Shown here: piece after piece, positions 1 through 64,000 of the stretch
Layout of the letters: every line of letters starts with the position of its first letter
Numbering within the stretch: position 1 is the stretch's first letter
Assembly (NCBI RefSeq): GCF_002753895.1
Contig: NZ_NJER01000003.1
Coordinates: 124,001-188,000 of the forward strand
Source: Halobacteriovorax sp. JY17
GTDB lineage: Bacteria; Bdellovibrionota; Bacteriovoracia; Bacteriovoracales; Bacteriovoracaceae
DNA: 64,000 bases
Direction: 5' to 3'
The notes under the pieces: model-generated
Databases searched by the model: none
The model's input: only the letters and a program-made list of their open reading frames with translations
What the model was told of the DNA's origin: nothing
Translations under genes and position numbers: made by a program

Positions 1-200
1 GCAACAAGTAGTCCGGCCAATAGGAGAACATCATTTATTGAGGCGTAACCCTTTAGACCATTATCAAAGATAGGCTTTACTAGGCGAACCTGAACTCCAC
101 CTAAGCCTGCAATAAGAAAAGAGAGAAGAAAAGCCCCAAGGACTTTTCTCTTATAGGGAATAATATAAGGAAGTAATTTGTTCTTTATTAAGTCGTTCAT
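1..200 (-). CDS. MsbA-like ABC exporter, 5' end only (partial)
   Basis: Only the first 66 codons lie in the window; the gene runs off the left edge. The ATG is at 198-200. The peptide begins MNDLIKNKLLPYIIPYKRKV, followed by a hydrophobic helix and then a stretch containing LVKPIFDNGL. This is typical of the start of the transmembrane domain of MsbA-type half transporters (family knowledge), which flip lipid A-core across the inner membrane. The nucleotide-binding domain is outside the window, so another ABC exporter of the same fold is possible. It lies downstream of, and in the same direction as, the 1015-aa secreted-protein gene, with 38 bp between. Confidence 0.55.
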   Translation of the reverse strand, partial: MNDLIKNKLLPYIIPYKRKVLGAFLLSFLIAGLGGVQVRLVKPIFDNGLKGYASINDVLLLAGLLV

Positions 201-215
201 TTGAAAAGCATAGCA

Positions 216-235
216 AGAAAGTACTCACTTAGTAC
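216..235 (-). terminator. weak hairpin between the 1015-aa gene and the exporter
   Basis: GTACT (221-225) and AGTAC (231-235) form a 5-bp stem around a 5-nt loop, followed on the minus strand by TTTCTT. This is short for an intrinsic terminator. It could only reduce read-through into the exporter gene. Confidence 0.25.
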
Positions 236-238
236 ATC

Positions 239-3200
239 TTATTCAAGGTTTAAAGCCGCTCGATTTAGAAACATTGACCCACTTTCACCATCAATAATTT
301 CAACTGTTCCTGTTTTTCCGATCTTTAAATGAAACGACTCACCTTTAAACTGATAGAGTTCAAGCTTTTCAGTTCCTAAATTATAAGTAAATTTCTTTTC
401 TATTTTCTCAGAGTTTTTAACTCTTTCAATCAAACTTGCGAGTCTCTTCTTAGACTTCTCCGTAAAGGCCTTTATGGAGTTTAAATTTCTCGTAAAGAAA
501 ATATTACTCTCTATTTTACTTGGCTTATCACCAATTTTACTTAGAAGATTTTTTAGATCTCTACTGCTCTTTTTATTTTTCTTCTCATCATCACTTTCTA
601 AAGAGTCCTTTGTTTTTGAAATCGCTTCTTCAATCAACTCATTATCAACAATATCAGGAACGCCATCTTCTGGAGCACTACTACTACTCTTCTCAGAATC
701 TGTCTCCGCAGACATTGTGCCCTCAGAATAGTCACTCATACTTGGTCCCGAAGAACTAGAAGAGCTAGACGAGTTTCCGGCAAGACCACTTGCACTTGAA
801 GAAGCATCTACTACACCTTCGATCTCTCTATCTGAGTTTTCACGCGGTGATGCTGCAACCATCTCACGAGGATCTGCAGCAATAATATCACTCTTAGAAG
901 GCTCTTGCGTTTCGATACCTTCTTCTATGGCCTCTCTCTGTTTGGCAAGCTTTGATAGCTCACTTCCAAGCTCACTCAGCTCATTCTTTCTTCCAATATT
1001 TTTTAATTCATCTTTGGCAGAGGTAATTGAATTCCTAGAATCTCTATCAGGGATACTATTTCTTGCCTGTAGTCTCTCCATATAGTCGTAAGCGCCATTA
1101 ACTTGCTCTTTTCTCTGATCAAAAACTCTCTCTGCTTCACTCTTACTTAGCTTGGAATTTGAATTTTGAATTTCTGAAACAATTCGGTCTTTATTGGCTT
1201 CTGAATAAATATCTTTAACCGCTTTAGCTTGCTCTAAACCTTCCTTTGAGAGAGAGTTCATATTTTCAACACCTAGAACTTTCTTCGCCGAGACTAAGCT
1301 ATCATTGAACTCTTCATTTTTCCCATTCGAGATACTATGGATTTTTTCAATTTCTTTTTCAGCCTGCTCATTTGAGATAATAATTCCCTTCGCCGCAAGG
1401 TGTGTTCCAAGAGATGCTGCCACAGCTGTTTTTGTAATCTGTAAGTCATTTTTTGGCTTCTCTTCATGGTGCTCTCTTTCCTCATGTGCCTTCTTTACTT
1501 CCTCTTTCTTTCGTTGTTCAGCAATTCTCTTTTGCTCTTCTCTCTTTCTTTGATCAGAGCGATGTTGACTATTTTCTCCATTCTTATTATTAGCTTGCTG
1601 TCCTTCAGTATTTCGAGAATTTCTTCCCTCTGTCTTCGATCTATCTTGGTGATGGGCCCTATCATTGGCCGTGACAGAACGATCACGCTGTTCGTAATTC
1701 CCTCGATTTGAAGAATTCCCACCAGATTCACCGTGTGATGATGAGTGCCCATTGCCACCAATCATTCCTGATGAATCAGGAACTCTCTCCCCTCTTTTAA
1801 CTAAAGTTGTGGCCTTTGCATTATGCCCAGAAAGACGACTCTTCTCATGAGTTCTCTCGCTTAATATTCTTTGCGCTCTATCAGAAGTCTTGGCTCTTTG
1901 TGCAATCTTTACTATTTTCTCAGCATCGGCCTTAACAGCCCCTCGACCTACTTTAGAGACAACTTTTGCACCAGCGAGGACACCTTTTTCTGCAATTTTC
2001 TCACTGATTCTTCCAGGGATATTTCCTTTTTCTACTACAGCTTTCGTTATCATTACAACTTTGCTTTCACTTACTGATTTTGAAATTTTTTCAATTTTCC
2101 CCTTAAGTCTTAAGGCCTTCTCAGAAGTCACAGAATAAATTTTAATGGCTACAGAGGTTGATTTACTTATTCCCGCACCTAGTGCTGCCGAAGTCTTTCC
2201 AATCATAGATGACTTAGAGACCTTTGAGGTCTTAGAAAAAGAAGGTGCTATCGTTTTAACTTTTGTCGATACTTTACCTGCAATAGTTGCAAGAGTCTTA
2301 GCTCCTGCTCTTGCACTTAAACTAGCGGCAGTACCTACTCCAGCAGTCAAGAAAGCAACTCCAACTTCTGATGAGATCGCTCCAATAGCGACACAAGTTG
2401 CATTGATCTTATCATCACAATCAATACACTCGTAATTCTCTAAAGGCTGGAGACATTTTGAAAACTGAGGCTTTCCTTCCCATTTTCCACAAAATACAGA
2501 ACTTCTAACCCAGTCATCCACACCTTTTTTAATATTATCTATTAAATTAGAAAACCATTTCCCAGGATCGTCCCAAAAATCTTCTACATCCTTCTTACTC
2601 TGAACAGCTTTTGCATGAAGCTTATCTGCTTCATCATCAAACCAACCACCAATGTTAAATAAAGACTTCGTTCCCTTAGATACTAGATTCCAAACACTAG
2701 AAGCACTTGACCAAAGGTTCGCTGCGAAAGCGTAGACAAAGTCTTTAACACAATTTGATTTCCCATCTGCGATACATTCACTATCGTAGTTTTTTTCTTT
2801 AACAGTATTTCTCACATATTTTTGGATTGGATTTCGAACAACCTTAGGTAAGAGCGAGGCTCCATCTTTTATCGCCCTTAACTTATTACACTCCCAGGCC
2901 TTACCACAGTCTTTTTCAAACTCTTTCTTCTCACTCTCATTACAGGCAAGCTCATTTGTGACTTCCTGTACTTCCTCAACAAATGGAATAACTCTTGGAT
3001 TATCTCTTTGCTCTACACAATCTTGAAACTGTTTATAAACATCAGGATTAGAAGACATCAATTCTTCTCTATTTTCAAACTCAACTTTCAAGTAATCTAG
3101 AGAGTCACGACAAGAAAAGAATTCATCACTTATATAGACGTCTTCCCTAAGCTCATCATTTTGATCTATACAGTACTTTTCAAACTTCTCTAGAGTCTCT

Positions 3201-3286
3201 ACAAAAGGATCAACTTCGGTGTCACCTAACACTAAAAGAGGTTGCATTAGAAATATTATTAAGAGTATATTTTTCATCATAATCAT
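239..3286 (-). CDS. large secreted protein of unknown function, 1015 aa
   Basis: I do not recognise the family. Residues 1-21 look like a signal peptide (hydrophobic core LLIIFLMQPLLVLG). Residues 22-300 are acidic and contain many cysteines, suggesting disulphide bonds after export. A hydrophobic Ala/Gly-rich stretch at about 296-330 (core VGVAFLTAGVGTAASL) could insert in or associate with a membrane. A long Lys/Ala helix-rich region follows, then an Arg/Gln/Asn/Ser low-complexity section at about 490-610, coiled-coil-like charged segments, a run of eight serines near residue 865, and a compact C-terminal segment of about 90 residues. The start MIMMKN offers three close ATGs; the distal one is used here. 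Composition is that of a long, partly disordered exported protein. A toxin- or adhesin-like role is possible, but no catalytic motif is visible. Confidence 0.75.
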   Translation of the reverse strand: MIMMKNILLIIFLMQPLLVLGDTEVDPFVETLEKFEKYCIDQNDELREDVYISDEFFSCRDSLDYLKVEFENREELMSSNPDVYKQFQDCVEQRDNPRVIPFVEEVQEVTNELACNESEKKEFEKDCGKAWECNKLRAIKDGASLLPKVVRNPIQKYVRNTVKEKNYDSECIADGKSNCVKDFVYAFAANLWSSASSVWNLVSKGTKSLFNIGGWFDDEADKLHAKAVQSKKDVEDFWDDPGKWFSNLIDNIKKGVDDWVRSSVFCGKWEGKPQFSKCLQPLENYECIDCDDKINATCVAIGAISSEVGVAFLTAGVGTAASLSARAGAKTLATIAGKVSTKVKTIAPSFSKTSKVSKSSMIGKTSAALGAGISKSTSVAIKIYSVTSEKALRLKGKIEKISKSVSESKVVMITKAVVEKGNIPGRISEKIAEKGVLAGAKVVSKVGRGAVKADAEKIVKIAQRAKTSDRAQRILSERTHEKSRLSGHNAKATTLVKRGERVPDSSGMIGGNGHSSSHGESGGNSSNRGNYEQRDRSVTANDRAHHQDRSKTEGRNSRNTEGQQANNKNGENSQHRSDQRKREEQKRIAEQRKKEEVKKAHEEREHHEEKPKNDLQITKTAVAASLGTHLAAKGIIISNEQAEKEIEKIHSISNGKNEEFNDSLVSAKKVLGVENMNSLSKEGLEQAKAVKDIYSEANKDRIVSEIQNSNSKLSKSEAERVFDQRKEQVNGAYDYMERLQARNSIPDRDSRNSITSAKDELKNIGRKNELSELGSELSKLAKQREAIEEGIETQEPSKSDIIAADPREMVAASPRENSDREIEGVVDASSSASGLAGNSSSSSSSSGPSMSDYSEGTMSAETDSEKSSSSAPEDGVPDIVDNELIEEAISKTKDSLESDDEKKNKKSSRDLKNLLSKIGDKPSKIESNIFFTRNLNSIKAFTEKSKKRLASLIERVKNSEKIEKKFTYNLGTEKLELYQFKGESFHLKIGKTGTVEIIDGESGSMFLNRAALNLE

Positions 3287-3365
3287 TCGATCTTTTTTCT
3301 TTATAAATAAATGAAATTAAAGAACTTTCTCCAATACTTCATCGAAGAAAAATTAAGAATTCTTT

Positions 3366-3396
3366 AATTATTTTATACGAGGTTCCGAAGTATAAT
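3366..3396 (+). promoter_or_regulatory. possible sigma-70 promoter for the small exported protein
   Basis: A perfect -10 hexamer TATAAT lies at 3391-3396, 75 bp upstream of the ATG at 3471. The -35 region (about 3368-3373, TTATTT) is poor, so the call rests on the -10 alone in AT-rich sequence. Confidence 0.35.
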
Positions 3397-3470
3397 ATGA
3401 AGAAATAAAGGAATTTATAGATTTGAAAAAAAGTAATTTATCTCACATAAAAAAACAAAAAGGTAAGTAT

Positions 3471-4007
3471 ATGTTTATACTTCTCTTCTTAAGTACCTTC
3501 TTAACTTTTCAAAGTACTTACTCGGCTGAAAAAAAATTCCCAATCGGCGAAAACAAAATATCTTTACACTACCCAGATGGTTGGCAGCACGCTTTTAACT
3601 TCCTTAGTACTCCACTTACTTTATTTGGTCCTGTCCTAAATGGTCGCAGAGCCGTTATTTCAATAAATAATACTAACGTGACCAATTTTTCTTTCAATAA
3701 GAAAAATCTTCAAGATAACGAAGATAATTATAGAGAAGGTCGCTTAAAGTGGTTAAAAAAGAATAAAGGAAAAGTGGTTCGCTTTACTGGGTATAGAATC
3801 TCGAAGTGGGAAAGTATCTCAGAAGTTCATTCTATTGGTTATTCATACACAATTAAGAATGATCTCTTTCTTGAAAAAGCTTATTTCTTTAACTGCAATA
3901 ATGAGCTCTTCAATATTTCAACTTTAATGACTTGGGAGCAAAATAAATCCCATGGAAAAGAAGTAAAGAAAATACTCTCTTCCTTTAGATGCCTAAAGCA
4001 AAAGTGA
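3471..4007 (+). CDS. small exported protein, unknown function
   Basis: The product is 178 aa from the ATG at 3471, which has an AAGG ribosome-binding sequence about 7 nt upstream and starts directly with a signal peptide (MFILLFLSTFLTFQSTYSA, likely cut before EKKF). A TTG at 3423 would add 16 residues but has no good binding site. The mature protein is a single mixed alpha/beta-looking domain of about 160 residues with two cysteines near the C terminus (FNCNN and FRCLK). No family is recognised. Its last 15 bases overlap the 3' end of the convergent recO gene. Confidence 0.65.
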   Translation: MFILLFLSTFLTFQSTYSAEKKFPIGENKISLHYPDGWQHAFNFLSTPLTLFGPVLNGRRAVISINNTNVTNFSFNKKNLQDNEDNYREGRLKWLKKNKGKVVRFTGYRISKWESISEVHSIGYSYTIKNDLFLEKAYFFNCNNELFNISTLMTWEQNKSHGKEVKKILSSFRCLKQK

Positions 4008-4793
4008 AAATGTTTTAAAATCTACTCTAGAAACTTGAATCTGATAGCATAAGTAATCAATTAGTCTATTTGAGAAGTGAGATGGTACTTCATTAATTTC
4101 TTGAAGTTGGTCATATTTCTTAATGGCAATTTGACATAGGTAATTCCACATAACCTTTGATTCTCTTCCATTCATTTTTGTATCTAACATATCTTGATTG
4201 AGACAACTAATATCTGCAAAACCGCCTTGCTCATCAATAAGAGTGATCTCTTCTACTAGACTTAAGTCTACTCCACTTAATACACAATTATTTCTTTCAG
4301 GAAATACCCCTTGATCTATCAAAGTCTTCCCAAGAAAAATAAAGAATTCACTAGAAATAGTTTTCTTCTCTTGCAATTTCTTTTCTAAAAAGAAAATCGA
4401 ATTACTTAGAACCTTAAACATTGAATCACTTTCTTGTTGTTCCTCATATAAACTTTCAAATAAATTAGCCTCAACCACAAGCTTATCCGACACCTCCAAA
4501 AAGGCACAAAGCAAATAAAAGGCGCGATGATTATCTCGAATACTTTTATGATGCCAAGAAAGAGTCCATTCTTTTACAGAGAAGATCGTTGTATTGGCCT
4601 TAGCTCTAGTTAATTCAACCTTAACGAGATGTCCAAGCTCTAGAAAAGAGCTCTTCTTCTTTGTTCCCCCACCTTGACCTCCATAAAATATTACAGAGAT
4701 CTTTTCCCCACTTCTAAGGAGGAGACGGCATATTAAATGCCGATCTTTAAATGGAGTTTTTGAAAGAATTATTCCTTCAACTTTAGTGATCAT
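3993..4793 (-). CDS. recO: DNA repair protein RecO
   Basis: The 266-aa product begins with the RecO-type OB-fold signature: MITKVEGIILSKTPFKD, then RLLLRSGEKISVIFYGGQ and KKKSSFLELGHLVKVEL. This matches the family pattern of a GI(V/I)L strand, a T/SxxxG(K/E) strand, a conserved GG and the K/R-S-F core. The helical C-terminal part is divergent, and the zinc-binding cysteines of some RecO proteins are absent. RecO helps RecA load on SSB-coated DNA in gap repair (known for the family). Its start overlaps the stop of the upstream helicase gene by 4 nt (ATGA), so the two are probably translationally coupled. The length is normal for RecO. Confidence 0.75.
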   Translation of the reverse strand: MITKVEGIILSKTPFKDRHLICRLLLRSGEKISVIFYGGQGGGTKKKSSFLELGHLVKVELTRAKANTTIFSVKEWTLSWHHKSIRDNHRAFYLLCAFLEVSDKLVVEANLFESLYEEQQESDSMFKVLSNSIFFLEKKLQEKKTISSEFFIFLGKTLIDQGVFPERNNCVLSGVDLSLVEEITLIDEQGGFADISCLNQDMLDTKMNGRESKVMWNYLCQIAIKKYDQLQEINEVPSHFSNRLIDYLCYQIQVSRVDFKTFSLLL

Positions 4794-5878
4794 ATATTGG
4801 CCCTAAGACGGAGAAAGTCTCGTACTAAAAGTACCAGAGAATGGAATAAATATCTAATTGATCTCCAATCTTTTTTTTCCATTTCATAAACATTAAAATT
4901 AGAACCATCCCTTCCACCTCGTCCCACCATCTGAATCCAAAAATCATCATTATCAATGGGATAGCTTAAGAATACATCTGAAATAGTGGGAAGATTAACT
5001 CCATGACTCAGTGTTGATGTTGAAAAAATACAGCGTGGATAAGGGTTTTCTTCAAGATCTTCTAAGAAAGCTTCAACACCTCCTCCAACACAACCAATGG
5101 CGTCGACTTTCATTCTTTTGCAAAGGTCCAACCAGAGGTCCACATCTTTTCTAAAACGGCAGAAATAGAGAATAGTTCCTTTTCTACTTTCTCTTACCAC
5201 TCTTAGAAAACTTCTATTTAGAGCTTCGACTCCAAGTATTCCATAATTCTCCACTCTTGCTGGCTTATTTAATAATTTTTGATTTCCCAAATTAATAAGA
5301 AATCGATTATCTAACCCTAAAGAGAAATCTTTCTTCCACATTTCTAAGATACTTGGGTCCATAGTTGCTGTTAAACCAAGAATCTTTCCCTCATTGTTAG
5401 CCACTTCCATCAACCTCTCCCATAGTAGAGGCCTAAAACTCTGACCCCAATAGTAGAAGAGGTGAAATTCATCAAAAATATAGAGTGTATTTTGAAGAGA
5501 GAATAGCTCTATTAATTCACTGCTTAATTTCTCAGCAGTACAAATAAGTAACCCCTTCTTTTTCTTCAAGAAAATTTTAAAATTCTCTTCGGAACTCTTT
5601 CCACTTCCAAAAGAGAAAACATTCTTAAGTCCACTGGACCTCTTATGAAACTCTTCCGCAAGGGCCCTGAGCGGTGAAATGAAAACGACTCTTCCCTCAA
5701 ATTTCTCATAGAGATCTAAAACCAGTGTTGTCTTTCCCCATCCAGGAGGTGCTAGCATTAGAGTAAATGAGTTATTAATTTCAACAATGGGTAGTAAATT
5801 GATCGCTTGATTCATAGATTTTTCTTTTGCAAGCAGAGTTAATTTTAGGTATGAAAGTGAAGTAGAATCACTCAACAA
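4790..5878 (-). CDS. compact superfamily 2 DEAD/DEAH-like helicase
   Basis: The product is 362 aa from a TTG at 5878; an ATG 21 codons in (MNQAINLL, near 5815) is an alternative start, and neither has a strong ribosome-binding site. Motifs in order are Walker A APPGWGKTT (about 43-51), motif Ia SPLRALAEEF, Walker B variant DEFH (136-139), motif III GLTAT (168-172), and motif VI QMVGRGGRDG near residue 320. The core is complete but has almost no accessory sequence, which is short for a cellular SF2 helicase. It is coupled by a 4-nt overlap to recO, suggesting a role in recombination or DNA repair (inference). It is divergent from rsmE with only 10 bp between starts if the TTG is used. Confidence 0.8.
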   Translation of the reverse strand: MLSDSTSLSYLKLTLLAKEKSMNQAINLLPIVEINNSFTLMLAPPGWGKTTLVLDLYEKFEGRVVFISPLRALAEEFHKRSSGLKNVFSFGSGKSSEENFKIFLKKKKGLLICTAEKLSSELIELFSLQNTLYIFDEFHLFYYWGQSFRPLLWERLMEVANNEGKILGLTATMDPSILEMWKKDFSLGLDNRFLINLGNQKLLNKPARVENYGILGVEALNRSFLRVVRESRKGTILYFCRFRKDVDLWLDLCKRMKVDAIGCVGGGVEAFLEDLEENPYPRCIFSTSTLSHGVNLPTISDVFLSYPIDNDDFWIQMVGRGGRDGSNFNVYEMEKKDWRSIRYLFHSLVLLVRDFLRLRANI

Positions 5879-5888
5879 ATGTGGAATA

Positions 5889-6602
5889 ATGAATAGTATT
5901 TGCTTTTTTAAAGAGGAAATTATTGATCAAAGTAAAATTATCTTTAATGATGAAAAACGTCTTGGTCACATTCATAACCACTTAAAGTCTAAAGTTTCTG
6001 ACGAAGTGACTATTACCATTCTTGATCAAGGTATTTATAGAGCAACGATATTAGAATTAAGTCATCATAATTGCACTATTGAATTCAAGGAGGCTGTACA
6101 AAGTAGTGAACCTTGGTTTCACTTACTCGTTGGACTAAGTAGACCTCAAACTATCAAGAAAGTACTAGAGCACTCATCTACTCTCGGAGCAGCTTCTTTT
6201 GAACTTTTTAAAGCTCAATTATCTGAAAAGAGTTATTCACAGTCTAAGATCTATGAAAATTTAAACTTTAGGCAATACCTTATTGATGGACTTTCACAAT
6301 CAAAGCTCTATTACAATCTCCCTAGCTTCTCGCTTACAAATTACATGTCCTTAGAAAAATACCTTACTCATGAAAATAAATACTTTCTCTCCCTTAATGG
6401 AATTAAGACTTTTAACCAACTTGAAGCTTCCAAGAGAAGTAACCCGCTCCTTGCTGTTGGCCCAGAGAGAGGTTGGACTAAGCAAGAAGAGAGTAAGCTA
6501 ATAGAGTCTGGTTTTAAGCCAATAAGAATTAGTGCTTCAACCCTGAGAGTTGAGCATGCAATCTACACAGCAATTGGACAACTCGAGATGCTAAACCTTT
6601 AA
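5889..6602 (+). CDS. rsmE: 16S rRNA (uracil1498-N3)-methyltransferase RsmE
   Basis: The 237-aa product has the C-terminal SPOUT/trefoil-knot signature of RsmE: LAVGPERGWTKQEESKLIESG followed by ISASTLRVEHA, matching the family GPEGG(F/W)...E and LGxxILRxETA patterns with some drift (GPERGW, LRVEHA). The N-terminal part corresponds to the PUA-like domain. The enzyme methylates U1498 of 16S rRNA using SAM (family knowledge). It starts at an ATG close to the divergent helicase gene. The departures from consensus suggest a divergent orthologue. Confidence 0.82.
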   Translation: MNSICFFKEEIIDQSKIIFNDEKRLGHIHNHLKSKVSDEVTITILDQGIYRATILELSHHNCTIEFKEAVQSSEPWFHLLVGLSRPQTIKKVLEHSSTLGAASFELFKAQLSEKSYSQSKIYENLNFRQYLIDGLSQSKLYYNLPSFSLTNYMSLEKYLTHENKYFLSLNGIKTFNQLEASKRSNPLLAVGPERGWTKQEESKLIESGFKPIRISASTLRVEHAIYTAIGQLEMLNL

Positions 6603-6612
6603 TATTTCTAAG

Positions 6613-6642
6613 TTTTCACTATGGCCATTAAATTGATATAAT
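6613..6642 (+). promoter_or_regulatory. sigma-70 promoter for the Nfu gene
   Basis: An extended -10 TGATATAAT is present (hexamer TATAAT at 6637-6642). TTTTCA at 6613-6618 is a 4/6 match to the -35 at 18-nt spacing. The Nfu start codon is 44 nt downstream. Confidence 0.55.
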
Positions 6643-6685
6643 AGTAGAAGATAAGAGCTTAAAAAGTTAAGTTCACGGAGTATAT

Positions 6686-6943
6686 ATGATTAGAAAAATT
6701 GAAACTTTATTCGACGAACAGGTTCGCCCAGCTCTAGCTGCTCACGGTGGAAATGTAGAGATAATAGATATTGATAACGGAAAGCTCTTTGTAAAACTTA
6801 GTGGTGGCTGCCAAGGCTGTTCAAGCTCTAGCGCAACTTTAAAAGATGGTATTGAGAGAATGATTAAACAAAACTTTCCAGAAATTGAAGAAGTTGTTGA
6901 TCTTACCGATCACGAATCAGGTGATAAACCTTACTTTTCTTAA
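6686..6943 (+). CDS. NifU-like C-terminal domain Fe-S cluster protein (Nfu)
   Basis: The 85-aa product consists only of the NifU C-terminal domain. It has LAAHGGNVEIIDIDNGKLFV followed by the cluster-binding CxxC in GGCQGCSSSSATLKDGIE. Such proteins carry a [4Fe-4S] cluster at a dimer interface and pass it to apo-proteins (family knowledge). An extended -10 promoter lies just upstream, so it is likely transcribed on its own. It ends 4 bp from the convergent amidase gene, leaving no room for a separate terminator. Confidence 0.9.
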   Translation: MIRKIETLFDEQVRPALAAHGGNVEIIDIDNGKLFVKLSGGCQGCSSSSATLKDGIERMIKQNFPEIEEVVDLTDHESGDKPYFS

Positions 6944-6947
6944 GGGG

Positions 6948-7736
6948 CTATCGCCCCATTATGACCTGACTTCGAACCTCCGAAATCTTTTTGAAATCTA
7001 TTTTCTGAATAAATATTCCCTCACCTTCTTTAGCATCAACTAAAACTTCCCCCCAAGGGTCAACGATCAAAGAGTGACCGTAGGTAGAGATGATCTCATT
7101 ATTTTCTCCCCACTGAGCAGAGGCAATAACAAAGCACTGACTCTCGATCGCGCGAGCGCGAAGTAATGTATGCCAATGGGCCTTTCCTGTAGGAATCGTA
7201 AACGCAGATGAAAAAGTTAGAATCTGAGCTCCACTCATTCGGTAAGCTAGGGACATTTCACTATAGCGAAGATCAAAGCACACTCCCAAACCAATTTTCA
7301 TTGAATCAAACTCTAAAAGCTTACTCTCAGTCCCTGGAGTATAAACGTCACCTTCATTTATTTTCTTTCTATTTCCATCTCTTACAAAATCGCAAGAGAA
7401 GAGATGGTTCTTATCATAGTGGCCTAAGTCCTCACCTTGTGCTGAGAAATTATAGGCCCTATTAATGACCTTGCCGTCTACTAGAGTAGCCGCTGTTCCA
7501 CCGAGAAGGGCCACTTTATACTTGGTAGATAGAGCTCTAATATTTTCATAGTGCTCGTTTTCAAACTCCACTAAATACGGAGTTGCTCCTCTTCCATTAG
7601 ACATCGAATAGAAGCATTCTGGTAAGAATACGGCCCCTACTTCCTTGCCATCAATCTCTTTTAGAAAAGTTTCTATCTTCTTTAAGTTCTCTCTAAAATC
7701 TAAGACCGAAGTCATCTGAATAATGGCCACTTTCAT
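6948..7736 (-). CDS. nitrilase-superfamily amidase, Nit1/Nit2-like
   Basis: The 262-aa product has the nitrilase catalytic triad visible: Glu40 in FLPECF, Lys109 in HYDKNHLF and Cys153 in GLGVCFDLRYSEM. The (C)xDLR(F/Y)xE pattern is characteristic of the Nit1/Nit2 branch, which includes deaminated-glutathione amidase and omega-amidase (family knowledge); the exact substrate cannot be told from the motifs. A repair role for deaminated glutathione would fit the thiol-synthesis genes at 51.5-55.3 kb. It starts 2 nt after the ugd stop codon and is therefore likely in its operon. Length is normal. Confidence 0.82.
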   Translation of the reverse strand: MKVAIIQMTSVLDFRENLKKIETFLKEIDGKEVGAVFLPECFYSMSNGRGATPYLVEFENEHYENIRALSTKYKVALLGGTAATLVDGKVINRAYNFSAQGEDLGHYDKNHLFSCDFVRDGNRKKINEGDVYTPGTESKLLEFDSMKIGLGVCFDLRYSEMSLAYRMSGAQILTFSSAFTIPTGKAHWHTLLRARAIESQCFVIASAQWGENNEIISTYGHSLIVDPWGEVLVDAKEGEGIFIQKIDFKKISEVRSQVIMGR

Positions 7737-7738
7737 AT

Positions 7739-9061
7739 TTACTTAGCAATCCTCTTACCAATGGCAAAGTAATCAAATCCATGATCTAAAACAGTCTTTG
7801 TTTTATAAAGATTTCTGCTGTCAAAAATAACAGATTTATTTAATCTCGCTTTGATTTCTTCAAAGTCAGGAGAAGTAAATTCTCTCCATTCTGTCATAGT
7901 CACTAGACCATCAGAGTTTGTTAGAGCATCATACTTATTTTCAAACTTAGTTGTTCCACCCTTTGTTTCACTCATAGACTCCATAAGTTCTTCAAAATTA
8001 TTAGCGGCTTCTGGATCATAGTAATTAACTTTTGCTCCAGCACGAATAAGCTCTTTTGCCATTGTGATAGCACTTGTTTCACGAATATCGTCTGTATTTG
8101 CTTTAAAGGCTACGCCCCAAAATGTGAATGTCTTCCCACTTACATCTCCATAGTAAGACATAATTTTTTCAAACATTCTCTTCTTCTGTTCTTCGTTAAC
8201 TTCTTCAGTTGCCTCAACAACTTTTAAAGTCATTCCACTTTCTTTCGCAGTATACATAAGAGCTTTCACATCTTTTGGAAAGCAGCTCCCACCATAACCT
8301 GGACCTGGGTAGAGAAATTGATTTCCAATTCTTCTATCACTCCCAATTCCGTCGCGAACCTCATTTATATCTGCACCACGAAGATCACAGAGCTTAGCAA
8401 TTTCATTAATAAAAGAAATCTTTGTCGCAAGAAAACAATTGGCCGCATACTTAGTCATCTCTGCAGAGAGATTAGACATCATATATATTGGGTTACCTTG
8501 ACGAACTAGAGGTGCATAGAGCTCACTCATCGCATCGGCCGCGAATTGGTCAGCATGACCAATAACAACTCTATCTGGTTTCATAAAATCATCAACAGCA
8601 GTTCCCTCTTTTAAGAACTCAGGATTATTTACAATATGAAACTTCTTATTTGTTGCATTCTTAACAAGCTCTTGAATCATTTCACAAGTTCCTACTGGAA
8701 CTGTTGACTTGATAACAATGATTGCACCTTCACTCATTTCTTTCGCCACACTAAGTGCGGCATCTTTTAGGTAGGTAAGATTAGCTGATCCATCATCACT
8801 TGATGGAGTTCCCACCGCTAGAAAAATTGATTTCGCCTCTTTCACAGAATCATAATTTGTAGAGAATTTAAGTCTTTTTGATTTTATATTTCTATGCAGA
8901 AGTTCTTCAAGCCCTGGCTCGTATATAGGAGATTTCCCCTCTTCAAGCATAGCAATTTTCTTTGGGTCAATATCAATACATGTAACATCATGACCAATTT
9001 CAGCAAAACATGTTCCACTAACTAAACCTACATATCCAGTACCGATGACTGAAACTCTCAT
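7739..9061 (-). CDS. ugd: UDP-glucose 6-dehydrogenase
   Basis: The product is 440 aa from the ATG at 9061, which has AAGGA 7 nt upstream; a TTG at 9085 would add 8 residues and is rejected. The N-terminal Rossmann motif VIGTGYVGLVSG is present, as are NNPEFLKEGTAV, the catalytic-Cys loop GPGYGGSCFPKD and the C-terminal GVAFKANTDDIRES-like segment (here DIRETSAI). It oxidises UDP-glucose to UDP-glucuronate with NAD+, feeding capsule, LPS or other polysaccharide synthesis. It is followed by the amidase gene 2 nt downstream, an unusual functional pairing. Confidence 0.95.
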   Translation of the reverse strand: MRVSVIGTGYVGLVSGTCFAEIGHDVTCIDIDPKKIAMLEEGKSPIYEPGLEELLHRNIKSKRLKFSTNYDSVKEAKSIFLAVGTPSSDDGSANLTYLKDAALSVAKEMSEGAIIVIKSTVPVGTCEMIQELVKNATNKKFHIVNNPEFLKEGTAVDDFMKPDRVVIGHADQFAADAMSELYAPLVRQGNPIYMMSNLSAEMTKYAANCFLATKISFINEIAKLCDLRGADINEVRDGIGSDRRIGNQFLYPGPGYGGSCFPKDVKALMYTAKESGMTLKVVEATEEVNEEQKKRMFEKIMSYYGDVSGKTFTFWGVAFKANTDDIRETSAITMAKELIRAGAKVNYYDPEAANNFEELMESMSETKGGTTKFENKYDALTNSDGLVTMTEWREFTSPDFEEIKARLNKSVIFDSRNLYKTKTVLDHGFDYFAIGKRIAK

Positions 9062-9164
9062 ATTCAATTCCTTATTAAGATTCAAAGCACTTTACAATAG
9101 CACTAATATCATTAAAGATAGAGGGAAAAGACAAATTCCTTGCACCGCAAGACTAGGCAAACCA

Positions 9165-10154
9165 ATGATTAAAACATTGATAAAATTTCTCGTTGCAGCA
9201 CTTCTGATCGGCTGGCTTCTAAGCAGTGGAAAACTAGATTTTTCCCTTGTCAACAGGCTTATTCACGAATCAAATAACTGGATATATGCAATTATACTTA
9301 TTATCATTCAAATCAATCTCGCCAGCTTTAGATGGAGAGCGCTACTCAAGACAAGATCTAACGCCAGCCTTCCACCTTTTAAACTTATGAGTTTAAACTG
9401 GATTGGACAATTCTTTAATACATTTCTCCCCGGAGCAGTCACCGGAGACTTAATAAAGCTAGTCTATGCAAGAGATCTAGATAAATCACTTCCAAAAACA
9501 TTTCTCATCATGACAGCTCTCATCGATAGAATACTGGGGTTAGTTGGTCTTATATTTTTAACAGGCGTTTTCACTATTATTAACTATCAAGACATGATTG
9601 CTCTTTCTCCAAAGATGAAAACTCTTCTGCCTTTTAATGCCCTTCTTTTCTTAGGGGCTATTTTCTTTCTAGTATCTCTCTTTCTACCAGGAAAAGTTCA
9701 AGGATCTATTCTCACTTTAACAAAGAAGCTTCCACTCGTTGGAATAAAAATAGCTTCAATACTTGAACAAGTATGGAGCATTGGTAAGAACAAAAGCGCT
9801 GTTATCTTTGGGGTTGCCCTAAGCTGCGCACTACAATTTTGTAGCGTCTTTTCCTTTTGGCTAGTCACCGAACCTTTTCTAACGATAAAAGTTCCGATAG
9901 GACAGCTTTTAACTTTCATCCCAATTGGAATGATATCAACAGCAATTCCAGTTTCTCCAGCAGGGCTTGGAGTTGGTCACGTCATCTTTGAAAGACTATT
10001 TAAACTTGTAAATATTGAAGGTGGAGCTTCCCTCTTCAACCTCTTCTTTCTCTTAACTGTTACAACGAATTTACTGGGAGTAATTCCTTACCTTCTCAGT
10101 AAGAAGCATACGATTAAAGAAGCTGACGATTTTGAAAATTCTGAAGTTAATTAA
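9165..10154 (+). CDS. flippase-like integral membrane protein (LPG synthase TM / UPF0104 family)
   Basis: The product is 329 aa from the ATG at 9165. The upstream open frame to 9045 would run into the divergent ugd start and is unlikely to be coding. About eight hydrophobic helices are visible. The segment NWIGQFFNTFLPGAVTGDLIKL is diagnostic of the lysylphosphatidylglycerol-synthase transmembrane family, together with the late PVSPAGLGVGHVIFERLF. These proteins move or modify membrane lipids or glycolipids (family knowledge). Lying beside ugd, it could serve a sugar-lipid pathway (inference). Its 3' end overlaps the convergent gene by 8 bp (TTAATTAA). Confidence 0.8.
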   Translation: MIKTLIKFLVAALLIGWLLSSGKLDFSLVNRLIHESNNWIYAIILIIIQINLASFRWRALLKTRSNASLPPFKLMSLNWIGQFFNTFLPGAVTGDLIKLVYARDLDKSLPKTFLIMTALIDRILGLVGLIFLTGVFTIINYQDMIALSPKMKTLLPFNALLFLGAIFFLVSLFLPGKVQGSILTLTKKLPLVGIKIASILEQVWSIGKNKSAVIFGVALSCALQFCSVFSFWLVTEPFLTIKVPIGQLLTFIPIGMISTAIPVSPAGLGVGHVIFERLFKLVNIEGGASLFNLFFLLTVTTNLLGVIPYLLSKKHTIKEADDFENSEVN

Positions 10155-10767
10155 AAACAAAAATAGACTTAGCATCTAGATGCCCATATCTATTCCACTT
10201 TGTCTTAAGCGATTCTACGCGAAGTAAGAATTCTACTTCCTTCTTGCTATCATTTAGCAATCTAACCTTCTTCCCCTCTTTCTTTAAAATATTCTTTATT
10301 TCACCAGGAAGAAGACAGAGGCCAGAGAGAGTAAAGAACTCACCTTCTGTTTCAATCACTCTTCCAATAAAGAGATCATTCTTAATAAGTGAAGGAATGA
10401 TGGCCCTTTTTGAGAGAGTAATTTTTCTATTATGAACAATATCTTTTAAGACGTGTTGCTTTCTAAGGTTACGCCCTTGATATTCGTAAATTGAATGCTT
10501 GATTGTTCTTAGCGCCTTAGAAATATTATCTTCAACTGTATTTTCAGAAACATAGTTCCAGATAGGACAACCATCTTCAGAAACAAATTGGAGAAGATAC
10601 CAGTCATTAAAAGCAGACATTCTACTTTCATAGTCTTCATCTTCTTCAAAGACTTGTCCAGTTAAGGAGAAATATAAATTCTTCGCTTCCAGCATTGTAT
10701 CAAAGTGCTTTCCGTTACTATAAATTTTAAGAGCATTACCTAAATGCTCCATCACTGATTCAATCAT
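10147..10767 (-). CDS. hypothetical cytoplasmic protein downstream of lepA
   Basis: The 206-aa product has no signal peptide or membrane helix. Its ATG follows the lepA stop codon with no gap (TAGATG), so it is almost certainly in the lepA operon. The N-terminal half is acidic (EEDEDYESRMSAFNDWYLLQF) with an aromatic-rich segment. The C-terminal half has beta-rich stretches resembling a small barrel (FIGRVIETEGEFFTLSGLCLLP). No family is recognised. Its end interlocks with the convergent membrane-protein gene by 8 bp. Confidence 0.75.
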   Translation of the reverse strand: MIESVMEHLGNALKIYSNGKHFDTMLEAKNLYFSLTGQVFEEDEDYESRMSAFNDWYLLQFVSEDGCPIWNYVSENTVEDNISKALRTIKHSIYEYQGRNLRKQHVLKDIVHNRKITLSKRAIIPSLIKNDLFIGRVIETEGEFFTLSGLCLLPGEIKNILKKEGKKVRLLNDSKKEVEFLLRVESLKTKWNRYGHLDAKSIFVFN

Positions 10768-12567
10768 CTAATCATCAACCTTAAGTACTGCTAAGAATGC
10801 CTCTTGAGGAATCTCTACATTTCCAACCATTTTCATTCTCTTCTTACCAGCTTTTTGCTTTTCAAGAAGCTTTCTCTTTCTAGAAATATCCCCGCCGTAA
10901 CACTTAGCAAGTACGTTCTTTCTAAGGGCCTTTACAGTTTCTCTAGAAATAATTTTTGCACCAATTGCCGCTTGAATAGCGATATCAAATTGTTGCCTAT
11001 CTATAATTTTTCTTAATCTTTCAACAAGAACTTTTCCCTTACTATAAGCATTGTCTCTATGACAGATTAAAGAGAGAGCATCTACTTTTTCACTATTTAA
11101 GAGGATATCAACTTTAACTAGATTTGAAGGCTCATATCCTTTAAAGTCATAATCCATTGAGGCATAACCCTTAGACATCCCTTTTAACTTATCGTAGAAA
11201 TCAAAGACCATCTCACTTAAAGGGAGATCGTAAGAAACCTGAACTCTATCTTCAGTAATATAGTTTAAGTCTGTTTGAATTCCTCTTCTCTCTTCACATA
11301 ATTTAATAATTCTTCCAACAAATTCATTTGGAACGTGAATAGAAATTTTCACGTATGGTTCAGAAATAGATTCAAATTCACCTGGCTCTGGTAGATCGGC
11401 CGGATTTTCAACATCAATATGTGTTCCATCTAAGAGATCTACTTTATAGGAAACTGAAGGTGCCGTTGAAATTAAGTTTAACTCGAACTCTCTTTCAAGT
11501 CTTTCTTGAATAATATTCATATGCAGAAGTCCTAAGAATCCACATCTATATCCAAAACCAAGAGCTCCTGAGGTTTCCGGCTCATAAGTAAATGATGAAT
11601 CATTTAATGCGAGCTTTTCTAAGGCCTCTTTTAGATTCTCATAATCAACTGATTCAACAGGGAAGATACCACAGAAAACCATTGGCTTAACTTCTGAGTA
11701 TCCTGGAAGGTTTGGAGTATTCTTCTTCTTTGCGTGAACAACAGTATCGCCAATTTTCACATCGCGAACCGTTTTAATTCCGCAGATAAGCATCCCTACT
11801 TCACCTGCTGCAAGTTCAGTAACTTCTTCAAAGAAAGGAGTGTTAACTCCCATTTTTAAAACTTCATATTCTTGATCTGAGAACTTTAAGAAAATTTTAT
11901 CTTTCTTCTTCAGTGTTCCTTCCATCACTCTTACTAGAACAACAACCCCTTGATAAGGATCAAACCATGAATCAAAAATTAGGGCCTGAAGATCGTTGTC
12001 ACTACTTCCTGTTGGGTGAGGGATTTTTTCAATAATAGTTTCTAAGAGTTTGGCCATACCAATACCAGACTTAGCAGAAACTTCATCTGCTTCCATGGCA
12101 TCAATTCCAACAATATCTTCAATTTCTTGTTTTACTTTATCTACATCTGCATGAGGGAGATCGATCTTATTTAATACTGGTACGATCTCTAAATCATTTT
12201 CCATGGCCATATAAACATTGGCCAAAGTTTGGGCCTCTACCCCTTGAGAGGCATCAACTACTAGAAGTGCACCATCACACGAAGCGAGAGATCTAGAAAC
12301 CTCATAGGAGAAGTCCACGTGTCCCGGAGTATCAATTAGATTTAAATAATAAGTATTACCATCATTGGCCAAGTACTTTAAACGCACAGTCTGTGCCTTA
12401 ATAGTAATTCCACGCTCTTTTTCAATATCCATATTATCTAAGAGACGGTCTTTTCTTTCGCGCACGGAAACAGTCTTTGTCTCATCGAGAAGTCTATCTG
12501 CTAAAGTAGATTTTCCATGATCAATATGAGCGATAATTGAGAAGTTTCTGATGAATTTTTGATCCAT
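10768..12567 (-). CDS. lepA: elongation factor 4 (LepA) GTPase
   Basis: The 599-aa product is full length for LepA. G1 is [10 protein letters not shown]3 DTPGHVDF and G4 NKIDLP. Domain order is GTPase, EF-G-like domains II, III and V, and the LepA-specific C-terminal domain ([22 protein letters not shown]). LepA binds the ribosome and affects translocation and subunit biogenesis (known). The ATG at 12567 is the natural start. It leads a two-gene unit with the hypothetical gene at 10147. Confidence 0.97.
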
Positions 12568-12635
12568 TATATTTTTGCCTATTAGTCTATATGCTGCTTT
12601 AAAACATCATATATTAACCAATTTTTAGGCATTTA

Positions 12636-12678
12636 AAAAGACTAGAGGAGAGAAATAAGTAAAATAAAACTCTCCTCT
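12636..12678 (-). terminator. terminator after the ktr operon
   Basis: AGAGGAGAG (12644-12652) and CTCTCCTCT (12670-12678) form a 9-bp stem. On the minus strand it is followed by a T-rich tract (12636-12643), downstream of the HAMP-PAS gene. It separates the ktr unit from lepA. Confidence 0.65.
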
Positions 12679-12704
12679 CTGCGTCACGCATCAAGACATT
12701 GATT

Positions 12705-13916
12705 TTATACGTGAACATCCGTCGATAGAACCATTAAGTAGTAATCCATCGAACTTTCCTTCCCTCTAATTGGAATAACGTTCCCGTACCCACTAAAGAT
12801 ATTTTCTTCAACTTCAGCTTCTCCGTTCTCTAGCTTCGCTGAATCATCTTCAACAACTGCAGAGCTCTCTCCTTCCGCTTCCACTTCCTTTAGCTTCTTC
12901 TTCGGGATCACGATATCAGCATTTTCAATCTTACTTCGCCTCTTAATAGCTAATTGATAAGTTGAAATTATCGATTCAGGAATAAGAGTATCACTCATGG
13001 TTTTACCAATAACGTCCTCTGACTGAACTTGAAGTAAAGAATAAAGCCTAGAATTCATATAGATGATTTGATTATTTGCATTGGCCAGAAGTACTGGCTT
13101 CTTTACAAGGTTTGCGAGAGCATCAAACTTTCTATTCTCAAGAGAAATTCGATCAGTTCGGAGTTCTTCAAAAACTTTAAAGGAATGAATCATCTTATTC
13201 ATCTCTCTTGCAATTTCTCCAATTTCATCATCCTGAGAGTAGTAGATCGAAACGTCAAAGTTACAATCTTGAAGCTCTCTAATCGCATCTTTAATTTTCT
13301 TAAATGGAAGAGCAATCTTCCCTGGAACAACAAGACCTAAGATAATCGTTCCAAGAAAACTGATGATTAAGGTAATCATCATATTTCTCTTAGTCTCATT
13401 AATGATCTTCTTTATTTTCTTATCCCGCTCTACTGACTGGAAGTATTGAATATCTTGGAACTCGCTAAAGGAATCTAAAATTTTATCGGCTAGATCTCCA
13501 ATAGAGGCCATTCCAATATTATCCCGGTGAAATAGAGACGCTTTTCCTAGAACAACTTTTAAAGAGTCTACATAAGACTGCATCTGGGCCACAACCCTTT
13601 TTACATCGGGATCTCTGTAGAGAGAATCTAGAGTTTGAAGCTGTGAAGTGAAGCTATCACAAAGGTTCACAAGCTTTTCAACAAGTTCAGGTGAAGCTTT
13701 CTTTGAAAGAATTCTTCTTTGGTACTTGAGAATTGATACTGCTGAAATTCTAATTTCATCTGTCAAAAGAGATACTCTATTTGATTTCACAGTAATTGAT
13801 TCGATTTCCTTATTTAAAGAATTCAAATGAAAGAAAACGGTGAACCCAACAACGAGCACAACAAAACAGGCGATGATAAAACTAGCGGCTACTCTATTTT
13901 TTAGTGATAAGTTCAA
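12705..13916 (-). CDS. HAMP-PAS membrane sensor without output domain
   Basis: The 403-aa product has TM1 at about residues 9-31, a periplasmic helical region to about 175, TM2 at about 178-197 and a HAMP domain (PFKKIKDAIRELQDCNFDV). A signalling helix follows, then a PAS domain containing PVLLANANNQIIYMNSRLYS and VIGKTMSD, and an acidic tail. No kinase, GGDEF, EAL or MCP signalling domain follows. The start is a TTG at 13916, chosen because a strong GGAGGG lies 5 nt upstream inside the end of ktrA; ktrA stops 2 nt away. The operon position suggests it senses something relevant to potassium uptake or membrane state (inference). Confidence 0.85.
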   Translation of the reverse strand: MNLSLKNRVAASFIIACFVVLVVGFTVFFHLNSLNKEIESITVKSNRVSLLTDEIRISAVSILKYQRRILSKKASPELVEKLVNLCDSFTSQLQTLDSLYRDPDVKRVVAQMQSYVDSLKVVLGKASLFHRDNIGMASIGDLADKILDSFSEFQDIQYFQSVERDKKIKKIINETKRNMMITLIISFLGTIILGLVVPGKIALPFKKIKDAIRELQDCNFDVSIYYSQDDEIGEIAREMNKMIHSFKVFEELRTDRISLENRKFDALANLVKKPVLLANANNQIIYMNSRLYSLLQVQSEDVIGKTMSDTLIPESIISTYQLAIKRRSKIENADIVIPKKKLKEVEAEGESSAVVEDDSAKLENGEAEVEENIFSGYGNVIPIRGKESSMDYYLMVLSTDVHV

Positions 13917-13917
13917 G

Positions 13918-14613
13918 TTATCCCTCCACTAAGTCTGCAAAGAGTTTATTAAAATTCTTCTCACTACCGACAAGAACAATAATATCATCAGACTCAATTA
14001 CATCCATTGGCATTGGACAATCGTTTATTTCAACTCTGTAAGCAGATTTACCATCCTCTGCAATATATGGAATTTTCTTTTGAAGGGCCACCACGTTTAG
14101 GTTGTAAGTCTGTCTGATCTTACTTTCAACAATAGTCTTTCCTTCAAACTTCTTTCCAAGCTTAAGTTCAACAATTGAATAACCTGCAGAGAAATTATAT
14201 CTCTGCATGACGTGAGGAGCGACAATCTTTGAAGCAATAATCTCGCCCATTTCTTCTTCTACTTTAATAATTTCAGAAGCTCCAATTTCTTGCAGAACAT
14301 GCTCATGAAGTGTTGAGGTTGCACGAGCAATAACTCTCCCTACCCCAAGCCTTCTAAGCATCGTCACCGCGAGAATACTCATCTCAATATGATCTCCAAT
14401 GGCCACCACAGCAACGTCAACATCGGAAATATTCACAGAGCGAAGAGATCTCTCATCTGTCACATCGAGAGAAACTGCGTGAGTCACACGATCTTTAATT
14501 TTGTCTACTAGTTCATCATTCTTATCAATTGCAATAACTTCAGCTCCCTTTTCAAAGAGTCTCACAGCAGTTTTTGCTCCAAATGTTCCTAGTCCAATGA
14601 CAGCAACGATCAT
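13918..14613 (-). CDS. ktrA: KtrA/TrkA-type potassium uptake regulatory subunit
   Basis: The 231-aa product has one RCK_N domain (nucleotide-binding VIGLGTFGAKTA, then VIAIDKN) and one RCK_C domain (from about residue 140). A single RCK unit of about 220 aa is the KtrA layout rather than the duplicated TrkA of enterobacteria. It sits on the cytoplasmic face as a ring and gates the partner transporter in response to nucleotides (family knowledge). It lies 37 bp downstream of the transporter gene and carries the ribosome-binding site of the next gene in its last codons. Confidence 0.92.
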   Translation of the reverse strand: MIVAVIGLGTFGAKTAVRLFEKGAEVIAIDKNDELVDKIKDRVTHAVSLDVTDERSLRSVNISDVDVAVVAIGDHIEMSILAVTMLRRLGVGRVIARATSTLHEHVLQEIGASEIIKVEEEMGEIIASKIVAPHVMQRYNFSAGYSIVELKLGKKFEGKTIVESKIRQTYNLNVVALQKKIPYIAEDGKSAYRVEINDCPMPMDVIESDDIIVLVGSEKNFNKLFADLVEG

Positions 14614-14650
14614 AATTTTTCCTTATTAATTTTTTTATATAAAAACATAT

Positions 14651-16378
14651 CTAACCAATCATTATTCTACCATCAGGGTAGTCTATTTTACCTTTATCTC
14701 TATTTCTCTGACCAATTGCTAAAATCAGCGTTAAAGGCCCTATTCGTCCAATAAGCATTAAAAGTGAAACTGCAATTTTTCCCATCATTGATAGATAAGG
14801 AGTAATCCCAAGGGTTAGTCCTACAGTTCCAGACGCACTAATCACTTCAAAGAATATGGGCAGAAAAGATTGTTCAGGCTCTAGCTTCATAAGTATTAGA
14901 ATAAAAGAACTTGTAATTAAAATAGAGATAAACATTAAGGCCGTTGCACGTACAACCATTGGAGAAGGTATTCTTCTATCTAGAACAGTAACTTTCTTAT
15001 CACCCTTAAGCGTAGATTTAATCGAATAAAAAAGAATTGCAAGAGTTGTCGTCTTAACACCACCAGCAGTTGAGCCCGGACTCCCACCGATAAACATAAA
15101 GAGAGTCATCATATAGATAGTGTACTTATGCAAATTCGTAAGAGGTATCGTATTAAATCCTGCAGTTCTAAGTGTTACTGATTGGAAGAAAGATATTTGC
15201 ATCTTCTCCCAGAGCGTATACGAATCAAGAGCATTTAAAAATTCTCCGAAGAAGATAAAGAGTGTCCCTACAACCGTTAAAACTATTGTTGTCACGATAA
15301 CAATTTTAGAGTGAAGCCCTAGTCTAACGAGCTTCTTCCCTTTAGTTATAACTTCACTTAATTCTTTTAAAACAATAAATCCTAAACCACCGAGAATAAT
15401 TAGAATTGCGATTGTTCCATTTACTAATGGAGAGCCTGCATAGCTCTCCAAGGAGTTATTAAAGAGACTAAAGCCTGCATTACAAAAAGCTGAAATACTA
15501 TGGAAGAATCCGTAATAGAGAGCTTTTCCAAACTCAAAGCCTTCAAAAGTAAACGCAATAGTAAGAACGATCCCTCCCCATAATTCGATGAGAAAAGTAT
15601 ATTTTATAATATTTACGATCATAGCAAAGAGCTCCTCTAAAGAAGAAACATCTAAGAGATCTTGCATAATAATTCTATCCTTCATTCTCATCGATCTTCC
15701 AAGAAGAATTGCCATCGATGAATAAAGGGTCATTATTGATAACCCACCAATTTGAATGAGGGCCAAGAGAACAACTTGTCCAAAGACAGATAAATTATCT
15801 TGAACGGATAGAGTACTTAACCCCGTCACGCAAGTTGCCGAGGTCGCCATAAAGAGGCCATCCACAAAAGAGATACTCTTTCCATCAACGGAAGAAACAG
15901 GAAGCATCAACAAGAAAGTTCCGAGAAAAATAACCCCTACAAAAGAAAACAAAACCATCTGCGCTGGTCGTAGCCTGAGACCTTGAAATAAGTTTTGCTC
16001 ATTTCTCACCTTCTCTTCTTTAACTTCGTTTACATCGTCATAGAGAGCGAGAATTGAAGAAAGCAGATGAGCAGAAGCTAGCCAAAAAGCAAACTCTATA
16101 TCTCCCCACGTAATTAAGAGTGGTATAAAAACAACCATTGAAAATATATATCTCCGTAGGAAGTCTTCGAGACCTTTTGAATTTCTAAAATTATTTAAGA
16201 CATTTATCAACAAGACGAAAGGAACAATATAGGCAGCATATTGGATAATATTACTGACTAAATTTATATCCCAACTCGCAGGTAATTTCTTTATAGATCT
16301 CAACGAGTATAAGAATATAAATAACCCGTTAAAAATGAATTCCAAAAGAAATGGTAATTTTTGTGATATTTTTCCCAT
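14651..16378 (-). CDS. ktrB: TrkH/KtrB-family potassium transporter
   Basis: The 575-aa multi-pass protein has the four pore-loop signatures of the superfamily: ATCVTGLSTL, FCNAGFSLF, RTAGFNTIPL and SASGTVGLTLG. The first 150 residues form an extra block with about four membrane helices not present in minimal KtrB (about 450 aa). It is inner-membrane, importing K+ and probably Na+ or H+ dependent (family knowledge). It is first in the unit ktrB-ktrA-sensor. The ribosome-binding site upstream of the ATG is weak. Confidence 0.92.
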   Translation of the reverse strand: MGKISQKLPFLLEFIFNGLFIFLYSLRSIKKLPASWDINLVSNIIQYAAYIVPFVLLINVLNNFRNSKGLEDFLRRYIFSMVVFIPLLITWGDIEFAFWLASAHLLSSILALYDDVNEVKEEKVRNEQNLFQGLRLRPAQMVLFSFVGVIFLGTFLLMLPVSSVDGKSISFVDGLFMATSATCVTGLSTLSVQDNLSVFGQVVLLALIQIGGLSIMTLYSSMAILLGRSMRMKDRIIMQDLLDVSSLEELFAMIVNIIKYTFLIELWGGIVLTIAFTFEGFEFGKALYYGFFHSISAFCNAGFSLFNNSLESYAGSPLVNGTIAILIILGGLGFIVLKELSEVITKGKKLVRLGLHSKIVIVTTIVLTVVGTLFIFFGEFLNALDSYTLWEKMQISFFQSVTLRTAGFNTIPLTNLHKYTIYMMTLFMFIGGSPGSTAGGVKTTTLAILFYSIKSTLKGDKKVTVLDRRIPSPMVVRATALMFISILITSSFILILMKLEPEQSFLPIFFEVISASGTVGLTLGITPYLSMMGKIAVSLLMLIGRIGPLTLILAIGQRNRDKGKIDYPDGRIMIG

Positions 16379-16440
16379 AAGACTATGATAATACTAAAAG
16401 TGAAATCCTTTTATAAGTTACTTTTTACCCGTTGGATATT

Positions 16441-17562
16441 ATGAAGAAAGTAGAATTTACTATCGACCACATCGATCCCCTTGGTCAAGGAATCAGTAAA
16501 ACTGAAGATCAAGTATGTTTTATTGAGAAGACTCTCCCTGGTGAATCTGGAAAAATTACTCCTTTAAAGTCTAAGAAGAAAGGTCGGTTAATCTTCTCTA
16601 GAGCTGTGGTAGAAGACCTTTCCCAAAAATCAGCCAATAGAATCGAACCTGAATGCCAACACTTTTCGCAGTGCTCTGGCTGCCACTTTCTCCATACGAG
16701 CTACGATAATGAATCTCAAATAAAAAAAGAAGTCGCAGGCAGAATGTTTGAACGTTTTCCTCAACTAAAGAGCGAACTAGAGTTCATTAAGGCCCCAGAC
16801 CGGTTTTACTATAGAAATAGAATACAACTCCACTACGACAAAGATTTAAAGAAATTAGGTCTCATTGATTCACTAAACTCAGAAATTATAGAAATTAATA
16901 AGTGTATGGTTGTAAATACCAATGTCTCTAAGGCCTTAGGAGATCTCTATCAAGATAATCACTGGGAAAAGTTGGTTAAATTTGAAGCTGCAAAGGGTCA
17001 TATTGAGATTTATGAATTAAACTCTAAAATTCAATTCACCATAAATAAACGCTACGCCGAAGGAGGCTTCACTCAAGTTAATGAAGTCATGAATGCTAAA
17101 ATGCTTTCACATCTTGAAGCGCAAGTGAGAAGCAATATCTCTAAAGACACCTTACTCTTAGACTTATTTGGTGGAGCAGGAAATCTTTCCAAGAACCTCG
17201 AAGAGTTTGAAACCTATGTGGTAGACGGATTCCCGCCAACTGTGATGAATTTTAAGCCACACCAAAACTTTCAAGAAATTAATCTCTATCACAGAGATGC
17301 AATTGATCTTATTGAAAAGACGGCGGCCAATAGAAAAGTTGCCATCATTTTAGACCCACCAAGATCTGGATTAAAAAACATTGATGAACTTATTTCAAAG
17401 CTAAACCCTACTCACATTTTTATGATTAACTGTGAAGCTTCATCTGCAGTAAGAGACCTCAAATCTATCTCTCGAAATTTTACTATTGAGAATTTAACAA
17501 TCTTTGACCTCTTTCCTGGAACAAGACACTTTGAGACCTTTTCTACATTGCGATTTGGTTGA
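16441..17562 (+). CDS. RumA/TrmA-family RNA (uracil-5-)-methyltransferase with Fe-S cysteines
   Basis: The product is 373 aa from the ATG at 16441 (a TTG 9 nt upstream is possible). An N-terminal TRAM-like segment contains DHIDPLGQGISKT. The Fe-S cysteine cluster typical of RlmD/RumA follows (CQHFSQCSGCHFLH), then the SAM-binding DLFGGAGNLS and motif IV DPPRSGL. The catalytic cysteine is probably in MINCEASSAVRDL. It methylates C5 of a specific uridine in rRNA or tRNA; whether the target is U1939, U747 or tRNA U54 cannot be told. It is divergent from ktrB. Confidence 0.88.
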   Translation: MKKVEFTIDHIDPLGQGISKTEDQVCFIEKTLPGESGKITPLKSKKKGRLIFSRAVVEDLSQKSANRIEPECQHFSQCSGCHFLHTSYDNESQIKKEVAGRMFERFPQLKSELEFIKAPDRFYYRNRIQLHYDKDLKKLGLIDSLNSEIIEINKCMVVNTNVSKALGDLYQDNHWEKLVKFEAAKGHIEIYELNSKIQFTINKRYAEGGFTQVNEVMNAKMLSHLEAQVRSNISKDTLLLDLFGGAGNLSKNLEEFETYVVDGFPPTVMNFKPHQNFQEINLYHRDAIDLIEKTAANRKVAIILDPPRSGLKNIDELISKLNPTHIFMINCEASSAVRDLKSISRNFTIENLTIFDLFPGTRHFETFSTLRFG

Positions 17563-17626
17563 TTTAACCTATTCAAAGAAGTACAATAATTACAATTAGA
17601 CACAGATGTCTTTCTTTGGAGCAAAA

Positions 17627-18478
17627 ATGAAATTTGCAAATAAAATTTTCATACTAACAGTACTTCTTGCGTTCACTTCATGTGCTACTCGAAATAAACT
17701 TTCTAAAACACCAGAAGAAAAAAAAGCTGAGCTATTCTACTCACACGGAACATCTAAATTACTCCAGCAAAACTACAGAGAAGCTCTCAAATATCTAAAA
17801 CAAGCTTACGAAATTAATCAAAAAGATACGAAAATTTTAAATAATCTTGGAATGAGCTACTACTTTCTAGGTCAAACAGCGACAGCTTTTAAATATCTCA
17901 ATCAAAGTTTAGAGATAGATAGTAAGAACTCTGATGCTCTTAATAATCTAGGCTCACTTTATTTCAAGAATAAAGAGTACGATAAATCACTTAAAAGCTA
18001 TGAGAGCGTTTTAAAGAACCTGACTTACCAACACCAGTATAGAACTCACTATAATATTGGTCTTATTCACTTAATAAAAGGGAACAAGGACAAGGCCAAG
18101 GAAAACTTCCTATTATCCAATACTCAAAATCAAGATTACTGCCCGGCTAGTTTTGAGCTGGGTAAGCTATATCTTGGGGAGTATAGATACAATTCTGCGC
18201 TCAAATGGTTCAAAGAAGCTTCCAAAGGGAAGTGTTATGAAAACCCAGAGCCTATTTATATGCAAGCAATTACCTATCTACAGCTAGAAGAGACTTTTCA
18301 GGCAAAAGCTAAATTTCAAGAAGTTATAGAACGTTTTTCCTCTACTAGATATTCAACTCTAGCTCACTTAAAATTGAAGAATATGAAAAGTGAACAAACA
18401 TTGGAAAAACAAGCGAGTGATAAGATTACTCCTATAAAAGGAAAGAGTTCTAATCAATACGATAGTCCATCTTTCTAA
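17627..18478 (+). CDS. TPR lipoprotein, PilF/Tgl-like architecture
   Basis: The product is 283 aa from the ATG at 17627, which has GGAG 6 nt upstream; an ATG 7 codons earlier is rejected. The signal peptide ends in the lipobox AFTSC with Cys19 as lipidation site. Tetratricopeptide repeats fill the rest (SHGTSKLLQQNYREALKYL, ILNNLGMSYYFLGQTATAF, DALNNLGSLYFKNKEYDKS and more), ending in a polar tail. The layout is that of PilF/Tgl pilotins, which assemble the type IV pilus secretin, but generic TPR lipoproteins look the same. It is 9 bp upstream of the rodZ-like gene and in the same direction. Confidence 0.8.
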   Translation: MKFANKIFILTVLLAFTSCATRNKLSKTPEEKKAELFYSHGTSKLLQQNYREALKYLKQAYEINQKDTKILNNLGMSYYFLGQTATAFKYLNQSLEIDSKNSDALNNLGSLYFKNKEYDKSLKSYESVLKNLTYQHQYRTHYNIGLIHLIKGNKDKAKENFLLSNTQNQDYCPASFELGKLYLGEYRYNSALKWFKEASKGKCYENPEPIYMQAITYLQLEETFQAKAKFQEVIERFSSTRYSTLAHLKLKNMKSEQTLEKQASDKITPIKGKSSNQYDSPSF

Positions 18479-18487
18479 GCAAGGCCT

Positions 18488-19678
18488 ATGAACACAGAAC
18501 AAAATAGTGAAGAAGTGTCGACTAACGAGAGTGTTGCATCTAACGAGGTGGTAAGTAAAATGACAATTGGTGAATTCCTACGCTCGGCAAGAGAAGAGAG
18601 AAATCTCTCACTCAAAGTCATCTCTCAACATACTAAGATTTCTGTCACTATTTTAGAAAATATAGAGAATAATACTTTTGAAAACTTACCAAGCAAGGCC
18701 TACGTCATTGGTTTTGTTAAAAGCTACTCTAAGACCATTAACTTAGATGAAGCCGAATGCCTAAAGCTCTTAAATGAAGCCTACGGCGGTAAGCCCCAAC
18801 CCACGACTCAGTCAGTTCAAGCACCACTTAAAGGAACTCCTCCGACGAATCCTCCAGTTGAAGCGAGTTCATCTAAAGAGATTCCTTCTCAGTACCTAAC
18901 GATAGCAGGTGTCTTCGTTGCGCTTGTCATTCTCTTTGCAATTGTCATTAATAATACAAATAACAATCCAAGAGAAGAAATCGTAGCTGAAGAGCAAAGT
19001 CTTGAAAAAGAAGTTAATCAAACTCCATTAGTCGATGTAAAGCCTCAAGAAGTTTCAGAGAATACTCCACTCACACAGCAACCTGAAGTCGAAGAACCAT
19101 CTACCGAAGAAGAGGTCGTGGTAGCGGAAGAAACTGAGCCTGAGCCTGAGCCTGAAGTTGAGGTTACAGCTACTGAGCCTGTTAAAACGGAAGAAATTAA
19201 AGTAGAGGAAACAAAAAAAGAAATAGTAGAAAAGAAAAAAGAAGAAACTAAAATTACACTTAGATCTCTTCCAATGCCTTTATATGAAATCTCAAGCGAT
19301 AAAGAGGTTTACACATATCTTCCAGAAAGTATTAAAGCTGCTCTAATTAAAGACAAGCAAAATATTTTCATTAATGCCGTTGATGGCGATACTTGGATTA
19401 CTTACAAATCAGATAATGACGATATTAAGAAATTTGTTCTAAGCAAGGGAAGAACTCTTCTTATAAGAGGAGATATTGTTCGAATTTTCCTTGGTAATGT
19501 AAATGTAGCGAGAATATTTCTAAACAACAAAGCGCTAGAAATAACTTCAAGATCTGGTGTTAAGTCTTTAATTTTTCCACAAGAACAGGCGAAAAATTAC
19601 AAGCTACCACTCTTTATTTATCCAAAGCCAGGGCAAGTTATCACTTCTTCAGAGTATGAAGAAAGTCTTTCTAACTAG
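18488..19678 (+). CDS. rodZ: RodZ-like cell-shape protein
   Basis: The 396-aa product has a cytoplasmic helix-turn-helix of the Xre/RodZ type at about 25-100 (GEFLRSAREERNLSLKVIS, then PSKAYVIGFVKSYSK). A single membrane helix lies at about 136-155 and a long Glu/Pro/Val-rich linker at about 160-250. The periplasmic DUF4115 domain is at about 300-380 (AVDGDTWITYK, RGDIVRIFLGN). This domain order is that of RodZ, which links MreB to the wall-synthesis machinery (known). No mreB is in the window. Its end overlaps the convergent permease gene by 8 bp (CTAACTAG). Confidence 0.8.
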   Translation: MNTEQNSEEVSTNESVASNEVVSKMTIGEFLRSAREERNLSLKVISQHTKISVTILENIENNTFENLPSKAYVIGFVKSYSKTINLDEAECLKLLNEAYGGKPQPTTQSVQAPLKGTPPTNPPVEASSSKEIPSQYLTIAGVFVALVILFAIVINNTNNNPREEIVAEEQSLEKEVNQTPLVDVKPQEVSENTPLTQQPEVEEPSTEEEVVVAEETEPEPEPEVEVTATEPVKTEEIKVEETKKEIVEKKKEETKITLRSLPMPLYEISSDKEVYTYLPESIKAALIKDKQNIFINAVDGDTWITYKSDNDDIKKFVLSKGRTLLIRGDIVRIFLGNVNVARIFLNNKALEITSRSGVKSLIFPQEQAKNYKLPLFIYPKPGQVITSSEYEESLSN

Positions 19679-20819
19679 CCCAATCCAATTTCTTATAGAA
19701 GTATCCCCCAACGATTGCAGCAAGAATAGTTGGGGTAAAGACAACAACGTAGGCCGGAACGATTCCCTTCCTGGCCAAGCTTACTCCCAAGAAGAATATT
19801 GTATAATAACTCAAAAGAACTGCTAGAGCACGCCCAGAAGTATTCTTACTCTTCCCTCTTCCGTGCTTTATGCCTAGAGCGAAACCAACTAAGACAAAAA
19901 CTATACATTGAATAGGCGTATTAATTCTCGACCATAATTCCAATTTTGTTTTAGACATTGAGACCTCAGTGTCTCTCTTTGAAAGTTTTTGCTCCTTGGC
20001 CCTCTTTGTCGCAGCTTCGATTTCTTTTCTAAGCTCTGAGTTAGTTCTCATTCCATCTTTTGTTACAAAATTATTAACAGCTCCACCTGAAGCCAGTGGA
20101 AAGTCATACTCTTTAAAAAGTATCTTTTCTAAATTCTTCTCAGAATCTTTAAAGCGTTTAACAATTGTCCCGTTTGTTAAATGAAGCCTCACGCTCGGCA
20201 CTGACCATTCATCATTTCTCATTTTTATAAGAGCACCTTCTTTGGCCGTTACAACTTGCTCCAATAAATTTCCTTTTCCCTCTTGCTGAATAAAGACGTT
20301 ATACATCTTCCTACCCTTATCGATAACGGTATCAGCAAAGAGAGTCACTCCCGCGACTTCAGTAAAGAATTGTCCTTCTTTAATGTCCGTAAGAACACCT
20401 CTTGAAGTTAGTATTACAATCGTATTTTTAAACTGAGTTTTTGAAGCTGGTATCACCTTATTATTCAAGGAATAAACACAAGCTCCGATAAATAGTGCTG
20501 ATATAAGAAAAGGAAGAAAGAGCTTGGATTTGGTCAGCCCAAACGAGCGCATTGCAACGATTTCAGAGTCCTCGCTTAGCTTATTTAAGGTATAAATAGT
20601 GGCGAAGAGGCACGAAAGAGGCACTGCCATCGGAATAAAAGAGATTGCAATATGACCCATGAGCTCAAATACTAGCGTCCACTCCACTCCCTTACTAATA
20701 ACAATTTTAATGATGCGAAAAAGCTGAAAAGTCAGCAGAAACGCCACAAAGAAGAAGAGACTCATGGTAAATGGAGCAATGAAGTTTACTGCGAGATAGC
20801 GCTGAGTAATTTTAAGCAT
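19671..20819 (-). CDS. LptF/LptG-family LPS export permease (YjgP/YjgQ)
   Basis: The 382-aa product begins MLKITQRYLAVNFIAPFTMS, the typical N terminus of the family. Three membrane helices lie in the first 115 residues, then a periplasmic beta-rich domain (about 120-290) and three C-terminal helices (from IQCIVFVLVGFALGIKHGRGKS). The family forms the inner-membrane core of the Lpt machine that lifts LPS to the outer membrane. LptF and LptG cannot be told apart here, and the partner is not in the window. It fits with the MsbA-like gene at the left edge as an LPS-export function. Confidence 0.9.
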   Translation of the reverse strand: MLKITQRYLAVNFIAPFTMSLFFFVAFLLTFQLFRIIKIVISKGVEWTLVFELMGHIAISFIPMAVPLSCLFATIYTLNKLSEDSEIVAMRSFGLTKSKLFLPFLISALFIGACVYSLNNKVIPASKTQFKNTIVILTSRGVLTDIKEGQFFTEVAGVTLFADTVIDKGRKMYNVFIQQEGKGNLLEQVVTAKEGALIKMRNDEWSVPSVRLHLTNGTIVKRFKDSEKNLEKILFKEYDFPLASGGAVNNFVTKDGMRTNSELRKEIEAATKRAKEQKLSKRDTEVSMSKTKLELWSRINTPIQCIVFVLVGFALGIKHGRGKSKNTSGRALAVLLSYYTIFFLGVSLARKGIVPAYVVVFTPTILAAIVGGYFYKKLDWAS

Positions 20820-20935
20820 GAACTATATAACCTTCTTCAATTTTGGCATTCTCATATGATCATGATAGTTTAACTCGCGAAGATATATTTCACAACTAAT
20901 GACCCTACGGGTCGAACAATATAAAGGAGAATTCC
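20820..20935 (+). promoter_or_regulatory. pepA leader with small hairpin and strong RBS
   Basis: This 116-bp divergent gap contains GACCC-TAC-GGGTC (20901-20913), a 5-bp hairpin 22 nt before the start codon. It also holds the ribosome-binding site AAGGAG (20924-20929). No clear sigma-70 pair was identified. Confidence 0.35.
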
Positions 20936-22456
20936 ATGAAATACACTCTTAATCTTGGAGCTAAAGAATTTTCAAGCGACAATGTCGTTCTAGTGTCTGC
21001 ATTTGAAAAGACTATTGAAGCTAAGGGAAAGACTAAAGAATCTAAGGCCATCGTAAATACACATTGGTCAAAAGAAATCAAAGCTGCTTTTGAGAAAATT
21101 AAAACTTCTGTAGACTTCACAGGAACTGCAGGAAGTACTTACACTCTTCACTTGGAAAACGGAACGACAGTTCTAGTTTACGGACTTGGAGAAAAGAAAG
21201 CTGTAACTTTTGAAACTCTTAGAAACCACTCTGCAAAAATCTACAAAGCTATTGCTGCAAAATACAAAGAAGTTGCGATTCAATTTGATGGTTTTACAAT
21301 TAAGAGTAAAGCTGATGAGTCACTAAATGCAATGGTTGAAGGTATTTCACTAGCTGACTATAAATTTGATCGTCACTTTGTAACTAAGACACCTGCAAAG
21401 TTAACAGAAATTACTTTTGATTCTGCTGCAAAGAAAACAGGTCTTAAGAAATTACAAAAAACTTTAGATGATACACTTGTTGTAACCGAGTCTATTAACG
21501 TTGGTAGAAATTTTGTTAACGAAGCACCAAATATTCTAAGAAGTACAACTTATGCAAAAGAAGTACTTGAAGATATTAAAGGAACCAAAGGCGTTAAGTC
21601 TAAAGTTCTTGGTAGAGCTGAACTTAAGAAAGAGAAGATGGGATTATTTCTATCAGTTAACGATGGTTCAGCATACGAGCCACAACTTGTTCACTTAACA
21701 TATACTCCATCTAAAATGACGAAGAAAACAAAGCACATCGCTCTTGTTGGAAAGGGACTAGTATTTGATACAGGTGGATATTCTTTAAAGCCATCTGGAT
21801 CAATGGTTAATATGAAATTTGATATGGCAGGGTCTGCAACTGTTTACTCTGCTTTTAGAGCAGTAGCAAAGCTTGGTCTTGACGTTAAAATTACTTGTAT
21901 CCTTGGTATGACTGACAACGCAGTTAACGAGCATGCAACAATGCCAGATGCAATTGTAAAAGCTAGAAATGGTCTCTCTGTTGAGATCTTAAATACAGAC
22001 GCAGAAGGTAGACTCGTTCTTGCAGATTGTTTAGACTACGCTTGTGATCAAAAACCAGATGCAATCATCGACTCTGCAACTCTTACTGGAGCCGTTCTTG
22101 TTTCTCTTGGTAATCAAGTTTGTGGAATCATGGGTAACGATCAAAAACTTACAGACAAAATCTTAAAATCTGCAAAGAATACTGATGAGTACATGTGGCA
22201 ACTTCCAATCATTCAAGAGTTTCACGATGACTTGAAATCCCCTGTGGCTGATCTTAAGAATATTGGTGGTTCAAGCTTTGGTGGTTCATCAAAAGCTGCT
22301 GCTTTCTTATCAAAGTTTGTTAAGAATGATATTCCATGGGCCCACCTTGATATCGCAGGAATTGGTGACAGCCAAGGTCATAAGGCCTACTGTCCGACAA
22401 AAGGTGCATCAGGGCTTATTGTTAGAACACTTGTTGATTTCCTAAAGAACGCATAA
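20936..22456 (+). CDS. pepA: leucyl aminopeptidase (M17 family)
   Basis: The 506-aa product has the C-terminal M17 catalytic domain with metal-binding motifs VGKGLVFDTGGYSLKP and the signature NTDAEGRLVLAD. The N-terminal half is the macro-like domain typical of PepA. It is a cytosolic hexameric exopeptidase requiring two divalent metals (family knowledge). A good AAGGAG precedes the ATG by 6 nt. In some bacteria PepA also binds DNA; nothing here shows that. Confidence 0.95.
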   Translation: MKYTLNLGAKEFSSDNVVLVSAFEKTIEAKGKTKESKAIVNTHWSKEIKAAFEKIKTSVDFTGTAGSTYTLHLENGTTVLVYGLGEKKAVTFETLRNHSAKIYKAIAAKYKEVAIQFDGFTIKSKADESLNAMVEGISLADYKFDRHFVTKTPAKLTEITFDSAAKKTGLKKLQKTLDDTLVVTESINVGRNFVNEAPNILRSTTYAKEVLEDIKGTKGVKSKVLGRAELKKEKMGLFLSVNDGSAYEPQLVHLTYTPSKMTKKTKHIALVGKGLVFDTGGYSLKPSGSMVNMKFDMAGSATVYSAFRAVAKLGLDVKITCILGMTDNAVNEHATMPDAIVKARNGLSVEILNTDAEGRLVLADCLDYACDQKPDAIIDSATLTGAVLVSLGNQVCGIMGNDQKLTDKILKSAKNTDEYMWQLPIIQEFHDDLKSPVADLKNIGGSSFGGSSKAAAFLSKFVKNDIPWAHLDIAGIGDSQGHKAYCPTKGASGLIVRTLVDFLKNA

Positions 22457-22463
22457 TTAAAAT

Positions 22464-22488
22464 TGCGCCTAGAAATTTTCTAGGCGCA
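22464..22488 (+). terminator. perfect 11-bp hairpin between pepA and trmL
   Basis: TGCGCCTAGAA (22464-22474) and TTCTAGGCGCA (22478-22488) pair perfectly around a 3-nt loop, 8 bp after the pepA stop. No U-tract follows and the next gene starts 12 bp later. It may end or stabilise the pepA transcript, or attenuate trmL. Confidence 0.55.
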
Positions 22489-22499
22489 TATACACTTCT

Positions 22500-22973
22500 A
22501 TGAAAAAACCACTCTTTAAAATTGTTTTAAATGCTCCAGAGATACCAGGTAATACTGGCTCTATTGGCAGAACGTGTGCGGCCCTAAATTTAGAGCTCAT
22601 ACTCATTCATCCACTTGGCTTTGATATCTCAGAGAAGGCCGTAAGGCGTGCAGGTCTCGACTACTGGGACTCAATCAAGATAAGTGAGTACCAAAGCTTC
22701 GATGAGTTTCTAGAGACTGAGAAGCCTAGTTTAGAAAAACTCTTCTTCTTCACAAAGAGTGCACAGAAAAATATTTTTGAAACAAGTATTCAAGAAGATT
22801 CATATTTAATTTTTGGAAGTGAAAGTACAGGTCTTCCAAAAGAACTATTATCTAAATACCCTAGCAATCAAATCTCTCTTCCAATTTTAAACGAAAACAT
22901 TCGATCCCTAAATCTAGCAAGTATCGCAACCGCCGCAAGCTACGAAGCCATCCGCCAAATCCAATTCTCATAG
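22500..22973 (+). CDS. trmL: tRNA (cytidine(34)-2'-O)-methyltransferase TrmL
   Basis: The 157-aa product is a single SPOUT domain. Motifs are VLNAPEIPGNTGSIGRTCAA (motif 1), LIFGSESTGLPKELL (motif 2) and ENIRSLNLASIATAASYEA (motif 3), the pattern of TrmL/YibK. It methylates the ribose of the wobble nucleotide of certain tRNA-Leu isoacceptors (family knowledge). The tRNA-Leu(UAG) in this window is not one of the usual TrmL substrates. The start ATG comes straight after the hairpin at 22464. Confidence 0.92.
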   Translation: MKKPLFKIVLNAPEIPGNTGSIGRTCAALNLELILIHPLGFDISEKAVRRAGLDYWDSIKISEYQSFDEFLETEKPSLEKLFFFTKSAQKNIFETSIQEDSYLIFGSESTGLPKELLSKYPSNQISLPILNENIRSLNLASIATAASYEAIRQIQFS

Positions 22974-23041
22974 GTACCACGCACCTTATGTTATGAGATA
23001 TGCGTTAAGTAGTTAAATATACCATTAGGTACGTGGTACCT
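22972..23041. repeat. REP-like pair of inverted palindromic units
   Basis: AGGTACCACGCACCT (22972-22986) and AGGTACGTGGTACCT (23027-23041) are inverted copies with one mismatch, 40 bp apart. Each is itself nearly palindromic: the right copy is AGGTAC-GTG-GTACCT. Two small hairpins inside one larger stem is the layout of REP/BIME elements. The left unit overlaps the trmL stop codon. No transposase is nearby. Confidence 0.55.
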
Positions 23042-23060
23042 TTTGGCCTTTTGGGTGTGG

Positions 23061-23090
23061 AAATAAAAAAGGACCGCAAAAGCGGTCCTT
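23061..23090 (-). terminator. terminator of porin gene 1
   Basis: AAGGACCGC-AAAA-GCGGTCCTT (23069-23090) forms a 9-bp stem. On the minus strand it is followed by TTTTTTATTT. It lies 26 bp after the stop of the porin at 23117. Confidence 0.85.
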
Positions 23091-23116
23091 AGATATTAAC
23101 AAATTTTAAAATAAAA

Positions 23117-24364
23117 TTAGAATTTGTAAGTCATCCCAACTCTTGTAAGAAGATTATCAAGAGCAAGAGTTCCTGTTTCAGCCTGAGCAGCTGCAGTTCT
23201 ACTTGAACTAGTTAAACCAACAAATCCATCAATTGATAGGTTTCCAAATAATAAAGTTGCTCCAGTACTTACATTTGTACTATTTGCGATCTCAGCCTTA
23301 CCATCTGTAGTTGAACCATTATAAGCTCCAAGCGCTGCATACTTAAGACCATTCGTTCCAGTCTCAGTTCCAACAACTGTGCCAAGGTTTTTAGACTCTG
23401 CCGTTCCCATCAAATTATGAGTAACAGATCCTCTAAGAACTAGCCAAGAAGTTGCTTGAGCCTCGTAACCTACAGTTAAAGGAAGAGCATTTCTTGTAAG
23501 CTCTGCTTTACCAGAAGCATACTCAAGTTCAACATTTAATGAGTTATACATTGCTTTAACGAATACAGTGTCTGTTTCATTAACTTTAATAGTTCTACCT
23601 GCTCCAACGAAGTATCTTGTAAAACCACCATCAGTCTTTACACCTGCAGCTTGGTTACCACCAGTCTGCTCCCAATCAAATTGCTTATAAGAAGCAAATA
23701 CTTTTAGGTCATCAAATTTATATGAACCACCAAGTTGAAAACCAAGTTTTCCATCAAACTTTGTCGGAGTCGCAATATTTTTTCTTTCAGACTCAGAAGC
23801 AAGAGAGATATTTGCAAAAGCTTCCCACATATCTTTTTGAGCACCAAGTCTCATCGCCATCCCCTTATCTGAAGAGTTAGCAGCTGTGTTGGCTTCATTC
23901 TTATCATTTGTATAAACAAAGCTTGCACCCCATTTAATTCCTGAAGTAGTTTCAGAACCAACAAAGATATCAGTTTGGTTATCTGAACTAGCAAGGTAAC
24001 CATTTGCAAAAGTGTCTGGAGAAGCTAGAACTCTTAAGAATGTAGAAACATTTGATTCGTTACCTAGATAGATACCATAAACAAAGTTTCCAGATCTCTT
24101 AAGAAAACCACCCATTGCCTTTGGAGAAGAATCAGTATCTAAGAATGATGAATTCCCTGCACCATTTCCACCCCATTCTAACATAAGAGTATCTGCATAG
24201 TTATTTACATAAGAAGCATTTGTAAAGATTGATCTAGAATCTTCAATGAAGTAATGATCTTCTGTTTCTTCACCTAATGCTAAAATTCTTGCTTTTGAAG
24301 CTAGTGCAGCTGTAGAAGTCAATCCCATGACTACGGCAGCAGTTAATCCTAAAATCTTTTTCAT
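23117..24364 (-). CDS. outer-membrane beta-barrel porin-like protein 1
   Basis: The 415-aa product has a clear signal peptide (cut after STAALA, mature start SKARILALGEE). Amphipathic beta strands run throughout, and the C terminus RVGMTYKF ends in Phe, the outer-membrane insertion signal. The mature N terminus SKAR(I/L)xALG....EDxRxxF is shared with the neighbour at 24540, as is the C-terminal segment with AAAQAETGTLALDNLLTRVG, so the two are paralogues. It has its own TTGACA promoter and terminator. It is probably an abundant general porin (inference); the specific substrate is unknown. Confidence 0.85.
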   Translation of the reverse strand: MKKILGLTAAVVMGLTSTAALASKARILALGEETEDHYFIEDSRSIFTNASYVNNYADTLMLEWGGNGAGNSSFLDTDSSPKAMGGFLKRSGNFVYGIYLGNESNVSTFLRVLASPDTFANGYLASSDNQTDIFVGSETTSGIKWGASFVYTNDKNEANTAANSSDKGMAMRLGAQKDMWEAFANISLASESERKNIATPTKFDGKLGFQLGGSYKFDDLKVFASYKQFDWEQTGGNQAAGVKTDGGFTRYFVGAGRTIKVNETDTVFVKAMYNSLNVELEYASGKAELTRNALPLTVGYEAQATSWLVLRGSVTHNLMGTAESKNLGTVVGTETGTNGLKYAALGAYNGSTTDGKAEIANSTNVSTGATLLFGNLSIDGFVGLTSSSRTAAAQAETGTLALDNLLTRVGMTYKF

Positions 24365-24417
24365 CCAGTTTTCTCCTGAAAAAGTTAATATTAATTTTAA
24401 ATTAAATTCTTAGTTAT

Positions 24418-24446
24418 ATTGTCTGTGCTTAAAGTATTTCTGTCAA
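24418..24446 (-). promoter_or_regulatory. sigma-70 promoter of porin gene 1
   Basis: On the minus strand TTGACA (24446-24441), a 17-nt spacer and GACAAT (24423-24418) are followed 54 bp later by the start codon. A strong AGGAG ribosome-binding site precedes the start. Confidence 0.6.
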
Positions 24447-24480
24447 ATTTTTTAAAGTAATTTACTTTTGATTTTCTTGC

Positions 24481-24507
24481 AAAAAAAAGCCCCGCATAAA
24501 GCAGGGC
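24481..24507 (-). terminator. terminator of porin gene 2
   Basis: GCCCCGC-ATAAA-GCAGGGC (24489-24507) forms a 7-bp stem with one wobble. On the minus strand it is followed by eight T (24488-24481). It isolates the two porin transcription units. Confidence 0.85.
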
Positions 24508-24539
24508 CATTTTTTATTTAAATTATTTTGTAATTTAAA

Positions 24540-25646
24540 TTAGAACCAGTAAGTAACACCAACTCTTGTAAGCACGTTATCAAGTGCAAGAGTTCCGTTT
24601 TCTGACTGAGCCGCAGCATTTCTAGCGTGGCTAGTTGTACCGATTGATCCGTCAACTTTAAGCTTACCAAAGTTAAGAGTTGCACCAGCACTTACGTTAG
24701 TAGTGTTAGCTTTAGTATTCTTGTTAGTTGTAGTTGTCTTAACTTCTCTATTGTTAATAATAACATTTTGAGAAACAGAACCTCTAAGAGTTAACCATGA
24801 AGTTGCGTCAGCTTCGAAACCAAGAGTAAGTGGTAACGTAGTTTCTTTAGTTTCAGTAGTTGTAGTTGTTTTTGTTTCGTCTTTTTCAGAAACAAATTTA
24901 ACATCCATATTTAATCTTGCAGTTGAAGATACTTCGTGAATTCTACCAACACCTACAGTAATAGCAGTGTAAGTTTGCTCAGTTTTTGCACCTGAAACAG
25001 TATCATCATATCCATCAGTGTCGTAATCAACAAAAATCTTAGTTCCATTTAGGTTGTAAGAAGCACCAAGGTTAAGACCGTTAGCTTCGAACTTGTCAGC
25101 TGCTGCTGCTCCACCTTTTGACTCATCAGAAAGGATAATGTTTGCGTAACCTTCAATGTCACCCATCATCATACCAAGACCTAGACCAAAGTTAGAATGT
25201 TCCTTCTTAAATGTACCAGCATTTTCAGTGTTACCATTTGCATAGTGAACTCTCGCTCCCCACTGAACACCCATGTCTCCACCAAAGAAAAGATCTAAAG
25301 CGTTATCGTGTGCCTGGTAAGCAGTTCTTGATGAGTTTTGAGAATCGATTTGAGATCCCATGTAAACACCGTAGTTAAACGATCCCATTTCTCTAAAGAA
25401 TCCACCTTCTGCGTGTGGTGCAGTTGTTGAATCATCAGTAGTATTAGAAGCAGTTCCCCACTCAGTAGTGATGTAGTTCTTGTGAGTGTTTACTTTTGCA
25501 GCGTTTCTGAAGACGTTTCTTGCATCTTCTACGTAGAAAGAACCTCTGTCGTCATTTTGACCAAGAGCTTCTAATCTTGCTTTCGATGCGAAAGCACTTG
25601 TTGAAAGTACAGCTAAACCAGTTGCGATTAGGATTTGTTTTTTCAT
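24540..25646 (-). CDS. outer-membrane beta-barrel porin-like protein 2
   Basis: The product is 368 aa from the ATG at 25646, which has AAGGAG 8 nt upstream and begins the signal peptide MKKQILIATGLAVLSTSAFA. An upstream in-frame ATG at 25718 is rejected because it would bury the signal peptide. The mature start SKARLEALGQNDDRG and the end LTRVGVTYWF match the family seen in porin 1. The central loops differ and contain a Thr/Lys-rich stretch (KDETKTTTTTETKETTLP) that is probably a surface loop. It is likely a tandem duplication of porin 1, with both ends conserved and the loops diverged. Confidence 0.85.
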   Translation of the reverse strand: MKKQILIATGLAVLSTSAFASKARLEALGQNDDRGSFYVEDARNVFRNAAKVNTHKNYITTEWGTASNTTDDSTTAPHAEGGFFREMGSFNYGVYMGSQIDSQNSSRTAYQAHDNALDLFFGGDMGVQWGARVHYANGNTENAGTFKKEHSNFGLGLGMMMGDIEGYANIILSDESKGGAAAADKFEANGLNLGASYNLNGTKIFVDYDTDGYDDTVSGAKTEQTYTAITVGVGRIHEVSSTARLNMDVKFVSEKDETKTTTTTETKETTLPLTLGFEADATSWLTLRGSVSQNVIINNREVKTTTTNKNTKANTTNVSAGATLNFGKLKVDGSIGTTSHARNAAAQSENGTLALDNVLTRVGVTYWF

Positions 25647-25744
25647 CCAATCTTCTCCTTGAAGTTTGAGATTACATTCCATGTGTAATCTTTTTTTATT
25701 AATATGCATAAACTGCAATAAAATATTTTTCTCAATTAATCTTA

Positions 25745-25773
25745 ATTTTCATTGTCTTTAAAAAATTTGTCAA
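25745..25773 (-). promoter_or_regulatory. sigma-70 promoter of porin gene 2
   Basis: On the minus strand TTGACA (25773-25768), a 17-nt spacer and GAAAAT (25750-25745) lead into a leader of about 100 nt before the ATG at 25646. The spacing equals that of the porin 1 promoter. Confidence 0.55.
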
Positions 25774-25801
25774 CACCCTAAAATCATTTGTTTAAAAAAA
25801 A

Positions 25802-26932
25802 CTAAGACAATAAATTCTTAACCTGTGACAAAACTTTCAACCCACGAGCGAGATGCGTCAAGCACGTACAGGAATCTGCGTCACTATTTTTATTCTGATC
25901 TTCATAGTAGAAAGGTGCACTACTGCTAACGAAGAATGCATTATTCAAGAACTCTTGCCCTTCTAAAAAGAAGCTATCGTCAAAATTCAGACTATGAGTA
26001 TTCTCTGTTAAAACAATAAATTCTCTCGCATTTATTTCTTTAAAAGAAGGATAAATTTTTTCTAAATTTCTTTTTAATAATCTTATTTTCTTAGAAATAT
26101 CCTCTTCATTGGTATCATTTGCATCAATGAAAGTTAAAAACTCTCCTGTTTGCCCTCCAGTTTCTAAAGAAACGTCAGAGAATTCGCAAATAAAGTGCCC
26201 CCATTCATGAGTATAACTAAGAGGTATTAAGAGAGTTTCCCTTTGCTCTGTTAGCTCTTTATCAAATTCTAATTTTATATGTAGAGCACATGGCGTTTTA
26301 GAGCTTTCAACAAATTCAATGAATTCATTTGAAATTTTTTCTTTGTTAACGGCTTCCTCATAGAATTTCCAAGGAGACTCTGCCCAAAATATTCTCTTCG
26401 TATAAATCTGAGTACCATTAGAACATTCGATAACCCAAAGATCACCTTCTTTAAAAACCTTTGAATAAAGGAGTTCAATTTGATTCTCTCTCACTTCAGT
26501 GTAAAAATTTTCTTCAGTTATAAAAGGAAAGATTTTATTTAAACTATAACTAGCAGCAGGAGTTGTATAGAACTCCTCTCCCCACAATAGTGTTTCAGAT
26601 TTTCCTCTTCCACCAAATGGTTTGAACTTCATGTCTTTATAGAATTTTGAAGTTTCTGTTGATTCTTCTATTTCTGCATATTCAAAAGCACTCTTAATAT
26701 ATTCAATATTCTCTTTTCCTCTAAGTATGCTAGGACCAAGAAATATTGCATTCTCACTATTTAAAATTTCCTTTGTTAATATTTTCGTATTCTCAGAAGA
26801 AAACTTTGTCTTGAGAAAATCGTAGGTCGCGAGGGCAAATAGATCTCCCCCCAAAATTAAATTATCAACTTCAACTTTAGTGATGTCTTTAACTTCTTCT
26901 TTTTTTAATTTCTTTAAGTCTGAATAGGCCAT
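25802..26932 (-). CDS. hypothetical protein, possible degenerate FAD/NAD(P)-binding fold
   Basis: The 376-aa product has no signal peptide. Near the N terminus VDNLILGGDLFALATYDFLK resembles a flavoprotein/Rossmann start (beta strand, Gly turn, helix) but has only GG in place of GxGxxG. Toward the C terminus a segment around FYYEDQN followed by a helix ending ARGLKVLSQV resembles the last FAD contact of amine-oxidase-like flavoproteins. No catalytic residue can be assigned. It is likely a diverged or inactive member of that fold, or an unrelated orphan. It sits alone between the mltD and porin transcription units. Confidence 0.7.
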   Translation of the reverse strand: MAYSDLKKLKKEEVKDITKVEVDNLILGGDLFALATYDFLKTKFSSENTKILTKEILNSENAIFLGPSILRGKENIEYIKSAFEYAEIEESTETSKFYKDMKFKPFGGRGKSETLLWGEEFYTTPAASYSLNKIFPFITEENFYTEVRENQIELLYSKVFKEGDLWVIECSNGTQIYTKRIFWAESPWKFYEEAVNKEKISNEFIEFVESSKTPCALHIKLEFDKELTEQRETLLIPLSYTHEWGHFICEFSDVSLETGGQTGEFLTFIDANDTNEEDISKKIRLLKRNLEKIYPSFKEINAREFIVLTENTHSLNFDDSFFLEGQEFLNNAFFVSSSAPFYYEDQNKNSDADSCTCLTHLARGLKVLSQVKNLLS

Positions 26933-27011
26933 ATATGTCTCTATGTAATATCAAATAATGTCAGTTATGATCGAATATTACCTCGACGACTTCTCCATTG
27001 TCATCTCTATA

Positions 27012-27040
27012 ACGAAAGAAACCTGCTTGATGCAGGTTCC
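27012..27040 (-). terminator. terminator of the transglycosylase gene
   Basis: AACCTGC-TTGAT-GCAGGTT (27020-27038) forms a 7-bp stem. On the minus strand it is followed by TCTTTCG, a weak T tract. It lies about 30 bp beyond the stop at 27069. Confidence 0.6.
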
Positions 27041-27068
27041 TAATTAAATACTGATTTTTTATTTTCTA

Positions 27069-28571
27069 CTATCTGATGGCCAACTTATCCCCGGCCCTAA
27101 TCTGTCTTCTATTAAGAATCGAAAGATTTGAGACAATAAGTGTATCTAGGTTTGTCTTAGTTTTTCTGGCCACTGACCAGAGAGAATCACCTCTTCTCAC
27201 AACATACCACTTCGAAGGATTCACAATTCTCGTTCCTCGAGATTTTGCAACACGAAGTCTCTTTCTATAATTCTTTCTTCTTACAACAACCTTACGAGGC
27301 TTTTCATAGAGATCTGCATACATTGCATTTTTTCTGGACTGTCCTTCTCTAAAAGGAAGTAGAATCTCACTTCCCTTCTTCAAATTCTTATTTGCTCTAA
27401 TGTCATTAAGTGAGCTTAAAACATAAGGAGATTTTTTAATTTTAAACTTTCTTGCAACATCATTTAAACTCGTTCTATTCCCACGAATTTTATACTTTTG
27501 AAAAGCAATCGCTTTATAGTCCTTACCCGCACAACAAGCAGTGTAAGTGTCTTTAAGTCCTGCAGGAATACGAAGAGTGTACTTATCTTGCGCTGGAGGA
27601 GTAAACCATCTCAAAATTTCAGGGTTTAAGTATTGTATATCTTCTAAGTCTAACCCCATATCTTTTGAAAAATCTACTAAGTCTGTTCCACCTGGAACTT
27701 CAATTTCTTCAAAGTCGATTGGATCGTGAAAGTCAATTTCATTAAATCCGAAAACTTTTAAATTCTTTCCAATAATTGCGAGGGCCATAATCTTTGGAAC
27801 ATAATTCTTCGTTTCCGGCTTTAAGTATCGTCCCTTTCTTAAATTCCAAAAGTTCTCAGTCTTATATCTTCTAATTGCTCTACCAACTTTTCCTTCTCCA
27901 GCATTGTAAGCTGCAGCGGCAAGTTCCCAAGATCCAAATTCACTATATAGCTTCTTTAAATATTTTGAAGCTGCAACTGTTGCTTTAAATGGATCTCTTC
28001 TTTCATCAACATACCAATCAATTTTTAAACCAAACCTCTTTCCAGTGTAAGGCATGAATTGCCAAGGCCCAACTGCTCTTGCCCACGACTTTGCTTTAGT
28101 TTGAAAACCAGACTCGGCCATTGCTAAAAAGATTAAGTCTCTAGGAAGCCCATTATCTTCTAAAATTTTTCCAAGTAATGGAGCATACCTTCCCCCACGC
28201 GCAGAATATCTCTCAAAGAAACCTCTACCTCTTGTTAGAAAGTAATTTATCCACTTCTTTGTTGCAGCATTATAAACAACAGGAATATCAAAATAGTAAT
28301 TATCTAGTTTTAAATGTTCAGCGCCATAAAGAAAGTAAGTCTTTCCATCGTAATCAGCAGGATTGATTTCAGCACTTCCGGCCATTGAAGTATTTGTATC
28401 AAAGTTGGCAATAGAATCTCTTGCGTCATTGGCCCAAGTAAGGTGCTTTGAGAGAACTTCCTCTTCCTTGCTTTCAACAACTTCTTTCTTCTCTACTTGT
28501 TTTAAATTCGAACATGAGAGTAAGAAAGTAGATAAGAATATTTGTGTGAGAATTGCTTTAGATATTTTCAT
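27069..28571 (-). CDS. MltD-like lytic transglycosylase lipoprotein with LysM
   Basis: The 500-aa product has a signal peptide with lipobox LLSC (Cys20). The SLT catalytic domain is at about 125-245, with Glu153 in MAESGFQTKAKSWARAVGPW, then QFMPYTGKRFGL and AAAYNAGEGKVGRAI. A degenerate LysM-like repeat (about 360-410) and a canonical C-terminal LysM (WYVVRRGDSLWSVARKTKT) follow. This is the MltD layout: a membrane-anchored periplasmic enzyme that cleaves peptidoglycan to 1,6-anhydro products. In predatory relatives such enzymes can also act on prey walls, but nothing here shows that. Confidence 0.93.
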   Translation of the reverse strand: MKISKAILTQIFLSTFLLSCSNLKQVEKKEVVESKEEEVLSKHLTWANDARDSIANFDTNTSMAGSAEINPADYDGKTYFLYGAEHLKLDNYYFDIPVVYNAATKKWINYFLTRGRGFFERYSARGGRYAPLLGKILEDNGLPRDLIFLAMAESGFQTKAKSWARAVGPWQFMPYTGKRFGLKIDWYVDERRDPFKATVAASKYLKKLYSEFGSWELAAAAYNAGEGKVGRAIRRYKTENFWNLRKGRYLKPETKNYVPKIMALAIIGKNLKVFGFNEIDFHDPIDFEEIEVPGGTDLVDFSKDMGLDLEDIQYLNPEILRWFTPPAQDKYTLRIPAGLKDTYTACCAGKDYKAIAFQKYKIRGNRTSLNDVARKFKIKKSPYVLSSLNDIRANKNLKKGSEILLPFREGQSRKNAMYADLYEKPRKVVVRRKNYRKRLRVAKSRGTRIVNPSKWYVVRRGDSLWSVARKTKTNLDTLIVSNLSILNRRQIRAGDKLAIR

Positions 28572-28637
28572 AGTTCTCTGAAATCCTTTTTTGATCTTGA
28601 GCTAGCAGCTTAATGCCCATTCTATCTATTGTCTAAT

Positions 28638-28672
28638 GAAGAGCTTCCCGAGTCAATCGAGAAGACCTCTTC
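28638..28672 (-). terminator. long hairpin between symporter and transglycosylase genes
   Basis: On the minus strand GAAGAG...CTCTTC encloses an inner 8-bp stem (CTTCTCGA/TCGGGAAG, one wobble, loop TTGAC). It lies 19 bp after the symporter stop. There is no T tract, so it could be a terminator, a processing site or an mRNA-stabilising structure. Confidence 0.45.
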
Positions 28673-28691
28673 ATATTTCAATATATTTTAA

Positions 28692-29987
28692 TTAGTTAAC
28701 GGAACCTTCTATCAGAGAGTTAGAGTCCCCTCCCGAGAACTCATTATTATCCATCATCGAATCGACAACTATTGTACCCACACAATCACCAAATACATTA
28801 ACAGTTGTTCTAAACATATCTAGAATTCTATCGACGGCGAGAATAAGTCCAATCCCTTCAATTGGAAGACCTACGGCTCCAAGAACAATACTCATCGTAA
28901 TTAGTCCTGCTCCAGGGATAGCAGCAGCACCAATAGCAGCGAGAGAAGCCGTCATAAAAATTACGACTTGCTGACCGATACCTAATTCAATTCCATAAAC
29001 TTGTGCAATAAAGATCGCAGCAACTGATTCATAGAGAGCTGTACCATCCATGTTAATTGTCGCTCCAAGAGGTAGTACAAACTTCGCAGTATCTTTTCTA
29101 ACTCCTAAATTTTCCTCTACACAAGTCATAGTGATTGGAAGAGTTGCAGCTGAAGAAGAAGTTGAAAAAGCAGTAAGAAGCGGTGAACTTAAACTTTTTA
29201 AAATAAACATTGGAGATTTCTTCATTCTCCAAGAAGCAATTGCCATTAGAGCAACAGCGTGCAAGAGAAGACCAATAATAACTGTCGCCATATATTTAGA
29301 GAGTGAGACAATCGCTGAGAACCCCGTTCTTGCCATTATATCCATCATCAGAACAAAAATCCCAATAGGAGCAAACTTCATAATAACGTGAGTAAGTCTT
29401 AGAGTCATCGCTTCTAAACTCTCCATGAAGCTTACTACAGGTAGAGCTTTCTTTGGCATATAGAGAGCAACTATTCCAAACATTATGGCAAAGACAATTA
29501 CTTGAAGAACAGTAGAAGTGGCCATGGCTTCAAAAGGATTTGTTGGAATCGCATTAACAATAACATCGAGAATTGTTTGATAGAGCCCCTTGGATTGAGT
29601 GACCTGCTGATGCATAACTTCCGAAAGTCCATGTAAACCTGCAGATTCTTGAATTCCTTCAACTCCTACCCCAGGGTTAATGAGGTTAACCATTATAAGT
29701 CCGAGAAAAACAGCGAAGGCAGTAGTTAGAAAATAATATCCAACTGCTTTTCTTCCCATAGAGCCTAAACTCTCAGGAGTTCCAAGGTGGTACATGGCCA
29801 TGAAAATAGAAGAGAGAACAAGTGGAACGATGACCATTTTTAAAAGTCTGATAAAGATTGTTCCAATAGGCTTTAGATAGGCTGCCATTTCTCCATGCCC
29901 ACTAAAGTAGAGAGCTAATCCTGCGATAAGTCCCGCAATCATAGCAATTCCAATGAGCTTTGCTTCTTTCTTAGATGCTTCCTGCAT
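28692..29987 (-). CDS. dicarboxylate/amino-acid:cation symporter (DAACS, GltP/DctA-like)
   Basis: The 431-aa multi-pass protein carries the family substrate-site motifs: serine-rich FSTSSSAATLPITM (HP1), the NMDGTALYE-type helix (GATINMDGTALYE) and the late AIPGAGLITM and DRILDMFRTTVNVFGD. These are sodium- or proton-coupled importers of glutamate, aspartate or C4-dicarboxylates (family knowledge). Substrate preference is not decidable from what is visible. A GGGGAAAT ribosome-binding sequence precedes the ATG at 29987. Length is normal. Confidence 0.93.
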   Translation of the reverse strand: MQEASKKEAKLIGIAMIAGLIAGLALYFSGHGEMAAYLKPIGTIFIRLLKMVIVPLVLSSIFMAMYHLGTPESLGSMGRKAVGYYFLTTAFAVFLGLIMVNLINPGVGVEGIQESAGLHGLSEVMHQQVTQSKGLYQTILDVIVNAIPTNPFEAMATSTVLQVIVFAIMFGIVALYMPKKALPVVSFMESLEAMTLRLTHVIMKFAPIGIFVLMMDIMARTGFSAIVSLSKYMATVIIGLLLHAVALMAIASWRMKKSPMFILKSLSSPLLTAFSTSSSAATLPITMTCVEENLGVRKDTAKFVLPLGATINMDGTALYESVAAIFIAQVYGIELGIGQQVVIFMTASLAAIGAAAIPGAGLITMSIVLGAVGLPIEGIGLILAVDRILDMFRTTVNVFGDCVGTIVVDSMMDNNEFSGGDSNSLIEGSVN

Positions 29988-30037
29988 TTATTTCCCCTTT
30001 ATACGAATACAATATTTAAATTTGCTAAAATATATTT

Positions 30038-30139
30038 ATGTTAAATCATCCAATTACTTTTATTATGATTTCCCTAAGTATCGTTCTTCTCATGTCGACG
30101 CTAATTCTTAGTTTAGGAAATCCAATGATTTTTCACTAG
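30038..30139 (+). CDS. candidate 33-aa single-helix membrane peptide
   Basis: The short frame MLNHPITFIMISLSIVLLMS-to-FH* is almost entirely one hydrophobic helix. Its stop codon TAG (30137-30139) overlaps the AGG that serves as ribosome-binding site for the ATG at 30148, consistent with translational coupling. Its own ribosome-binding site is poor and the length gives little statistical support. Confidence 0.35.
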   Translation: MLNHPITFIMISLSIVLLMSTLILSLGNPMIFH

Positions 30140-30147
30140 GCTAGCTA

Positions 30148-30714
30148 ATGCGATCACTTAAAAATAATGGCAGAGTATTTGTAATAACCATTCTCGTTGC
30201 AAGTGGCCTTCTTGTAAACAGGGCATTTTCTAAAGTTGAAGCCCCAAATTATGATTTTACGTTAAAAAAACTTGAGCCTTTTACTCCAGGAAAAAGCATT
30301 GCTGAACTTCCAAAAGAACTAGGGAAAGGTGAAATCACAGAAGACAAAGGTGATACAAAAATTATTCGCTACAACTTGGTTCATGCCAGATATAATTTTC
30401 CGATATATGTACAGGAGAAGAAAGGAATCATTTTAGATTTTTACGCAAGATTTCCAACCTACTTTCTACACGATACCTTTCATCAATCTTTAATCAATAA
30501 ATTTGGCAAACAAACCAAGTATCATCGACAAGAGAATGATGCCCTCTACCTATGGGAAAATGTAAATGGAATAAAGGTTATCTACAGTGGAGCTTGTACT
30601 GTCACTTGTTATCCAAACTATATTAGCTACATTCAAGTAACAAATAAAAAGGGAGACTTTGTCCCCCTAATCAAGAAATTTAGCAATAACTTTCTAGGAA
30701 AGAAAACTAAATAG
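30148..30714 (+). CDS. small exported or membrane-anchored protein, unknown function
   Basis: The 188-aa product has an N-terminal hydrophobic segment (VFVITILVASGLLVNRAFS) that reads as a signal peptide or anchor. A single domain of about 150 residues follows, with two close cysteines in SGACTVTCYPNY, probably a disulphide. Repeated aromatic/charged strands (IIRYNLVHARYNFPIYVQE) suggest a beta fold. No family is recognised. Its 3' end overlaps lgt by 8 bp (CTAAATAG). Confidence 0.7.
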   Translation: MRSLKNNGRVFVITILVASGLLVNRAFSKVEAPNYDFTLKKLEPFTPGKSIAELPKELGKGEITEDKGDTKIIRYNLVHARYNFPIYVQEKKGIILDFYARFPTYFLHDTFHQSLINKFGKQTKYHRQENDALYLWENVNGIKVIYSGACTVTCYPNYISYIQVTNKKGDFVPLIKKFSNNFLGKKTK

Positions 30715-31492
30715 GATCTTCTCTTTTTGAATTTAAGTAAATTGCAAAGAAGCCAAATATAATCATTAAAATACAAAGAATCTGACCCATTGTTGTTGTC
30801 CCGCCAAAATAATAACCAAGTTGCTGATCAGCTTCTCTGAAGAACTCAATAAAGTATCTAAAGAATCCATAACCAATGACAAATGAGCATGCAATAACTC
30901 CATGCCTCTTCACTTTAGTCATTATAAACCACAAGATTAAAGTTAAGAGCAGCCCTTCAGCAAAAGCCTCATAAAGCTGCGAAGGATGTCTTGGGTAAGG
31001 GCCACCTGTTTTAAAAACCATTCCAAAAGCTGAATCAGTTACTCTCCCGTACAACTCACCATTTATAAAGTTCCCCATTCTTCCAAAGAAAAGTCCTGGA
31101 GTTCCTGCAAGTGCTGTTGCGTCCATTACCTGCGCCCAAGAAACACCATTTTTCCTAGCGAAGTACCAACCACCAAAGAGAAGTCCTGCAAGTGCTCCAT
31201 GAAAGCTCAGCCCGCCTTGCCATACATAGAAAAGCTCTCCCAAATGACCTGAGTAATAATCCCAATTGTAAATAAATACATATGCAAATCTCGCCCCTAG
31301 AAACATGCAGATCAACATTGTCGTAATCATCGTATCGATATTTTCTTTGGGGATTTTATAGAATCCTCTATCTACTAATTTCTTTAATAGATAATTTGCA
31401 ATAACAAACCCAATTACATACATCATCCCATACCAACGAACGCTCACTGGACCAATTGAGAAAATGATAGGATCTATATTTAGTGGATTCAT
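30707..31492 (-). CDS. lgt: prolipoprotein diacylglyceryl transferase
   Basis: The product is 261 aa from the ATG at 31492, which has AGGAG 6 nt upstream; an upstream ATG at 31525 is rejected. The Lgt signature is GRMGNFINGELYGRVTD, preceded by the family YGMMYVIGF and GGLSFHGALAG segments and followed by RHPSQLYEAFAEG. It is a seven-helix inner-membrane enzyme that attaches diacylglycerol to lipobox cysteines (known). It would act on the several lipoproteins in this window. Confidence 0.95.
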   Translation of the reverse strand: MNPLNIDPIIFSIGPVSVRWYGMMYVIGFVIANYLLKKLVDRGFYKIPKENIDTMITTMLICMFLGARFAYVFIYNWDYYSGHLGELFYVWQGGLSFHGALAGLLFGGWYFARKNGVSWAQVMDATALAGTPGLFFGRMGNFINGELYGRVTDSAFGMVFKTGGPYPRHPSQLYEAFAEGLLLTLILWFIMTKVKRHGVIACSFVIGYGFFRYFIEFFREADQQLGYYFGGTTTMGQILCILMIIFGFFAIYLNSKREDPI

Positions 31493-31562
31493 GTAACTCT
31501 CCTGCATATTAAAACCAATATGCATTTATGCTACTCTTCTTAACTGTGCTTTACAATCTTTT

Positions 31563-31589
31563 AGAAAAAACTGGCCACGGATGTGGCCA
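31563..31589 (-). terminator. terminator of the gene at 31598
   Basis: TGGCCAC-GGAT-GTGGCCA (31572-31589) forms a 7-bp stem. On the minus strand it is followed by GTTTTTT. It lies directly after the stop of the upstream gene and before lgt. Confidence 0.85.
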
Positions 31590-31597
31590 AGAGAAAG

Positions 31598-32407
31598 TTA
31601 TAAATTTAAGTTTGTTCGCGGCTGAAAACTTTCAGTTGGATAAACTAATCCCTCATAAGTTCGACAAACTGACTGAATCATTTGCCTCGTAGGAATCGTC
31701 ATTCCACCATAACTAAAGTATGAGCAATGAGCAGATAGGAACGAGATAAATTGTTCAGGACTCATTTTAATTGATCTATCTTTTAAACTATTGTCTAACT
31801 TTAAAAGTTTAAATGAATTCTTCATTTTCTTTTGCCCATCTTGCGTATAAAGCCATCTTTTAAAAACATCTATAAAGACAACCTCACCTCCGGCTTCATT
31901 TGGTTTTTGCACAACCATTCCCTCATCAACAGGAACACCCCAAAAACCAATAATTCCTAAAGGGGCCAGTGACCAAGAAAGAAATCTCATCAAAATCATT
32001 TTCGTTGCAAGTTCCACCCCATCAGTTCCGAGGTCTTCAGTACATCCCATTTCCCATTCTTTAAAAGAATGACCATAGACCATCAAGGCGACGCCTCTAT
32101 AACGATAAACATTATAACTATCTTTTGGATGAATACTTTCGCTTCCAAATTTATCCGATTCACTATAGAGCCCTATCTGACGCATAACCCCAGGAGAAGC
32201 TTCATTTATAGTGAGAATTCTTCCGAATTTCTCTCCATCAAAGTCCGTGAGCATTTTTTCTGACTCTGCGCTAGATAACTCATCAAATTTCATTTTCTTT
32301 AAGAGATCCAGAAAATCGGAGTGAAAACTCGACAGATTTAAACGTATATAAATAGGGAGGCCTAGTCCTTTAAAGTACTGAAAATAGGTATAGTTACTCT
32401 GCTCCAT
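31598..32407 (-). CDS. hypothetical cytoplasmic protein, 269 aa
   Basis: The start is taken at the ATG at 32407, preceded by GAGG at 6 nt; a TTG at 32446 would add 13 residues. There is no signal peptide. The sequence is a mixed alpha/beta globular domain with segments such as RYRGVALMVYGHSFKEWEMG and APLGIIGFWGVPVDEGMV, and it ends in a conserved-looking SVCRTYEGLVYP. The family is not recognised. A strong terminator follows, so it is its own transcription unit upstream of lgt. Confidence 0.7.
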   Translation of the reverse strand: MEQSNYTYFQYFKGLGLPIYIRLNLSSFHSDFLDLLKKMKFDELSSAESEKMLTDFDGEKFGRILTINEASPGVMRQIGLYSESDKFGSESIHPKDSYNVYRYRGVALMVYGHSFKEWEMGCTEDLGTDGVELATKMILMRFLSWSLAPLGIIGFWGVPVDEGMVVQKPNEAGGEVVFIDVFKRWLYTQDGQKKMKNSFKLLKLDNSLKDRSIKMSPEQFISFLSAHCSYFSYGGMTIPTRQMIQSVCRTYEGLVYPTESFQPRTNLNL

Positions 32408-32557
32408 AAAATCCTCGCTTAAATCTCTTCCCCAAAGTACTGACAAGGCCAGTATTTATCGGGATTTCCCCTACTAACTTATCGACATTCAATATATTTT
32501 CCTTAAAAGTTTCTTTCATTAATAACGATGAAAAACCCTTCATTTCTCCTTAAAATC

Positions 32558-32584
32558 TTGACATAAGGCCCCAAATTTTATACA
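32558..32584 (+). promoter_or_regulatory. promoter of the rplU operon
   Basis: A perfect -35 TTGACA (32558-32563) and a TATACA -10 (32579-32584) are separated by 15 nt, slightly short. About 95 nt of leader precede rplU and could hold an L21-type autoregulatory element; I could not fold it with confidence. Confidence 0.55.
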
Positions 32585-32682
32585 TCTTCTAGATTCTGAA
32601 TAAAAGTGACCAAGTTTAGGGTAACAAGATTCTCCAAAAAACTGTGAGGACCCCTGAGTTTGTCAAATACTAGGAGTATTAA

Positions 32683-33048
32683 ATGTACGGAGTTGTTGAA
32701 ATCTCAGGACACCAGTATAAAGTTCAAGCTGGAGATGTTCTTGATGTTGAAAAACTAAGTAGCGAAGCAGGTTCAACTGTTGCGTTAGAAAAAGTTCTAT
32801 TCATTGGTGGAGAAAAACCATTAATTGGTCTTCCTACTGTAAGTGGTGCAACTGTTACTGCAAAAGTAATTAAGCACGAAAAATCTAGAAAGATTATCGC
32901 TTTCAAGAGAAAGCCAGGTATGTACCAAAAGAAGATGGGTCACCGTCAAAACTATACTGCCCTTTTAATCACTGAAATCAATGACGGTAATGGTAACATT
33001 ACTAAAATCGATGCTGATTCAAAAGCTGCAAAGAAATTTTTAAAATAA
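32683..33048 (+). CDS. rplU: 50S ribosomal protein L21
   Basis: The 121-aa product begins MYGVVEISGHQYKVQAGDVL, typical of L21. It has the RNA-binding signature KKMGHRQNYTALLIT near the C terminus. A 15-18 residue C-terminal extension beyond the usual 103 aa is rich in Lys and Ala. It is first gene of rplU-rpmA, followed after a terminator by obgE, the usual order in bacteria. Confidence 0.97.
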   Translation: MYGVVEISGHQYKVQAGDVLDVEKLSSEAGSTVALEKVLFIGGEKPLIGLPTVSGATVTAKVIKHEKSRKIIAFKRKPGMYQKKMGHRQNYTALLITEINDGNGNITKIDADSKAAKKFLK

Positions 33049-33070
33049 GTTTAAATTAGGAGAATAAGTC

Positions 33071-33325
33071 ATGGCACACAAGAAAGCCGGTGGTTCAACA
33101 AGTAACGGACGTGATTCAAACCCAAATATGTATGGGGTAAAGAAATTTGGTGGTGAGAAAGTCATCGCTGGAAATATTATCATCAGACAAGCAGGGAATA
33201 AATTCCACGCAGGTCCAGGTGTTAAAGAAGGAAAAGATTGTACTCTTTTCGCTGTAACTGAAGGTTCGGTTAAATTTTCTTACTACAACAAGAAGAAAAA
33301 AATCGTATCAGTTGTACAAGGTTAA
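33071..33325 (+). CDS. rpmA: 50S ribosomal protein L27
   Basis: The 84-aa product begins [19 protein letters not shown], the L27 signature whose N terminus reaches the peptidyl-transferase centre. The N-terminal cleavable extension found in Firmicutes is absent. It lies 22 bp after rplU with an AGGAG ribosome-binding site and is followed by a strong terminator. Confidence 0.97.
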
Positions 33326-33351
33326 TTGATATTTTCAAAAGATCATAATAG

Positions 33352-33380
33352 AAGGGAATCCTAAGGGATTCCCTTTTTTT
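33352..33380 (+). terminator. intrinsic terminator after rpmA
   Basis: GGGAATCC-TAAG-GGATTCCC (33354-33373) forms a perfect 8-bp stem followed by TTTTTTT. It lies 27 bp after the rpmA stop and 36 bp before obgE. Some read-through to obgE is likely, since the cluster is usually cotranscribed. Confidence 0.92.
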
Positions 33381-33415
33381 ATATGGGCAAAAAAAACTTA
33401 AGAGTGAGATAGTTA

Positions 33416-34426
33416 ATGCGGTTTATAGATGAAGTTCTAATCACAATTATAAGCGGAAATGGTGGCAATGGTTGCTCAAGCTTTCGAAGAGAGAAGTTCT
33501 ACCCACTAGGTGGCCCAGATGGTGGTGACGGTGGAGATGGTGGAAATATCTATATCCAGGCCGACAATGGCATTAACACTCTTGTAACTTTTAGAAGTAA
33601 GAGAATCTTCAAGGCCGAACATGGTCAAGATGGTATGAATTCACAATGCCACGGTCGCTACGGTGAAGATCTAACTCTGAACGTTCCTGTTGGTACAATT
33701 ATAAGATCAGCTGAAACAGGTGAAATTATTGGTGACCTTACTGAGCACGGAGAGAAAATTCTTATGGCCGAAGGTGGTCGTGGCGGAATTGGAAATATTC
33801 ACTTCAAATCCTCAGTTAACCAAGCGCCAAAGACTGCAACGCTTGGAAAAGAAGGTAGAACAATTGAAATTGAGCTAGAGCTTAAACTCATTGCAGATAT
33901 TGCTCTAATTGGTCTACCAAATGCTGGTAAATCAACTCTTATTTCTTCAATCTCAGCAGCTAAACCAAAGATAGCTGATTACCCTTTTACAACTCTTGAA
34001 CCAAACCTTGGTGTTGTAGATATGGGAGATAATCAATCATTCGTTGTAGCTGACATACCTGGTCTGATTGAAGATGCCTCAGAAGGAAAGGGACTTGGAA
34101 TAAAGTTCTTAAAACACATTGAAAGAACGAAGGCCTTTGTTCACCTAGTCGACGTTTCATGGTGCTTAGACGAATTTGAAGCCTTTGAGCAATATGTCAC
34201 AATTAGAGAAGAACTTAGAAAATATAATGAAGACTTACTTACTAAGAAAGAGCTAGTTTGCTTAACAAAAATTGATGCAATGACCGATGAAGAAATTCAG
34301 AAGTATATTACATTCTTTGAAGAGCAGATTGATAGAAAGGTACTTCCCCTTTCAGCCGTATCAGGAAGAAATATTGGTCTTTTAAAGTCTTTGATGTTAA
34401 AAACTTTTGAAGATTACGAGGCGTAA
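33416..34426 (+). CDS. obgE: Obg-family GTPase
   Basis: The 336-aa product has the N-terminal glycine-rich Obg fold (ISGNGGNGCSSFRREKF, GGPDGGDGGDGGNI) followed by the GTPase domain from about residue 158. G1 is GLPNAGKST, G3 DIPGLIE, and G4 appears as TKID. The C-terminal OCT domain is absent. It acts in 50S assembly and stress signalling (known). It heads obgE-rsfS-rlmH, with rsfS 9 bp downstream. Confidence 0.95.
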   Translation: MRFIDEVLITIISGNGGNGCSSFRREKFYPLGGPDGGDGGDGGNIYIQADNGINTLVTFRSKRIFKAEHGQDGMNSQCHGRYGEDLTLNVPVGTIIRSAETGEIIGDLTEHGEKILMAEGGRGGIGNIHFKSSVNQAPKTATLGKEGRTIEIELELKLIADIALIGLPNAGKSTLISSISAAKPKIADYPFTTLEPNLGVVDMGDNQSFVVADIPGLIEDASEGKGLGIKFLKHIERTKAFVHLVDVSWCLDEFEAFEQYVTIREELRKYNEDLLTKKELVCLTKIDAMTDEEIQKYITFFEEQIDRKVLPLSAVSGRNIGLLKSLMLKTFEDYEA

Positions 34427-34435
34427 GAGAGATAT

Positions 34436-34903
34436 ATGAGCACAGATTTTATCACTAAAGAAGTTCAAAAAATTGTTAAAGAGCAAAAGCTAGAATATCC
34501 GTTGAATATCGCAATGGCGACAGCTTGGATTCTTGGAAACTTTAAAGGCATTAACTTAAAAATTTTAGATGTTGCTAAATCAAGCTCTCTAACAGATTTC
34601 TTTGTTCTAGGCTCTGCAACAAACCCAACAATGGCCCAATCTATGGCCGATGAAATAACAAGACAACTTAAAGGTCACGGCTATGAAGTCATCTCAAGAG
34701 AAGGCTCTAAAAAAGGTGACGATTGGATTCTTCTAGATTTTGGAGACATCATTGTTCACGTATTTCTAGACGTATCTAGAAGCGTTTACGACTTAGATAA
34801 TCTCTGGGAGAATGCGACGGAAGTTGAAATTCCAAACTCATACTACTTCTCTTCAGATGATGAAGAAAAGTCAGAAGATGCGACTGGAAAAAGTTACTTC
34901 TAG
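34436..34903 (+). CDS. rsfS: ribosomal silencing factor RsfS
   Basis: The 155-aa product has the RsfS core: LKILDVAKSSSLTDFFVLGSA, then EGSKKGDDWILLDFGDIIVH and the end of the fold with LDNLW. It binds L14 and blocks subunit joining under starvation (known). The N terminus has about 20 extra residues and there is an acidic C-terminal tail. Its stop TAG shares one base with the GTG start of rlmH (TAGTG). Confidence 0.92.
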   Translation: MSTDFITKEVQKIVKEQKLEYPLNIAMATAWILGNFKGINLKILDVAKSSSLTDFFVLGSATNPTMAQSMADEITRQLKGHGYEVISREGSKKGDDWILLDFGDIIVHVFLDVSRSVYDLDNLWENATEVEIPNSYYFSSDDEEKSEDATGKSYF

Positions 34904-35355
34904 TGAAAGACATTCATCTTATCGTAGTTGGAAAATTAAAGGATAAGAACTTAGAAGCACTTGAAGATAATTATTTAAAACGAATAAAGTCACCAAAACT
35001 TCACATCCACGAAGTTAAGTCACATAAAGAAAATTTAGATTTAGAGGCCAATGAAGTTGAGAAGAAACTCAACGACATTGGCGCTACTTTTCCAATTCTT
35101 CTTGCAGAAAATGGTCAACTATTTGATAGTCCTAAGATGTCTAAGTGGCTCTTCAATCTACTAGAGGTGAAGTCAGAGAAGATCGTTTTTATTATAGGAG
35201 GAGCAAGTGGACACGGAGAAAAGATCATTCAGAGATCTAAGCAAAAACTTTCCCTATCCCCTCTAACTTATCCACATAAACTCGCAAGAATTCTCTTCGT
35301 AGAGCAAATCTATAGAGCATTAACCATCAATTCAGGTCACCCCTATCATAAGTAG
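34903..35355 (+). CDS. rlmH: 23S rRNA (pseudouridine1915-N3)-methyltransferase RlmH
   Basis: The 150-aa product starts at a GTG overlapping the rsfS stop by one base. It is a SPOUT enzyme with the knot motif IIGGASGHGEKI and the C-terminal family signature LARILFVEQIYRALTINSGHPYHK (in parts). It modifies pseudouridine 1915 in helix 69 (known). The order rsfS-rlmH is conserved in many bacteria. Confidence 0.94.
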   Translation: MKDIHLIVVGKLKDKNLEALEDNYLKRIKSPKLHIHEVKSHKENLDLEANEVEKKLNDIGATFPILLAENGQLFDSPKMSKWLFNLLEVKSEKIVFIIGGASGHGEKIIQRSKQKLSLSPLTYPHKLARILFVEQIYRALTINSGHPYHK

Positions 35356-35439
35356 TTCTATTTCTAGAACACTTAAGTAACTAGAAATCAGTTAACTAAT
35401 TGGCACGCCCTTTGCTTACTCATAAGCAAGGAGATTTCA

Positions 35440-35607
35440 ATGAAAAATATAAATCACTTGGATGTCGTAATCATTCTAGCGGGAATACTCCCCTTTTTAT
35501 TTCTTAGTTTTTCAAAAGTGACGGATGGCTACGTACTATTCATTCTTATGAATTTTATTTTAATGACAATAACGTTTATAAATTTAAAAAAAGGAAGATC
35601 AAAATGA
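35440..35607 (+). CDS. 55-aa membrane protein with two predicted helices
   Basis: The frame starts MKNINHLDVVIILAGILP and ends LKKGRSK. Two hydrophobic segments (about 9-23 and 31-48) suggest a helical hairpin with a basic C-terminal tail. A near-perfect AAGGAG lies 7 nt before the ATG. The stop overlaps the next ATG as ATGA (35604-35607), so it is coupled to the secreted-protein gene. I do not recognise a family. The ribosome-binding site and coupling make this a real gene despite its length. Confidence 0.75.
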   Translation: MKNINHLDVVIILAGILPFLFLSFSKVTDGYVLFILMNFILMTITFINLKKGRSK

Positions 35608-36026
35608 AGTTTTTTCTACTACCACTTATTCTTATTATTTCCATGAATATTACCATGGCAAATGAAGACTTCTGCTTTACAGGAATAGAGGGATTAAAGA
35701 TGAATTCTATTCAAAAGAGTAATAAGAAAATGAGTTGCCAAGACAGAGACTCACTCGTAGTGGCGCTTCAAGCGGGAACTCTCACTCTTGGAACGATAAC
35801 GGCCCTATGCACTTGGGCGCCCGAGCCTGCTCTCACAAAAGTTAGTGCAGCAGTCATTGCTACAGGTGGACTAATTTTGAATTATGCGACTTTCCTTGTT
35901 AGAAACTCGCCATGTAATTCATCTGAGGAAAGAGTTTTAAACGACTATGAAAGAAGAGAGTTCTTAGAAAAAATGTGTTCAGCTATGGATAAGAACTATA
36001 ATGAGTATACTGAAAAGTGCGAGTGA
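35604..36026 (+). CDS. small secreted Cys-containing protein
   Basis: The 140-aa product has a signal peptide (MKFFLLPLILIISMNITMA, cut before NEDF). The mature part has six cysteines and a hydrophobic Ala/Gly/Thr-rich centre (about residues 52-96, core VSAAVIATGGLILNYATFLV) that could insert in a membrane. The overall plan, Cys-flanked hydrophobic segment after a signal peptide, recalls the middle of the 1015-aa protein at 239, without detectable identity by eye. It is translationally coupled to the 55-aa membrane protein and convergent to trpS. Confidence 0.72.
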   Translation: MKFFLLPLILIISMNITMANEDFCFTGIEGLKMNSIQKSNKKMSCQDRDSLVVALQAGTLTLGTITALCTWAPEPALTKVSAAVIATGGLILNYATFLVRNSPCNSSEERVLNDYERREFLEKMCSAMDKNYNEYTEKCE

Positions 36027-36035
36027 GAACTCGCG
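36017..36035. terminator. shared hairpin between convergent genes
   Basis: GCGAGT-GAGA-ACTCGC (36019-36034) includes the stop codon of the plus-strand gene and lies 3 bp from the trpS stop. It can fold from both strands. On the minus strand it is followed by ACTTTT. It probably serves as a bidirectional terminator. Confidence 0.5.
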
Positions 36036-36036
36036 C

Positions 36037-37035
36037 TTAGCTAATTACACCTACTGCTTTTTTAACTTCTTTTAAAAACTCAGCGGCCTTTGGTCTTACT
36101 CTTTCAGCGCCCTCTTTTAAGACCAAGTCAATTTTAGACTTATCTGCAATCAATTCATTATATTTCTCGCGAGGCTCTCTGAGGTATTCGTTTGCAACAT
36201 TAAAGAGTTCTAGCTTAGCTTCTCCCCAACCAATTCCCTTTCTATACCATGCATCGAGTTCTTTAATTTGGGCTTCGCTAGCAAAGAGTTTATAGAAGTC
36301 AAAAATTACTGAATCATTTGGATCTTTAGGAACTTCAGGAGCTGTTGAGTCCGTCGCAATCTTATTAATCGTTTTCTTCAATTTCTTCTCAGGTAAAAAT
36401 AATGGGATATGGTTTCCATAACTCTTACTCATCTTTCTTCCATCTAGTCCGGGAACAAGAGCTCCCTCCTGGGCCTTTGCTTCAGGTAGAGTAAAAATAT
36501 CTCCATAGATATGATTAAATGAACTCGCAATATCACGAGCAATCTCAATATGCTGTAATTGATCTGCACCAACGGGAACTACATTAGTTTTAAGAAATAA
36601 AATGTCACAGGCCATTAAAATTGGGTATGTATACACACCCATATTCACACCATGGTCAGTATCGCGTTTTTCAATTTCATTACTTTGTACAAGGGCCTTA
36701 TAGGCGTGGGCCCTATTCATAAGCCCCTTTGCAGTAAAGCAAGAAGTGATCCAGTTTAATTCTAAGATTTCAGGAATATGGCTTTGTTGATAAAGAGTCA
36801 CTTTTGAAGGATCAAGCCCCAGCGCCAACCAAGTTGCTGCTACATCATAAATATATTCTCTAAGAACTTCTGGCTGATGGACAGTGATAAGAGAATGATA
36901 ATCTGCTATAAAGTAATATCCTTCATAATCACCAGAGTTTGCCATTTCAAGTGCTGGCTTAATTGCTCCAAAATAATTTCCAAAGTGCGGAACACCTGTT
37001 GGCTTGATACCTGTTAAACTGATTTTCTTACTCAT
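36037..37035 (-). CDS. trpS: tryptophanyl-tRNA synthetase
   Basis: The 332-aa class I synthetase has the HIGH-type motif in TGVPHFGNYFGAIKP (here PHFGN) and KMSKSYGN as the KMSKS loop. MACDILFLKTNVVPVGADQ and LDGRKMSK are typical of bacterial TrpRS. Length is normal. It charges tRNA-Trp with tryptophan in the cytosol. The 64-bp gap to the upstream pilin-like gene is AT-rich with no clear signals. Confidence 0.96.
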   Translation of the reverse strand: MSKKISLTGIKPTGVPHFGNYFGAIKPALEMANSGDYEGYYFIADYHSLITVHQPEVLREYIYDVAATWLALGLDPSKVTLYQQSHIPEILELNWITSCFTAKGLMNRAHAYKALVQSNEIEKRDTDHGVNMGVYTYPILMACDILFLKTNVVPVGADQLQHIEIARDIASSFNHIYGDIFTLPEAKAQEGALVPGLDGRKMSKSYGNHIPLFLPEKKLKKTINKIATDSTAPEVPKDPNDSVIFDFYKLFASEAQIKELDAWYRKGIGWGEAKLELFNVANEYLREPREKYNELIADKSKIDLVLKEGAERVRPKAAEFLKEVKKAVGVIS

Positions 37036-37099
37036 ACTTTTCCTATCAACATTAATCTATGACTCATAAAGTTACAATAATAGGTAGGTGAAAACAAGA

Positions 37100-37804
37100 C
37101 TAATCTTTAAACATCTCTTCAAGTTGTTTATTTGATTCTTTTAACTTCTCAAGGTTTTTATTCATTTCTTTCAAAGCCGAACTTCCTTCTATTAGGCTCT
37201 TAACCTTCTTAGAATCTTCAGTTTCTTTACCATGATATAAATCATTGAGAGCGCCTTCAGTATTTACAGTGTTCTCAGATCCTTCAAAAGAAAAACTAGA
37301 TGGTGAACCAAGAGTTGAACAGTTTAAAACTCTCCCCTCTTTATCTAACTCTAAGCTTAATTTTACAACTCTAACGTACTTCTTAGCCCCATAAGACTTT
37401 CCTACCTTAGAAAAGTTAAACACTAGTTGCATAAGCCCTTTGAACTCAGAATCTTTTTCAAAATTTCTTGTCGTTATAGAGTCTAATCTAATTAAACCTA
37501 ACTCGTAAATTTCGCCTTTTTTATAAATTGGTTTCCCATTGGATTTTAGAATATCTTCTAATTCAAATTCAACTCCATCCTTCAAATATACTCCCTCAAA
37601 GTTCTTAGCACAGTAACCTGGCCTTGCAAGATATGCTTTTGCCTCTGAGTAAAAGTTTTGAACTGCAGCTCTGGAGCGAAGAGATTTTTCCGATAATGTT
37701 TGATTTTCCATTAACTTCATCATCCCAAGTGATAACAACCCCATCATTCCAGCGGCCATCATAATTTGGACCATGGAAAAACCATTATTATTTAATTTTC
37801 TCAT
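37100..37804 (-). CDS. type IV pilin-like protein (prepilin leader)
   Basis: The 234-aa product begins MRKLNNNGFSMVQIMMAAGM, a short basic leader ending in Gly8, then Phe and a hydrophobic helix. This is the class III (prepilin peptidase) signal found in pilins and pseudopilins. Position +5 of the mature protein is Gln instead of the usual Glu. The C-terminal domain is larger than in minor pilins, with two cysteines and a helical Glu/Lys-rich end (EMNKNLEKLKESNKQLEEMF). It could be a minor pilin, a secretion pseudopilin or a surface protein using the same export route. No other pilus gene is nearby. Confidence 0.75.
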   Translation of the reverse strand: MRKLNNNGFSMVQIMMAAGMMGLLSLGMMKLMENQTLSEKSLRSRAAVQNFYSEAKAYLARPGYCAKNFEGVYLKDGVEFELEDILKSNGKPIYKKGEIYELGLIRLDSITTRNFEKDSEFKGLMQLVFNFSKVGKSYGAKKYVRVVKLSLELDKEGRVLNCSTLGSPSSFSFEGSENTVNTEGALNDLYHGKETEDSKKVKSLIEGSSALKEMNKNLEKLKESNKQLEEMFKD

Positions 37805-37876
37805 TAGATAATTATATTAAGCATATGAGCAAGAAGGTATCGGAAAAGAATTCCTATTTAGGAGTATTTTTGACAC

Positions 37877-37902
37877 AAAAAAAGACTCGTTTGAAGAGTC
37901 TT
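37877..37902 (-). terminator. terminator of tRNA-Leu
   Basis: AAGACTC-GTTTGAA-GAGTCTT (37882-37902) forms a 7-bp stem. On the minus strand it continues into TTTTTTT. It is 17 bp beyond the tRNA 3' end. Confidence 0.88.
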
Positions 37903-37919
37903 AAATTGTCATATCTAAA

Positions 37920-38003
37920 TGGTGCCCAGGAGAGGACTTGAACCTCCACGCCAAAGGCACTAGATCCTAAGTCTAGCGTGTATACCAATTTCACCACCTG
38001 GGC
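37920..38003 (-). tRNA. tRNA-Leu (anticodon UAG)
   Basis: On the minus strand the acceptor 5' arm GCCCAGG (38003-37997) pairs with CCTGGGC (37930-37924). Discriminator A and an encoded CCA follow (37923-37920). The D-arm is GTGGTGAAATTGGTATACAC. The anticodon loop CTTAGGA gives anticodon TAG between CTAGA/TCTAG stems. A long variable arm (TGCCTTTGGCGT), as expected for Leu, and the T-arm GGTTCAAGTCC complete it. It reads CUN codons, mainly CUA. Confidence 0.97.
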
Positions 38004-38095
38004 ATATATTCGAGTGATATGACGTCCTGTATTTTTAATGGTTCTGGCCAGAAATGACAAGTAAAAATTTAGATTTTTTTGAAATAGTTAATAGA

Positions 38096-40750
38096 TTAAG
38101 CCGCTTTCTTTTTATTTATAGCTAATTTTCTTTCGAATTCTGTAACTTTAGATTTCAGGAGGTTGGCTTCTTGCTTATATTTGAGAATTTCTTTCTTTTT
38201 CTCTGCCAACTCAGCCTTTGCCTTATCTGACTCTGCTTTGAAGTTATTATTCAACTTTTCAAGTTGTTTGATTTTATGCTGAAACTTTGCACTATCTGAC
38301 GACTGAGTAGAGCTTCGACCTGAACCATTTTTACTGCTTGATTCTTCGACCTGTGCTGTTAAAAATTTATTCTTCTGCTCAAGTTGCTTTATCTTAAGTC
38401 CAATCGCTTTATTCTGATCGCTTCCTTTTTTAATTTCTAAGACAAGCTTTTCAATTTCTCTTTCTTTTTCTACAACTAAGTTTTGGTCAGATTCTAAATT
38501 TCTGCTTGGCACGACAACTTCTGATAACTCTGCTTGAACTTTTTTTAAGTTTTCAACTTCTGCTCCCAACTCTTTATTCTCTTTTTGTAATTTATTTATA
38601 ATTACCTGACTCTTCATCATCTTCTCTCTAAAGTGAGTCGTGTCAGCATCTGCCTTAGAAGTAGAATTTCTTTTCTCATCCTCTAGTTTTGTATTTAAAG
38701 TTTCACTTCTCTCTTTTGCTTCTTCTAGCATCGTCTCCAAGGTTTTAATCTTAGACTCATACCCTTTAGCCTCTGCACTTGCTAAACCCTTATGAAGAAC
38801 ATGGTCTATCGCCTCATTTGTTCTCTTCTCAGTTTCATTATTAGTAACGATATTTTCTGTATTTGTTTTTAAAATTTCTATTTGTTTATTCTTTCTTTCA
38901 AGCTCAGTGTTTAATCTTGAAATCTCAACATCGTGACGAACATCGTCGACCTTATTATTCTTACTTGATGAAACTAGAAGTTCTTTTTTCATAACATCTA
39001 TTAATTTCATCATACGACTAAGCTGAATGTCTTTCTTAGCTGAGGCTTCTTTTAATTTTTCAAACTCAGTACTATCAAAAGAAGGGACTTCTCTCTTCTC
39101 ATCAGAAACTGTTTCAAGAACCGAATCATTTAAGAGACCTTGAACTAAAGCGGAGGATTCGCCTTCTGAAATATTCATTCTCTCTCTAAGCATAGTTGAT
39201 ACTTGAACACTTAGATCTTCATGCCCTTTAATTTCATCACTAGAAATTTTTCTCTTAATATCAGCAACGAGGCTATCTCTAGTGCTTCTCCACTTTGGTA
39301 ATTCACCTTTCACATTAGAAAAATCTCTCTCCGCCTCTTCATTAACCTTAAGACTCTTTACTTCAAGAATATCTTTATTTTGTCCAAGATCCTCTTGAGA
39401 GCCATTGATGATAACTTTTTCGTTATCTTCCTCTTCTTTAGAGCCTTTAATTAGTTGTGACGTTTCCCCTATATCTTCTCTAGCACCTTTAATAACTGTC
39501 GTCGTCTCATCAGCTTCATCCACCCATCCTGAAACTCTTTCGATTGCCTCTGTGTAGTCTTGAACACCAAGACTTACAATTTCATTGGCCTCATCAATAT
39601 TTAAGGACTCTACTTTCTTTAGGAATTTTTCTAATATTTCTTTTTGATTACTGGAAGTCTTTTTAATTTCTAAAGATTCTTTAATTTCATTATGTTTCTG
39701 TGAGTTTAATAGTAAATTTAAAATTTCTTCTTTAGAATCTAGGTCTAATTTTGATATTAAATTCTGATTTGGATAATCGCGGAGCACACCTGCCAAGCTA
39801 TCTAATGTGATTTCTTCAACATCAATTTCTTTCATTTCTAGAAAGTTAACAATTCTTGAAATTGAACTCAGTGAGATACTTTTTCCCTTGTCCTTACCTA
39901 GTTCCAAATGAAGATCTTCTTTATAATTGATTTTAACTTTATTAGGCTTCTCACCTTCAAGAGAAGGTCTCACTGCTTTAAACTTGTCGATCCCATGAAT
40001 ATAAATTGACTTAGAACTACTCACATCTTTAGTCCATGCAGATGTAATCACAAGCTTACTAGAACTTTTTAGTGTATAAATATCTAACGATGTAGCCTCT
40101 TTGCCCATGCCAGATAAACTTCCTTCCTCTTTAGAAAGCGCCTTCCAGACAAGCTCACTATAGAATTTTTCAACAGGAAAATGAGCTTGTAAAAAAAAGG
40201 TGTCACCACATATTCCAAAATCGACATCGAGAGGAAATGATCCTTTCTCTTTCTGAATAACCTCAGACACATAATTAAACAAATGAAAAAGTCCCTTCTT
40301 TATATTAAAGAAGTCAAACCCTTCTTCAGCAGCTTTTACCGATATGGAATCACAATAGAAACCTGAATTTAAATGATCGGTAACTTTAACTTTTCCAAGA
40401 GAGCGCAATTCCTCTGTAAGACCACTATTCACTTGAAGAGTTGCGCTATCACCTAAGAGTCTCTTAAAGAAGGTTCTCTCTATTTCGCTCTGTAATAATT
40501 CGCTAGATATTACTGCGACACCACCCATTTCAAAAAAGGATTCACGGTCATCAGTTTCTCCAAACAAAATAAACCTTCCCTCTTTAGAACCTATTGCATC
40601 AACATGATCAATAAGAGTGAATTCATAATCAAAGTCAGGGCTATAGGATGCTTCTATGACATAGTCTAATTCGGCAAGAATAGAAGTTACAGACTCTGGC
40701 AGATCGCCTTTCACTAAATTTAGGATATACTTTTTTACTTTATCCATCAT
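38096..40750 (-). CDS. 884-aa cytoplasmic protein with long C-terminal coiled coil
   Basis: No signal peptide or membrane helix is seen. Residues 1-270 look like a globular alpha/beta domain. A central acidic, Ser/Glu-rich linker carries repeats around INGSQED, IKGSKEE and IKGARED (about residues 420-455). From about residue 560 to the end heptad-rich sequence (ERKNKQIEILKTNTENI, LEEAKERSETLNTKLEDEK, EKKKEILKYKQEANLLK) forms an extended coiled coil. Its start overlaps the stop of the pseudo-HD-GYP gene by 4 nt (ATGA), so the two are probably made together. The three IKG/ING-SxED repeats could be phosphorylation or binding motifs (inference). The family is not recognised. Confidence 0.8.
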   Translation of the reverse strand: MMDKVKKYILNLVKGDLPESVTSILAELDYVIEASYSPDFDYEFTLIDHVDAIGSKEGRFILFGETDDRESFFEMGGVAVISSELLQSEIERTFFKRLLGDSATLQVNSGLTEELRSLGKVKVTDHLNSGFYCDSISVKAAEEGFDFFNIKKGLFHLFNYVSEVIQKEKGSFPLDVDFGICGDTFFLQAHFPVEKFYSELVWKALSKEEGSLSGMGKEATSLDIYTLKSSSKLVITSAWTKDVSSSKSIYIHGIDKFKAVRPSLEGEKPNKVKINYKEDLHLELGKDKGKSISLSSISRIVNFLEMKEIDVEEITLDSLAGVLRDYPNQNLISKLDLDSKEEILNLLLNSQKHNEIKESLEIKKTSSNQKEILEKFLKKVESLNIDEANEIVSLGVQDYTEAIERVSGWVDEADETTTVIKGAREDIGETSQLIKGSKEEEDNEKVIINGSQEDLGQNKDILEVKSLKVNEEAERDFSNVKGELPKWRSTRDSLVADIKRKISSDEIKGHEDLSVQVSTMLRERMNISEGESSALVQGLLNDSVLETVSDEKREVPSFDSTEFEKLKEASAKKDIQLSRMMKLIDVMKKELLVSSSKNNKVDDVRHDVEISRLNTELERKNKQIEILKTNTENIVTNNETEKRTNEAIDHVLHKGLASAEAKGYESKIKTLETMLEEAKERSETLNTKLEDEKRNSTSKADADTTHFREKMMKSQVIINKLQKENKELGAEVENLKKVQAELSEVVVPSRNLESDQNLVVEKEREIEKLVLEIKKGSDQNKAIGLKIKQLEQKNKFLTAQVEESSSKNGSGRSSTQSSDSAKFQHKIKQLEKLNNNFKAESDKAKAELAEKKKEILKYKQEANLLKSKVTEFERKLAINKKKAA

Positions 40751-41700
40751 GAGGCTATTTGCTCCTGATTGGCTACGTCTAAAAATATATCTCTAATACT
40801 CTCTTTAAATGATTTAACAAAAGAGTCATCCTCTTCGCTTTCTTTAAAAATTCCTTTAAGAAACTCAACACCATCATTTTCTGAAAAATCAAATTCTGAG
40901 TAAGGAAGAGTTCTTTCTATGAAAATTGAAATTTTTTCAAGCTCACTTAATTCATTAAAATTGAGCCCTATTCCTTTTTCACTGCCTTCAAATTCTTCGT
41001 GATGGAATTGAATCAGTCTGGAGAGATGCTTATGACTTAATTGATAATATTTTGATTTCTCATAGGCCATGAGAGACTCGCTAATATGATCGAGATCACC
41101 AATCTTATAAGTATTCTTTGCGTATGAGTAATCATTGAAAAAACTTATATTATAAAGATCTGTTAAGAAACTTCCGTGAGTATATCCTGCAGACAAGGCA
41201 AGAAGAGTTACTAGGGAAGAAAATAAACTCGCTCTTCTAAGTGTACTCAGAGCATGTTGATCCATCTCTTCTTCAAAGCTTGGAGAAATTTTATAAAATG
41301 TATCTTTGAAAATAATTACTAGGCTCAATAGAGATCCATCTAAATCTCCATTCCAATAAGTTGGTAGAATGTGTTTGAGCAATGAATCTCGATATGAAAG
41401 TCTTTCTCTCTCATTTGTGGACACGAGAAGCTTTGAGAGAAGGTCTTTAGCCACAGCTATAAAATCTTCATTACAAACTTCATTTATAAATAAGTATTCT
41501 GTTACTTTTTGAAATTTTTCTAGTTTTGAAAAGTCGAGATAGTCTCCGCAGTGAAGAAGCTTAACAAGTTTACCATCTGACTTCTTCCAATATAGATCCC
41601 CATGAGAAGTTTTCATCTTCTCAAGGTCGTTAAATGAAATGGGTCTTAACTCTCCAATAGCTTCAGCAGAACCCTTAGATGAGTCTAAATTTTTAAACAT
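40747..41700 (-). CDS. degenerate HD-GYP domain protein
   Basis: The product is 317 aa from the ATG at 41700, which has GGAG 6 nt upstream; a GTG at 41712 would add 4 residues. The C-terminal half aligns by eye with the HD-GYP protein at 57223. QHALSTLRRASL matches the first His helix, ISFFND matches LFHD (His replaced by Asn), and FHHEEFEGSEKGIGL matches HHERYDGRGYPDGL (GYP lost). With the HD pair and GYP broken, c-di-GMP hydrolysis is unlikely; a binding or scaffold role is more likely (inference). The N-terminal 120 residues resemble the variable sensory half of such proteins. It is coupled to the 884-aa coiled-coil gene. Confidence 0.75.
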   Translation of the reverse strand: MFKNLDSSKGSAEAIGELRPISFNDLEKMKTSHGDLYWKKSDGKLVKLLHCGDYLDFSKLEKFQKVTEYLFINEVCNEDFIAVAKDLLSKLLVSTNERERLSYRDSLLKHILPTYWNGDLDGSLLSLVIIFKDTFYKISPSFEEEMDQHALSTLRRASLFSSLVTLLALSAGYTHGSFLTDLYNISFFNDYSYAKNTYKIGDLDHISESLMAYEKSKYYQLSHKHLSRLIQFHHEEFEGSEKGIGLNFNELSELEKISIFIERTLPYSEFDFSENDGVEFLKGIFKESEEDDSFVKSFKESIRDIFLDVANQEQIAS

Positions 41701-41751
41701 GCATTTCTCCACAAAACTTATCGGAAAAATACAGTAAATGATTAGAATTAA

Positions 41752-41782
41752 AGAAAAAAAAAGCCTCCAGAAACGGAGGCTA
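41752..41782 (-). terminator. terminator of the ABC permease operon
   Basis: GCCTCC-AGAAAC-GGAGGC (41763-41780) forms a 6-bp stem. On the minus strand it is followed by TTTTTTTTTC. It lies 20 bp past the stop at 41801. Confidence 0.88.
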
Positions 41783-41800
41783 AAGTGCCGAAATTATGTT

Positions 41801-42709
41801 TTATTTTCCCTTAAGCTTAGGATCTAGTGCGTCTCTAAGAGCATCTCCTAGCATATTAAGAGAGAGAACAACTATCATCATAGCAAGAGTAGCTGCTCCA
41901 AGTTGCCACCAGACACCTCTTGCAAGCTCAAGTTTAGCATCGTCAATCATTGTTCCCCAACTAGGTCTACCTTGAACTCCTAGACCTAGATAAGAAAGAA
42001 TCACTTCTGTCTTGATCGCCGTTTGGAACATTAATGAGAAGTTGATTATCACTAAGTGAGATACGTTTGGAAAAATGTGCTTAATAAGCTTTCTAGAGTG
42101 TCCTCCGCCTAGTGCAGATGCCGCTTGAACGTAGTCTCTATTCTTATGTCTCATTACCTCACCACGGATCAGTCTACAAAGATTCACCCATGAAGTAAGC
42201 CCTAGGGCCACATACATTGAAACAAGTCCTCTACCAAGAACAAATGAAAGAGCTACTAAGAGCATAATTGTTGGGATTGATTGAAAGCAAGTGTAGAACC
42301 AAACAATTACTTCATCTACTTTTCCACCGAAGTACCCTGCGATACTTCCCATAACAACACCAATACAAACAGAAATAAGAGCGGCTACAAGTCCAACCGA
42401 CATCGCAACTTCCGTTCCTTTAATCATTTTTGTAAAAACGCTTCTTCCGAAAATATCTGTTCCAAATAGGAAGTCTCCGCCTGGAGCTGAGTAAGAAGGC
42501 CCTACTTCAACTGCCCAGTCAGAAGCAATGAGACCAGTTGCTGAAAGAACTGATATAAGTGCATACACTCCAACAATGATCAATGACATTACGGCCATTT
42601 TATCTTTAAAAATATTTTCGACGGCATGATCCCAAAGGGATTTTGATTTCTTCAATTTAGATTCCTCTATTTCTACACCCTCTACGGATTGAATACTTGA
42701 TTGTGACAC
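41801..42709 (-). CDS. peptide-type ABC transporter permease, OppC/DppC-like
   Basis: The 302-aa product has an N-terminal helix (KMAVMSLIIVGVYALISVL) and the family segment GTDIFGRSVFTKMIKGTEVAM. The permease EAA loop is YVQAASALGGGHSRKLIKHIFPN. The C terminus PRWGTMI-like stretch (RPSWGTMIDDAKLELARGVWW) and LRDALDPKLKGK are typical of OppC/DppC. The start is GTG with AGGAG upstream. The oppB-like gene ends 9 bp before it. Confidence 0.93.
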   Translation of the reverse strand: MSQSSIQSVEGVEIEESKLKKSKSLWDHAVENIFKDKMAVMSLIIVGVYALISVLSATGLIASDWAVEVGPSYSAPGGDFLFGTDIFGRSVFTKMIKGTEVAMSVGLVAALISVCIGVVMGSIAGYFGGKVDEVIVWFYTCFQSIPTIMLLVALSFVLGRGLVSMYVALGLTSWVNLCRLIRGEVMRHKNRDYVQAASALGGGHSRKLIKHIFPNVSHLVIINFSLMFQTAIKTEVILSYLGLGVQGRPSWGTMIDDAKLELARGVWWQLGAATLAMMIVVLSLNMLGDALRDALDPKLKGK

Positions 42710-42718
42710 TTCTCACTC

Positions 42719-43660
42719 CTACTTAAGTCGAACTCTTGGATCTACAATTGTGTACAGAACATCAGTAATAACGCTAAAGATGATATAGGCCATTGCTGTC
42801 AAAATAGTCATTGCCTTAATTACTGGAAAGTCTGAATTATAGACACCATTCAATGTGATTCCACCAAGACCTGGAATACTGAAAAAGCTTTCTAAGAGGA
42901 GAGCTCCAAGTATCAGGAAAGGGATTTGAATAACAACAAATGTGATAATAGGTATCATTGCATTCTTTAAAACGTGCTTAAACAAAATAACTCTTTCAGA
43001 AAGACCTTTCGCCTTAGCCGTTCTTACATAATCTTGATAGATTTCATCTAGCATTACTGTTCTATAAAATCTCACATCAGGACCAATCGAGAGAATAATC
43101 CAAATGATAATTGGCAGAACAACATATGGAACAAAGTCAGGAAAACCAGACTCATAACCAGAAATTTCAAACCAACCTAACTTATAAGCAAAGAACCATT
43201 GCCCAAATAGGATATAGGCAAGAGAAGTAATACTCATCAGAAGTACGCAAAAGAATACCGCGCACTTATCAATCCATTGCCCTCTAAAGAAAGAAACAAC
43301 GAGAGAAATTGATACTGCAATTATTGTAGAGAGCACAAATGCTGGTAAAGTCAGAGTTAAAGATGGTATTGCACCATTTTTAATCATCTGAATAATTTCC
43401 TGCTTAGTTGTCCACGATCTACCAAAATCAAAAGTAAATGCTGATTTAACAATATCTAGGTACTGGGCCCACATTGGCTTATTTAGTCCTAATTCGTTTC
43501 TAAGGTCTGCAATTTGAGAAAGTGTTGCATGTTTTCCAAGCATAATAAGGGCCGGATCTGGCGCAACAACATTAAATATAATAAATATTATCAATGCGAC
43601 CCCTAGGATTGTAGGGATTATGTAAAATAATCTTCTTAAGATGTACTGCCACAAATTCAA
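42719..43660 (-). CDS. peptide-type ABC transporter permease, OppB/DppB-like
   Basis: The 313-aa product begins LWQYILRRLFYIIPTILGVA, the hallmark of OppB/DppB permeases. The EAA loop is YVRTAKAKGLSERVILFKHVLKNAMIP, followed by LLLESFFSIPGLG and the C terminus DVLYTIVDPRVRLK. It pairs with the OppC-like gene downstream to form the membrane channel. It is separated from the binding-protein gene by a hairpin terminator, so expression is probably lower than that of the binding protein. Confidence 0.94.
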   Translation of the reverse strand: MNLWQYILRRLFYIIPTILGVALIIFIIFNVVAPDPALIMLGKHATLSQIADLRNELGLNKPMWAQYLDIVKSAFTFDFGRSWTTKQEIIQMIKNGAIPSLTLTLPAFVLSTIIAVSISLVVSFFRGQWIDKCAVFFCVLLMSITSLAYILFGQWFFAYKLGWFEISGYESGFPDFVPYVVLPIIIWIILSIGPDVRFYRTVMLDEIYQDYVRTAKAKGLSERVILFKHVLKNAMIPIITFVVIQIPFLILGALLLESFFSIPGLGGITLNGVYNSDFPVIKAMTILTAMAYIIFSVITDVLYTIVDPRVRLK

Positions 43661-43681
43661 AATTAACCACCTGATTAATGT

Positions 43682-43705
43682 AAAAAGCCCTCTACAAGAG
43701 AGGGC
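43682..43705 (-). terminator. hairpin terminator/attenuator between oppA-like and oppB-like genes
   Basis: GCCCTCT-ACAAG-AGAGGGC (43687-43705) forms a perfect 7-bp stem. On the minus strand it is followed by TTTTTA. It lies 20 bp after the binding-protein stop, the usual place for a partial terminator that keeps solute-binding protein in excess. Confidence 0.85.
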
Positions 43706-43725
43706 CGAGATTTTTAAGTTATAAC

Positions 43726-45489
43726 TTAAAGTTTTTCAATAGATTTAGCTTTAAGCTCCGAATCAATATTTAAATACTGAGCCTGACCTGTTTCAAAGTC
43801 AGTGGACATATAATTCTTTAAGAATGAATGTCTAAGCGTAAAGTTTTGTCTATGAACACCGTAGATCCATGGAGCTTGCTCAGCTGCAATTCTATTCATT
43901 TTCTCATAGAGAGCTGTTCTCTCAGGAGAATCTTGCATTACAGAGGCTGTCTTAAATAATTTATTAAATTCTGGATTATTATATCCCGAACCATTTGCTC
44001 CTGGAGCTTTATTTGGTCCGTATAAAAGTTGTAAGAAGTTTTCTGCATCTGGATAATCCGCTCCCCATGCAATTCCGTAAAGCATTACTTGCCTTTTTGT
44101 AATCTTCTTCTGAAGTTCTGGCCAAGGATTAGTTACAACTTTAATTCTTACTCCGATTTGAGCAAGTTGTTGCTTCATGTAATCACCAATTTGACGAGAA
44201 ACAGTTCCCGATGGGCAATCGTAAGTAATCTCTGGAAGACCTTTACCTTCAGGGTAACCTGCTTTTGCAAGTAGTTTCTTAGCTTCTTCGATATTTGGTC
44301 CTCTATAAGGAGAGACATAGCCTGGGATATTTCCAGCAATTCCTGGAGGAACTACTGACTGAGCCGGAAGAGAAGTGTTGTTGTAAAATAGCTCATTAGA
44401 CTTCACAACATCATATGCAAGAGACATTGCTCTTCTTAAGTCAGCATTTTGAAAAAGTTTTAAATCATGATTAAACGCTGTGTAAGTAACATCAAGAGAT
44501 GGATTGATCAGAAGACTAATCCCTTTTTTCTCATATTCAGGAGACAGGTTTCTATCAGGAGTTACTGCTGAATCAAAGTTATCTTTTGGAATTCCAATGA
44601 AATCAACTTTTCCTTTTAGAAAGTTTAGCCATCTTGGTTGAGATTCAATAATAACATTCACTACTACCTTATCTACTAATGGAAGCTCTTTACCAGCATC
44701 TTTTAAAAAACCTGCTGCCTTAAATTCATCGCTCGCCTCAGTTGGGTAGAGCTTCTTTCTAAAGTTAGGGTTCTTTGTATAAACGATTTTCTTCGTCTGC
44801 TTAAACGTTGGAAGAATAAATGGACCAGTTCCCACAGGATGGTTTAAAAATTCCTTTCCGTATTTTTCAACAACTTCTCTAGGAGTTGCAAAAGTAAACG
44901 GCATGGCTAAAGAATAAAGAAACTGAGGGAATGGTTTTGTTAATTTAAATTCCACAGTATATTTACTTGTTGCTTTTAAACCTTCAACTACTTCATCATA
45001 ATCTACACTTGGAAGATCTGAATACTTTTCTCTCCACTCATTAAGTCCCTTAATTTTTCCATCAAGTAACCACCAACCAAGTCCCTGAAGCTTTGGATCA
45101 GCAAGTCTCTTTATAGAGTATACAAAGTCCTCTGCAACAAGTTCTCTACCCTTTCCATTTGGAAATGCAGAATCATCATGGAAGAGAACACCTTGGCGAA
45201 TATTAAAAGTATAAGTAAGGCCATCTTCAGAAACAACTGGCATTGACTCAGCAAGGTTAGGAACAAGAGTGTATGGTCTTTTTAAGTAGTGGTACTCTAA
45301 TAGACCTTCGTAAACACGACCTACTTCATTACTTGAATAACGGTCATTTGCATAAATTGGATCCATACCTTTAACTTCAGCAGATACAGCAATATTTAGC
45401 GTCTTACCCGTTTCCACGTTCTTCTTTGTACAACTTGCAAATCCAATAAGGAGAGCGATTGCTGTAAAAAGTGTTGTAAACTTCTTCAT
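43726..45489 (-). CDS. peptide-type ABC solute-binding lipoprotein, OppA/DppA-like
   Basis: The 587-aa product has signal peptide and lipobox GFASC (Cys20). Family segments include GLLEYHYLKRPYTLVPNLAES, the SBP_bac_5 signature DFVYSIKRLADPKLQG, HPVGTGPFILPTFK and WGADYPDAENFLQLLYGPN. The late TDFETGQAQYLNID and the overall length fit cluster C binding proteins for oligopeptides. It is tethered on the outer face of the inner membrane, feeding the OppB/C pair. The two ATPase subunits (OppD/F) are not in the window. Confidence 0.94.
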   Translation of the reverse strand: MKKFTTLFTAIALLIGFASCTKKNVETGKTLNIAVSAEVKGMDPIYANDRYSSNEVGRVYEGLLEYHYLKRPYTLVPNLAESMPVVSEDGLTYTFNIRQGVLFHDDSAFPNGKGRELVAEDFVYSIKRLADPKLQGLGWWLLDGKIKGLNEWREKYSDLPSVDYDEVVEGLKATSKYTVEFKLTKPFPQFLYSLAMPFTFATPREVVEKYGKEFLNHPVGTGPFILPTFKQTKKIVYTKNPNFRKKLYPTEASDEFKAAGFLKDAGKELPLVDKVVVNVIIESQPRWLNFLKGKVDFIGIPKDNFDSAVTPDRNLSPEYEKKGISLLINPSLDVTYTAFNHDLKLFQNADLRRAMSLAYDVVKSNELFYNNTSLPAQSVVPPGIAGNIPGYVSPYRGPNIEEAKKLLAKAGYPEGKGLPEITYDCPSGTVSRQIGDYMKQQLAQIGVRIKVVTNPWPELQKKITKRQVMLYGIAWGADYPDAENFLQLLYGPNKAPGANGSGYNNPEFNKLFKTASVMQDSPERTALYEKMNRIAAEQAPWIYGVHRQNFTLRHSFLKNYMSTDFETGQAQYLNIDSELKAKSIEKL

Positions 45490-45603
45490 AGTAAATTTCC
45501 TCTGTTTAGTTTTCTTCCAAAACCTAGCAATGTAACTTAAAATCTATACAAAATTATTTAGAGAATATCTAGGAATTAAAGGAAAAGACTTATTAGCTTC
45601 GCG

Positions 45604-46308
45604 TTATTCACAGCGGTTAAAGAATAGTTCAACCTTAAATGAATCCTTGCTTTGCTTATTATCAAGGGGATAGATAGAAAGACGCTTTGGTCCATTACTT
45701 GTGAGGCTAGAAAAGTCGAACCTCATAATATTGCCCTGATCGTTAGCTCTATCTATAAAGAGATGCTCATTTCTAATGCTCCAAAGCAGATCTCTCGTTC
45801 CGACGCGGCATTTGCTCTTCGAACAAGTCTTAGATCCAACCTGGCTTAAACTCTCGCTTAAATAAATAATTTCACCTAAGCCATTTGCAAATGATTTCAA
45901 ATGACTCAAGTTATCTTTTGAATCTTGGTGATTTCTAAGTGATGTATAAATTCTTCTAGCAAAATTTCCCTTTAACTTTGCCCCAGACCTTTCAACATCT
46001 CCCCAATAGAGAGATAGCAACTCAGAGCCATGCAGTGGAATATCAACGGCCATTTTCCAGACTTTCTCTTCTGTGGAACTTACTGACTCGTAAGAAAACA
46101 AAGTAGTACTAGAGAGAATTTTTATTCTCCCTCTACCTTCTCCAGACAAGCATAAATTTGTTAATTGATTTCTTAGCTCTGAAAGAGCTTCTACTTTAGG
46201 GCCATTATGTGCACAAGAAAGTAGTATTAACGAGACGCAGGCAAGCGAAGCTTTTCTAAGCCACTTAATTCTTTTAGTACGTCCTGTCTTTCCGATTCGA
46301 CTTTGCAA
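45604..46308 (-). CDS. lipoprotein of unknown function overlapping the TPR gene
   Basis: The 234-aa product has a basic n-region (GRTKRIKWLRK), a hydrophobic core and lipobox LLSC with Cys32. The mature domain has four further cysteines (TCSKSKC close together, one near the end). No family is recognised. The only usable start before the lipobox is a TTG at 46308, which lies 82 bp inside the upstream TPR gene in another frame and has no clear ribosome-binding site. It may be reinitiated from the upstream gene. Confidence 0.65.
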   Translation of the reverse strand: MQSRIGKTGRTKRIKWLRKASLACVSLILLSCAHNGPKVEALSELRNQLTNLCLSGEGRGRIKILSSTTLFSYESVSSTEEKVWKMAVDIPLHGSELLSLYWGDVERSGAKLKGNFARRIYTSLRNHQDSKDNLSHLKSFANGLGEIIYLSESLSQVGSKTCSKSKCRVGTRDLLWSIRNEHLFIDRANDQGNIMRFDFSSLTSNGPKRLSIYPLDNKQSKDSFKVELFFNRCE

Positions 46309-48044
46309 TTGTTCAAGGCCTCCACATAGAATTCTTTAGCTTTTCGAAAATCTTTAAGCTTCGTATAAACCATGGCTAAATGTTTAGTAATAACAACATC
46401 TGTACTGACTAAAGTCCATGCTTTTTTTATCTCGACTAACGCTTTTTCGTAGTCTCCAGTCTTATAATAGAACCAACCAAGACTGTCTCTTATATAGCCA
46501 TCATCTGGCTTTAACTCTACCGCTTTTGTGATTAGCTTTAAAGCTCTGTCTAACTCAATTCCTCTTTCAAGAAGTGAGTAACCTAAAAAATTTAAAGCAT
46601 GTGGGTTTTCAGGATTCTTAACTAATAGTTTTTCGATTACTTCTTTAGCTCTATCAAATCGATTTGTTTTTTCAAGTAGAGCTGCAAAGTAATACTCATG
46701 CCCTTCATTAAAAGACTTTTCGTCTTTTACCTTCTCCATTTCAGCAACTGCACCATGGAGCTCTCCTTCATTTTCATAAAATCCAGCAAGCATAACTCTA
46801 AGCTCAACTCTTAAAGTAGAGTGCTTCCCTGCTCTTTCATCAACAAAGCTCACAAGCTTATTTCTAGTTTCCTTTTGCTCAATTGCACTAGCTTGAAGAA
46901 TTTGCGCAATTTGAATATTACTTTCATGAAATAGAGAACTTTCTTCAGGAACTTTTGAATAATAAGTCACTGCAGAGTCAAACTCTCCCGTCTGTTGATA
47001 GAGAGTTCCTAAGTAATAAAGAACTTTATCTGACTTTGGTACCGCAGATAGGATTTCTTTAAAAATACCTTTAGCATCGTCATATCTCTTAGAGTCTGCA
47101 TACAGAATTCCAAGACGTACTTTTAAATTTAAATCACTAGAATCGATATTTGATAATCTTTCTGCAAAAGGAATGACTCGTTCATATTTTCCAAGAGCGA
47201 AGTAAATCTGAATGATGTTCTTTAAAACACCGTAAGCATTTGGACTTTCTTTTAAGAATTTCTCATACACTTCTAATGCTTTCGTAAACTTCTTTTCTTC
47301 TTCGTAAATAGCTCCAAGTCCTATTGCCGATTGCTGATAAGTAGGATCTATCTTCAATGATCTTTTAAAATTTTTCTCAGCGGCCCTGATATTTCCTCGA
47401 GCAATTTCAATCTTTCCTCTATAAAAAGAATAGATTGCTTTCCCTTTCGCGCTTCTTTCACACTTATTTAAGAGTTTAAAAGACTTCTTAAATTTTGATT
47501 CAAGAGAGTAAGATTTGGCTAAGAATACGCAGGCCTCTTCAGAAGTTGGATATTTCTTTAAGATAGAAAGATAAACTAACTGCGCCTCTCTTTTTTCCCT
47601 TAATGCTGTGTGAACTCCAGCTAAAATCAGCCCCACCTTTTCAGATTCTTCACTCTTATAAAGAGATGAAAGGATCTTCTTAGCTTCAGCAAGCTTATTT
47701 AAACGAATAAGCTCTACTGCATATCTCTTCTCTACATATTCATCATTTTTTTTAACTTTTAAAACGTATTCAAAAAATAGAGCTGCTGACTCACTATCGC
47801 CGCGAAGCGAAGCATCCGAACCCTTCATATAAATTTCATCCGCAAAGAATGAAAGCCTTGTCTTATTGCTCACAGGAATTGAGTTAAACTCTCTTTCAAG
47901 CTTTTCCTGTAATGAAAATTTACTGAGATCTTTCTCTGAACCTACAATTGCTTTTAGCGGATCAATGACGCTTACTTTCTTCTTTACTCCTGAGCATGAA
48001 TAAAGATTAACGATTAGCAATAAGTAAGAAATTTTCTTAAACAT
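46227..48044 (-). CDS. TPR-repeat lipoprotein, 605 aa
   Basis: Signal peptide and lipobox NLYSC (Cys17) are present. At least ten tetratricopeptide repeats follow, for example AAEKNFKRSLKIDPTYQQSA, ALEVYEKFLKESPNAYGVL, VLYYLGTLYQQTGEFDSAV, HALNFLGYSLLERGIELD and GYIRDSLGWFYYKTGDYEKA. The last two match the YLKDSLGWxxYxxG-type ending of a common outer-membrane TPR lipoprotein family. It is probably a scaffold anchored in an outer or inner membrane leaflet. AAAGGGATATC before the ATG is a good ribosome-binding site. The next gene starts inside its 3' end. Confidence 0.85.
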   Translation of the reverse strand: MFKKISYLLLIVNLYSCSGVKKKVSVIDPLKAIVGSEKDLSKFSLQEKLEREFNSIPVSNKTRLSFFADEIYMKGSDASLRGDSESAALFFEYVLKVKKNDEYVEKRYAVELIRLNKLAEAKKILSSLYKSEESEKVGLILAGVHTALREKREAQLVYLSILKKYPTSEEACVFLAKSYSLESKFKKSFKLLNKCERSAKGKAIYSFYRGKIEIARGNIRAAEKNFKRSLKIDPTYQQSAIGLGAIYEEEKKFTKALEVYEKFLKESPNAYGVLKNIIQIYFALGKYERVIPFAERLSNIDSSDLNLKVRLGILYADSKRYDDAKGIFKEILSAVPKSDKVLYYLGTLYQQTGEFDSAVTYYSKVPEESSLFHESNIQIAQILQASAIEQKETRNKLVSFVDERAGKHSTLRVELRVMLAGFYENEGELHGAVAEMEKVKDEKSFNEGHEYYFAALLEKTNRFDRAKEVIEKLLVKNPENPHALNFLGYSLLERGIELDRALKLITKAVELKPDDGYIRDSLGWFYYKTGDYEKALVEIKKAWTLVSTDVVITKHLAMVYTKLKDFRKAKEFYVEALNNCKVESERQDVLKELSGLEKLRLPASR

Positions 48045-48554
48045 GATATCCCTTTAAGTACGAATGGCCTCCGAGATCGGAGAATTCCCTTCTTACTTGT
48101 CGTGATTGCAGAGAAAATATTTAAATCTTTGTTTAAAATAGAGAAAAAGGTACATTTTACCGAAAAAATTGTGCAGCACACCCAAAACAGTCTTATCAAG
48201 ATCCTTAAGAAATCTTTATTTTCAGTCTCTCTAATCAACTGAAAACACATAAATGATCCTAGAAATAATGCACTGTAAGAATTTTGTCAGGATTTTCAGT
48301 TGACACCCTTTTGCCGTTCTTGCTAATTCATTGAGTCGTTAATCGAAGCAAAGCATTAATTGAATGTAACTATAGCAATAGCCCTTTCAAGCTATTGATA
48401 TTGTATACTTCTTTACTTTCCTTTACTTAACAACGCTAAGCACTGAAAAATATACATAAAGACTTTCTTTTCGATATTTTGATGCTAGAAGCTAAAAAAC
48501 AAATTAATTATTTAATGAGACTAATATCTCATATTCAAATAGGGGAAATAAAAG
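48045..48554. other. 510-bp divergent intergenic region
   Basis: This is the longest non-coding stretch in the window, between the TPR lipoprotein (minus) and the PhaR-like gene (plus). It holds a CTCCGA-GA-TCGGAG hairpin (48069-48082) in the leader of the TPR gene and a TTGACA at 48300-48305 pointing right. AATAGC-CCTTTCAA-GCTATT can pair around 48377-48396. A 78-codon open frame at 48014-48250 overlaps the TPR gene start and looks non-coding. I see no RNA gene with confidence. Confidence 0.5.
48300..48328 (+). promoter_or_regulatory. possible promoter of the PhaR-like gene
   Basis: A perfect -35 TTGACA (48300-48305) is followed after 16-17 nt by TGCTAAT/CTAATT as a weak -10. It would give a leader of about 220 nt, long enough for post-transcriptional control. 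Confidence 0.4.
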
Positions 48555-48950
48555 ATGAACGACGTAAGAATTATCAAGAGATACCAAAACCGTAAGCTTT
48601 ATGACACACACCAAAGCTGTTACGTTACTCTAGAAGAAATCGCTCAGATCATCAGAGAAGGTCATGAGATTCAAGTAATTGATAACAAAACTAAAAATGA
48701 CATCACTTACATGACTCAAATTCAACTTCTTTTTGATCAAGAAAAGAAATCGACAAGAGCTGGTGACGTTGAACTTCTTAAAAGAGTTATCAGATCAGAA
48801 GAAGGGACTTTTACAGGGCACATTAGAGCTCTTGAAGGGACAACTTCAACTGAAACTACTTCTGAGCCAACTTTAAGCGAAAACCTAAACAATTTCGTAC
48901 AAAACACTGAAGTAAACTCAACTGTTGAAACACCAAGTACTTTAAACTAA
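48555..48950 (+). CDS. PhaR-type regulator with polyhydroxyalkanoate DNA-binding domain
   Basis: The 131-aa product begins with the diagnostic PHB/PHA accumulation regulator domain: IIKRYQNRKLYDTHQSCYVT, LEEIAQIIREGHEIQVIDNKT, NDITYMTQIQLLF. In PHA producers this protein represses phasin genes and senses polymer (known). Here the C-terminal part is a short low-complexity Thr/Ser/Glu tail instead of the second PhaR domain. No PHA synthase or phasin is nearby, so it may control something else, such as the operon that follows (inference). GGGGA lies upstream of the ATG. Confidence 0.88.
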   Translation: MNDVRIIKRYQNRKLYDTHQSCYVTLEEIAQIIREGHEIQVIDNKTKNDITYMTQIQLLFDQEKKSTRAGDVELLKRVIRSEEGTFTGHIRALEGTTSTETTSEPTLSENLNNFVQNTEVNSTVETPSTLN

Positions 48951-48955
48951 TATAA

Positions 48956-48973
48956 GGGGGAGATTAATCCCCC
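48956..48973 (+). terminator. GC-rich hairpin after the PhaR-like gene
   Basis: GGGGGA-GATTAA-TCCCCC (48956-48973) forms a perfect 6-bp stem 5 bp after the stop, with no U tract. It lies 16 bp before the next ATG, so it may act as a weak terminator or hide the start of the operon. Confidence 0.45.
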
Positions 48974-48989
48974 AGTTTAGAGACTAGAA

Positions 48990-49643
48990 ATGAAAAAATA
49001 TTTAAAGAATTTTTCAAAATATGTAATTCCTGTTGCTTTCTTAGCAACAGGTTTTTCAGCCACAGCAAAACCATCTATAAAGAAATTAACATCTGATGAA
49101 AAGTCTAAAAATGTAGACTCATCAATACCTGCTTCTAGGAATATGAATCCTTTAAATAAGCACAGTATAGGTCTTGGTATCGGACAAACTTTTCTCATGA
49201 GTGAGTTTGCAGACAAAGGCGAAGACAAGATTACTTGGGATCTATTCTATAATTACTCTGCTAGTCACTCTTTTGACTTTCTAGCAAACTTTCATACTTC
49301 CAAGCATAAGTATCTCAATCAATACACACAACTAACAGGTCTGGCCCTTGGAATTAAGGCAAAGACTTTTCAATTTGATAACTTCTCACCATTTATCACA
49401 GGTGGTTTTGGCTTCTATCAACCTAAAGTAAGAAGACTCATTAACAATGAGCTTGTCACTTCGAAAACAAAAATGACTTTTGGTTATCATGCTGGGGCTG
49501 GCGCTGATCTTAGACTCAATGACAAATTTACAATAGGTGTTATGGGAACTCTTCATAATCCATTTGATGTTAAGCAAGACCTTCAACCGGAAGTTGAAGG
49601 CTCTTACGTCAAATTAATGATGACGACTTTCTACACTTTCTAA
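48990..49643 (+). CDS. outer-membrane beta-barrel protein
   Basis: The 217-aa product has a signal peptide (cut after GFSATA). A disordered linker of about 40 residues is followed by eight or so amphipathic strands (HSIGLGIGQTFLM, PFITGGFGFYQPKV, TFGYHAGAGADLRLNDKFTI) and the C terminus MMTTFYTF ending in Phe. This is the small OmpA/OmpW-like barrel class. The next gene begins 2 nt after its stop, so it appears to be the first gene of the ArsA/GshA operon. Confidence 0.82.
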   Translation: MKKYLKNFSKYVIPVAFLATGFSATAKPSIKKLTSDEKSKNVDSSIPASRNMNPLNKHSIGLGIGQTFLMSEFADKGEDKITWDLFYNYSASHSFDFLANFHTSKHKYLNQYTQLTGLALGIKAKTFQFDNFSPFITGGFGFYQPKVRRLINNELVTSKTKMTFGYHAGAGADLRLNDKFTIGVMGTLHNPFDVKQDLQPEVEGSYVKLMMTTFYTF

Positions 49644-49645
49644 GC

Positions 49646-50437
49646 ATGTCGCACCGACTTTACATAATTACAGGAAAAGGCGGTGTTGGGAAAACATCAC
49701 TTTCACTCTCATTAGCAAAGAAACTTGCAGAAAGTGGAAGTAAAGTTCTCTATAACAGTTTTGATCAAGAAGACCAGACAGAGCTCTGTGAAGAACTGAA
49801 TATCCCCTCCCTTCACTTAGAGCTAGAAAAATCGGCCGAAATTTACATGGGCAAGAAGCTTGGATCAGAAATGGTTGCCTCATGGATCATGAAAACTCCT
49901 TTCTTCAAATCCCTTTTTAATATGATTCCAGGTCTTGGTCACATGATTCTCCTAGGCCATGTAATCGACCTACTTGAAGATGATCCTACCCTTACAATTA
50001 TTCTAGACTCACCATCCAGCGGACATGCAATGACCATGTTTGAGTCCTCTCATAATTTTAAAGAAATATTTGGGTCTGGATTATTAGTCGAAGACATAAA
50101 CCGAATGCATCGATTTATTTACGCTGAGAATTCACTTAAAAACTATATTGTCTCTCTTCCAACTAAAATGGCCCTTAACGAATCCAAAGAAGTAAAAGAG
50201 CACTTACAAGATTTAAACTTTAGAAATACAGAAGTCATAATCAATGACTGTCTCTCACCTCTTCTTTCAAGCAAGGAAGAGTTACCAGATTTTTTGAAAA
50301 TAAAAAATCAACTTGAGACAGCTGTTATTGAAGAATATAAAGAAGTTGCCACAAAGAAGGTCCCTCACTCACTTGGAGAGGACTTTCAAAGCGTCATACT
50401 CGATTTATCAAAGAAAGATATTGGAGAACTCTTATGA
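49646..50437 (+). CDS. ArsA/Get3-like ATPase, subunit A
   Basis: The 263-aa product has the deviant Walker A GKGGVGKTS (about residues 11-19) with the signature lysine that defines the MinD/ArsA/Get3 class. KVLYNSFDQEDQ is in the switch I position and IILDSPSSGHAMTMFE in the switch II position. The segment GHMILLGHVIDLL is hydrophobic and could line a client groove. Metal-binding cysteines of true ArsA are not apparent. It overlaps the second ATPase by 4 nt. Paired genes of this kind occur in actinobacteria (Rv3679/Rv3680 type, from memory), where a Get3-like role has been proposed. Confidence 0.85.
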   Translation: MSHRLYIITGKGGVGKTSLSLSLAKKLAESGSKVLYNSFDQEDQTELCEELNIPSLHLELEKSAEIYMGKKLGSEMVASWIMKTPFFKSLFNMIPGLGHMILLGHVIDLLEDDPTLTIILDSPSSGHAMTMFESSHNFKEIFGSGLLVEDINRMHRFIYAENSLKNYIVSLPTKMALNESKEVKEHLQDLNFRNTEVIINDCLSPLLSSKEELPDFLKIKNQLETAVIEEYKEVATKKVPHSLGEDFQSVILDLSKKDIGELL

Positions 50438-51489
50438 GTATTCCAAGTAAGAAAGTAGAAATTTTCTGTGGTACTGGAGGGGTTGGTAAAACCACTCTTG
50501 CAACTTCTAGAGCTGTCTCTCTTGCTAAAGATGGAAAGAAGGTTCTGCTCATTACAATTGATCCGGCTAAAAGATTGAAACAGCTTCTAGGCCTTGATAA
50601 TCAAGACTCTGGTAATATTACTCCCGTTTCAACTAAGACTTTCTTTCCAGACGAAGAGGAATCAAGCGACCTCTACGCGTTATTACTTTCTCCTGCAAAA
50701 ACTCTTGAACGAATAGGTACTGCAGAGGGACTTACAAAAGATCTAGATAATAGGATTTTAAAAGTTCTCACAAAGCCTTACGGTGGAATGAATGAGATCA
50801 TGGCCGTTATAGAAGTACAGTTTCACCTAAGCCATAGTGACTACGATACAGTTATCTTAGATACTCCTCCAGGAAAACACTTTATTGACTTCTTGCAGGC
50901 GACACGAAAAATTGAACAATTCTTTGATAAGAGTTTCGTAGAAATCTTCAAATTTCTTGGAAAGAAAGTAGGACAAAAAAGTGCTCCTAAGAAATTATTT
51001 TCTAAAATTGTTTCTACCGGAATAAAGAAGCTCTTAAGTTATCTTGAAAAGGTTACTGGTTCAGACTTTGTAGATCTCTTTGTCGATGCAATTGGGTTTC
51101 TCTATCAAACAAAAGATCACTTTACGTCGGCAATTGAATTTCAAAAAGAACTGGGAAAGAAGGATTTCTCCAACTGGTTCTTGGTGACGTCCGCAGAGCA
51201 TCATAAAGTAGGAGAAGCTCTTCACCTCCTCCAAGGGGCAGGTGAATTTATGCACGATGATAACTTTCTATGTGTCAACAAGTGTCACAAACCCTTCTTA
51301 GACAATTGGCATCCTCATGATACAGAGCTAGAATTACTGAAATCAACTATGCTCACTAAAGAAAATGAGTTAAAAACATTTGCAGGTAAAAACTTTCACA
51401 GAGTCCTTGAGTTCTCAGAGATACTCTCTTCAAAACCCTGTGAACATGTTACAAATTTAGCACAAGGTTGGAATCTACTTCGGTCTTAG
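50434..51489 (+). CDS. ArsA/Get3-like ATPase, subunit B
   Basis: The 351-aa product has Walker A CGTGGVGKTT followed by KVLLITIDPAKRLKQLLGL. The first lysine of the signature (GKGG) is replaced by Thr, unlike subunit A. Switch II is VILDTPPGKHFIDFL. The C-terminal part includes FLCVNKCHKPF and an expanded helical section. Such a subunit probably relies on its partner for the trans-acting lysine (inference from the MinD/ArsA class). The start ATG overlaps the stop of subunit A (ATGA). gshA follows after 9 bp. Confidence 0.85.
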   Translation: MSIPSKKVEIFCGTGGVGKTTLATSRAVSLAKDGKKVLLITIDPAKRLKQLLGLDNQDSGNITPVSTKTFFPDEEESSDLYALLLSPAKTLERIGTAEGLTKDLDNRILKVLTKPYGGMNEIMAVIEVQFHLSHSDYDTVILDTPPGKHFIDFLQATRKIEQFFDKSFVEIFKFLGKKVGQKSAPKKLFSKIVSTGIKKLLSYLEKVTGSDFVDLFVDAIGFLYQTKDHFTSAIEFQKELGKKDFSNWFLVTSAEHHKVGEALHLLQGAGEFMHDDNFLCVNKCHKPFLDNWHPHDTELELLKSTMLTKENELKTFAGKNFHRVLEFSEILSSKPCEHVTNLAQGWNLLRS

Positions 51490-51498
51490 GAGCAAATA

Positions 51499-52716
51499 AT
51501 GTCATTTAAAATTAATACTAAAAGCGAATTTGAAAAATTTGTATCTGAAAACTGGAACGAAATTAATTCCTATATTGATACTAAGTTTGAAAAGAAAACG
51601 ACTCCAATATATTCAAGCGTTGATATCAGAGAGAGCAAAGATAAAATAGCCCCAGTTGATCACAATATGTATCCTGCTGGGTTCAACAATCTCTGTTCAC
51701 TCGACCTAGATTACGCGACGGAAGTTTTTGGTTCCGCAATCTCGGAAGTTGGCAAAGAAGTAAAGAGAGTTGGAATTATTCCAGAATCTCACACTAAGAA
51801 TCTCTTCTACCTAGACCACCTAGCAATGCTAGGAAAAGTTATCAGCGATGCCGGGTATGAAGTGACTTTTCTAAGCTTTGACAATAACCTCTTTCAAGAA
51901 GGTGGCGAACTCAACTTAATTTCTCATTCACAATTCGATCTACAAATTCTTAAAGCAGAAATTAAAGATGGAAAAGTATTCTCAAATGGAATAGAGCAAG
52001 AATTCGTTATTTTAAATAATGACCAATCTGACCCTATTGATATTGATTGGAAGTCCGTCACTACACCTATCAATCCGACTCCTCTTATTGGTTGGTTTGC
52101 GAGACAGAAAAACAAGCATTTCTCTTTCTATGATCAAACAGTAAAGGATTTTTCAGCTCACTTTGAAATCAATCCTAATATTCTTCAGGCAAAGTTTAGA
52201 ACAGTTGAAAATGTCGACTTTTCCTCTAAAGATGGATTAGAGCAATTAGGTCAGGCTGTTGACGATTTAAAGAGCGAACTACCAGAAGATAAGAAGATTT
52301 TCGTGAAGGCCTCTCAAGGAACTTACGGTATGGGTATCAGTGTCGTTTCTTCAGGAGAAGAAATCATTACAATGAATAGAAAAGCTCGAAATAAAATGGA
52401 TGTAGGGAAGAATAAGATTAAGTTCACATCTCTTCTAGTCCAAGAAGGTGTAGATACAATTCTTCAATACGATGATATGCCCGCAGAGGTTGCGATTTAC
52501 CTTGTTGCAGGAAAGAGTGTCGGTGGATTTATGAGAGCTAATAGCGAAAAGAAAGCCGATGGTAATTTAAATAGTCGCGGAATGGTTTTTAGAAAGTTCT
52601 GTATTAGTGAAATTAGACAGAATCAAGATCACAAAGCAAAAGAAGCTATGTATACGGTGATTGCAAGACTTGCAACGCTGGCGAGTACAGATGAAATAAA
52701 AGAAGTATTAAATTAA
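51499..52716 (+). CDS. gshA: glutamate-cysteine ligase (GshA, PF08886-type)
   Basis: The 405-aa product resembles the proteobacterial ATP-grasp-like GshA family. Features are VDIRESKDKIAPVDHNMYPAGF near the N terminus, KASQGTYGMGISVVSSGEE as a glycine-rich nucleotide loop, VDTILQYDDMPAEVAIYLV and GGFMRANSEKKADGNLNSRG. It makes gamma-glutamylcysteine from glutamate and cysteine with ATP (family knowledge). No glutathione synthetase gene is in the window. Together with the next two genes it forms a cysteine-to-thiol unit. A good AGGAG precedes the start. Confidence 0.88.
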   Translation: MSFKINTKSEFEKFVSENWNEINSYIDTKFEKKTTPIYSSVDIRESKDKIAPVDHNMYPAGFNNLCSLDLDYATEVFGSAISEVGKEVKRVGIIPESHTKNLFYLDHLAMLGKVISDAGYEVTFLSFDNNLFQEGGELNLISHSQFDLQILKAEIKDGKVFSNGIEQEFVILNNDQSDPIDIDWKSVTTPINPTPLIGWFARQKNKHFSFYDQTVKDFSAHFEINPNILQAKFRTVENVDFSSKDGLEQLGQAVDDLKSELPEDKKIFVKASQGTYGMGISVVSSGEEIITMNRKARNKMDVGKNKIKFTSLLVQEGVDTILQYDDMPAEVAIYLVAGKSVGGFMRANSEKKADGNLNSRGMVFRKFCISEIRQNQDHKAKEAMYTVIARLATLASTDEIKEVLN

Positions 52717-52726
52717 GGAGAGAGAT

Positions 52727-54109
52727 ATGATGAAAGGATCGAGAGCTAATGTTGTTGAAGCAATTGGAAATACTCCTATTGTAAAATTGAATAGTTTAGC
52801 AAAAGATAGCAACTGTGAGATTTATGTAAAGCTAGAGTTTATGAACCCTGGTGGATCAACTAAAGATAGAATCGGTGCTTATATGCTCGACCAGGCAATC
52901 ATTGATGGAGACCTAAAGCCAGGTGGAACAATTATTGAGGGAACTTCTGGAAACACAGGAGTTGGTCTCGCCATGTGGGCAGCGGTACACAAGTATAAGT
53001 GTATCTTCGTTCTCGCTGATAAGCAGTCTCAAGAAAAAATTGATAACTTAAGAGCTTTTGGTGCAAAAGTTGTGGTCTGCCCTACTAATGTTGAACCAGA
53101 AGATCCTAGATCTTACTATAGTGTCTCAAAGAGATTGGCCCAAACTATTCCAAACTCTTTCTATGTTAATCAATATGACAACCTTCACAATAGAAATACT
53201 CACTACACGTGGACTGCTCCTGAAATGTTTGAACAAACTCAAGGAGATTTCGATGTCTTTATGGCCGGTGTTGGAACAGGTGGAACAATTACTGGTTGTG
53301 GAAAGTACTTCAAAGAGAAAATGCCAAATGTTGAAATTGTTGGAATTGACTGTGAAGGATCAATTATTGCTCATTATAAGAAAACTGGTGAAATGTGTGA
53401 AGCAAAGTCATATGTTCTAGAAGGCGTTGGTGAAGACTTTATTCCAGAAAACTATGATTTTGATGTTATCGATGATTTTGAAGTTGTCGGCGATAAAGAA
53501 AGTTTTCTCATGACTAGAAGACTTCTAAAAGAAGAAGGGATCTATGCTGGTGGTTCTGCTGGGGCAGCAATCTGTGGTGCTTTAAAGTATGCGGCAAAAC
53601 AAACAAAGAAAAAGAAAATTCTTATTCTCCTTCACGACTCTGGAAATAGATACGCCTCTAAAATATATAACGATGATTGGATGAGTGATAATGGATACCT
53701 TGATTCTTCATTCAATGTTCAAATTAAAGATGTACTTAATGATATTGGAAAGAAAGGAACCATTCTTACAATTAGAGATACCTCAACTATTGGAGAGGCC
53801 ATCAACATTATGGACTCAGAAGGCGTTTCTCAGCTTCCCGTCTTAAACTCACAGGAAGAAATTGTTGGTCTTGTTGCGGAAAAAAATCTCGTGAAGCCAG
53901 TTCTTATGGGAGAATTCCAGAAAGACGATAATATCTCTCTAGCCTTTTCAAATAAGTATAGAGTTGTAGATAAGAACTTGCTATTAGAGTCTGTTGCTGA
54001 AGCCCTTCTCCAAAAAGAAGTTGCGCTAATTACAGACAATAATAAACTTGTCGATATTCTGACGGAAATTGACGTTCTTCAATACTTCTCAAAGAAGGGC
54101 CATGTTTAG
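52727..54109 (+). CDS. cystathionine beta-synthase with C-terminal CBS pair
   Basis: The 460-aa PLP enzyme of fold type II carries the cofactor Lys46 in NPGGSTKDRIG, GTSGNTGVGLAMWAA (phosphate-binding loop) and GVGTGGTITGCGKYFKEK. The C-terminal 120 residues form a CBS-domain pair (DTSTIGEAINIMDSEGVSQLP). This is the layout of eukaryote-like cystathionine beta-synthase, which joins serine and homocysteine. An O-acetylserine sulphhydrylase activity cannot be excluded. It has an AAGGAG ribosome-binding site and ends one base into the start of the next gene (TAGTG). Confidence 0.9.
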   Translation: MMKGSRANVVEAIGNTPIVKLNSLAKDSNCEIYVKLEFMNPGGSTKDRIGAYMLDQAIIDGDLKPGGTIIEGTSGNTGVGLAMWAAVHKYKCIFVLADKQSQEKIDNLRAFGAKVVVCPTNVEPEDPRSYYSVSKRLAQTIPNSFYVNQYDNLHNRNTHYTWTAPEMFEQTQGDFDVFMAGVGTGGTITGCGKYFKEKMPNVEIVGIDCEGSIIAHYKKTGEMCEAKSYVLEGVGEDFIPENYDFDVIDDFEVVGDKESFLMTRRLLKEEGIYAGGSAGAAICGALKYAAKQTKKKKILILLHDSGNRYASKIYNDDWMSDNGYLDSSFNVQIKDVLNDIGKKGTILTIRDTSTIGEAINIMDSEGVSQLPVLNSQEEIVGLVAEKNLVKPVLMGEFQKDDNISLAFSNKYRVVDKNLLLESVAEALLQKEVALITDNNKLVDILTEIDVLQYFSKKGHV

Positions 54110-55278
54110 TGAAGAAATCAGAAGTTAAAGACTTAGATAAAGCTTCTAGAGTTATTCATGCTGGAGGACATCCCGACCCGGAGACGGGCGCGATCATGCC
54201 TCCTATTTATCAGACTTCAACTTACGTTCAATCAAGTCCAGGTGTTCATAAGGGCTATGAGTACACACGTTCGCACAATCCTACAAGAACCAGACTAGAA
54301 GAGTGCTTAGCTTCACTTGAAGAGGCGAAGTATGCTCTTGTCACTTCAAGTGGTCTATCCGCTGAAATGCTTGTTATGCACACTCTTCCAGCGGGTTCAA
54401 CAATTCTCTGCGGTGATGATGTTTATGGCGGGACTTATAGGTTATTCACTACTGTATTTAATGAAATTCACAACTTTATTTTTATCAATACAACTGACTT
54501 AGAAGAAGTAGAGAGCAAGATTAAGGAACACAGACCAAGTCTTCTCTGGATTGAAACTCCAACGAACCCCCTACTTAAAATTACTGATATAATGAAAGTC
54601 ACAAGTATTGCCAAAAAATATAAGGTAAAGACCTTGGTAGACAATACTTTCATGAGTCCTTACTTTCAAAATCCGCTCTCTCTCGGAGCAGATATCGTAT
54701 TGCACTCAATGACTAAATACATTAATGGTCATTCTGATGTTGTCGGTGGAGCTCTTATGCTCAATGAGAAGAAGGTCTATGATAAATTGTGGACTCTTCA
54801 AAACTCAATAGGCCCAAGTCAATCTCCCTTTGACTCTTGGCTAGTCCTAAGAGGAATAAAAACATTGGCCATTAGAATGGAAGCTCATCAAAAGAATGCC
54901 ATGAAAATTGCAAAGTTTCTTGAGTCTCATCCAATGGTTGAAAAAGTTCTCTATCCGGGGCTTAAAAGTCATCCTCAACACAGAATTGCAAAAATACAGA
55001 TGTCGGGTTTTGGTGGAATGATAACTTTCTTTCTTAAGGGAGATATAAAGAAGTCGAAGAAGTTTCTCTCAAAAATTCAAATATTCTCACTCGCTGAGAG
55101 CCTTGGAGGTGTTGAGAGTTTAATTGAACATCCCGCGATCATGACTCACGCTTCAATTCCAAAAAAGACACGAGAAACATTAGGCATCACGGATAATCTG
55201 ATTAGATTATCCGTTGGTATTGAAAATGTTGATGATTTAATTAGAGATCTTGAAAATACTTTTAAAATAATTCGTTAG
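54109..55278 (+). CDS. cystathionine gamma-synthase/gamma-lyase family PLP enzyme
   Basis: The 389-aa fold type I enzyme has the family start RVIHAGGHPDPETGAIMPPIYQTST and the cofactor Lys203 in LHSMTKYINGHSDVVGG. DNTFMSPYFQNPL and the end GIENVDDLIRDL are typical. It starts at GTG in the TAGTG overlap with the beta-synthase gene. Next to a cystathionine beta-synthase and GshA it most likely acts as gamma-lyase, making cysteine from cystathionine (reverse transsulphuration, inference). The synthase activity cannot be ruled out. Its 3' end overlaps the convergent gene by 4 bp. Confidence 0.9.
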   Translation: MKKSEVKDLDKASRVIHAGGHPDPETGAIMPPIYQTSTYVQSSPGVHKGYEYTRSHNPTRTRLEECLASLEEAKYALVTSSGLSAEMLVMHTLPAGSTILCGDDVYGGTYRLFTTVFNEIHNFIFINTTDLEEVESKIKEHRPSLLWIETPTNPLLKITDIMKVTSIAKKYKVKTLVDNTFMSPYFQNPLSLGADIVLHSMTKYINGHSDVVGGALMLNEKKVYDKLWTLQNSIGPSQSPFDSWLVLRGIKTLAIRMEAHQKNAMKIAKFLESHPMVEKVLYPGLKSHPQHRIAKIQMSGFGGMITFFLKGDIKKSKKFLSKIQIFSLAESLGGVESLIEHPAIMTHASIPKKTRETLGITDNLIRLSVGIENVDDLIRDLENTFKIIR

Positions 55279-55883
55279 AAGTCAGCAGGCCCGTCTTCTA
55301 TGGTTTGTTCCATTGGTGGCCTCTCTTCTTTATTCGAATTATTGTCTATAACTGCATTAACTTTAATTTTACTTGGAAATAAAGTTCCTACATACTCACG
55401 ACCTCTATTAAAGACAAGTCCATTTCTTAAGTATTTCTTTGTTAGCAAGTAAGTACAATATACTTTTCCGTGATCACTTGAAATATTTTCTTTTTCACCT
55501 GTAGCAAAAATTAATCCATCGTCCTGTAGGAGCTTTTCAATTTTCACTAACTCTTTACAGTACTCACTACTTCCGGCCTTACAACCAGCTTCTCTTTTTA
55601 AGACCTCTACACCACCTTCATCTTTCTTTATATGAACAGGTTCTCTACAGACATCTATTGTCCAACTATCTTTCATAAATTTAAATTTTGAATGATTAAT
55701 GGTAATGGAACAATCACTCTTTGAAATAGCTAAAATATTTTTAGAGAGACCAAATGGTGCAGCCTTATGTTCCACAACGGCATCATAATTCCCTTGAATA
55801 CACTCCATATCCGAAAACATATTCATTGAATATGAATTAGAAATTAAAAGAACAAATAAAATACTACATTTGAATAATTGCAT
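55275..55883 (-). CDS. small secreted Cys-rich protein
   Basis: The 202-aa product has a signal peptide (cut after SNSYS) and eight or so cysteines in the mature part (MECIQGN, KSDCSITI, IDVCREP, EAGCKAG, SEYCKEL, VYCTYL), pointing to disulphide bonds. The C-terminal tail is Asn/Glu/Pro-rich. No family is recognised. Its start lies 20 bp inside the end of the degenerate phosphatase gene, with GAGG upstream, so the two are likely made together although one is exported. Confidence 0.72.
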   Translation of the reverse strand: MQLFKCSILFVLLISNSYSMNMFSDMECIQGNYDAVVEHKAAPFGLSKNILAISKSDCSITINHSKFKFMKDSWTIDVCREPVHIKKDEGGVEVLKREAGCKAGSSEYCKELVKIEKLLQDDGLIFATGEKENISSDHGKVYCTYLLTKKYLRNGLVFNRGREYVGTLFPSKIKVNAVIDNNSNKEERPPMEQTIEDGPADF

Positions 55884-56964
55884 TCTTACTTACCTCAAAA
55901 ATAATCATCGTTGCGTCGTGAGAAAAGAACATTGAAGTTTTCTCTTTCTTAAGAGTATAGAAGACTTCATCCAATAATTCACGTCCTGATTTTTGAACAT
56001 TTAAATTAGCTGTTTTTAGAATAACTTCCTTTCCAGGAGGATTGTCTAATAAACCACTAGAGAGAATGATCAACTTTTCACCTCTTTCGATGGAAACTTC
56101 AGATTCTTTAACCTCTTTAGAGTTTAGGAGAAGCAGAGAATTACCCGACTTCCATACTCTAGTTTTCATCTTTCGGAGGTCAATACGAAGAAATAAGACA
56201 TCTAATTTTCTCTTCTCTTCTTTAACTTTTGAATTTTCAACTTCTAAATTTAAGCCCTTAATAAAATTGTCAATCTTACTATCGGTAAATGTACTACTTC
56301 CTCTAAGTTCGTCAAATTGCTTCATTATAATACTTGAAATAAGATATGATCTCGATCTTGCAAGTAGTAAGAGAACTTCATTATCCGTTGAAATAACATC
56401 AAAGAACTCCCCTCCCGAACTTTCTCCGGCACCAAACTTACTCGTGGCCATAAGGCCCTTAAAGCTCTCTTCTCTAATAGGAACTAATTTTTCGTGGATC
56501 TCTTTCACTCTTTGAAGCTCATTTATCGCTGCGGTCATGACTCTTTCCAAACTCTGCCCTACCTCATCTAAGTCCTCACTATCAACACTGTCAATTTGTG
56601 GATTAATCAATAGATTAAACCAAGGTCTATGTAAGTAATCAGGATCATCTATACTTAGTACACCTTTTATAAATCTATCGACAGAACAGATTTGTTCCAA
56701 TTCTTTCGATGAAGAGTTACTCTTATCTCCAACCAAAATAACATTCCCATTAATATCCATTTTATTTTCATCGTAGAATAATTTGAACGCCTTCCAATCT
56801 TTAATAGATAAGAGAAGGATAACTTGATCATCTTTTAAGAGGTTTTCAAAAACTGTCGCTTGATCAAAATTGAAAGTTATAACCTCACAAAGGTAATTAC
56901 TTTCCAAACTTCGAAACTCCGTTTTTAATTCAGCATCTTTAGACAGGACAACCACTTTCTTCAT
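55864..56964 (-). CDS. degenerate PP2C/SpoIIE-like protein with receiver-like N terminus
   Basis: In this 366-aa product residues 1-110 look like a response-regulator fold (MKKVVVLSKDAELKTEFRSL, VILLLSIKDW) without a clear phosphoacceptor Asp site. Residues 155-366 resemble the SpoIIE phosphatase domain. EIHEKLVPIREE and ESSGGEFFDVISTDNEVLLLLA match the P.....GGDfyD...v block, but GGD has become GGE. RGEKLIILSSGLLDNP matches GDxLllyTDGlxE with TDG lost, while the final HDATMIIFEV keeps the DDxT-like motif partly. Metal-dependent phosphatase activity is therefore doubtful; it may be a pseudophosphatase (inference). Confidence 0.75.
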   Translation of the reverse strand: MKKVVVLSKDAELKTEFRSLESNYLCEVITFNFDQATVFENLLKDDQVILLLSIKDWKAFKLFYDENKMDINGNVILVGDKSNSSSKELEQICSVDRFIKGVLSIDDPDYLHRPWFNLLINPQIDSVDSEDLDEVGQSLERVMTAAINELQRVKEIHEKLVPIREESFKGLMATSKFGAGESSGGEFFDVISTDNEVLLLLARSRSYLISSIIMKQFDELRGSSTFTDSKIDNFIKGLNLEVENSKVKEEKRKLDVLFLRIDLRKMKTRVWKSGNSLLLLNSKEVKESEVSIERGEKLIILSSGLLDNPPGKEVILKTANLNVQKSGRELLDEVFYTLKKEKTSMFFSHDATMIIFEVSKNAIIQM

Positions 56965-57144
56965 TTTCTTTCACTTGTTTTATAAATTTCTAATCTTAAT
57001 AGACTAACAAAAAACAATAATTCAGAGTAGTTAAGGCAAAATTCTCTGCCATTCTCCCCTATATAACGTGCTCTAATTCTTGGCACTTAAGATGTTTTAT
57101 TTAATTAGGTAACAGGTTGAAACTATTGATGAAAAAGTAAATTC

Positions 57145-57172
57145 TAAAGGTTTTTAGTCAAAATAACGATAA
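57145..57172 (+). promoter_or_regulatory. possible sigma-28 (FliA-type) promoter of the HD-GYP gene
   Basis: TAAAGGTT (57145-57152), a 12-nt spacer and AACGATAA (57165-57172) resemble the sigma-28 consensus TAAAGTTT-N11-GCCGATAA (7/8 and 6/8 matches, spacer one longer). The start codon is 50 bp downstream. No sigma-70 pair is better. Confidence 0.4.
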
Positions 57173-57222
57173 ATGCTATGCACGCTATTACAATGAATAC
57201 ATAGCGAGGCATTGGGCTAAAT

Positions 57223-57951
57223 ATGGATAAGAAAAAAGATAATGTTATTTCTCTTCAATCAGTTGTCGCAAATGTTGCGATGCTTGACCTTGTAAAGCAG
57301 GTTCGCGAACTTCGAGAACAGCAGCAAGAAATGTGTGAAATGGCAGTAAAAAGTATGCTTAGAGCACTTGATGCTAAAGACCACTATACTTACGGACATA
57401 GCATGAGAGTTGCCTATTATAGTGTTACACTAGGAAAAGAGCTTGGTCTTAATGACGAAGAAATGTATGAATTAGAAATGTCTGCACTCTTTCATGATAT
57501 TGGAAAAATTGGTGTTCCAGACGCTGTCCTTTTAAAACCTGCAAGACTTACTGAGGATGAATTTCTCAAAATGAAAGCACATCCAAGTCTAACTGCGGAA
57601 ATTCTACAAGACTTTGATTGCTTTAAAGATATTGCGACATATGCTAAACATCACCATGAAAGATATGATGGTCGTGGTTATCCTGATGGACTAAAGGGAG
57701 AAGATATTCCTTTATTCTCTAGAATTATTTTGATTGCCGATACATTTGATGCCATGACATCAACACGCCCTTATAGAAAAGGTCTTCCATACGAAGTGGC
57801 CTTTAGTGAGCTTGAAGAATTTTCTGGTTCACAATTTGATGCTGCTCTTGTAAAGCATTTTATTACAGCAATGACTAGAGAGGACTCAAAAGGTGAAGAT
57901 ACTTTTGAACTTACAATTATTGATGGGAACTTTGCTAAAGACGCTGCTTAA
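57223..57951 (+). CDS. HD-GYP domain phosphodiesterase, active-site motifs intact
   Basis: The 242-aa product has a short helical N terminus (about 1-45) and then a complete HD-GYP domain. His59 is in YGHSMR, the HD pair at 91-92 in LFHDIGKIG, HHHERYDG at 143-150 and GYPDGL at 152-157, with ADTFDAMTSTRPYR at about 172-185. All metal- and substrate-binding motifs of c-di-GMP-hydrolysing members are present (family knowledge). No receiver or membrane domain is fused, so it may be regulated at expression level or by a partner. It is monocistronic, with a shared terminator downstream. Confidence 0.93.
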   Translation: MDKKKDNVISLQSVVANVAMLDLVKQVRELREQQQEMCEMAVKSMLRALDAKDHYTYGHSMRVAYYSVTLGKELGLNDEEMYELEMSALFHDIGKIGVPDAVLLKPARLTEDEFLKMKAHPSLTAEILQDFDCFKDIATYAKHHHERYDGRGYPDGLKGEDIPLFSRIILIADTFDAMTSTRPYRKGLPYEVAFSELEEFSGSQFDAALVKHFITAMTREDSKGEDTFELTIIDGNFAKDAA

Positions 57952-57972
57952 TTAATATAAAAATAAGTGAAT

Positions 57973-58007
57973 AAAAAAAGGAGAAGCAATCGCTTCTCCT
58001 TTTTTTA
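57973..58007. terminator. bidirectional terminator between convergent genes
   Basis: GGAGAAGC-AATC-GCTTCTCC (57980-57999) forms a perfect 8-bp stem flanked by A7 on the left and T8 on the right. It can terminate both the HD-GYP gene and the gene at 58011. Confidence 0.93.
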
Positions 58008-58010
58008 TTT

Positions 58011-59060
58011 CTACTTCTTACAAAAGTCTGTCTCTGTAATTGTATTGATATTGTAGACCTGAATCGTTCTACAGTCTTTGAAACTTCTATAAACATTTGA
58101 AGGCGAGCACTCAGGATCTTTATCGTTCTCTTTACTCCAATCACTATTCTTCTTGCACTCTATGTAGCTGTTTTGATCTACACATGCCCAGTGCTTACCA
58201 CTACAGTTATAGACAAGTCCCCTTCCTGTTTCTTGATAATTAGGAGGTTCTTGGTACTCTAATTTTTCTTTAACGACTTTTTCAATCATTGTAGGAGCCT
58301 CTGGGTTATTTAAACTATCAATGGCCTCTGACATTTCATTCGCACCCTTCATACTTCCTTGATTTTCTTGTCCAAGATTATCTTCGCCTAGGCTAGAAGG
58401 AGTGCTCTCAACTTGTGAATTATCCTCAAAGCCTTCTTTTCCTAAAGAGTCTACTGTGTCTGGTCCTTCTTCAGGGGAATCATCTTTTAACTTAAGTTCA
58501 TTTTCTACAACTTGAACATTTGTCTCATTAGATTCTACTTCTTTCTTCTTTTCCTCAACTTTAGCTTCAACTACTTCTGCTGGCACTGGCGCTGGATCTA
58601 CCGGTTTATTTTCCACTTTCTTAGCGACTTCAGCAGGATTTTCTTTGGCGGTCTTAACAACTTTCTTCTTTCTCTTTGGACGATTCTTTCTAACAACAGG
58701 TTTAACTTCAGGAAGAACATTTTCGTCCTCTCCTCCATCGTCCATTAATATACTTGCTCCTAAGATAAGAACAAGACCAACTAATCCAAGTCGCATTACT
58801 TTCTGCTTCTTAGCCTTTGCTGCGTCTTCATCATCCTCAGATTCGTCATCCTCTTCATCATCTTCTTCAAACTCTTCTTCATCATCTTCAGATTCTGAGT
58901 CAGATAATTTATCTTTGACGTCTATTTCCTCTGTCTTCTCATCAAACTCACCTTCCTCGTCTTCATACTCTTCATCATCGTCATCAGACTTTGATCCGGG
59001 AAGTTTTGATTTAACAGAACTAGCAAAATCATTAATTTTATCTTTCAGGTCGTCGAACAT
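58011..59060 (-). CDS. single-pass membrane protein with very acidic N terminus and Cys-containing periplasmic end
   Basis: The product is 349 aa from the ATG at 59060, which has GGA 8 nt upstream; a TTG at 59084 is rejected. Residues about 22-85 are dominated by Asp/Glu runs. A basic patch (KAKKQK) leads to one membrane helix (VMRLGLVGLVLILGASILM). Next come a basic KNRPKRKKKVVK segment, a Pro/Glu/Val-rich linker and a C-terminal domain with six cysteines (YNCSGKHWACVDQNSYIEC and later). The plan is cytoplasmic acidic tail, anchor, periplasmic spacer and disulphide domain. The family is not recognised. A strong terminator follows. Confidence 0.75.
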   Translation of the reverse strand: MFDDLKDKINDFASSVKSKLPGSKSDDDDEEYEDEEGEFDEKTEEIDVKDKLSDSESEDDEEEFEEDDEEDDESEDDEDAAKAKKQKVMRLGLVGLVLILGASILMDDGGEDENVLPEVKPVVRKNRPKRKKKVVKTAKENPAEVAKKVENKPVDPAPVPAEVVEAKVEEKKKEVESNETNVQVVENELKLKDDSPEEGPDTVDSLGKEGFEDNSQVESTPSSLGEDNLGQENQGSMKGANEMSEAIDSLNNPEAPTMIEKVVKEKLEYQEPPNYQETGRGLVYNCSGKHWACVDQNSYIECKKNSDWSKENDKDPECSPSNVYRSFKDCRTIQVYNINTITETDFCKK

Positions 59061-59145
59061 TCTTCTTTCCTTTGAAGGATTCAATAACTTATAATATATG
59101 CAATCTTATAACTTATCGAAAATTAACAAAAAAGGTTGAGAAAAA

Positions 59146-59757
59146 GTGATCGATGACGGAGTAATTAAGTACGATAGGACAAACTTTACCCAATCAGGGC
59201 CTCTAGATCCTGCTTTATGGGAGGAAATAGAGTCCTGGAGAAAGAAGCTCTTTAAATTAAATCTGATTGGCGAATATCCAACTGAAAAAGTTGGTTTTGG
59301 AAATATGTCAAAAATTATAAGATGGAATGATCAGGCTGAGTTTATTATTACTGGAACGCAAACAGGAAAGTATGAAAACTTAACAGGAGAACACTACACT
59401 CTTGTGAATGGCTATGACTTAGAAGCAATGAAGCTAAAGCAAGTTGGTCCACTTGAGGCTTCTAGTGAGGCCCTTACTCACGCAGCAGTTTATGAAGCTA
59501 ATAGAGATATCACTGCTGTCTTTCATATTCATAACACTACTATTTGGGAAAGAATGATTGAAGAGAACTATGATGCGACTCCTAAAGATGTCCCTTATGG
59601 AACTATTGAAATGGCAAACTGTGTAGGACAATTAATCGCAGGTAAATCATCAGGACTCATTGTAATGAAAGGCCATCAAGATGGAGTTATTGCTTATTCA
59701 AAATCTATGGACCAATGTGGTAAGTTGATTTTAGAACTCGCTGATAAATTTCTCTAA
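59146..59757 (+). CDS. class II aldolase/adducin-family protein
   Basis: The 203-aa product starts at GTG with AGG upstream. The zinc-binding HxH is in AVFHIHN, with a third His in VMKGHQDG and an upstream GNMSKI matching the NxS phosphate loop. Members cleave or epimerise sugar phosphates or methylthioribulose phosphate (family knowledge). The specific substrate is unclear, and the usual catalytic Glu was not placed with certainty. Its 3' end overlaps the convergent ATP-grasp gene by 27 bp. Confidence 0.8.
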   Translation: MIDDGVIKYDRTNFTQSGPLDPALWEEIESWRKKLFKLNLIGEYPTEKVGFGNMSKIIRWNDQAEFIITGTQTGKYENLTGEHYTLVNGYDLEAMKLKQVGPLEASSEALTHAAVYEANRDITAVFHIHNTTIWERMIEENYDATPKDVPYGTIEMANCVGQLIAGKSSGLIVMKGHQDGVIAYSKSMDQCGKLILELADKFL

Positions 59758-60717
59758 GTCTTGAAACACTTTTCTTCCATCTAAAGGCTTATCACTAAGT
59801 AGAGCAACAGAAATAAATTTATCGACAGGAGAGAGCAAGACAACCCTCTCTTCGAACTCAGACAGTACTTCTAAAAGTTCTTTAAAGTTTTTGGAAATAG
59901 TTATCTTAAGTATTCCCCAATAGACAAATTTTTCAGGAAAGATTCTATTTAAAGAATGAGCCATCAGTCCCATTGTTTTTCTATAATTAACCTCAACAAA
60001 GGGATGAAAACCATCTTTATAAGTAAAAGTATCAATTTGAATTGAATCTTTAGCCCCAAGTGAAGCGAGCTTATCCCTAATAACTTCTAGTATTTTAAAG
60101 TTCTCACCTCCTATACTGTCGTCAATACTTTTAAGTTCACCGCCTTTAAATTGGCCGTACTGATCAATGTAATTCTCTATTATAAAGAAGCTTTTATCAT
60201 TGAGATTAAAAGTTACACCGTAGTCTTTATACTTTTCTACAAATTGAGAAAAAACAGATGTCGTGGATATCTTCTCTATATCCTCAAGATTTCTAATGAC
60301 GCTAACTCCTCTTCCAGAAAATCCCCATTCAGCCCGAGCAATCATGGGATAAGTTAGCTTCTTAATTGCTTCATTTTTTGTGATAACAGAGGGAATAGGT
60401 ATCCATCCCTCACGAATTCCAAGCTCAGTCATAGAGATTTTAGAGTTGAAAAACTTTTCTTTTTCTAAATCGACACACTTTCCCCACCATGGAATCGAGG
60501 CTCCTTTATAAGACACTTTATTAGAAAGGAGATTTAATGAAAGTAGATGTTCAAGATATTCTTCGCTAAATTTATAAGTGGTCTTTAAAATAGATTTTTC
60601 ATTGGTATTGATAAAGAAGAAAATATGATCAAACCAGCTAGCGCCTTTAATCTTTTTAGAAGAACCTGAGAGAAAATTCTCATAATCCAAATTTAGGTGA
60701 TATTTTACTTCTTCCAT
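59731..60717 (-). CDS. ATP-grasp domain ligase-like protein
   Basis: The 328-aa product carries ATP-grasp features: YPMIARAEWGFSGRGVSVIR (123-142) as lysine-less but glycine-rich nucleotide loop, FFIIENYID (about 177-185), and metal-binding acidic residues Asp229 in IQIDTF plus Glu242/Asn244 in FVEVNYRKTMG. The usual ATP-binding Lys is replaced by Arg in MIARAE, as occurs in some members. The family couples ATP hydrolysis to forming amide, peptide or thioester bonds. The substrate is unknown. Its start lies 13 bp inside the end of the DUF455 gene, so the two are coupled. It does not resemble GshB, carbamoyl-phosphate synthase or D-Ala ligase in its outer motifs. Confidence 0.8.
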   Translation of the reverse strand: MEEVKYHLNLDYENFLSGSSKKIKGASWFDHIFFFINTNEKSILKTTYKFSEEYLEHLLSLNLLSNKVSYKGASIPWWGKCVDLEKEKFFNSKISMTELGIREGWIPIPSVITKNEAIKKLTYPMIARAEWGFSGRGVSVIRNLEDIEKISTTSVFSQFVEKYKDYGVTFNLNDKSFFIIENYIDQYGQFKGGELKSIDDSIGGENFKILEVIRDKLASLGAKDSIQIDTFTYKDGFHPFVEVNYRKTMGLMAHSLNRIFPEKFVYWGILKITISKNFKELLEVLSEFEERVVLLSPVDKFISVALLSDKPLDGRKVFQDLEKFISEF

Positions 60718-61526
60718 TCTCTTCTATTCGTTACAACAAAATCATCAGAGTAGTTTTTAACTCCGTCGATAAATTCTTGATCAAGACCAGCGCGTACTCT
60801 AGCGTCGTGATCAAACATCATGGCCTTTGCTCTCGCTGGAGTAATATTCTTTGGCAGAAGCTCATTATAGTATTCCCAAAGGCTCTTATCGCTTCTCCAC
60901 TTATTCAACCAATTCCTTCCATAAGCAACATGGCTAATTTCATCTTCATAGACAATATTCATAATTTTTTCGGACTCATGGTCTTCAAAGTCTTTAAAAA
61001 TATTTTCATAGAATTTTGCAAAATCTAAGTTAGCAGCTTCAAACGTTAGGGATACAAGTGCGAAGAATCCATCTAATTGATCAACTTCACTAAATTTCTT
61101 CCAGAAGAAATCATTAAGAGCAACTCCTCCAAATTCAAGACCTAGAGCTTCCATACGTTTCTTATAAAGAAGAAAATGCTTTTGCTCATCAGCGATAGTT
61201 GCAATTAATCCTCTCTTCGCCTTCAAGTCCATTTCATTACGAGTAGGTAGGCAAAGAATTGCAGCGGCCATCATTTCGATGGCCAAAAGTTCATGATTTG
61301 CAAAGAAGTGGAGAGCTGTTGCTCTTCTCTCTGGAACATGAAGAGATCTTGGCTTTGGAAATTTAATCTGAACATCAGAAAAAGCAATAAGCTTATCTCT
61401 TCCTGGATATAGTGGTTTCTCCACAATATTAAAAGAATTGTAGCTCGTAATCACTTTGGGATTTAGGAGCTTATCTTCTAAATGAGGAGAAAAGAGAAGA
61501 GTTCTAGCATACTCATCAATATTCAT
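60705..61526 (-). CDS. DUF455 ferritin-like protein with complete diiron ligand set
   Basis: The 273-aa product is a four-helix ferritin-like fold. Likely ligands are Glu79 or Glu84 (ANHELLAIE), Glu114/His117 (DEQKH), Glu163 (TFEAAN) and Glu196/His199 (EDEISHVAYG), that is E, ExxH, E, ExxH, the pattern of carboxylate-bridged diiron oxygenases and MiaE-like hydroxylases (family knowledge). RRATALHFFANHELLAIEMM is typical of DUF455. The reaction is unknown. It lies 3 nt after the stop of the SUV3-like helicase and overlaps the ATP-grasp gene by 13 bp. Confidence 0.85.
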   Translation of the reverse strand: MNIDEYARTLLFSPHLEDKLLNPKVITSYNSFNIVEKPLYPGRDKLIAFSDVQIKFPKPRSLHVPERRATALHFFANHELLAIEMMAAAILCLPTRNEMDLKAKRGLIATIADEQKHFLLYKKRMEALGLEFGGVALNDFFWKKFSEVDQLDGFFALVSLTFEAANLDFAKFYENIFKDFEDHESEKIMNIVYEDEISHVAYGRNWLNKWRSDKSLWEYYNELLPKNITPARAKAMMFDHDARVRAGLDQEFIDGVKNYSDDFVVTNRREWKK

Positions 61527-61529
61527 TGC

Positions 61530-64000
61530 TTATTTCTTCTTCCCGCTAAACTTTCTCTTCTTTTTGAAAGTCGCTTTTCCGCCACTATTTTTTCCAGCAG
61601 GAGCTCCTCTTTTAAAGGCCGCTGCTTTAGAGTTTCTACCACCTGGAGAGCGAGGTCCTCTACGACTAAATTTTCTCTGTTGAAAGCAATCTTCACAGAT
61701 AGCAAATTTATGTTTCTCAGTAAGCTTTGTTCCACAGCTTGAGCACGTAGGAACAATTTTTTCCGAGAGTAGAACATTTAGTCTATCAACTGCTCCGCCT
61801 TTGTTTTCAAGAAGCTCAGCTTCATTAAAGAGAAAATTCTTATTATCAAAATGCCTTGCAAGCCATTGATAGAGCTCTACACACTTAATAGAAGTTTCAA
61901 GATAGTCGATGTCACTTGATTTAAAATCAATCGGCTCATTGAGAATGTTTTGAGATTTTACATAGTGAGATAAAATCCACATATAATATTGAACATGCTC
62001 TAATAATCCTTGATTAACCGGAGCACAAGCAAATCCAAATATTTCAGATGTCGTTAAAATATTTTCAGTATCAGTATCTTCAACCATCTCAGCAAGTTCA
62101 ATCATTTCCTTAAGCTGAACGCAGAAGAATGGTTTCTTAAAATCCATCGTATGAAATAAGCGTAAGAACTCAGAAAGCTTAAGACCTGGAAGATTATTAT
62201 CATCTAAGGCATTATTCACTTTATTAAAAATATCTAAGTCAGGTCCAACCATGCATTGAGTAGACTGAGCTAAATTTGCAGTAAGCGCATCGTTTATTTC
62301 TTTAATACCATTTTCTACTTTTGTTAGTGTTGTTACAAAGCCAGTAGGAAAACGCTTAAATCTTCCCGCACGACCAGCAATTTGCTTGATCTCACTTTGA
62401 GAGATTATAAATTCATGACCATCAATAAACTTAGACAGTGTTGAGAAAACAATTCTTCTAATTGGAAGATTCATCCCCATCGAAATTGCATCTGTTGAAA
62501 CAATAATATCCGTCTCGCCCTCATCAAATTTACGAGCTTGCTCACGCCTTACTTCAGGACTTAATCGTCCGTAAACAATTGAGACTTTAAACCCAACTTT
62601 TTCTAGGTCTCTTTTAAAGCGAAGAGCATTTCTCCTCGAAAAAACAATAAGAGCATCATTCTTCTCAAGCTGACCAACAACGATTGGCTTAGGCTCAACA
62701 TTTAGCTCCGTCATTCTGGTGTATTCTTTAACAATTAATTCATCACCACATAAGTCAGCAACTTCTTTTACCATTTCATAAGCTGATGGGTCCCCACAAA
62801 CATGAATCTCTGGAGAATAGACATTCACTAGCGCCCTAGTCCACGCCCAGCCTCTTTGCTTATCCGTAATCATTTGAATTTCATCAATTACACAGCAATC
62901 GAAAATTTCACCAAAGCGTGCCATTTCAATTGTTGAAGAAAAATGAGTCGCACCTTCGTTTTCAATAACTTCTTCACCTGTAAGTAGAGTTGTTTTGGCA
63001 CCTTTTTCATTTAAAGTATCGTAGAGCTCTCCTGCAAGTAATCTAAGAGGAGCGAGGTAGCAACCCGTCTTTGCCTTACTTAGCGCTTCAACAGCGTGAT
63101 AAGTCTTACCTGAGTTAGTTGGACCCATATGATAAATAATTTTTCTCTTAATTTCTCTAGCATTAGAATGAATCCAGAACTCTCCAAGATAATCATTTAG
63201 GATTTTAGAGGAAACATCTTTCTTTTTTAGAACAACAATCGCTCTGACAAATTTTCTAAATTCTCTTTGAAGATATTTCTTTCCCTTCCACAGATTAGAT
63301 CCTAATTGAGAGAAGAATTTCTCATACTCATGATCTTCAATTAAATCTTCTGAGAACTCGTTATTATTTAACCAGTCACGAAGGTGGGGAATAATATTTC
63401 TCGCATGATCTTTGGCGAGATCACTTGGGTAGTCAAATTTATCACTTAGATTATTTTTGATTTGAGATTCTAACCTATTTAAAGACGATCTCTTTAACTT
63501 ATTTCTCGCCTTAAATAGAGACTTATCTAATTCTTTTTGTAAATTATTATAAAGCTCACCTATTTCTTCAATTGGTAAATTAAGAGAACTTTCAATTTTT
63601 TCAAAAGCTTTCTGAATATTTTCTTGGCAAGATTCAAAGATAAACTCTCGCAGCCTTGTTCTATAATTTGCAATACAACTTAAGCACTGGCAATCAAGAT
63701 CGGAAACTTTAAGAGACAAGCTAAAGCTTTCTAAAATTTTCGTTTGAGACTTAACATGATTACTCTTAACCTTTTGCATCCATTCAAAGAATGCTTTCTG
63801 GTGAAGAGACATGATATTTAGACTAATTCCACCATCTTGACCAAAGTAGTATCTCTCTTGCTCTGGAAACATACAATCATCTAAGAAGATTAGGTCTAGA
63901 ACATTATCTCTTTGAATAAAATCATAGAATGTTGTGTACTCTTTTCCAAAAAGTGGGATTAGTGATGGAAACTCTGAAAAGAATGTGTGGAGAGATATTT
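61530..64000 (-). CDS. SUV3-like RNA helicase with zinc ribbon and basic tail (5' end outside window)
   Basis: The frame stays open from 61530 to the right edge, so the gene is partial; an ATG at 63872 is internal-looking because 42 further in-frame codons (starting ISLHTFFSEF) follow to position 64000. The helicase core has Walker A HMGPTNSGKTYHAVEAL, then APLRLLAGELYD, DEIQMI in the Walker B position, STDAISMGMNLPI and QIAGRAGRF. This set is typical of SUV3, the degradosome-type RNA helicase of mitochondria and some bacteria. N-terminal CQCLSC and C-terminal CSSCGTKL...CEDC look like zinc sites, followed by a Lys/Arg/Gly tail that probably binds RNA. It leads the helicase-DUF455-ATP-grasp unit. 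Confidence 0.88.
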   Translation of the reverse strand, partial: ISLHTFFSEFPSLIPLFGKEYTTFYDFIQRDNVLDLIFLDDCMFPEQERYYFGQDGGISLNIMSLHQKAFFEWMQKVKSNHVKSQTKILESFSLSLKVSDLDCQCLSCIANYRTRLREFIFESCQENIQKAFEKIESSLNLPIEEIGELYNNLQKELDKSLFKARNKLKRSSLNRLESQIKNNLSDKFDYPSDLAKDHARNIIPHLRDWLNNNEFSEDLIEDHEYEKFFSQLGSNLWKGKKYLQREFRKFVRAIVVLKKKDVSSKILNDYLGEFWIHSNAREIKRKIIYHMGPTNSGKTYHAVEALSKAKTGCYLAPLRLLAGELYDTLNEKGAKTTLLTGEEVIENEGATHFSSTIEMARFGEIFDCCVIDEIQMITDKQRGWAWTRALVNVYSPEIHVCGDPSAYEMVKEVADLCGDELIVKEYTRMTELNVEPKPIVVGQLEKNDALIVFSRRNALRFKRDLEKVGFKVSIVYGRLSPEVRREQARKFDEGETDIIVSTDAISMGMNLPIRRIVFSTLSKFIDGHEFIISQSEIKQIAGRAGRFKRFPTGFVTTLTKVENGIKEINDALTANLAQSTQCMVGPDLDIFNKVNNALDDNNLPGLKLSEFLRLFHTMDFKKPFFCVQLKEMIELAEMVEDTDTENILTTSEIFGFACAPVNQGLLEHVQYYMWILSHYVKSQNILNEPIDFKSSDIDYLETSIKCVELYQWLARHFDNKNFLFNEAELLENKGGAVDRLNVLLSEKIVPTCSSCGTKLTEKHKFAICEDCFQQRKFSRRGPRSPGGRNSKAAAFKRGAPAGKNSGGKATFKKKRKFSGKKK

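Follow-up and report, generated by a model that had tools for sequence, protein, structure and literature searches.

Three adjacent minus-strand genes at the end of the stretch of Halobacteriovorax sp. JY17 DNA analysed here (the window, 64,000 nt, from a host assembly of 3.47 Mb in five contigs) raise the question of whether an SUV3-like helicase, a DUF455 protein and an ATP-grasp protein form one functional unit, and what such a unit might make. A sequence-only reading had described these genes as separated by a 3-nt gap and then joined by a 13-bp overlap. The ORF coordinates agree with this, placing 3 nt between the helicase and DUF455 genes and a 13-nt overlap between the DUF455 and ATP-grasp genes. 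The locus was found to contain the following features:

58011-59084, minus strand: gene c1, acidic single-TM protein; conserved downstream flank
59146-59757, plus strand: gene c10, class II aldolase/adducin-like (PF00596, 3e-10); convergent; conserved flank
59731-60717, minus strand: ATP-grasp gene, 328 aa; divergent ligase with D229, E242, N244 and R246
60705-61526, minus strand: DUF455 gene, 273 aa; ferritin-like, with ligands E79, E114, H117, E163, E196 and H199
61530-64000, minus strand: SUV3-like DEXQ RNA helicase gene (PF22527, 5e-61), truncated at the end of the window

The complete helicase has 878 aa, with its start approximately 166 nt past the window end (L066:5531-8167). The 3' end of c10 overlaps that of the ATP-grasp gene by 27 nt, but c10 is a conserved flank and not part of the DUF455/ATP-grasp unit. 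The layout is not a product of chance, as the same arrangement was found in dozens of genera.

The DUF455 and ATP-grasp proteins

The DUF455 protein was identified with PF04305 at 3e-51 (174.7 bits against a cut-off of 34.3). Residues E79, E114/H117, E163 and E196/H199 were invariant in an alignment of 32 family homologues, and their equivalents were invariant in 49 of 49 aligned fusions (described below), confirming the full E, ExxH, E, ExxH diiron ligand set that had been read from the sequence. In an AF2 model of the protein (pLDDT 93), these ligands sit on the long helices 65-92, 98-127, 151-179 and 183-208, which form the four-helix bundle, with its E, ExxH, E, ExxH pattern, that marks ferritin-like diiron proteins. 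The closest Foldseek match of the model was aldehyde-deformylating oxygenase (4kvq; E 0.05), which is the best match by both fold and profile, yet a weak one at about 16% identity that does not amount to membership; the window proteins scored 15-16 bits against the models of that enzyme, TIGR04059 and PF11266, below the cut-offs of 222.65 and 28. Ferritins and Dps were found among the weaker Foldseek matches. DUF455 is regarded here as a putative ferritin-like diiron oxygenase or oxidase, with metal binding and O2 chemistry predicted.

The ATP-grasp protein was matched by Pfam only below threshold (CPSase_L_D2, 0.0055; ATP-grasp_3, 0.015) and is thus a divergent member, with profiles showing it to be homologous to the C-terminal half of the fused proteins. 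The catalytic residues proposed for it earlier (D229 and E242/N244) held up on alignment, where D229, E242, N244 and R246 were invariant in 31 homologues and residues S134-G135 of the loop were at least 90% conserved. The catalytic D and E-x-N-x-R of the ATP-grasp superfamily are therefore both present, together with the fold, for which the evidence comes from a fused homologue. The R2K/CDC123 ATP-grasp clade was considered and rejected, as its described ExGD motif differs from the ExN found here; the paper on that clade contains no mention of ferritin, helicase, oxygenase or iron.

Pairing and fusion of the two genes

A sample of 129 genomes of the order, all of one family and covering 48 genera, was searched. 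SUV3 was found in 120 of these and DUF455 above cut-off in 104, while single-sequence searches identified ATP-grasp in 91 and DUF455 followed by ATP-grasp on the same strand in 87 genomes (28 genera); the whole trio was present in 82 genomes (26 genera). A profile search then placed ATP-grasp adjoining DUF455 in 10 more genomes (with a gap of approximately 1.2 kb in G072) and likewise in G070, giving a total of approximately 98 genomes of the order in which ATP-grasp follows DUF455, usually with overlap. Genomes of the family that had appeared to carry DUF455 alone were rejected as such, the single-sequence search having been too insensitive for the ATP-grasp genes that the profile recovered. 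The remaining unpaired cases lie at contig ends (such as G027 and G120) or in G044, in which DUF455 has been relocated and ATP-grasp is still beside SUV3.

Among the 77 genomes of the order that are at least 90% complete, 65 were found to carry both genes, 12 neither and none one alone, in a tally that counts DUF455-paired ATP-grasps and that, as with all genome and locus counts within the order, ignores relatedness, so that p-values on such counts are not independent evidence. G029, which is 88% complete and lies outside this set, carries only a cluster-type ATP-grasp paralogue. The DUF455 stop and the ATP-grasp start overlap by 1-32 nt in most of the 63 loci measured (median -11 nt), which probably indicates translational coupling, with the two halves still being co-translated. 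These genomic patterns support the view that DUF455 and ATP-grasp would act together and be gained or lost as one unit.

Elsewhere in the phylum, outside the window's family, several DUF455 matches were found to lie in frames of 650-740 aa, which profiles resolved into an N-terminal DUF455 domain and a C-terminal domain matching the same ATP-grasp. When 84,980 species genomes were scanned with DUF455/ATP-grasp sequences, at least 542 relatives were confirmed. Of the best 80 of these loci, which are biased towards fusions since a fused protein headed the query, 77 had a called DUF455 ORF, and the ATP-grasp domain was present in 77 of 77. The titles of the fusion-bearing records name Verrucomicrobia, SAR324, Latescibacterota, Gemmatimonadetes, Oligoflexales and others, with a patchy distribution (a phylum sample built around a Verrucomicrobia record gave 3 of 145 genomes). 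The expectation that DUF455 would recur beside ATP-grasp was thus borne out both within the order and, by fusion, in other phyla; for this DUF455 subfamily, the pairing was neither restricted to close relatives nor mostly broken apart. No relative was found on viral contigs, plasmids yielded nothing beyond canonical DUF455 or an ATP-grasp relative on its own, and PADLOC assigned neither DUF455 nor ATP-grasp nor the fusion to a defence system.

In the DUF455 tree, all split forms fall into one clade (support 99). This agrees with one fission event in an ancestor of the window's family, with the root of the tree not fixed, so that a fusion elsewhere may instead have taken place. Canonical DUF455 (PF04305/COG2833; Bdellovibrio-type and Rhizobium) belongs to the same Pfam family and forms another clade (support 99), with scores against the pair-type profile of no more than about 45-85 bits. 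Its neighbours are YebC, pseudouridine synthase, PTPS, peroxiredoxin or M23 peptidase, with no ATP-grasp. As canonical DUF455 works without an ATP-grasp partner, what DUF455 catalyses does not have to depend on ligation.

An AlphaFold (AF2) model of the fused homologue L165 (pLDDT 91.4, pTM 0.89) matched ATP-grasp structures in Foldseek down to E 1.7e-12. These matches were led by ATP-grasp peptide ligases, namely Streptomyces 8ynd/8ynq, 3wvq (which we take to be PGM1) and 7r8p (SAOUHSC_02373, presumably LdmS), with BesA (8yi6) and PylC (4ffr) found lower and mixed with PurK and biotin carboxylases. The only PDB match of the fused sequence profile was 7r8p (E 0.009), making LdmS the closest ATP-grasp by sequence profile and, along with PGM1, among the closest by fold. 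LdmS is described by NCBIfam as an L-aspartate-L-methionine ligase. The matches to known ligases are remote, at about 12-15% identity, neither LdmS nor PGM1 has a diiron domain, and the LdmS model NF047900 gave no match among the window proteins; the relationship is one of resemblance, not membership. The ATP-grasp half has the appearance of a ligase that forms amide (peptide) bonds, its substrate class being predicted from such resemblance.

Relatives of the ATP-grasp that are not accompanied by DUF455 look like members of biosynthetic clusters, which fits a small-molecule ligase. In G028 and G029, whose paralogues group together (support 99), the gene adjoins a carbamoyltransferase or is fused with it (Carbam_trans_C, 1e-54 and 3e-46), in clusters that include a glycosyltransferase and a PLP decarboxylase-like gene. 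A more distant relative in G276 overlaps a PLP decarboxylase among KAS III genes, and a Parabacteroides relative (L196) matched the LdmS model at 8e-8 (31 bits against a cut-off of 475).

The helicase and its gene block

The helicase of the window passes the SUV3 cut-offs (DEXQc_Suv3, PF22527, 205.2 bits; Helicase_C, 1e-14, 55 bits) and is an ordinary member of its protein family, with a C-terminal zinc-ribbon-like stretch and a basic tail. SUV3 lies upstream of and closely spaced to DUF455 in most loci and genera of the bacterial family. Both are part of a block kept across that family, which comprises genes for an M28 peptidase, SUV3, DUF455, ATP-grasp, an aldolase-like protein (c10, present at 17 of the 33 block loci), an acidic TM protein, an HD protein and more. 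An antisense gene was found between SUV3 and DUF455 in three genera (g5, g11 and g46). In four genomes (G040, G041, G055 and G060) the pair is absent as a cassette while the flanks are intact, with the acidic TM gene directly after SUV3.

SUV3 was retained in all 12 of the 12 genomes at least 90% complete that lack the pair. Conversely, a strong SUV3 match was missing from six of 10 fusion-bearing genomes, three of which had no match at all, and SUV3 was not found beside the fusions except for one divergent neighbour at L104. The recurrence of SUV3-like helicases beside the pair, which had been proposed as a check, is therefore interrupted in some genera and lacking beside almost all fusions. 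A role for the helicase as part of the functional unit was rejected on the analysis of joint loss and synteny, and it looks like a bystander neighbour with a role of its own. Because SUV3 is kept without the pair and its adjacency reflects block synteny, the helicase gives no ground for an RNA substrate.

Proposed function

Fusion at 77 of 77 readable loci beyond the window's family, gene overlap, joint loss, intact ligand sets and a peptide-ligase-like fold together argue for one bifunctional unit. It appears reasonably probable that DUF455 and ATP-grasp are the halves of a bifunctional diiron oxygenase/oxidase and carboxylate-amine (peptide-type) ligase that has been split once in the window's family. 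The ATP-grasp half would activate a carboxylate as an acyl-phosphate and join it to an amine, resulting in a small amide of amino-acid origin; using O2 and an external electron donor, the diiron half may hydroxylate, desaturate or cleave the same molecule. Oxidation could come before or after ligation. Of the oxidise-then-ligate modification suggested from the sequence, the coupled chemistry remains reasonable at the level of the family, given the fusion, the joint loss and the fold, whereas an RNA or RNA-linked target is not supported, the helicase being there by synteny.

Clustering of neighbours at the 77 fusion loci gave no cluster above 8 of 77, and Pfam matches of the immediate neighbours were DCC1-like (4), DUF2721 (3) and otherwise scattered genes. 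As no gene is constant beside the fusions, they provide no pathway context. A DCC1-like thiol oxidoreductase lies directly upstream of two groups of fusions and a 2Fe-2S ferredoxin adjoins one fusion; these are possible electron donors, at few loci only. Aminopeptidase genes were also seen to recur beside fusions a few times, by count alone.

The absence of pathway genes is what would be expected if the target were a cellular protein, and ligases of this kind make peptide bonds. RimK-like tagging of a protein or ribosomal peptide with amino acids, with the diiron half hydroxylating the target or the tag, is nevertheless considered unlikely, since the nearest folds are small-molecule and peptide ligases, the family match is LdmS and not RimK, and no conserved precursor-peptide gene was noticed in an unsystematic view of small ORFs. 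Slightly less likely still is that the DUF455 half, as a ferritin-like protein binding iron or handling peroxide, protects or regulates the ligase and is not a catalytic oxygenase. Its fold matches to ferritins and Dps would agree with this, but they rank below the matches to oxygenases, weak as those are, and a 1:1 arrangement with a ligase in a single polypeptide is unusual for iron storage or peroxide defence. Modification of RNA or tRNA, in which the diiron half would oxidise and ATP-grasp would ligate a group onto RNA unwound by SUV3, is very improbable: for all the tight upstream spacing of the helicase, the SUV3 gene at L104 and the DEAD-box helicase, TrpS, ProS, YebC or pseudouridine synthase genes adjoining some fusions, SUV3 persists without the pair, its adjacency is one link, broken in some genera, of a longer block, most fusion genomes sampled (6/10) are without a strong SUV3 match, the RNA-type neighbours are few and lineage-bound, and domain searches of the pair found no RNA-binding domain.

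A small-molecule unit of the preferred kind has known counterparts. BesC and BesA combine an HDO diiron oxidase with an ATP-grasp ligase. The same combination has been described in the mangotoxin gene cluster (MboA, MboC and MboD; PMC13185094). Common to these clusters and the pair is a diiron O2-activating enzyme together with ATP-grasp amino-acid ligases, directed at one amino-acid-derived product (in the present case, a proposed one). The diiron fold of the known systems is, however, heme-oxygenase-like and their genes are separate and set in biosynthetic clusters, whereas DUF455 is ferritin-like, occurs in many phyla as a fusion with the ligase and has no surrounding cluster. Searching the text of open papers brought up no work on the function of DUF455, and no paper on a DUF455-ATP-grasp protein was found in the literature covered, which excludes most subscription journals.

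The fusion links one branch of DUF455 to an amide-forming ligase across several phyla, carrying the known theme of diiron oxidase and ATP-grasp ligase over to another diiron fold and into one polypeptide chain. The pair offers a concrete, testable chemistry in a two-gene system open to expression and assay. More tentatively, it may represent an undescribed enzyme family that works as one unit to make a widespread oxidised, amide-linked small molecule, perhaps with a housekeeping and not a specialised role, of which the window's family would carry the natural split version.

Neighbourhood of the pair and of its fused form

In one member of the window's genus (G044; loci L260 and L261), DUF455 was found to have moved to a different contig from the ATP-grasp gene, with the latter still adjoining SUV3. 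This copy shared only 53% identity with the window DUF455, compared to 66-87% among the remaining genus members. Downstream of the pair, c1 was kept in 29 of the 33 block loci.

58011-59084 (-), c1, strongly acidic single-TM protein

In two separate groups, the fused DUF455-ATP-grasp gene is immediately preceded by a gene for a DCC1-like (DUF393) thiol oxidoreductase.

DCC1-like (DUF393) genes, by locus
L102:4902-5315
L133:3922-4338
L139:7806-8210
L156:524-928
L233:1165-1482

Other DUF455-like sequences

The order-wide DUF455 search also identified a weaker second group of matches, in frames of about 160-180 aa and frequently with a stop inside the match, which probably represent a ferritin-like family other than DUF455.

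G094:C144:2552-3052, short-frame match, example
G095:C108:6069-6515, short-frame match, example

In Bdellovibrio-type genomes (L105, L108, L112), canonical DUF455 has genes for YebC, for a pseudouridine synthase with an S4 domain and for a PTPS/QueD-like protein nearby.

ATP-grasp genes in other settings

In G276, genes for an ATP-grasp bearing a pre-ATP-grasp domain and a PLP decarboxylase overlap, adjoined by two KAS III-like genes.

L333:1914-5563, ATP-grasp with pre-ATP-grasp domain and PLP decarboxylase

Two genomes of the window's family carry carbamoyltransferase, glycosyltransferase and PLP-enzyme-like genes with a paralogue of the window ATP-grasp, this being a separate gene in G028 and fused to the carbamoyltransferase as a single 879 aa protein in G029. 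These gene sets probably constitute a biosynthesis cluster.

L332:5522-10501, putative biosynthesis cluster, G028
L306:4223-7974, putative biosynthesis cluster, G029
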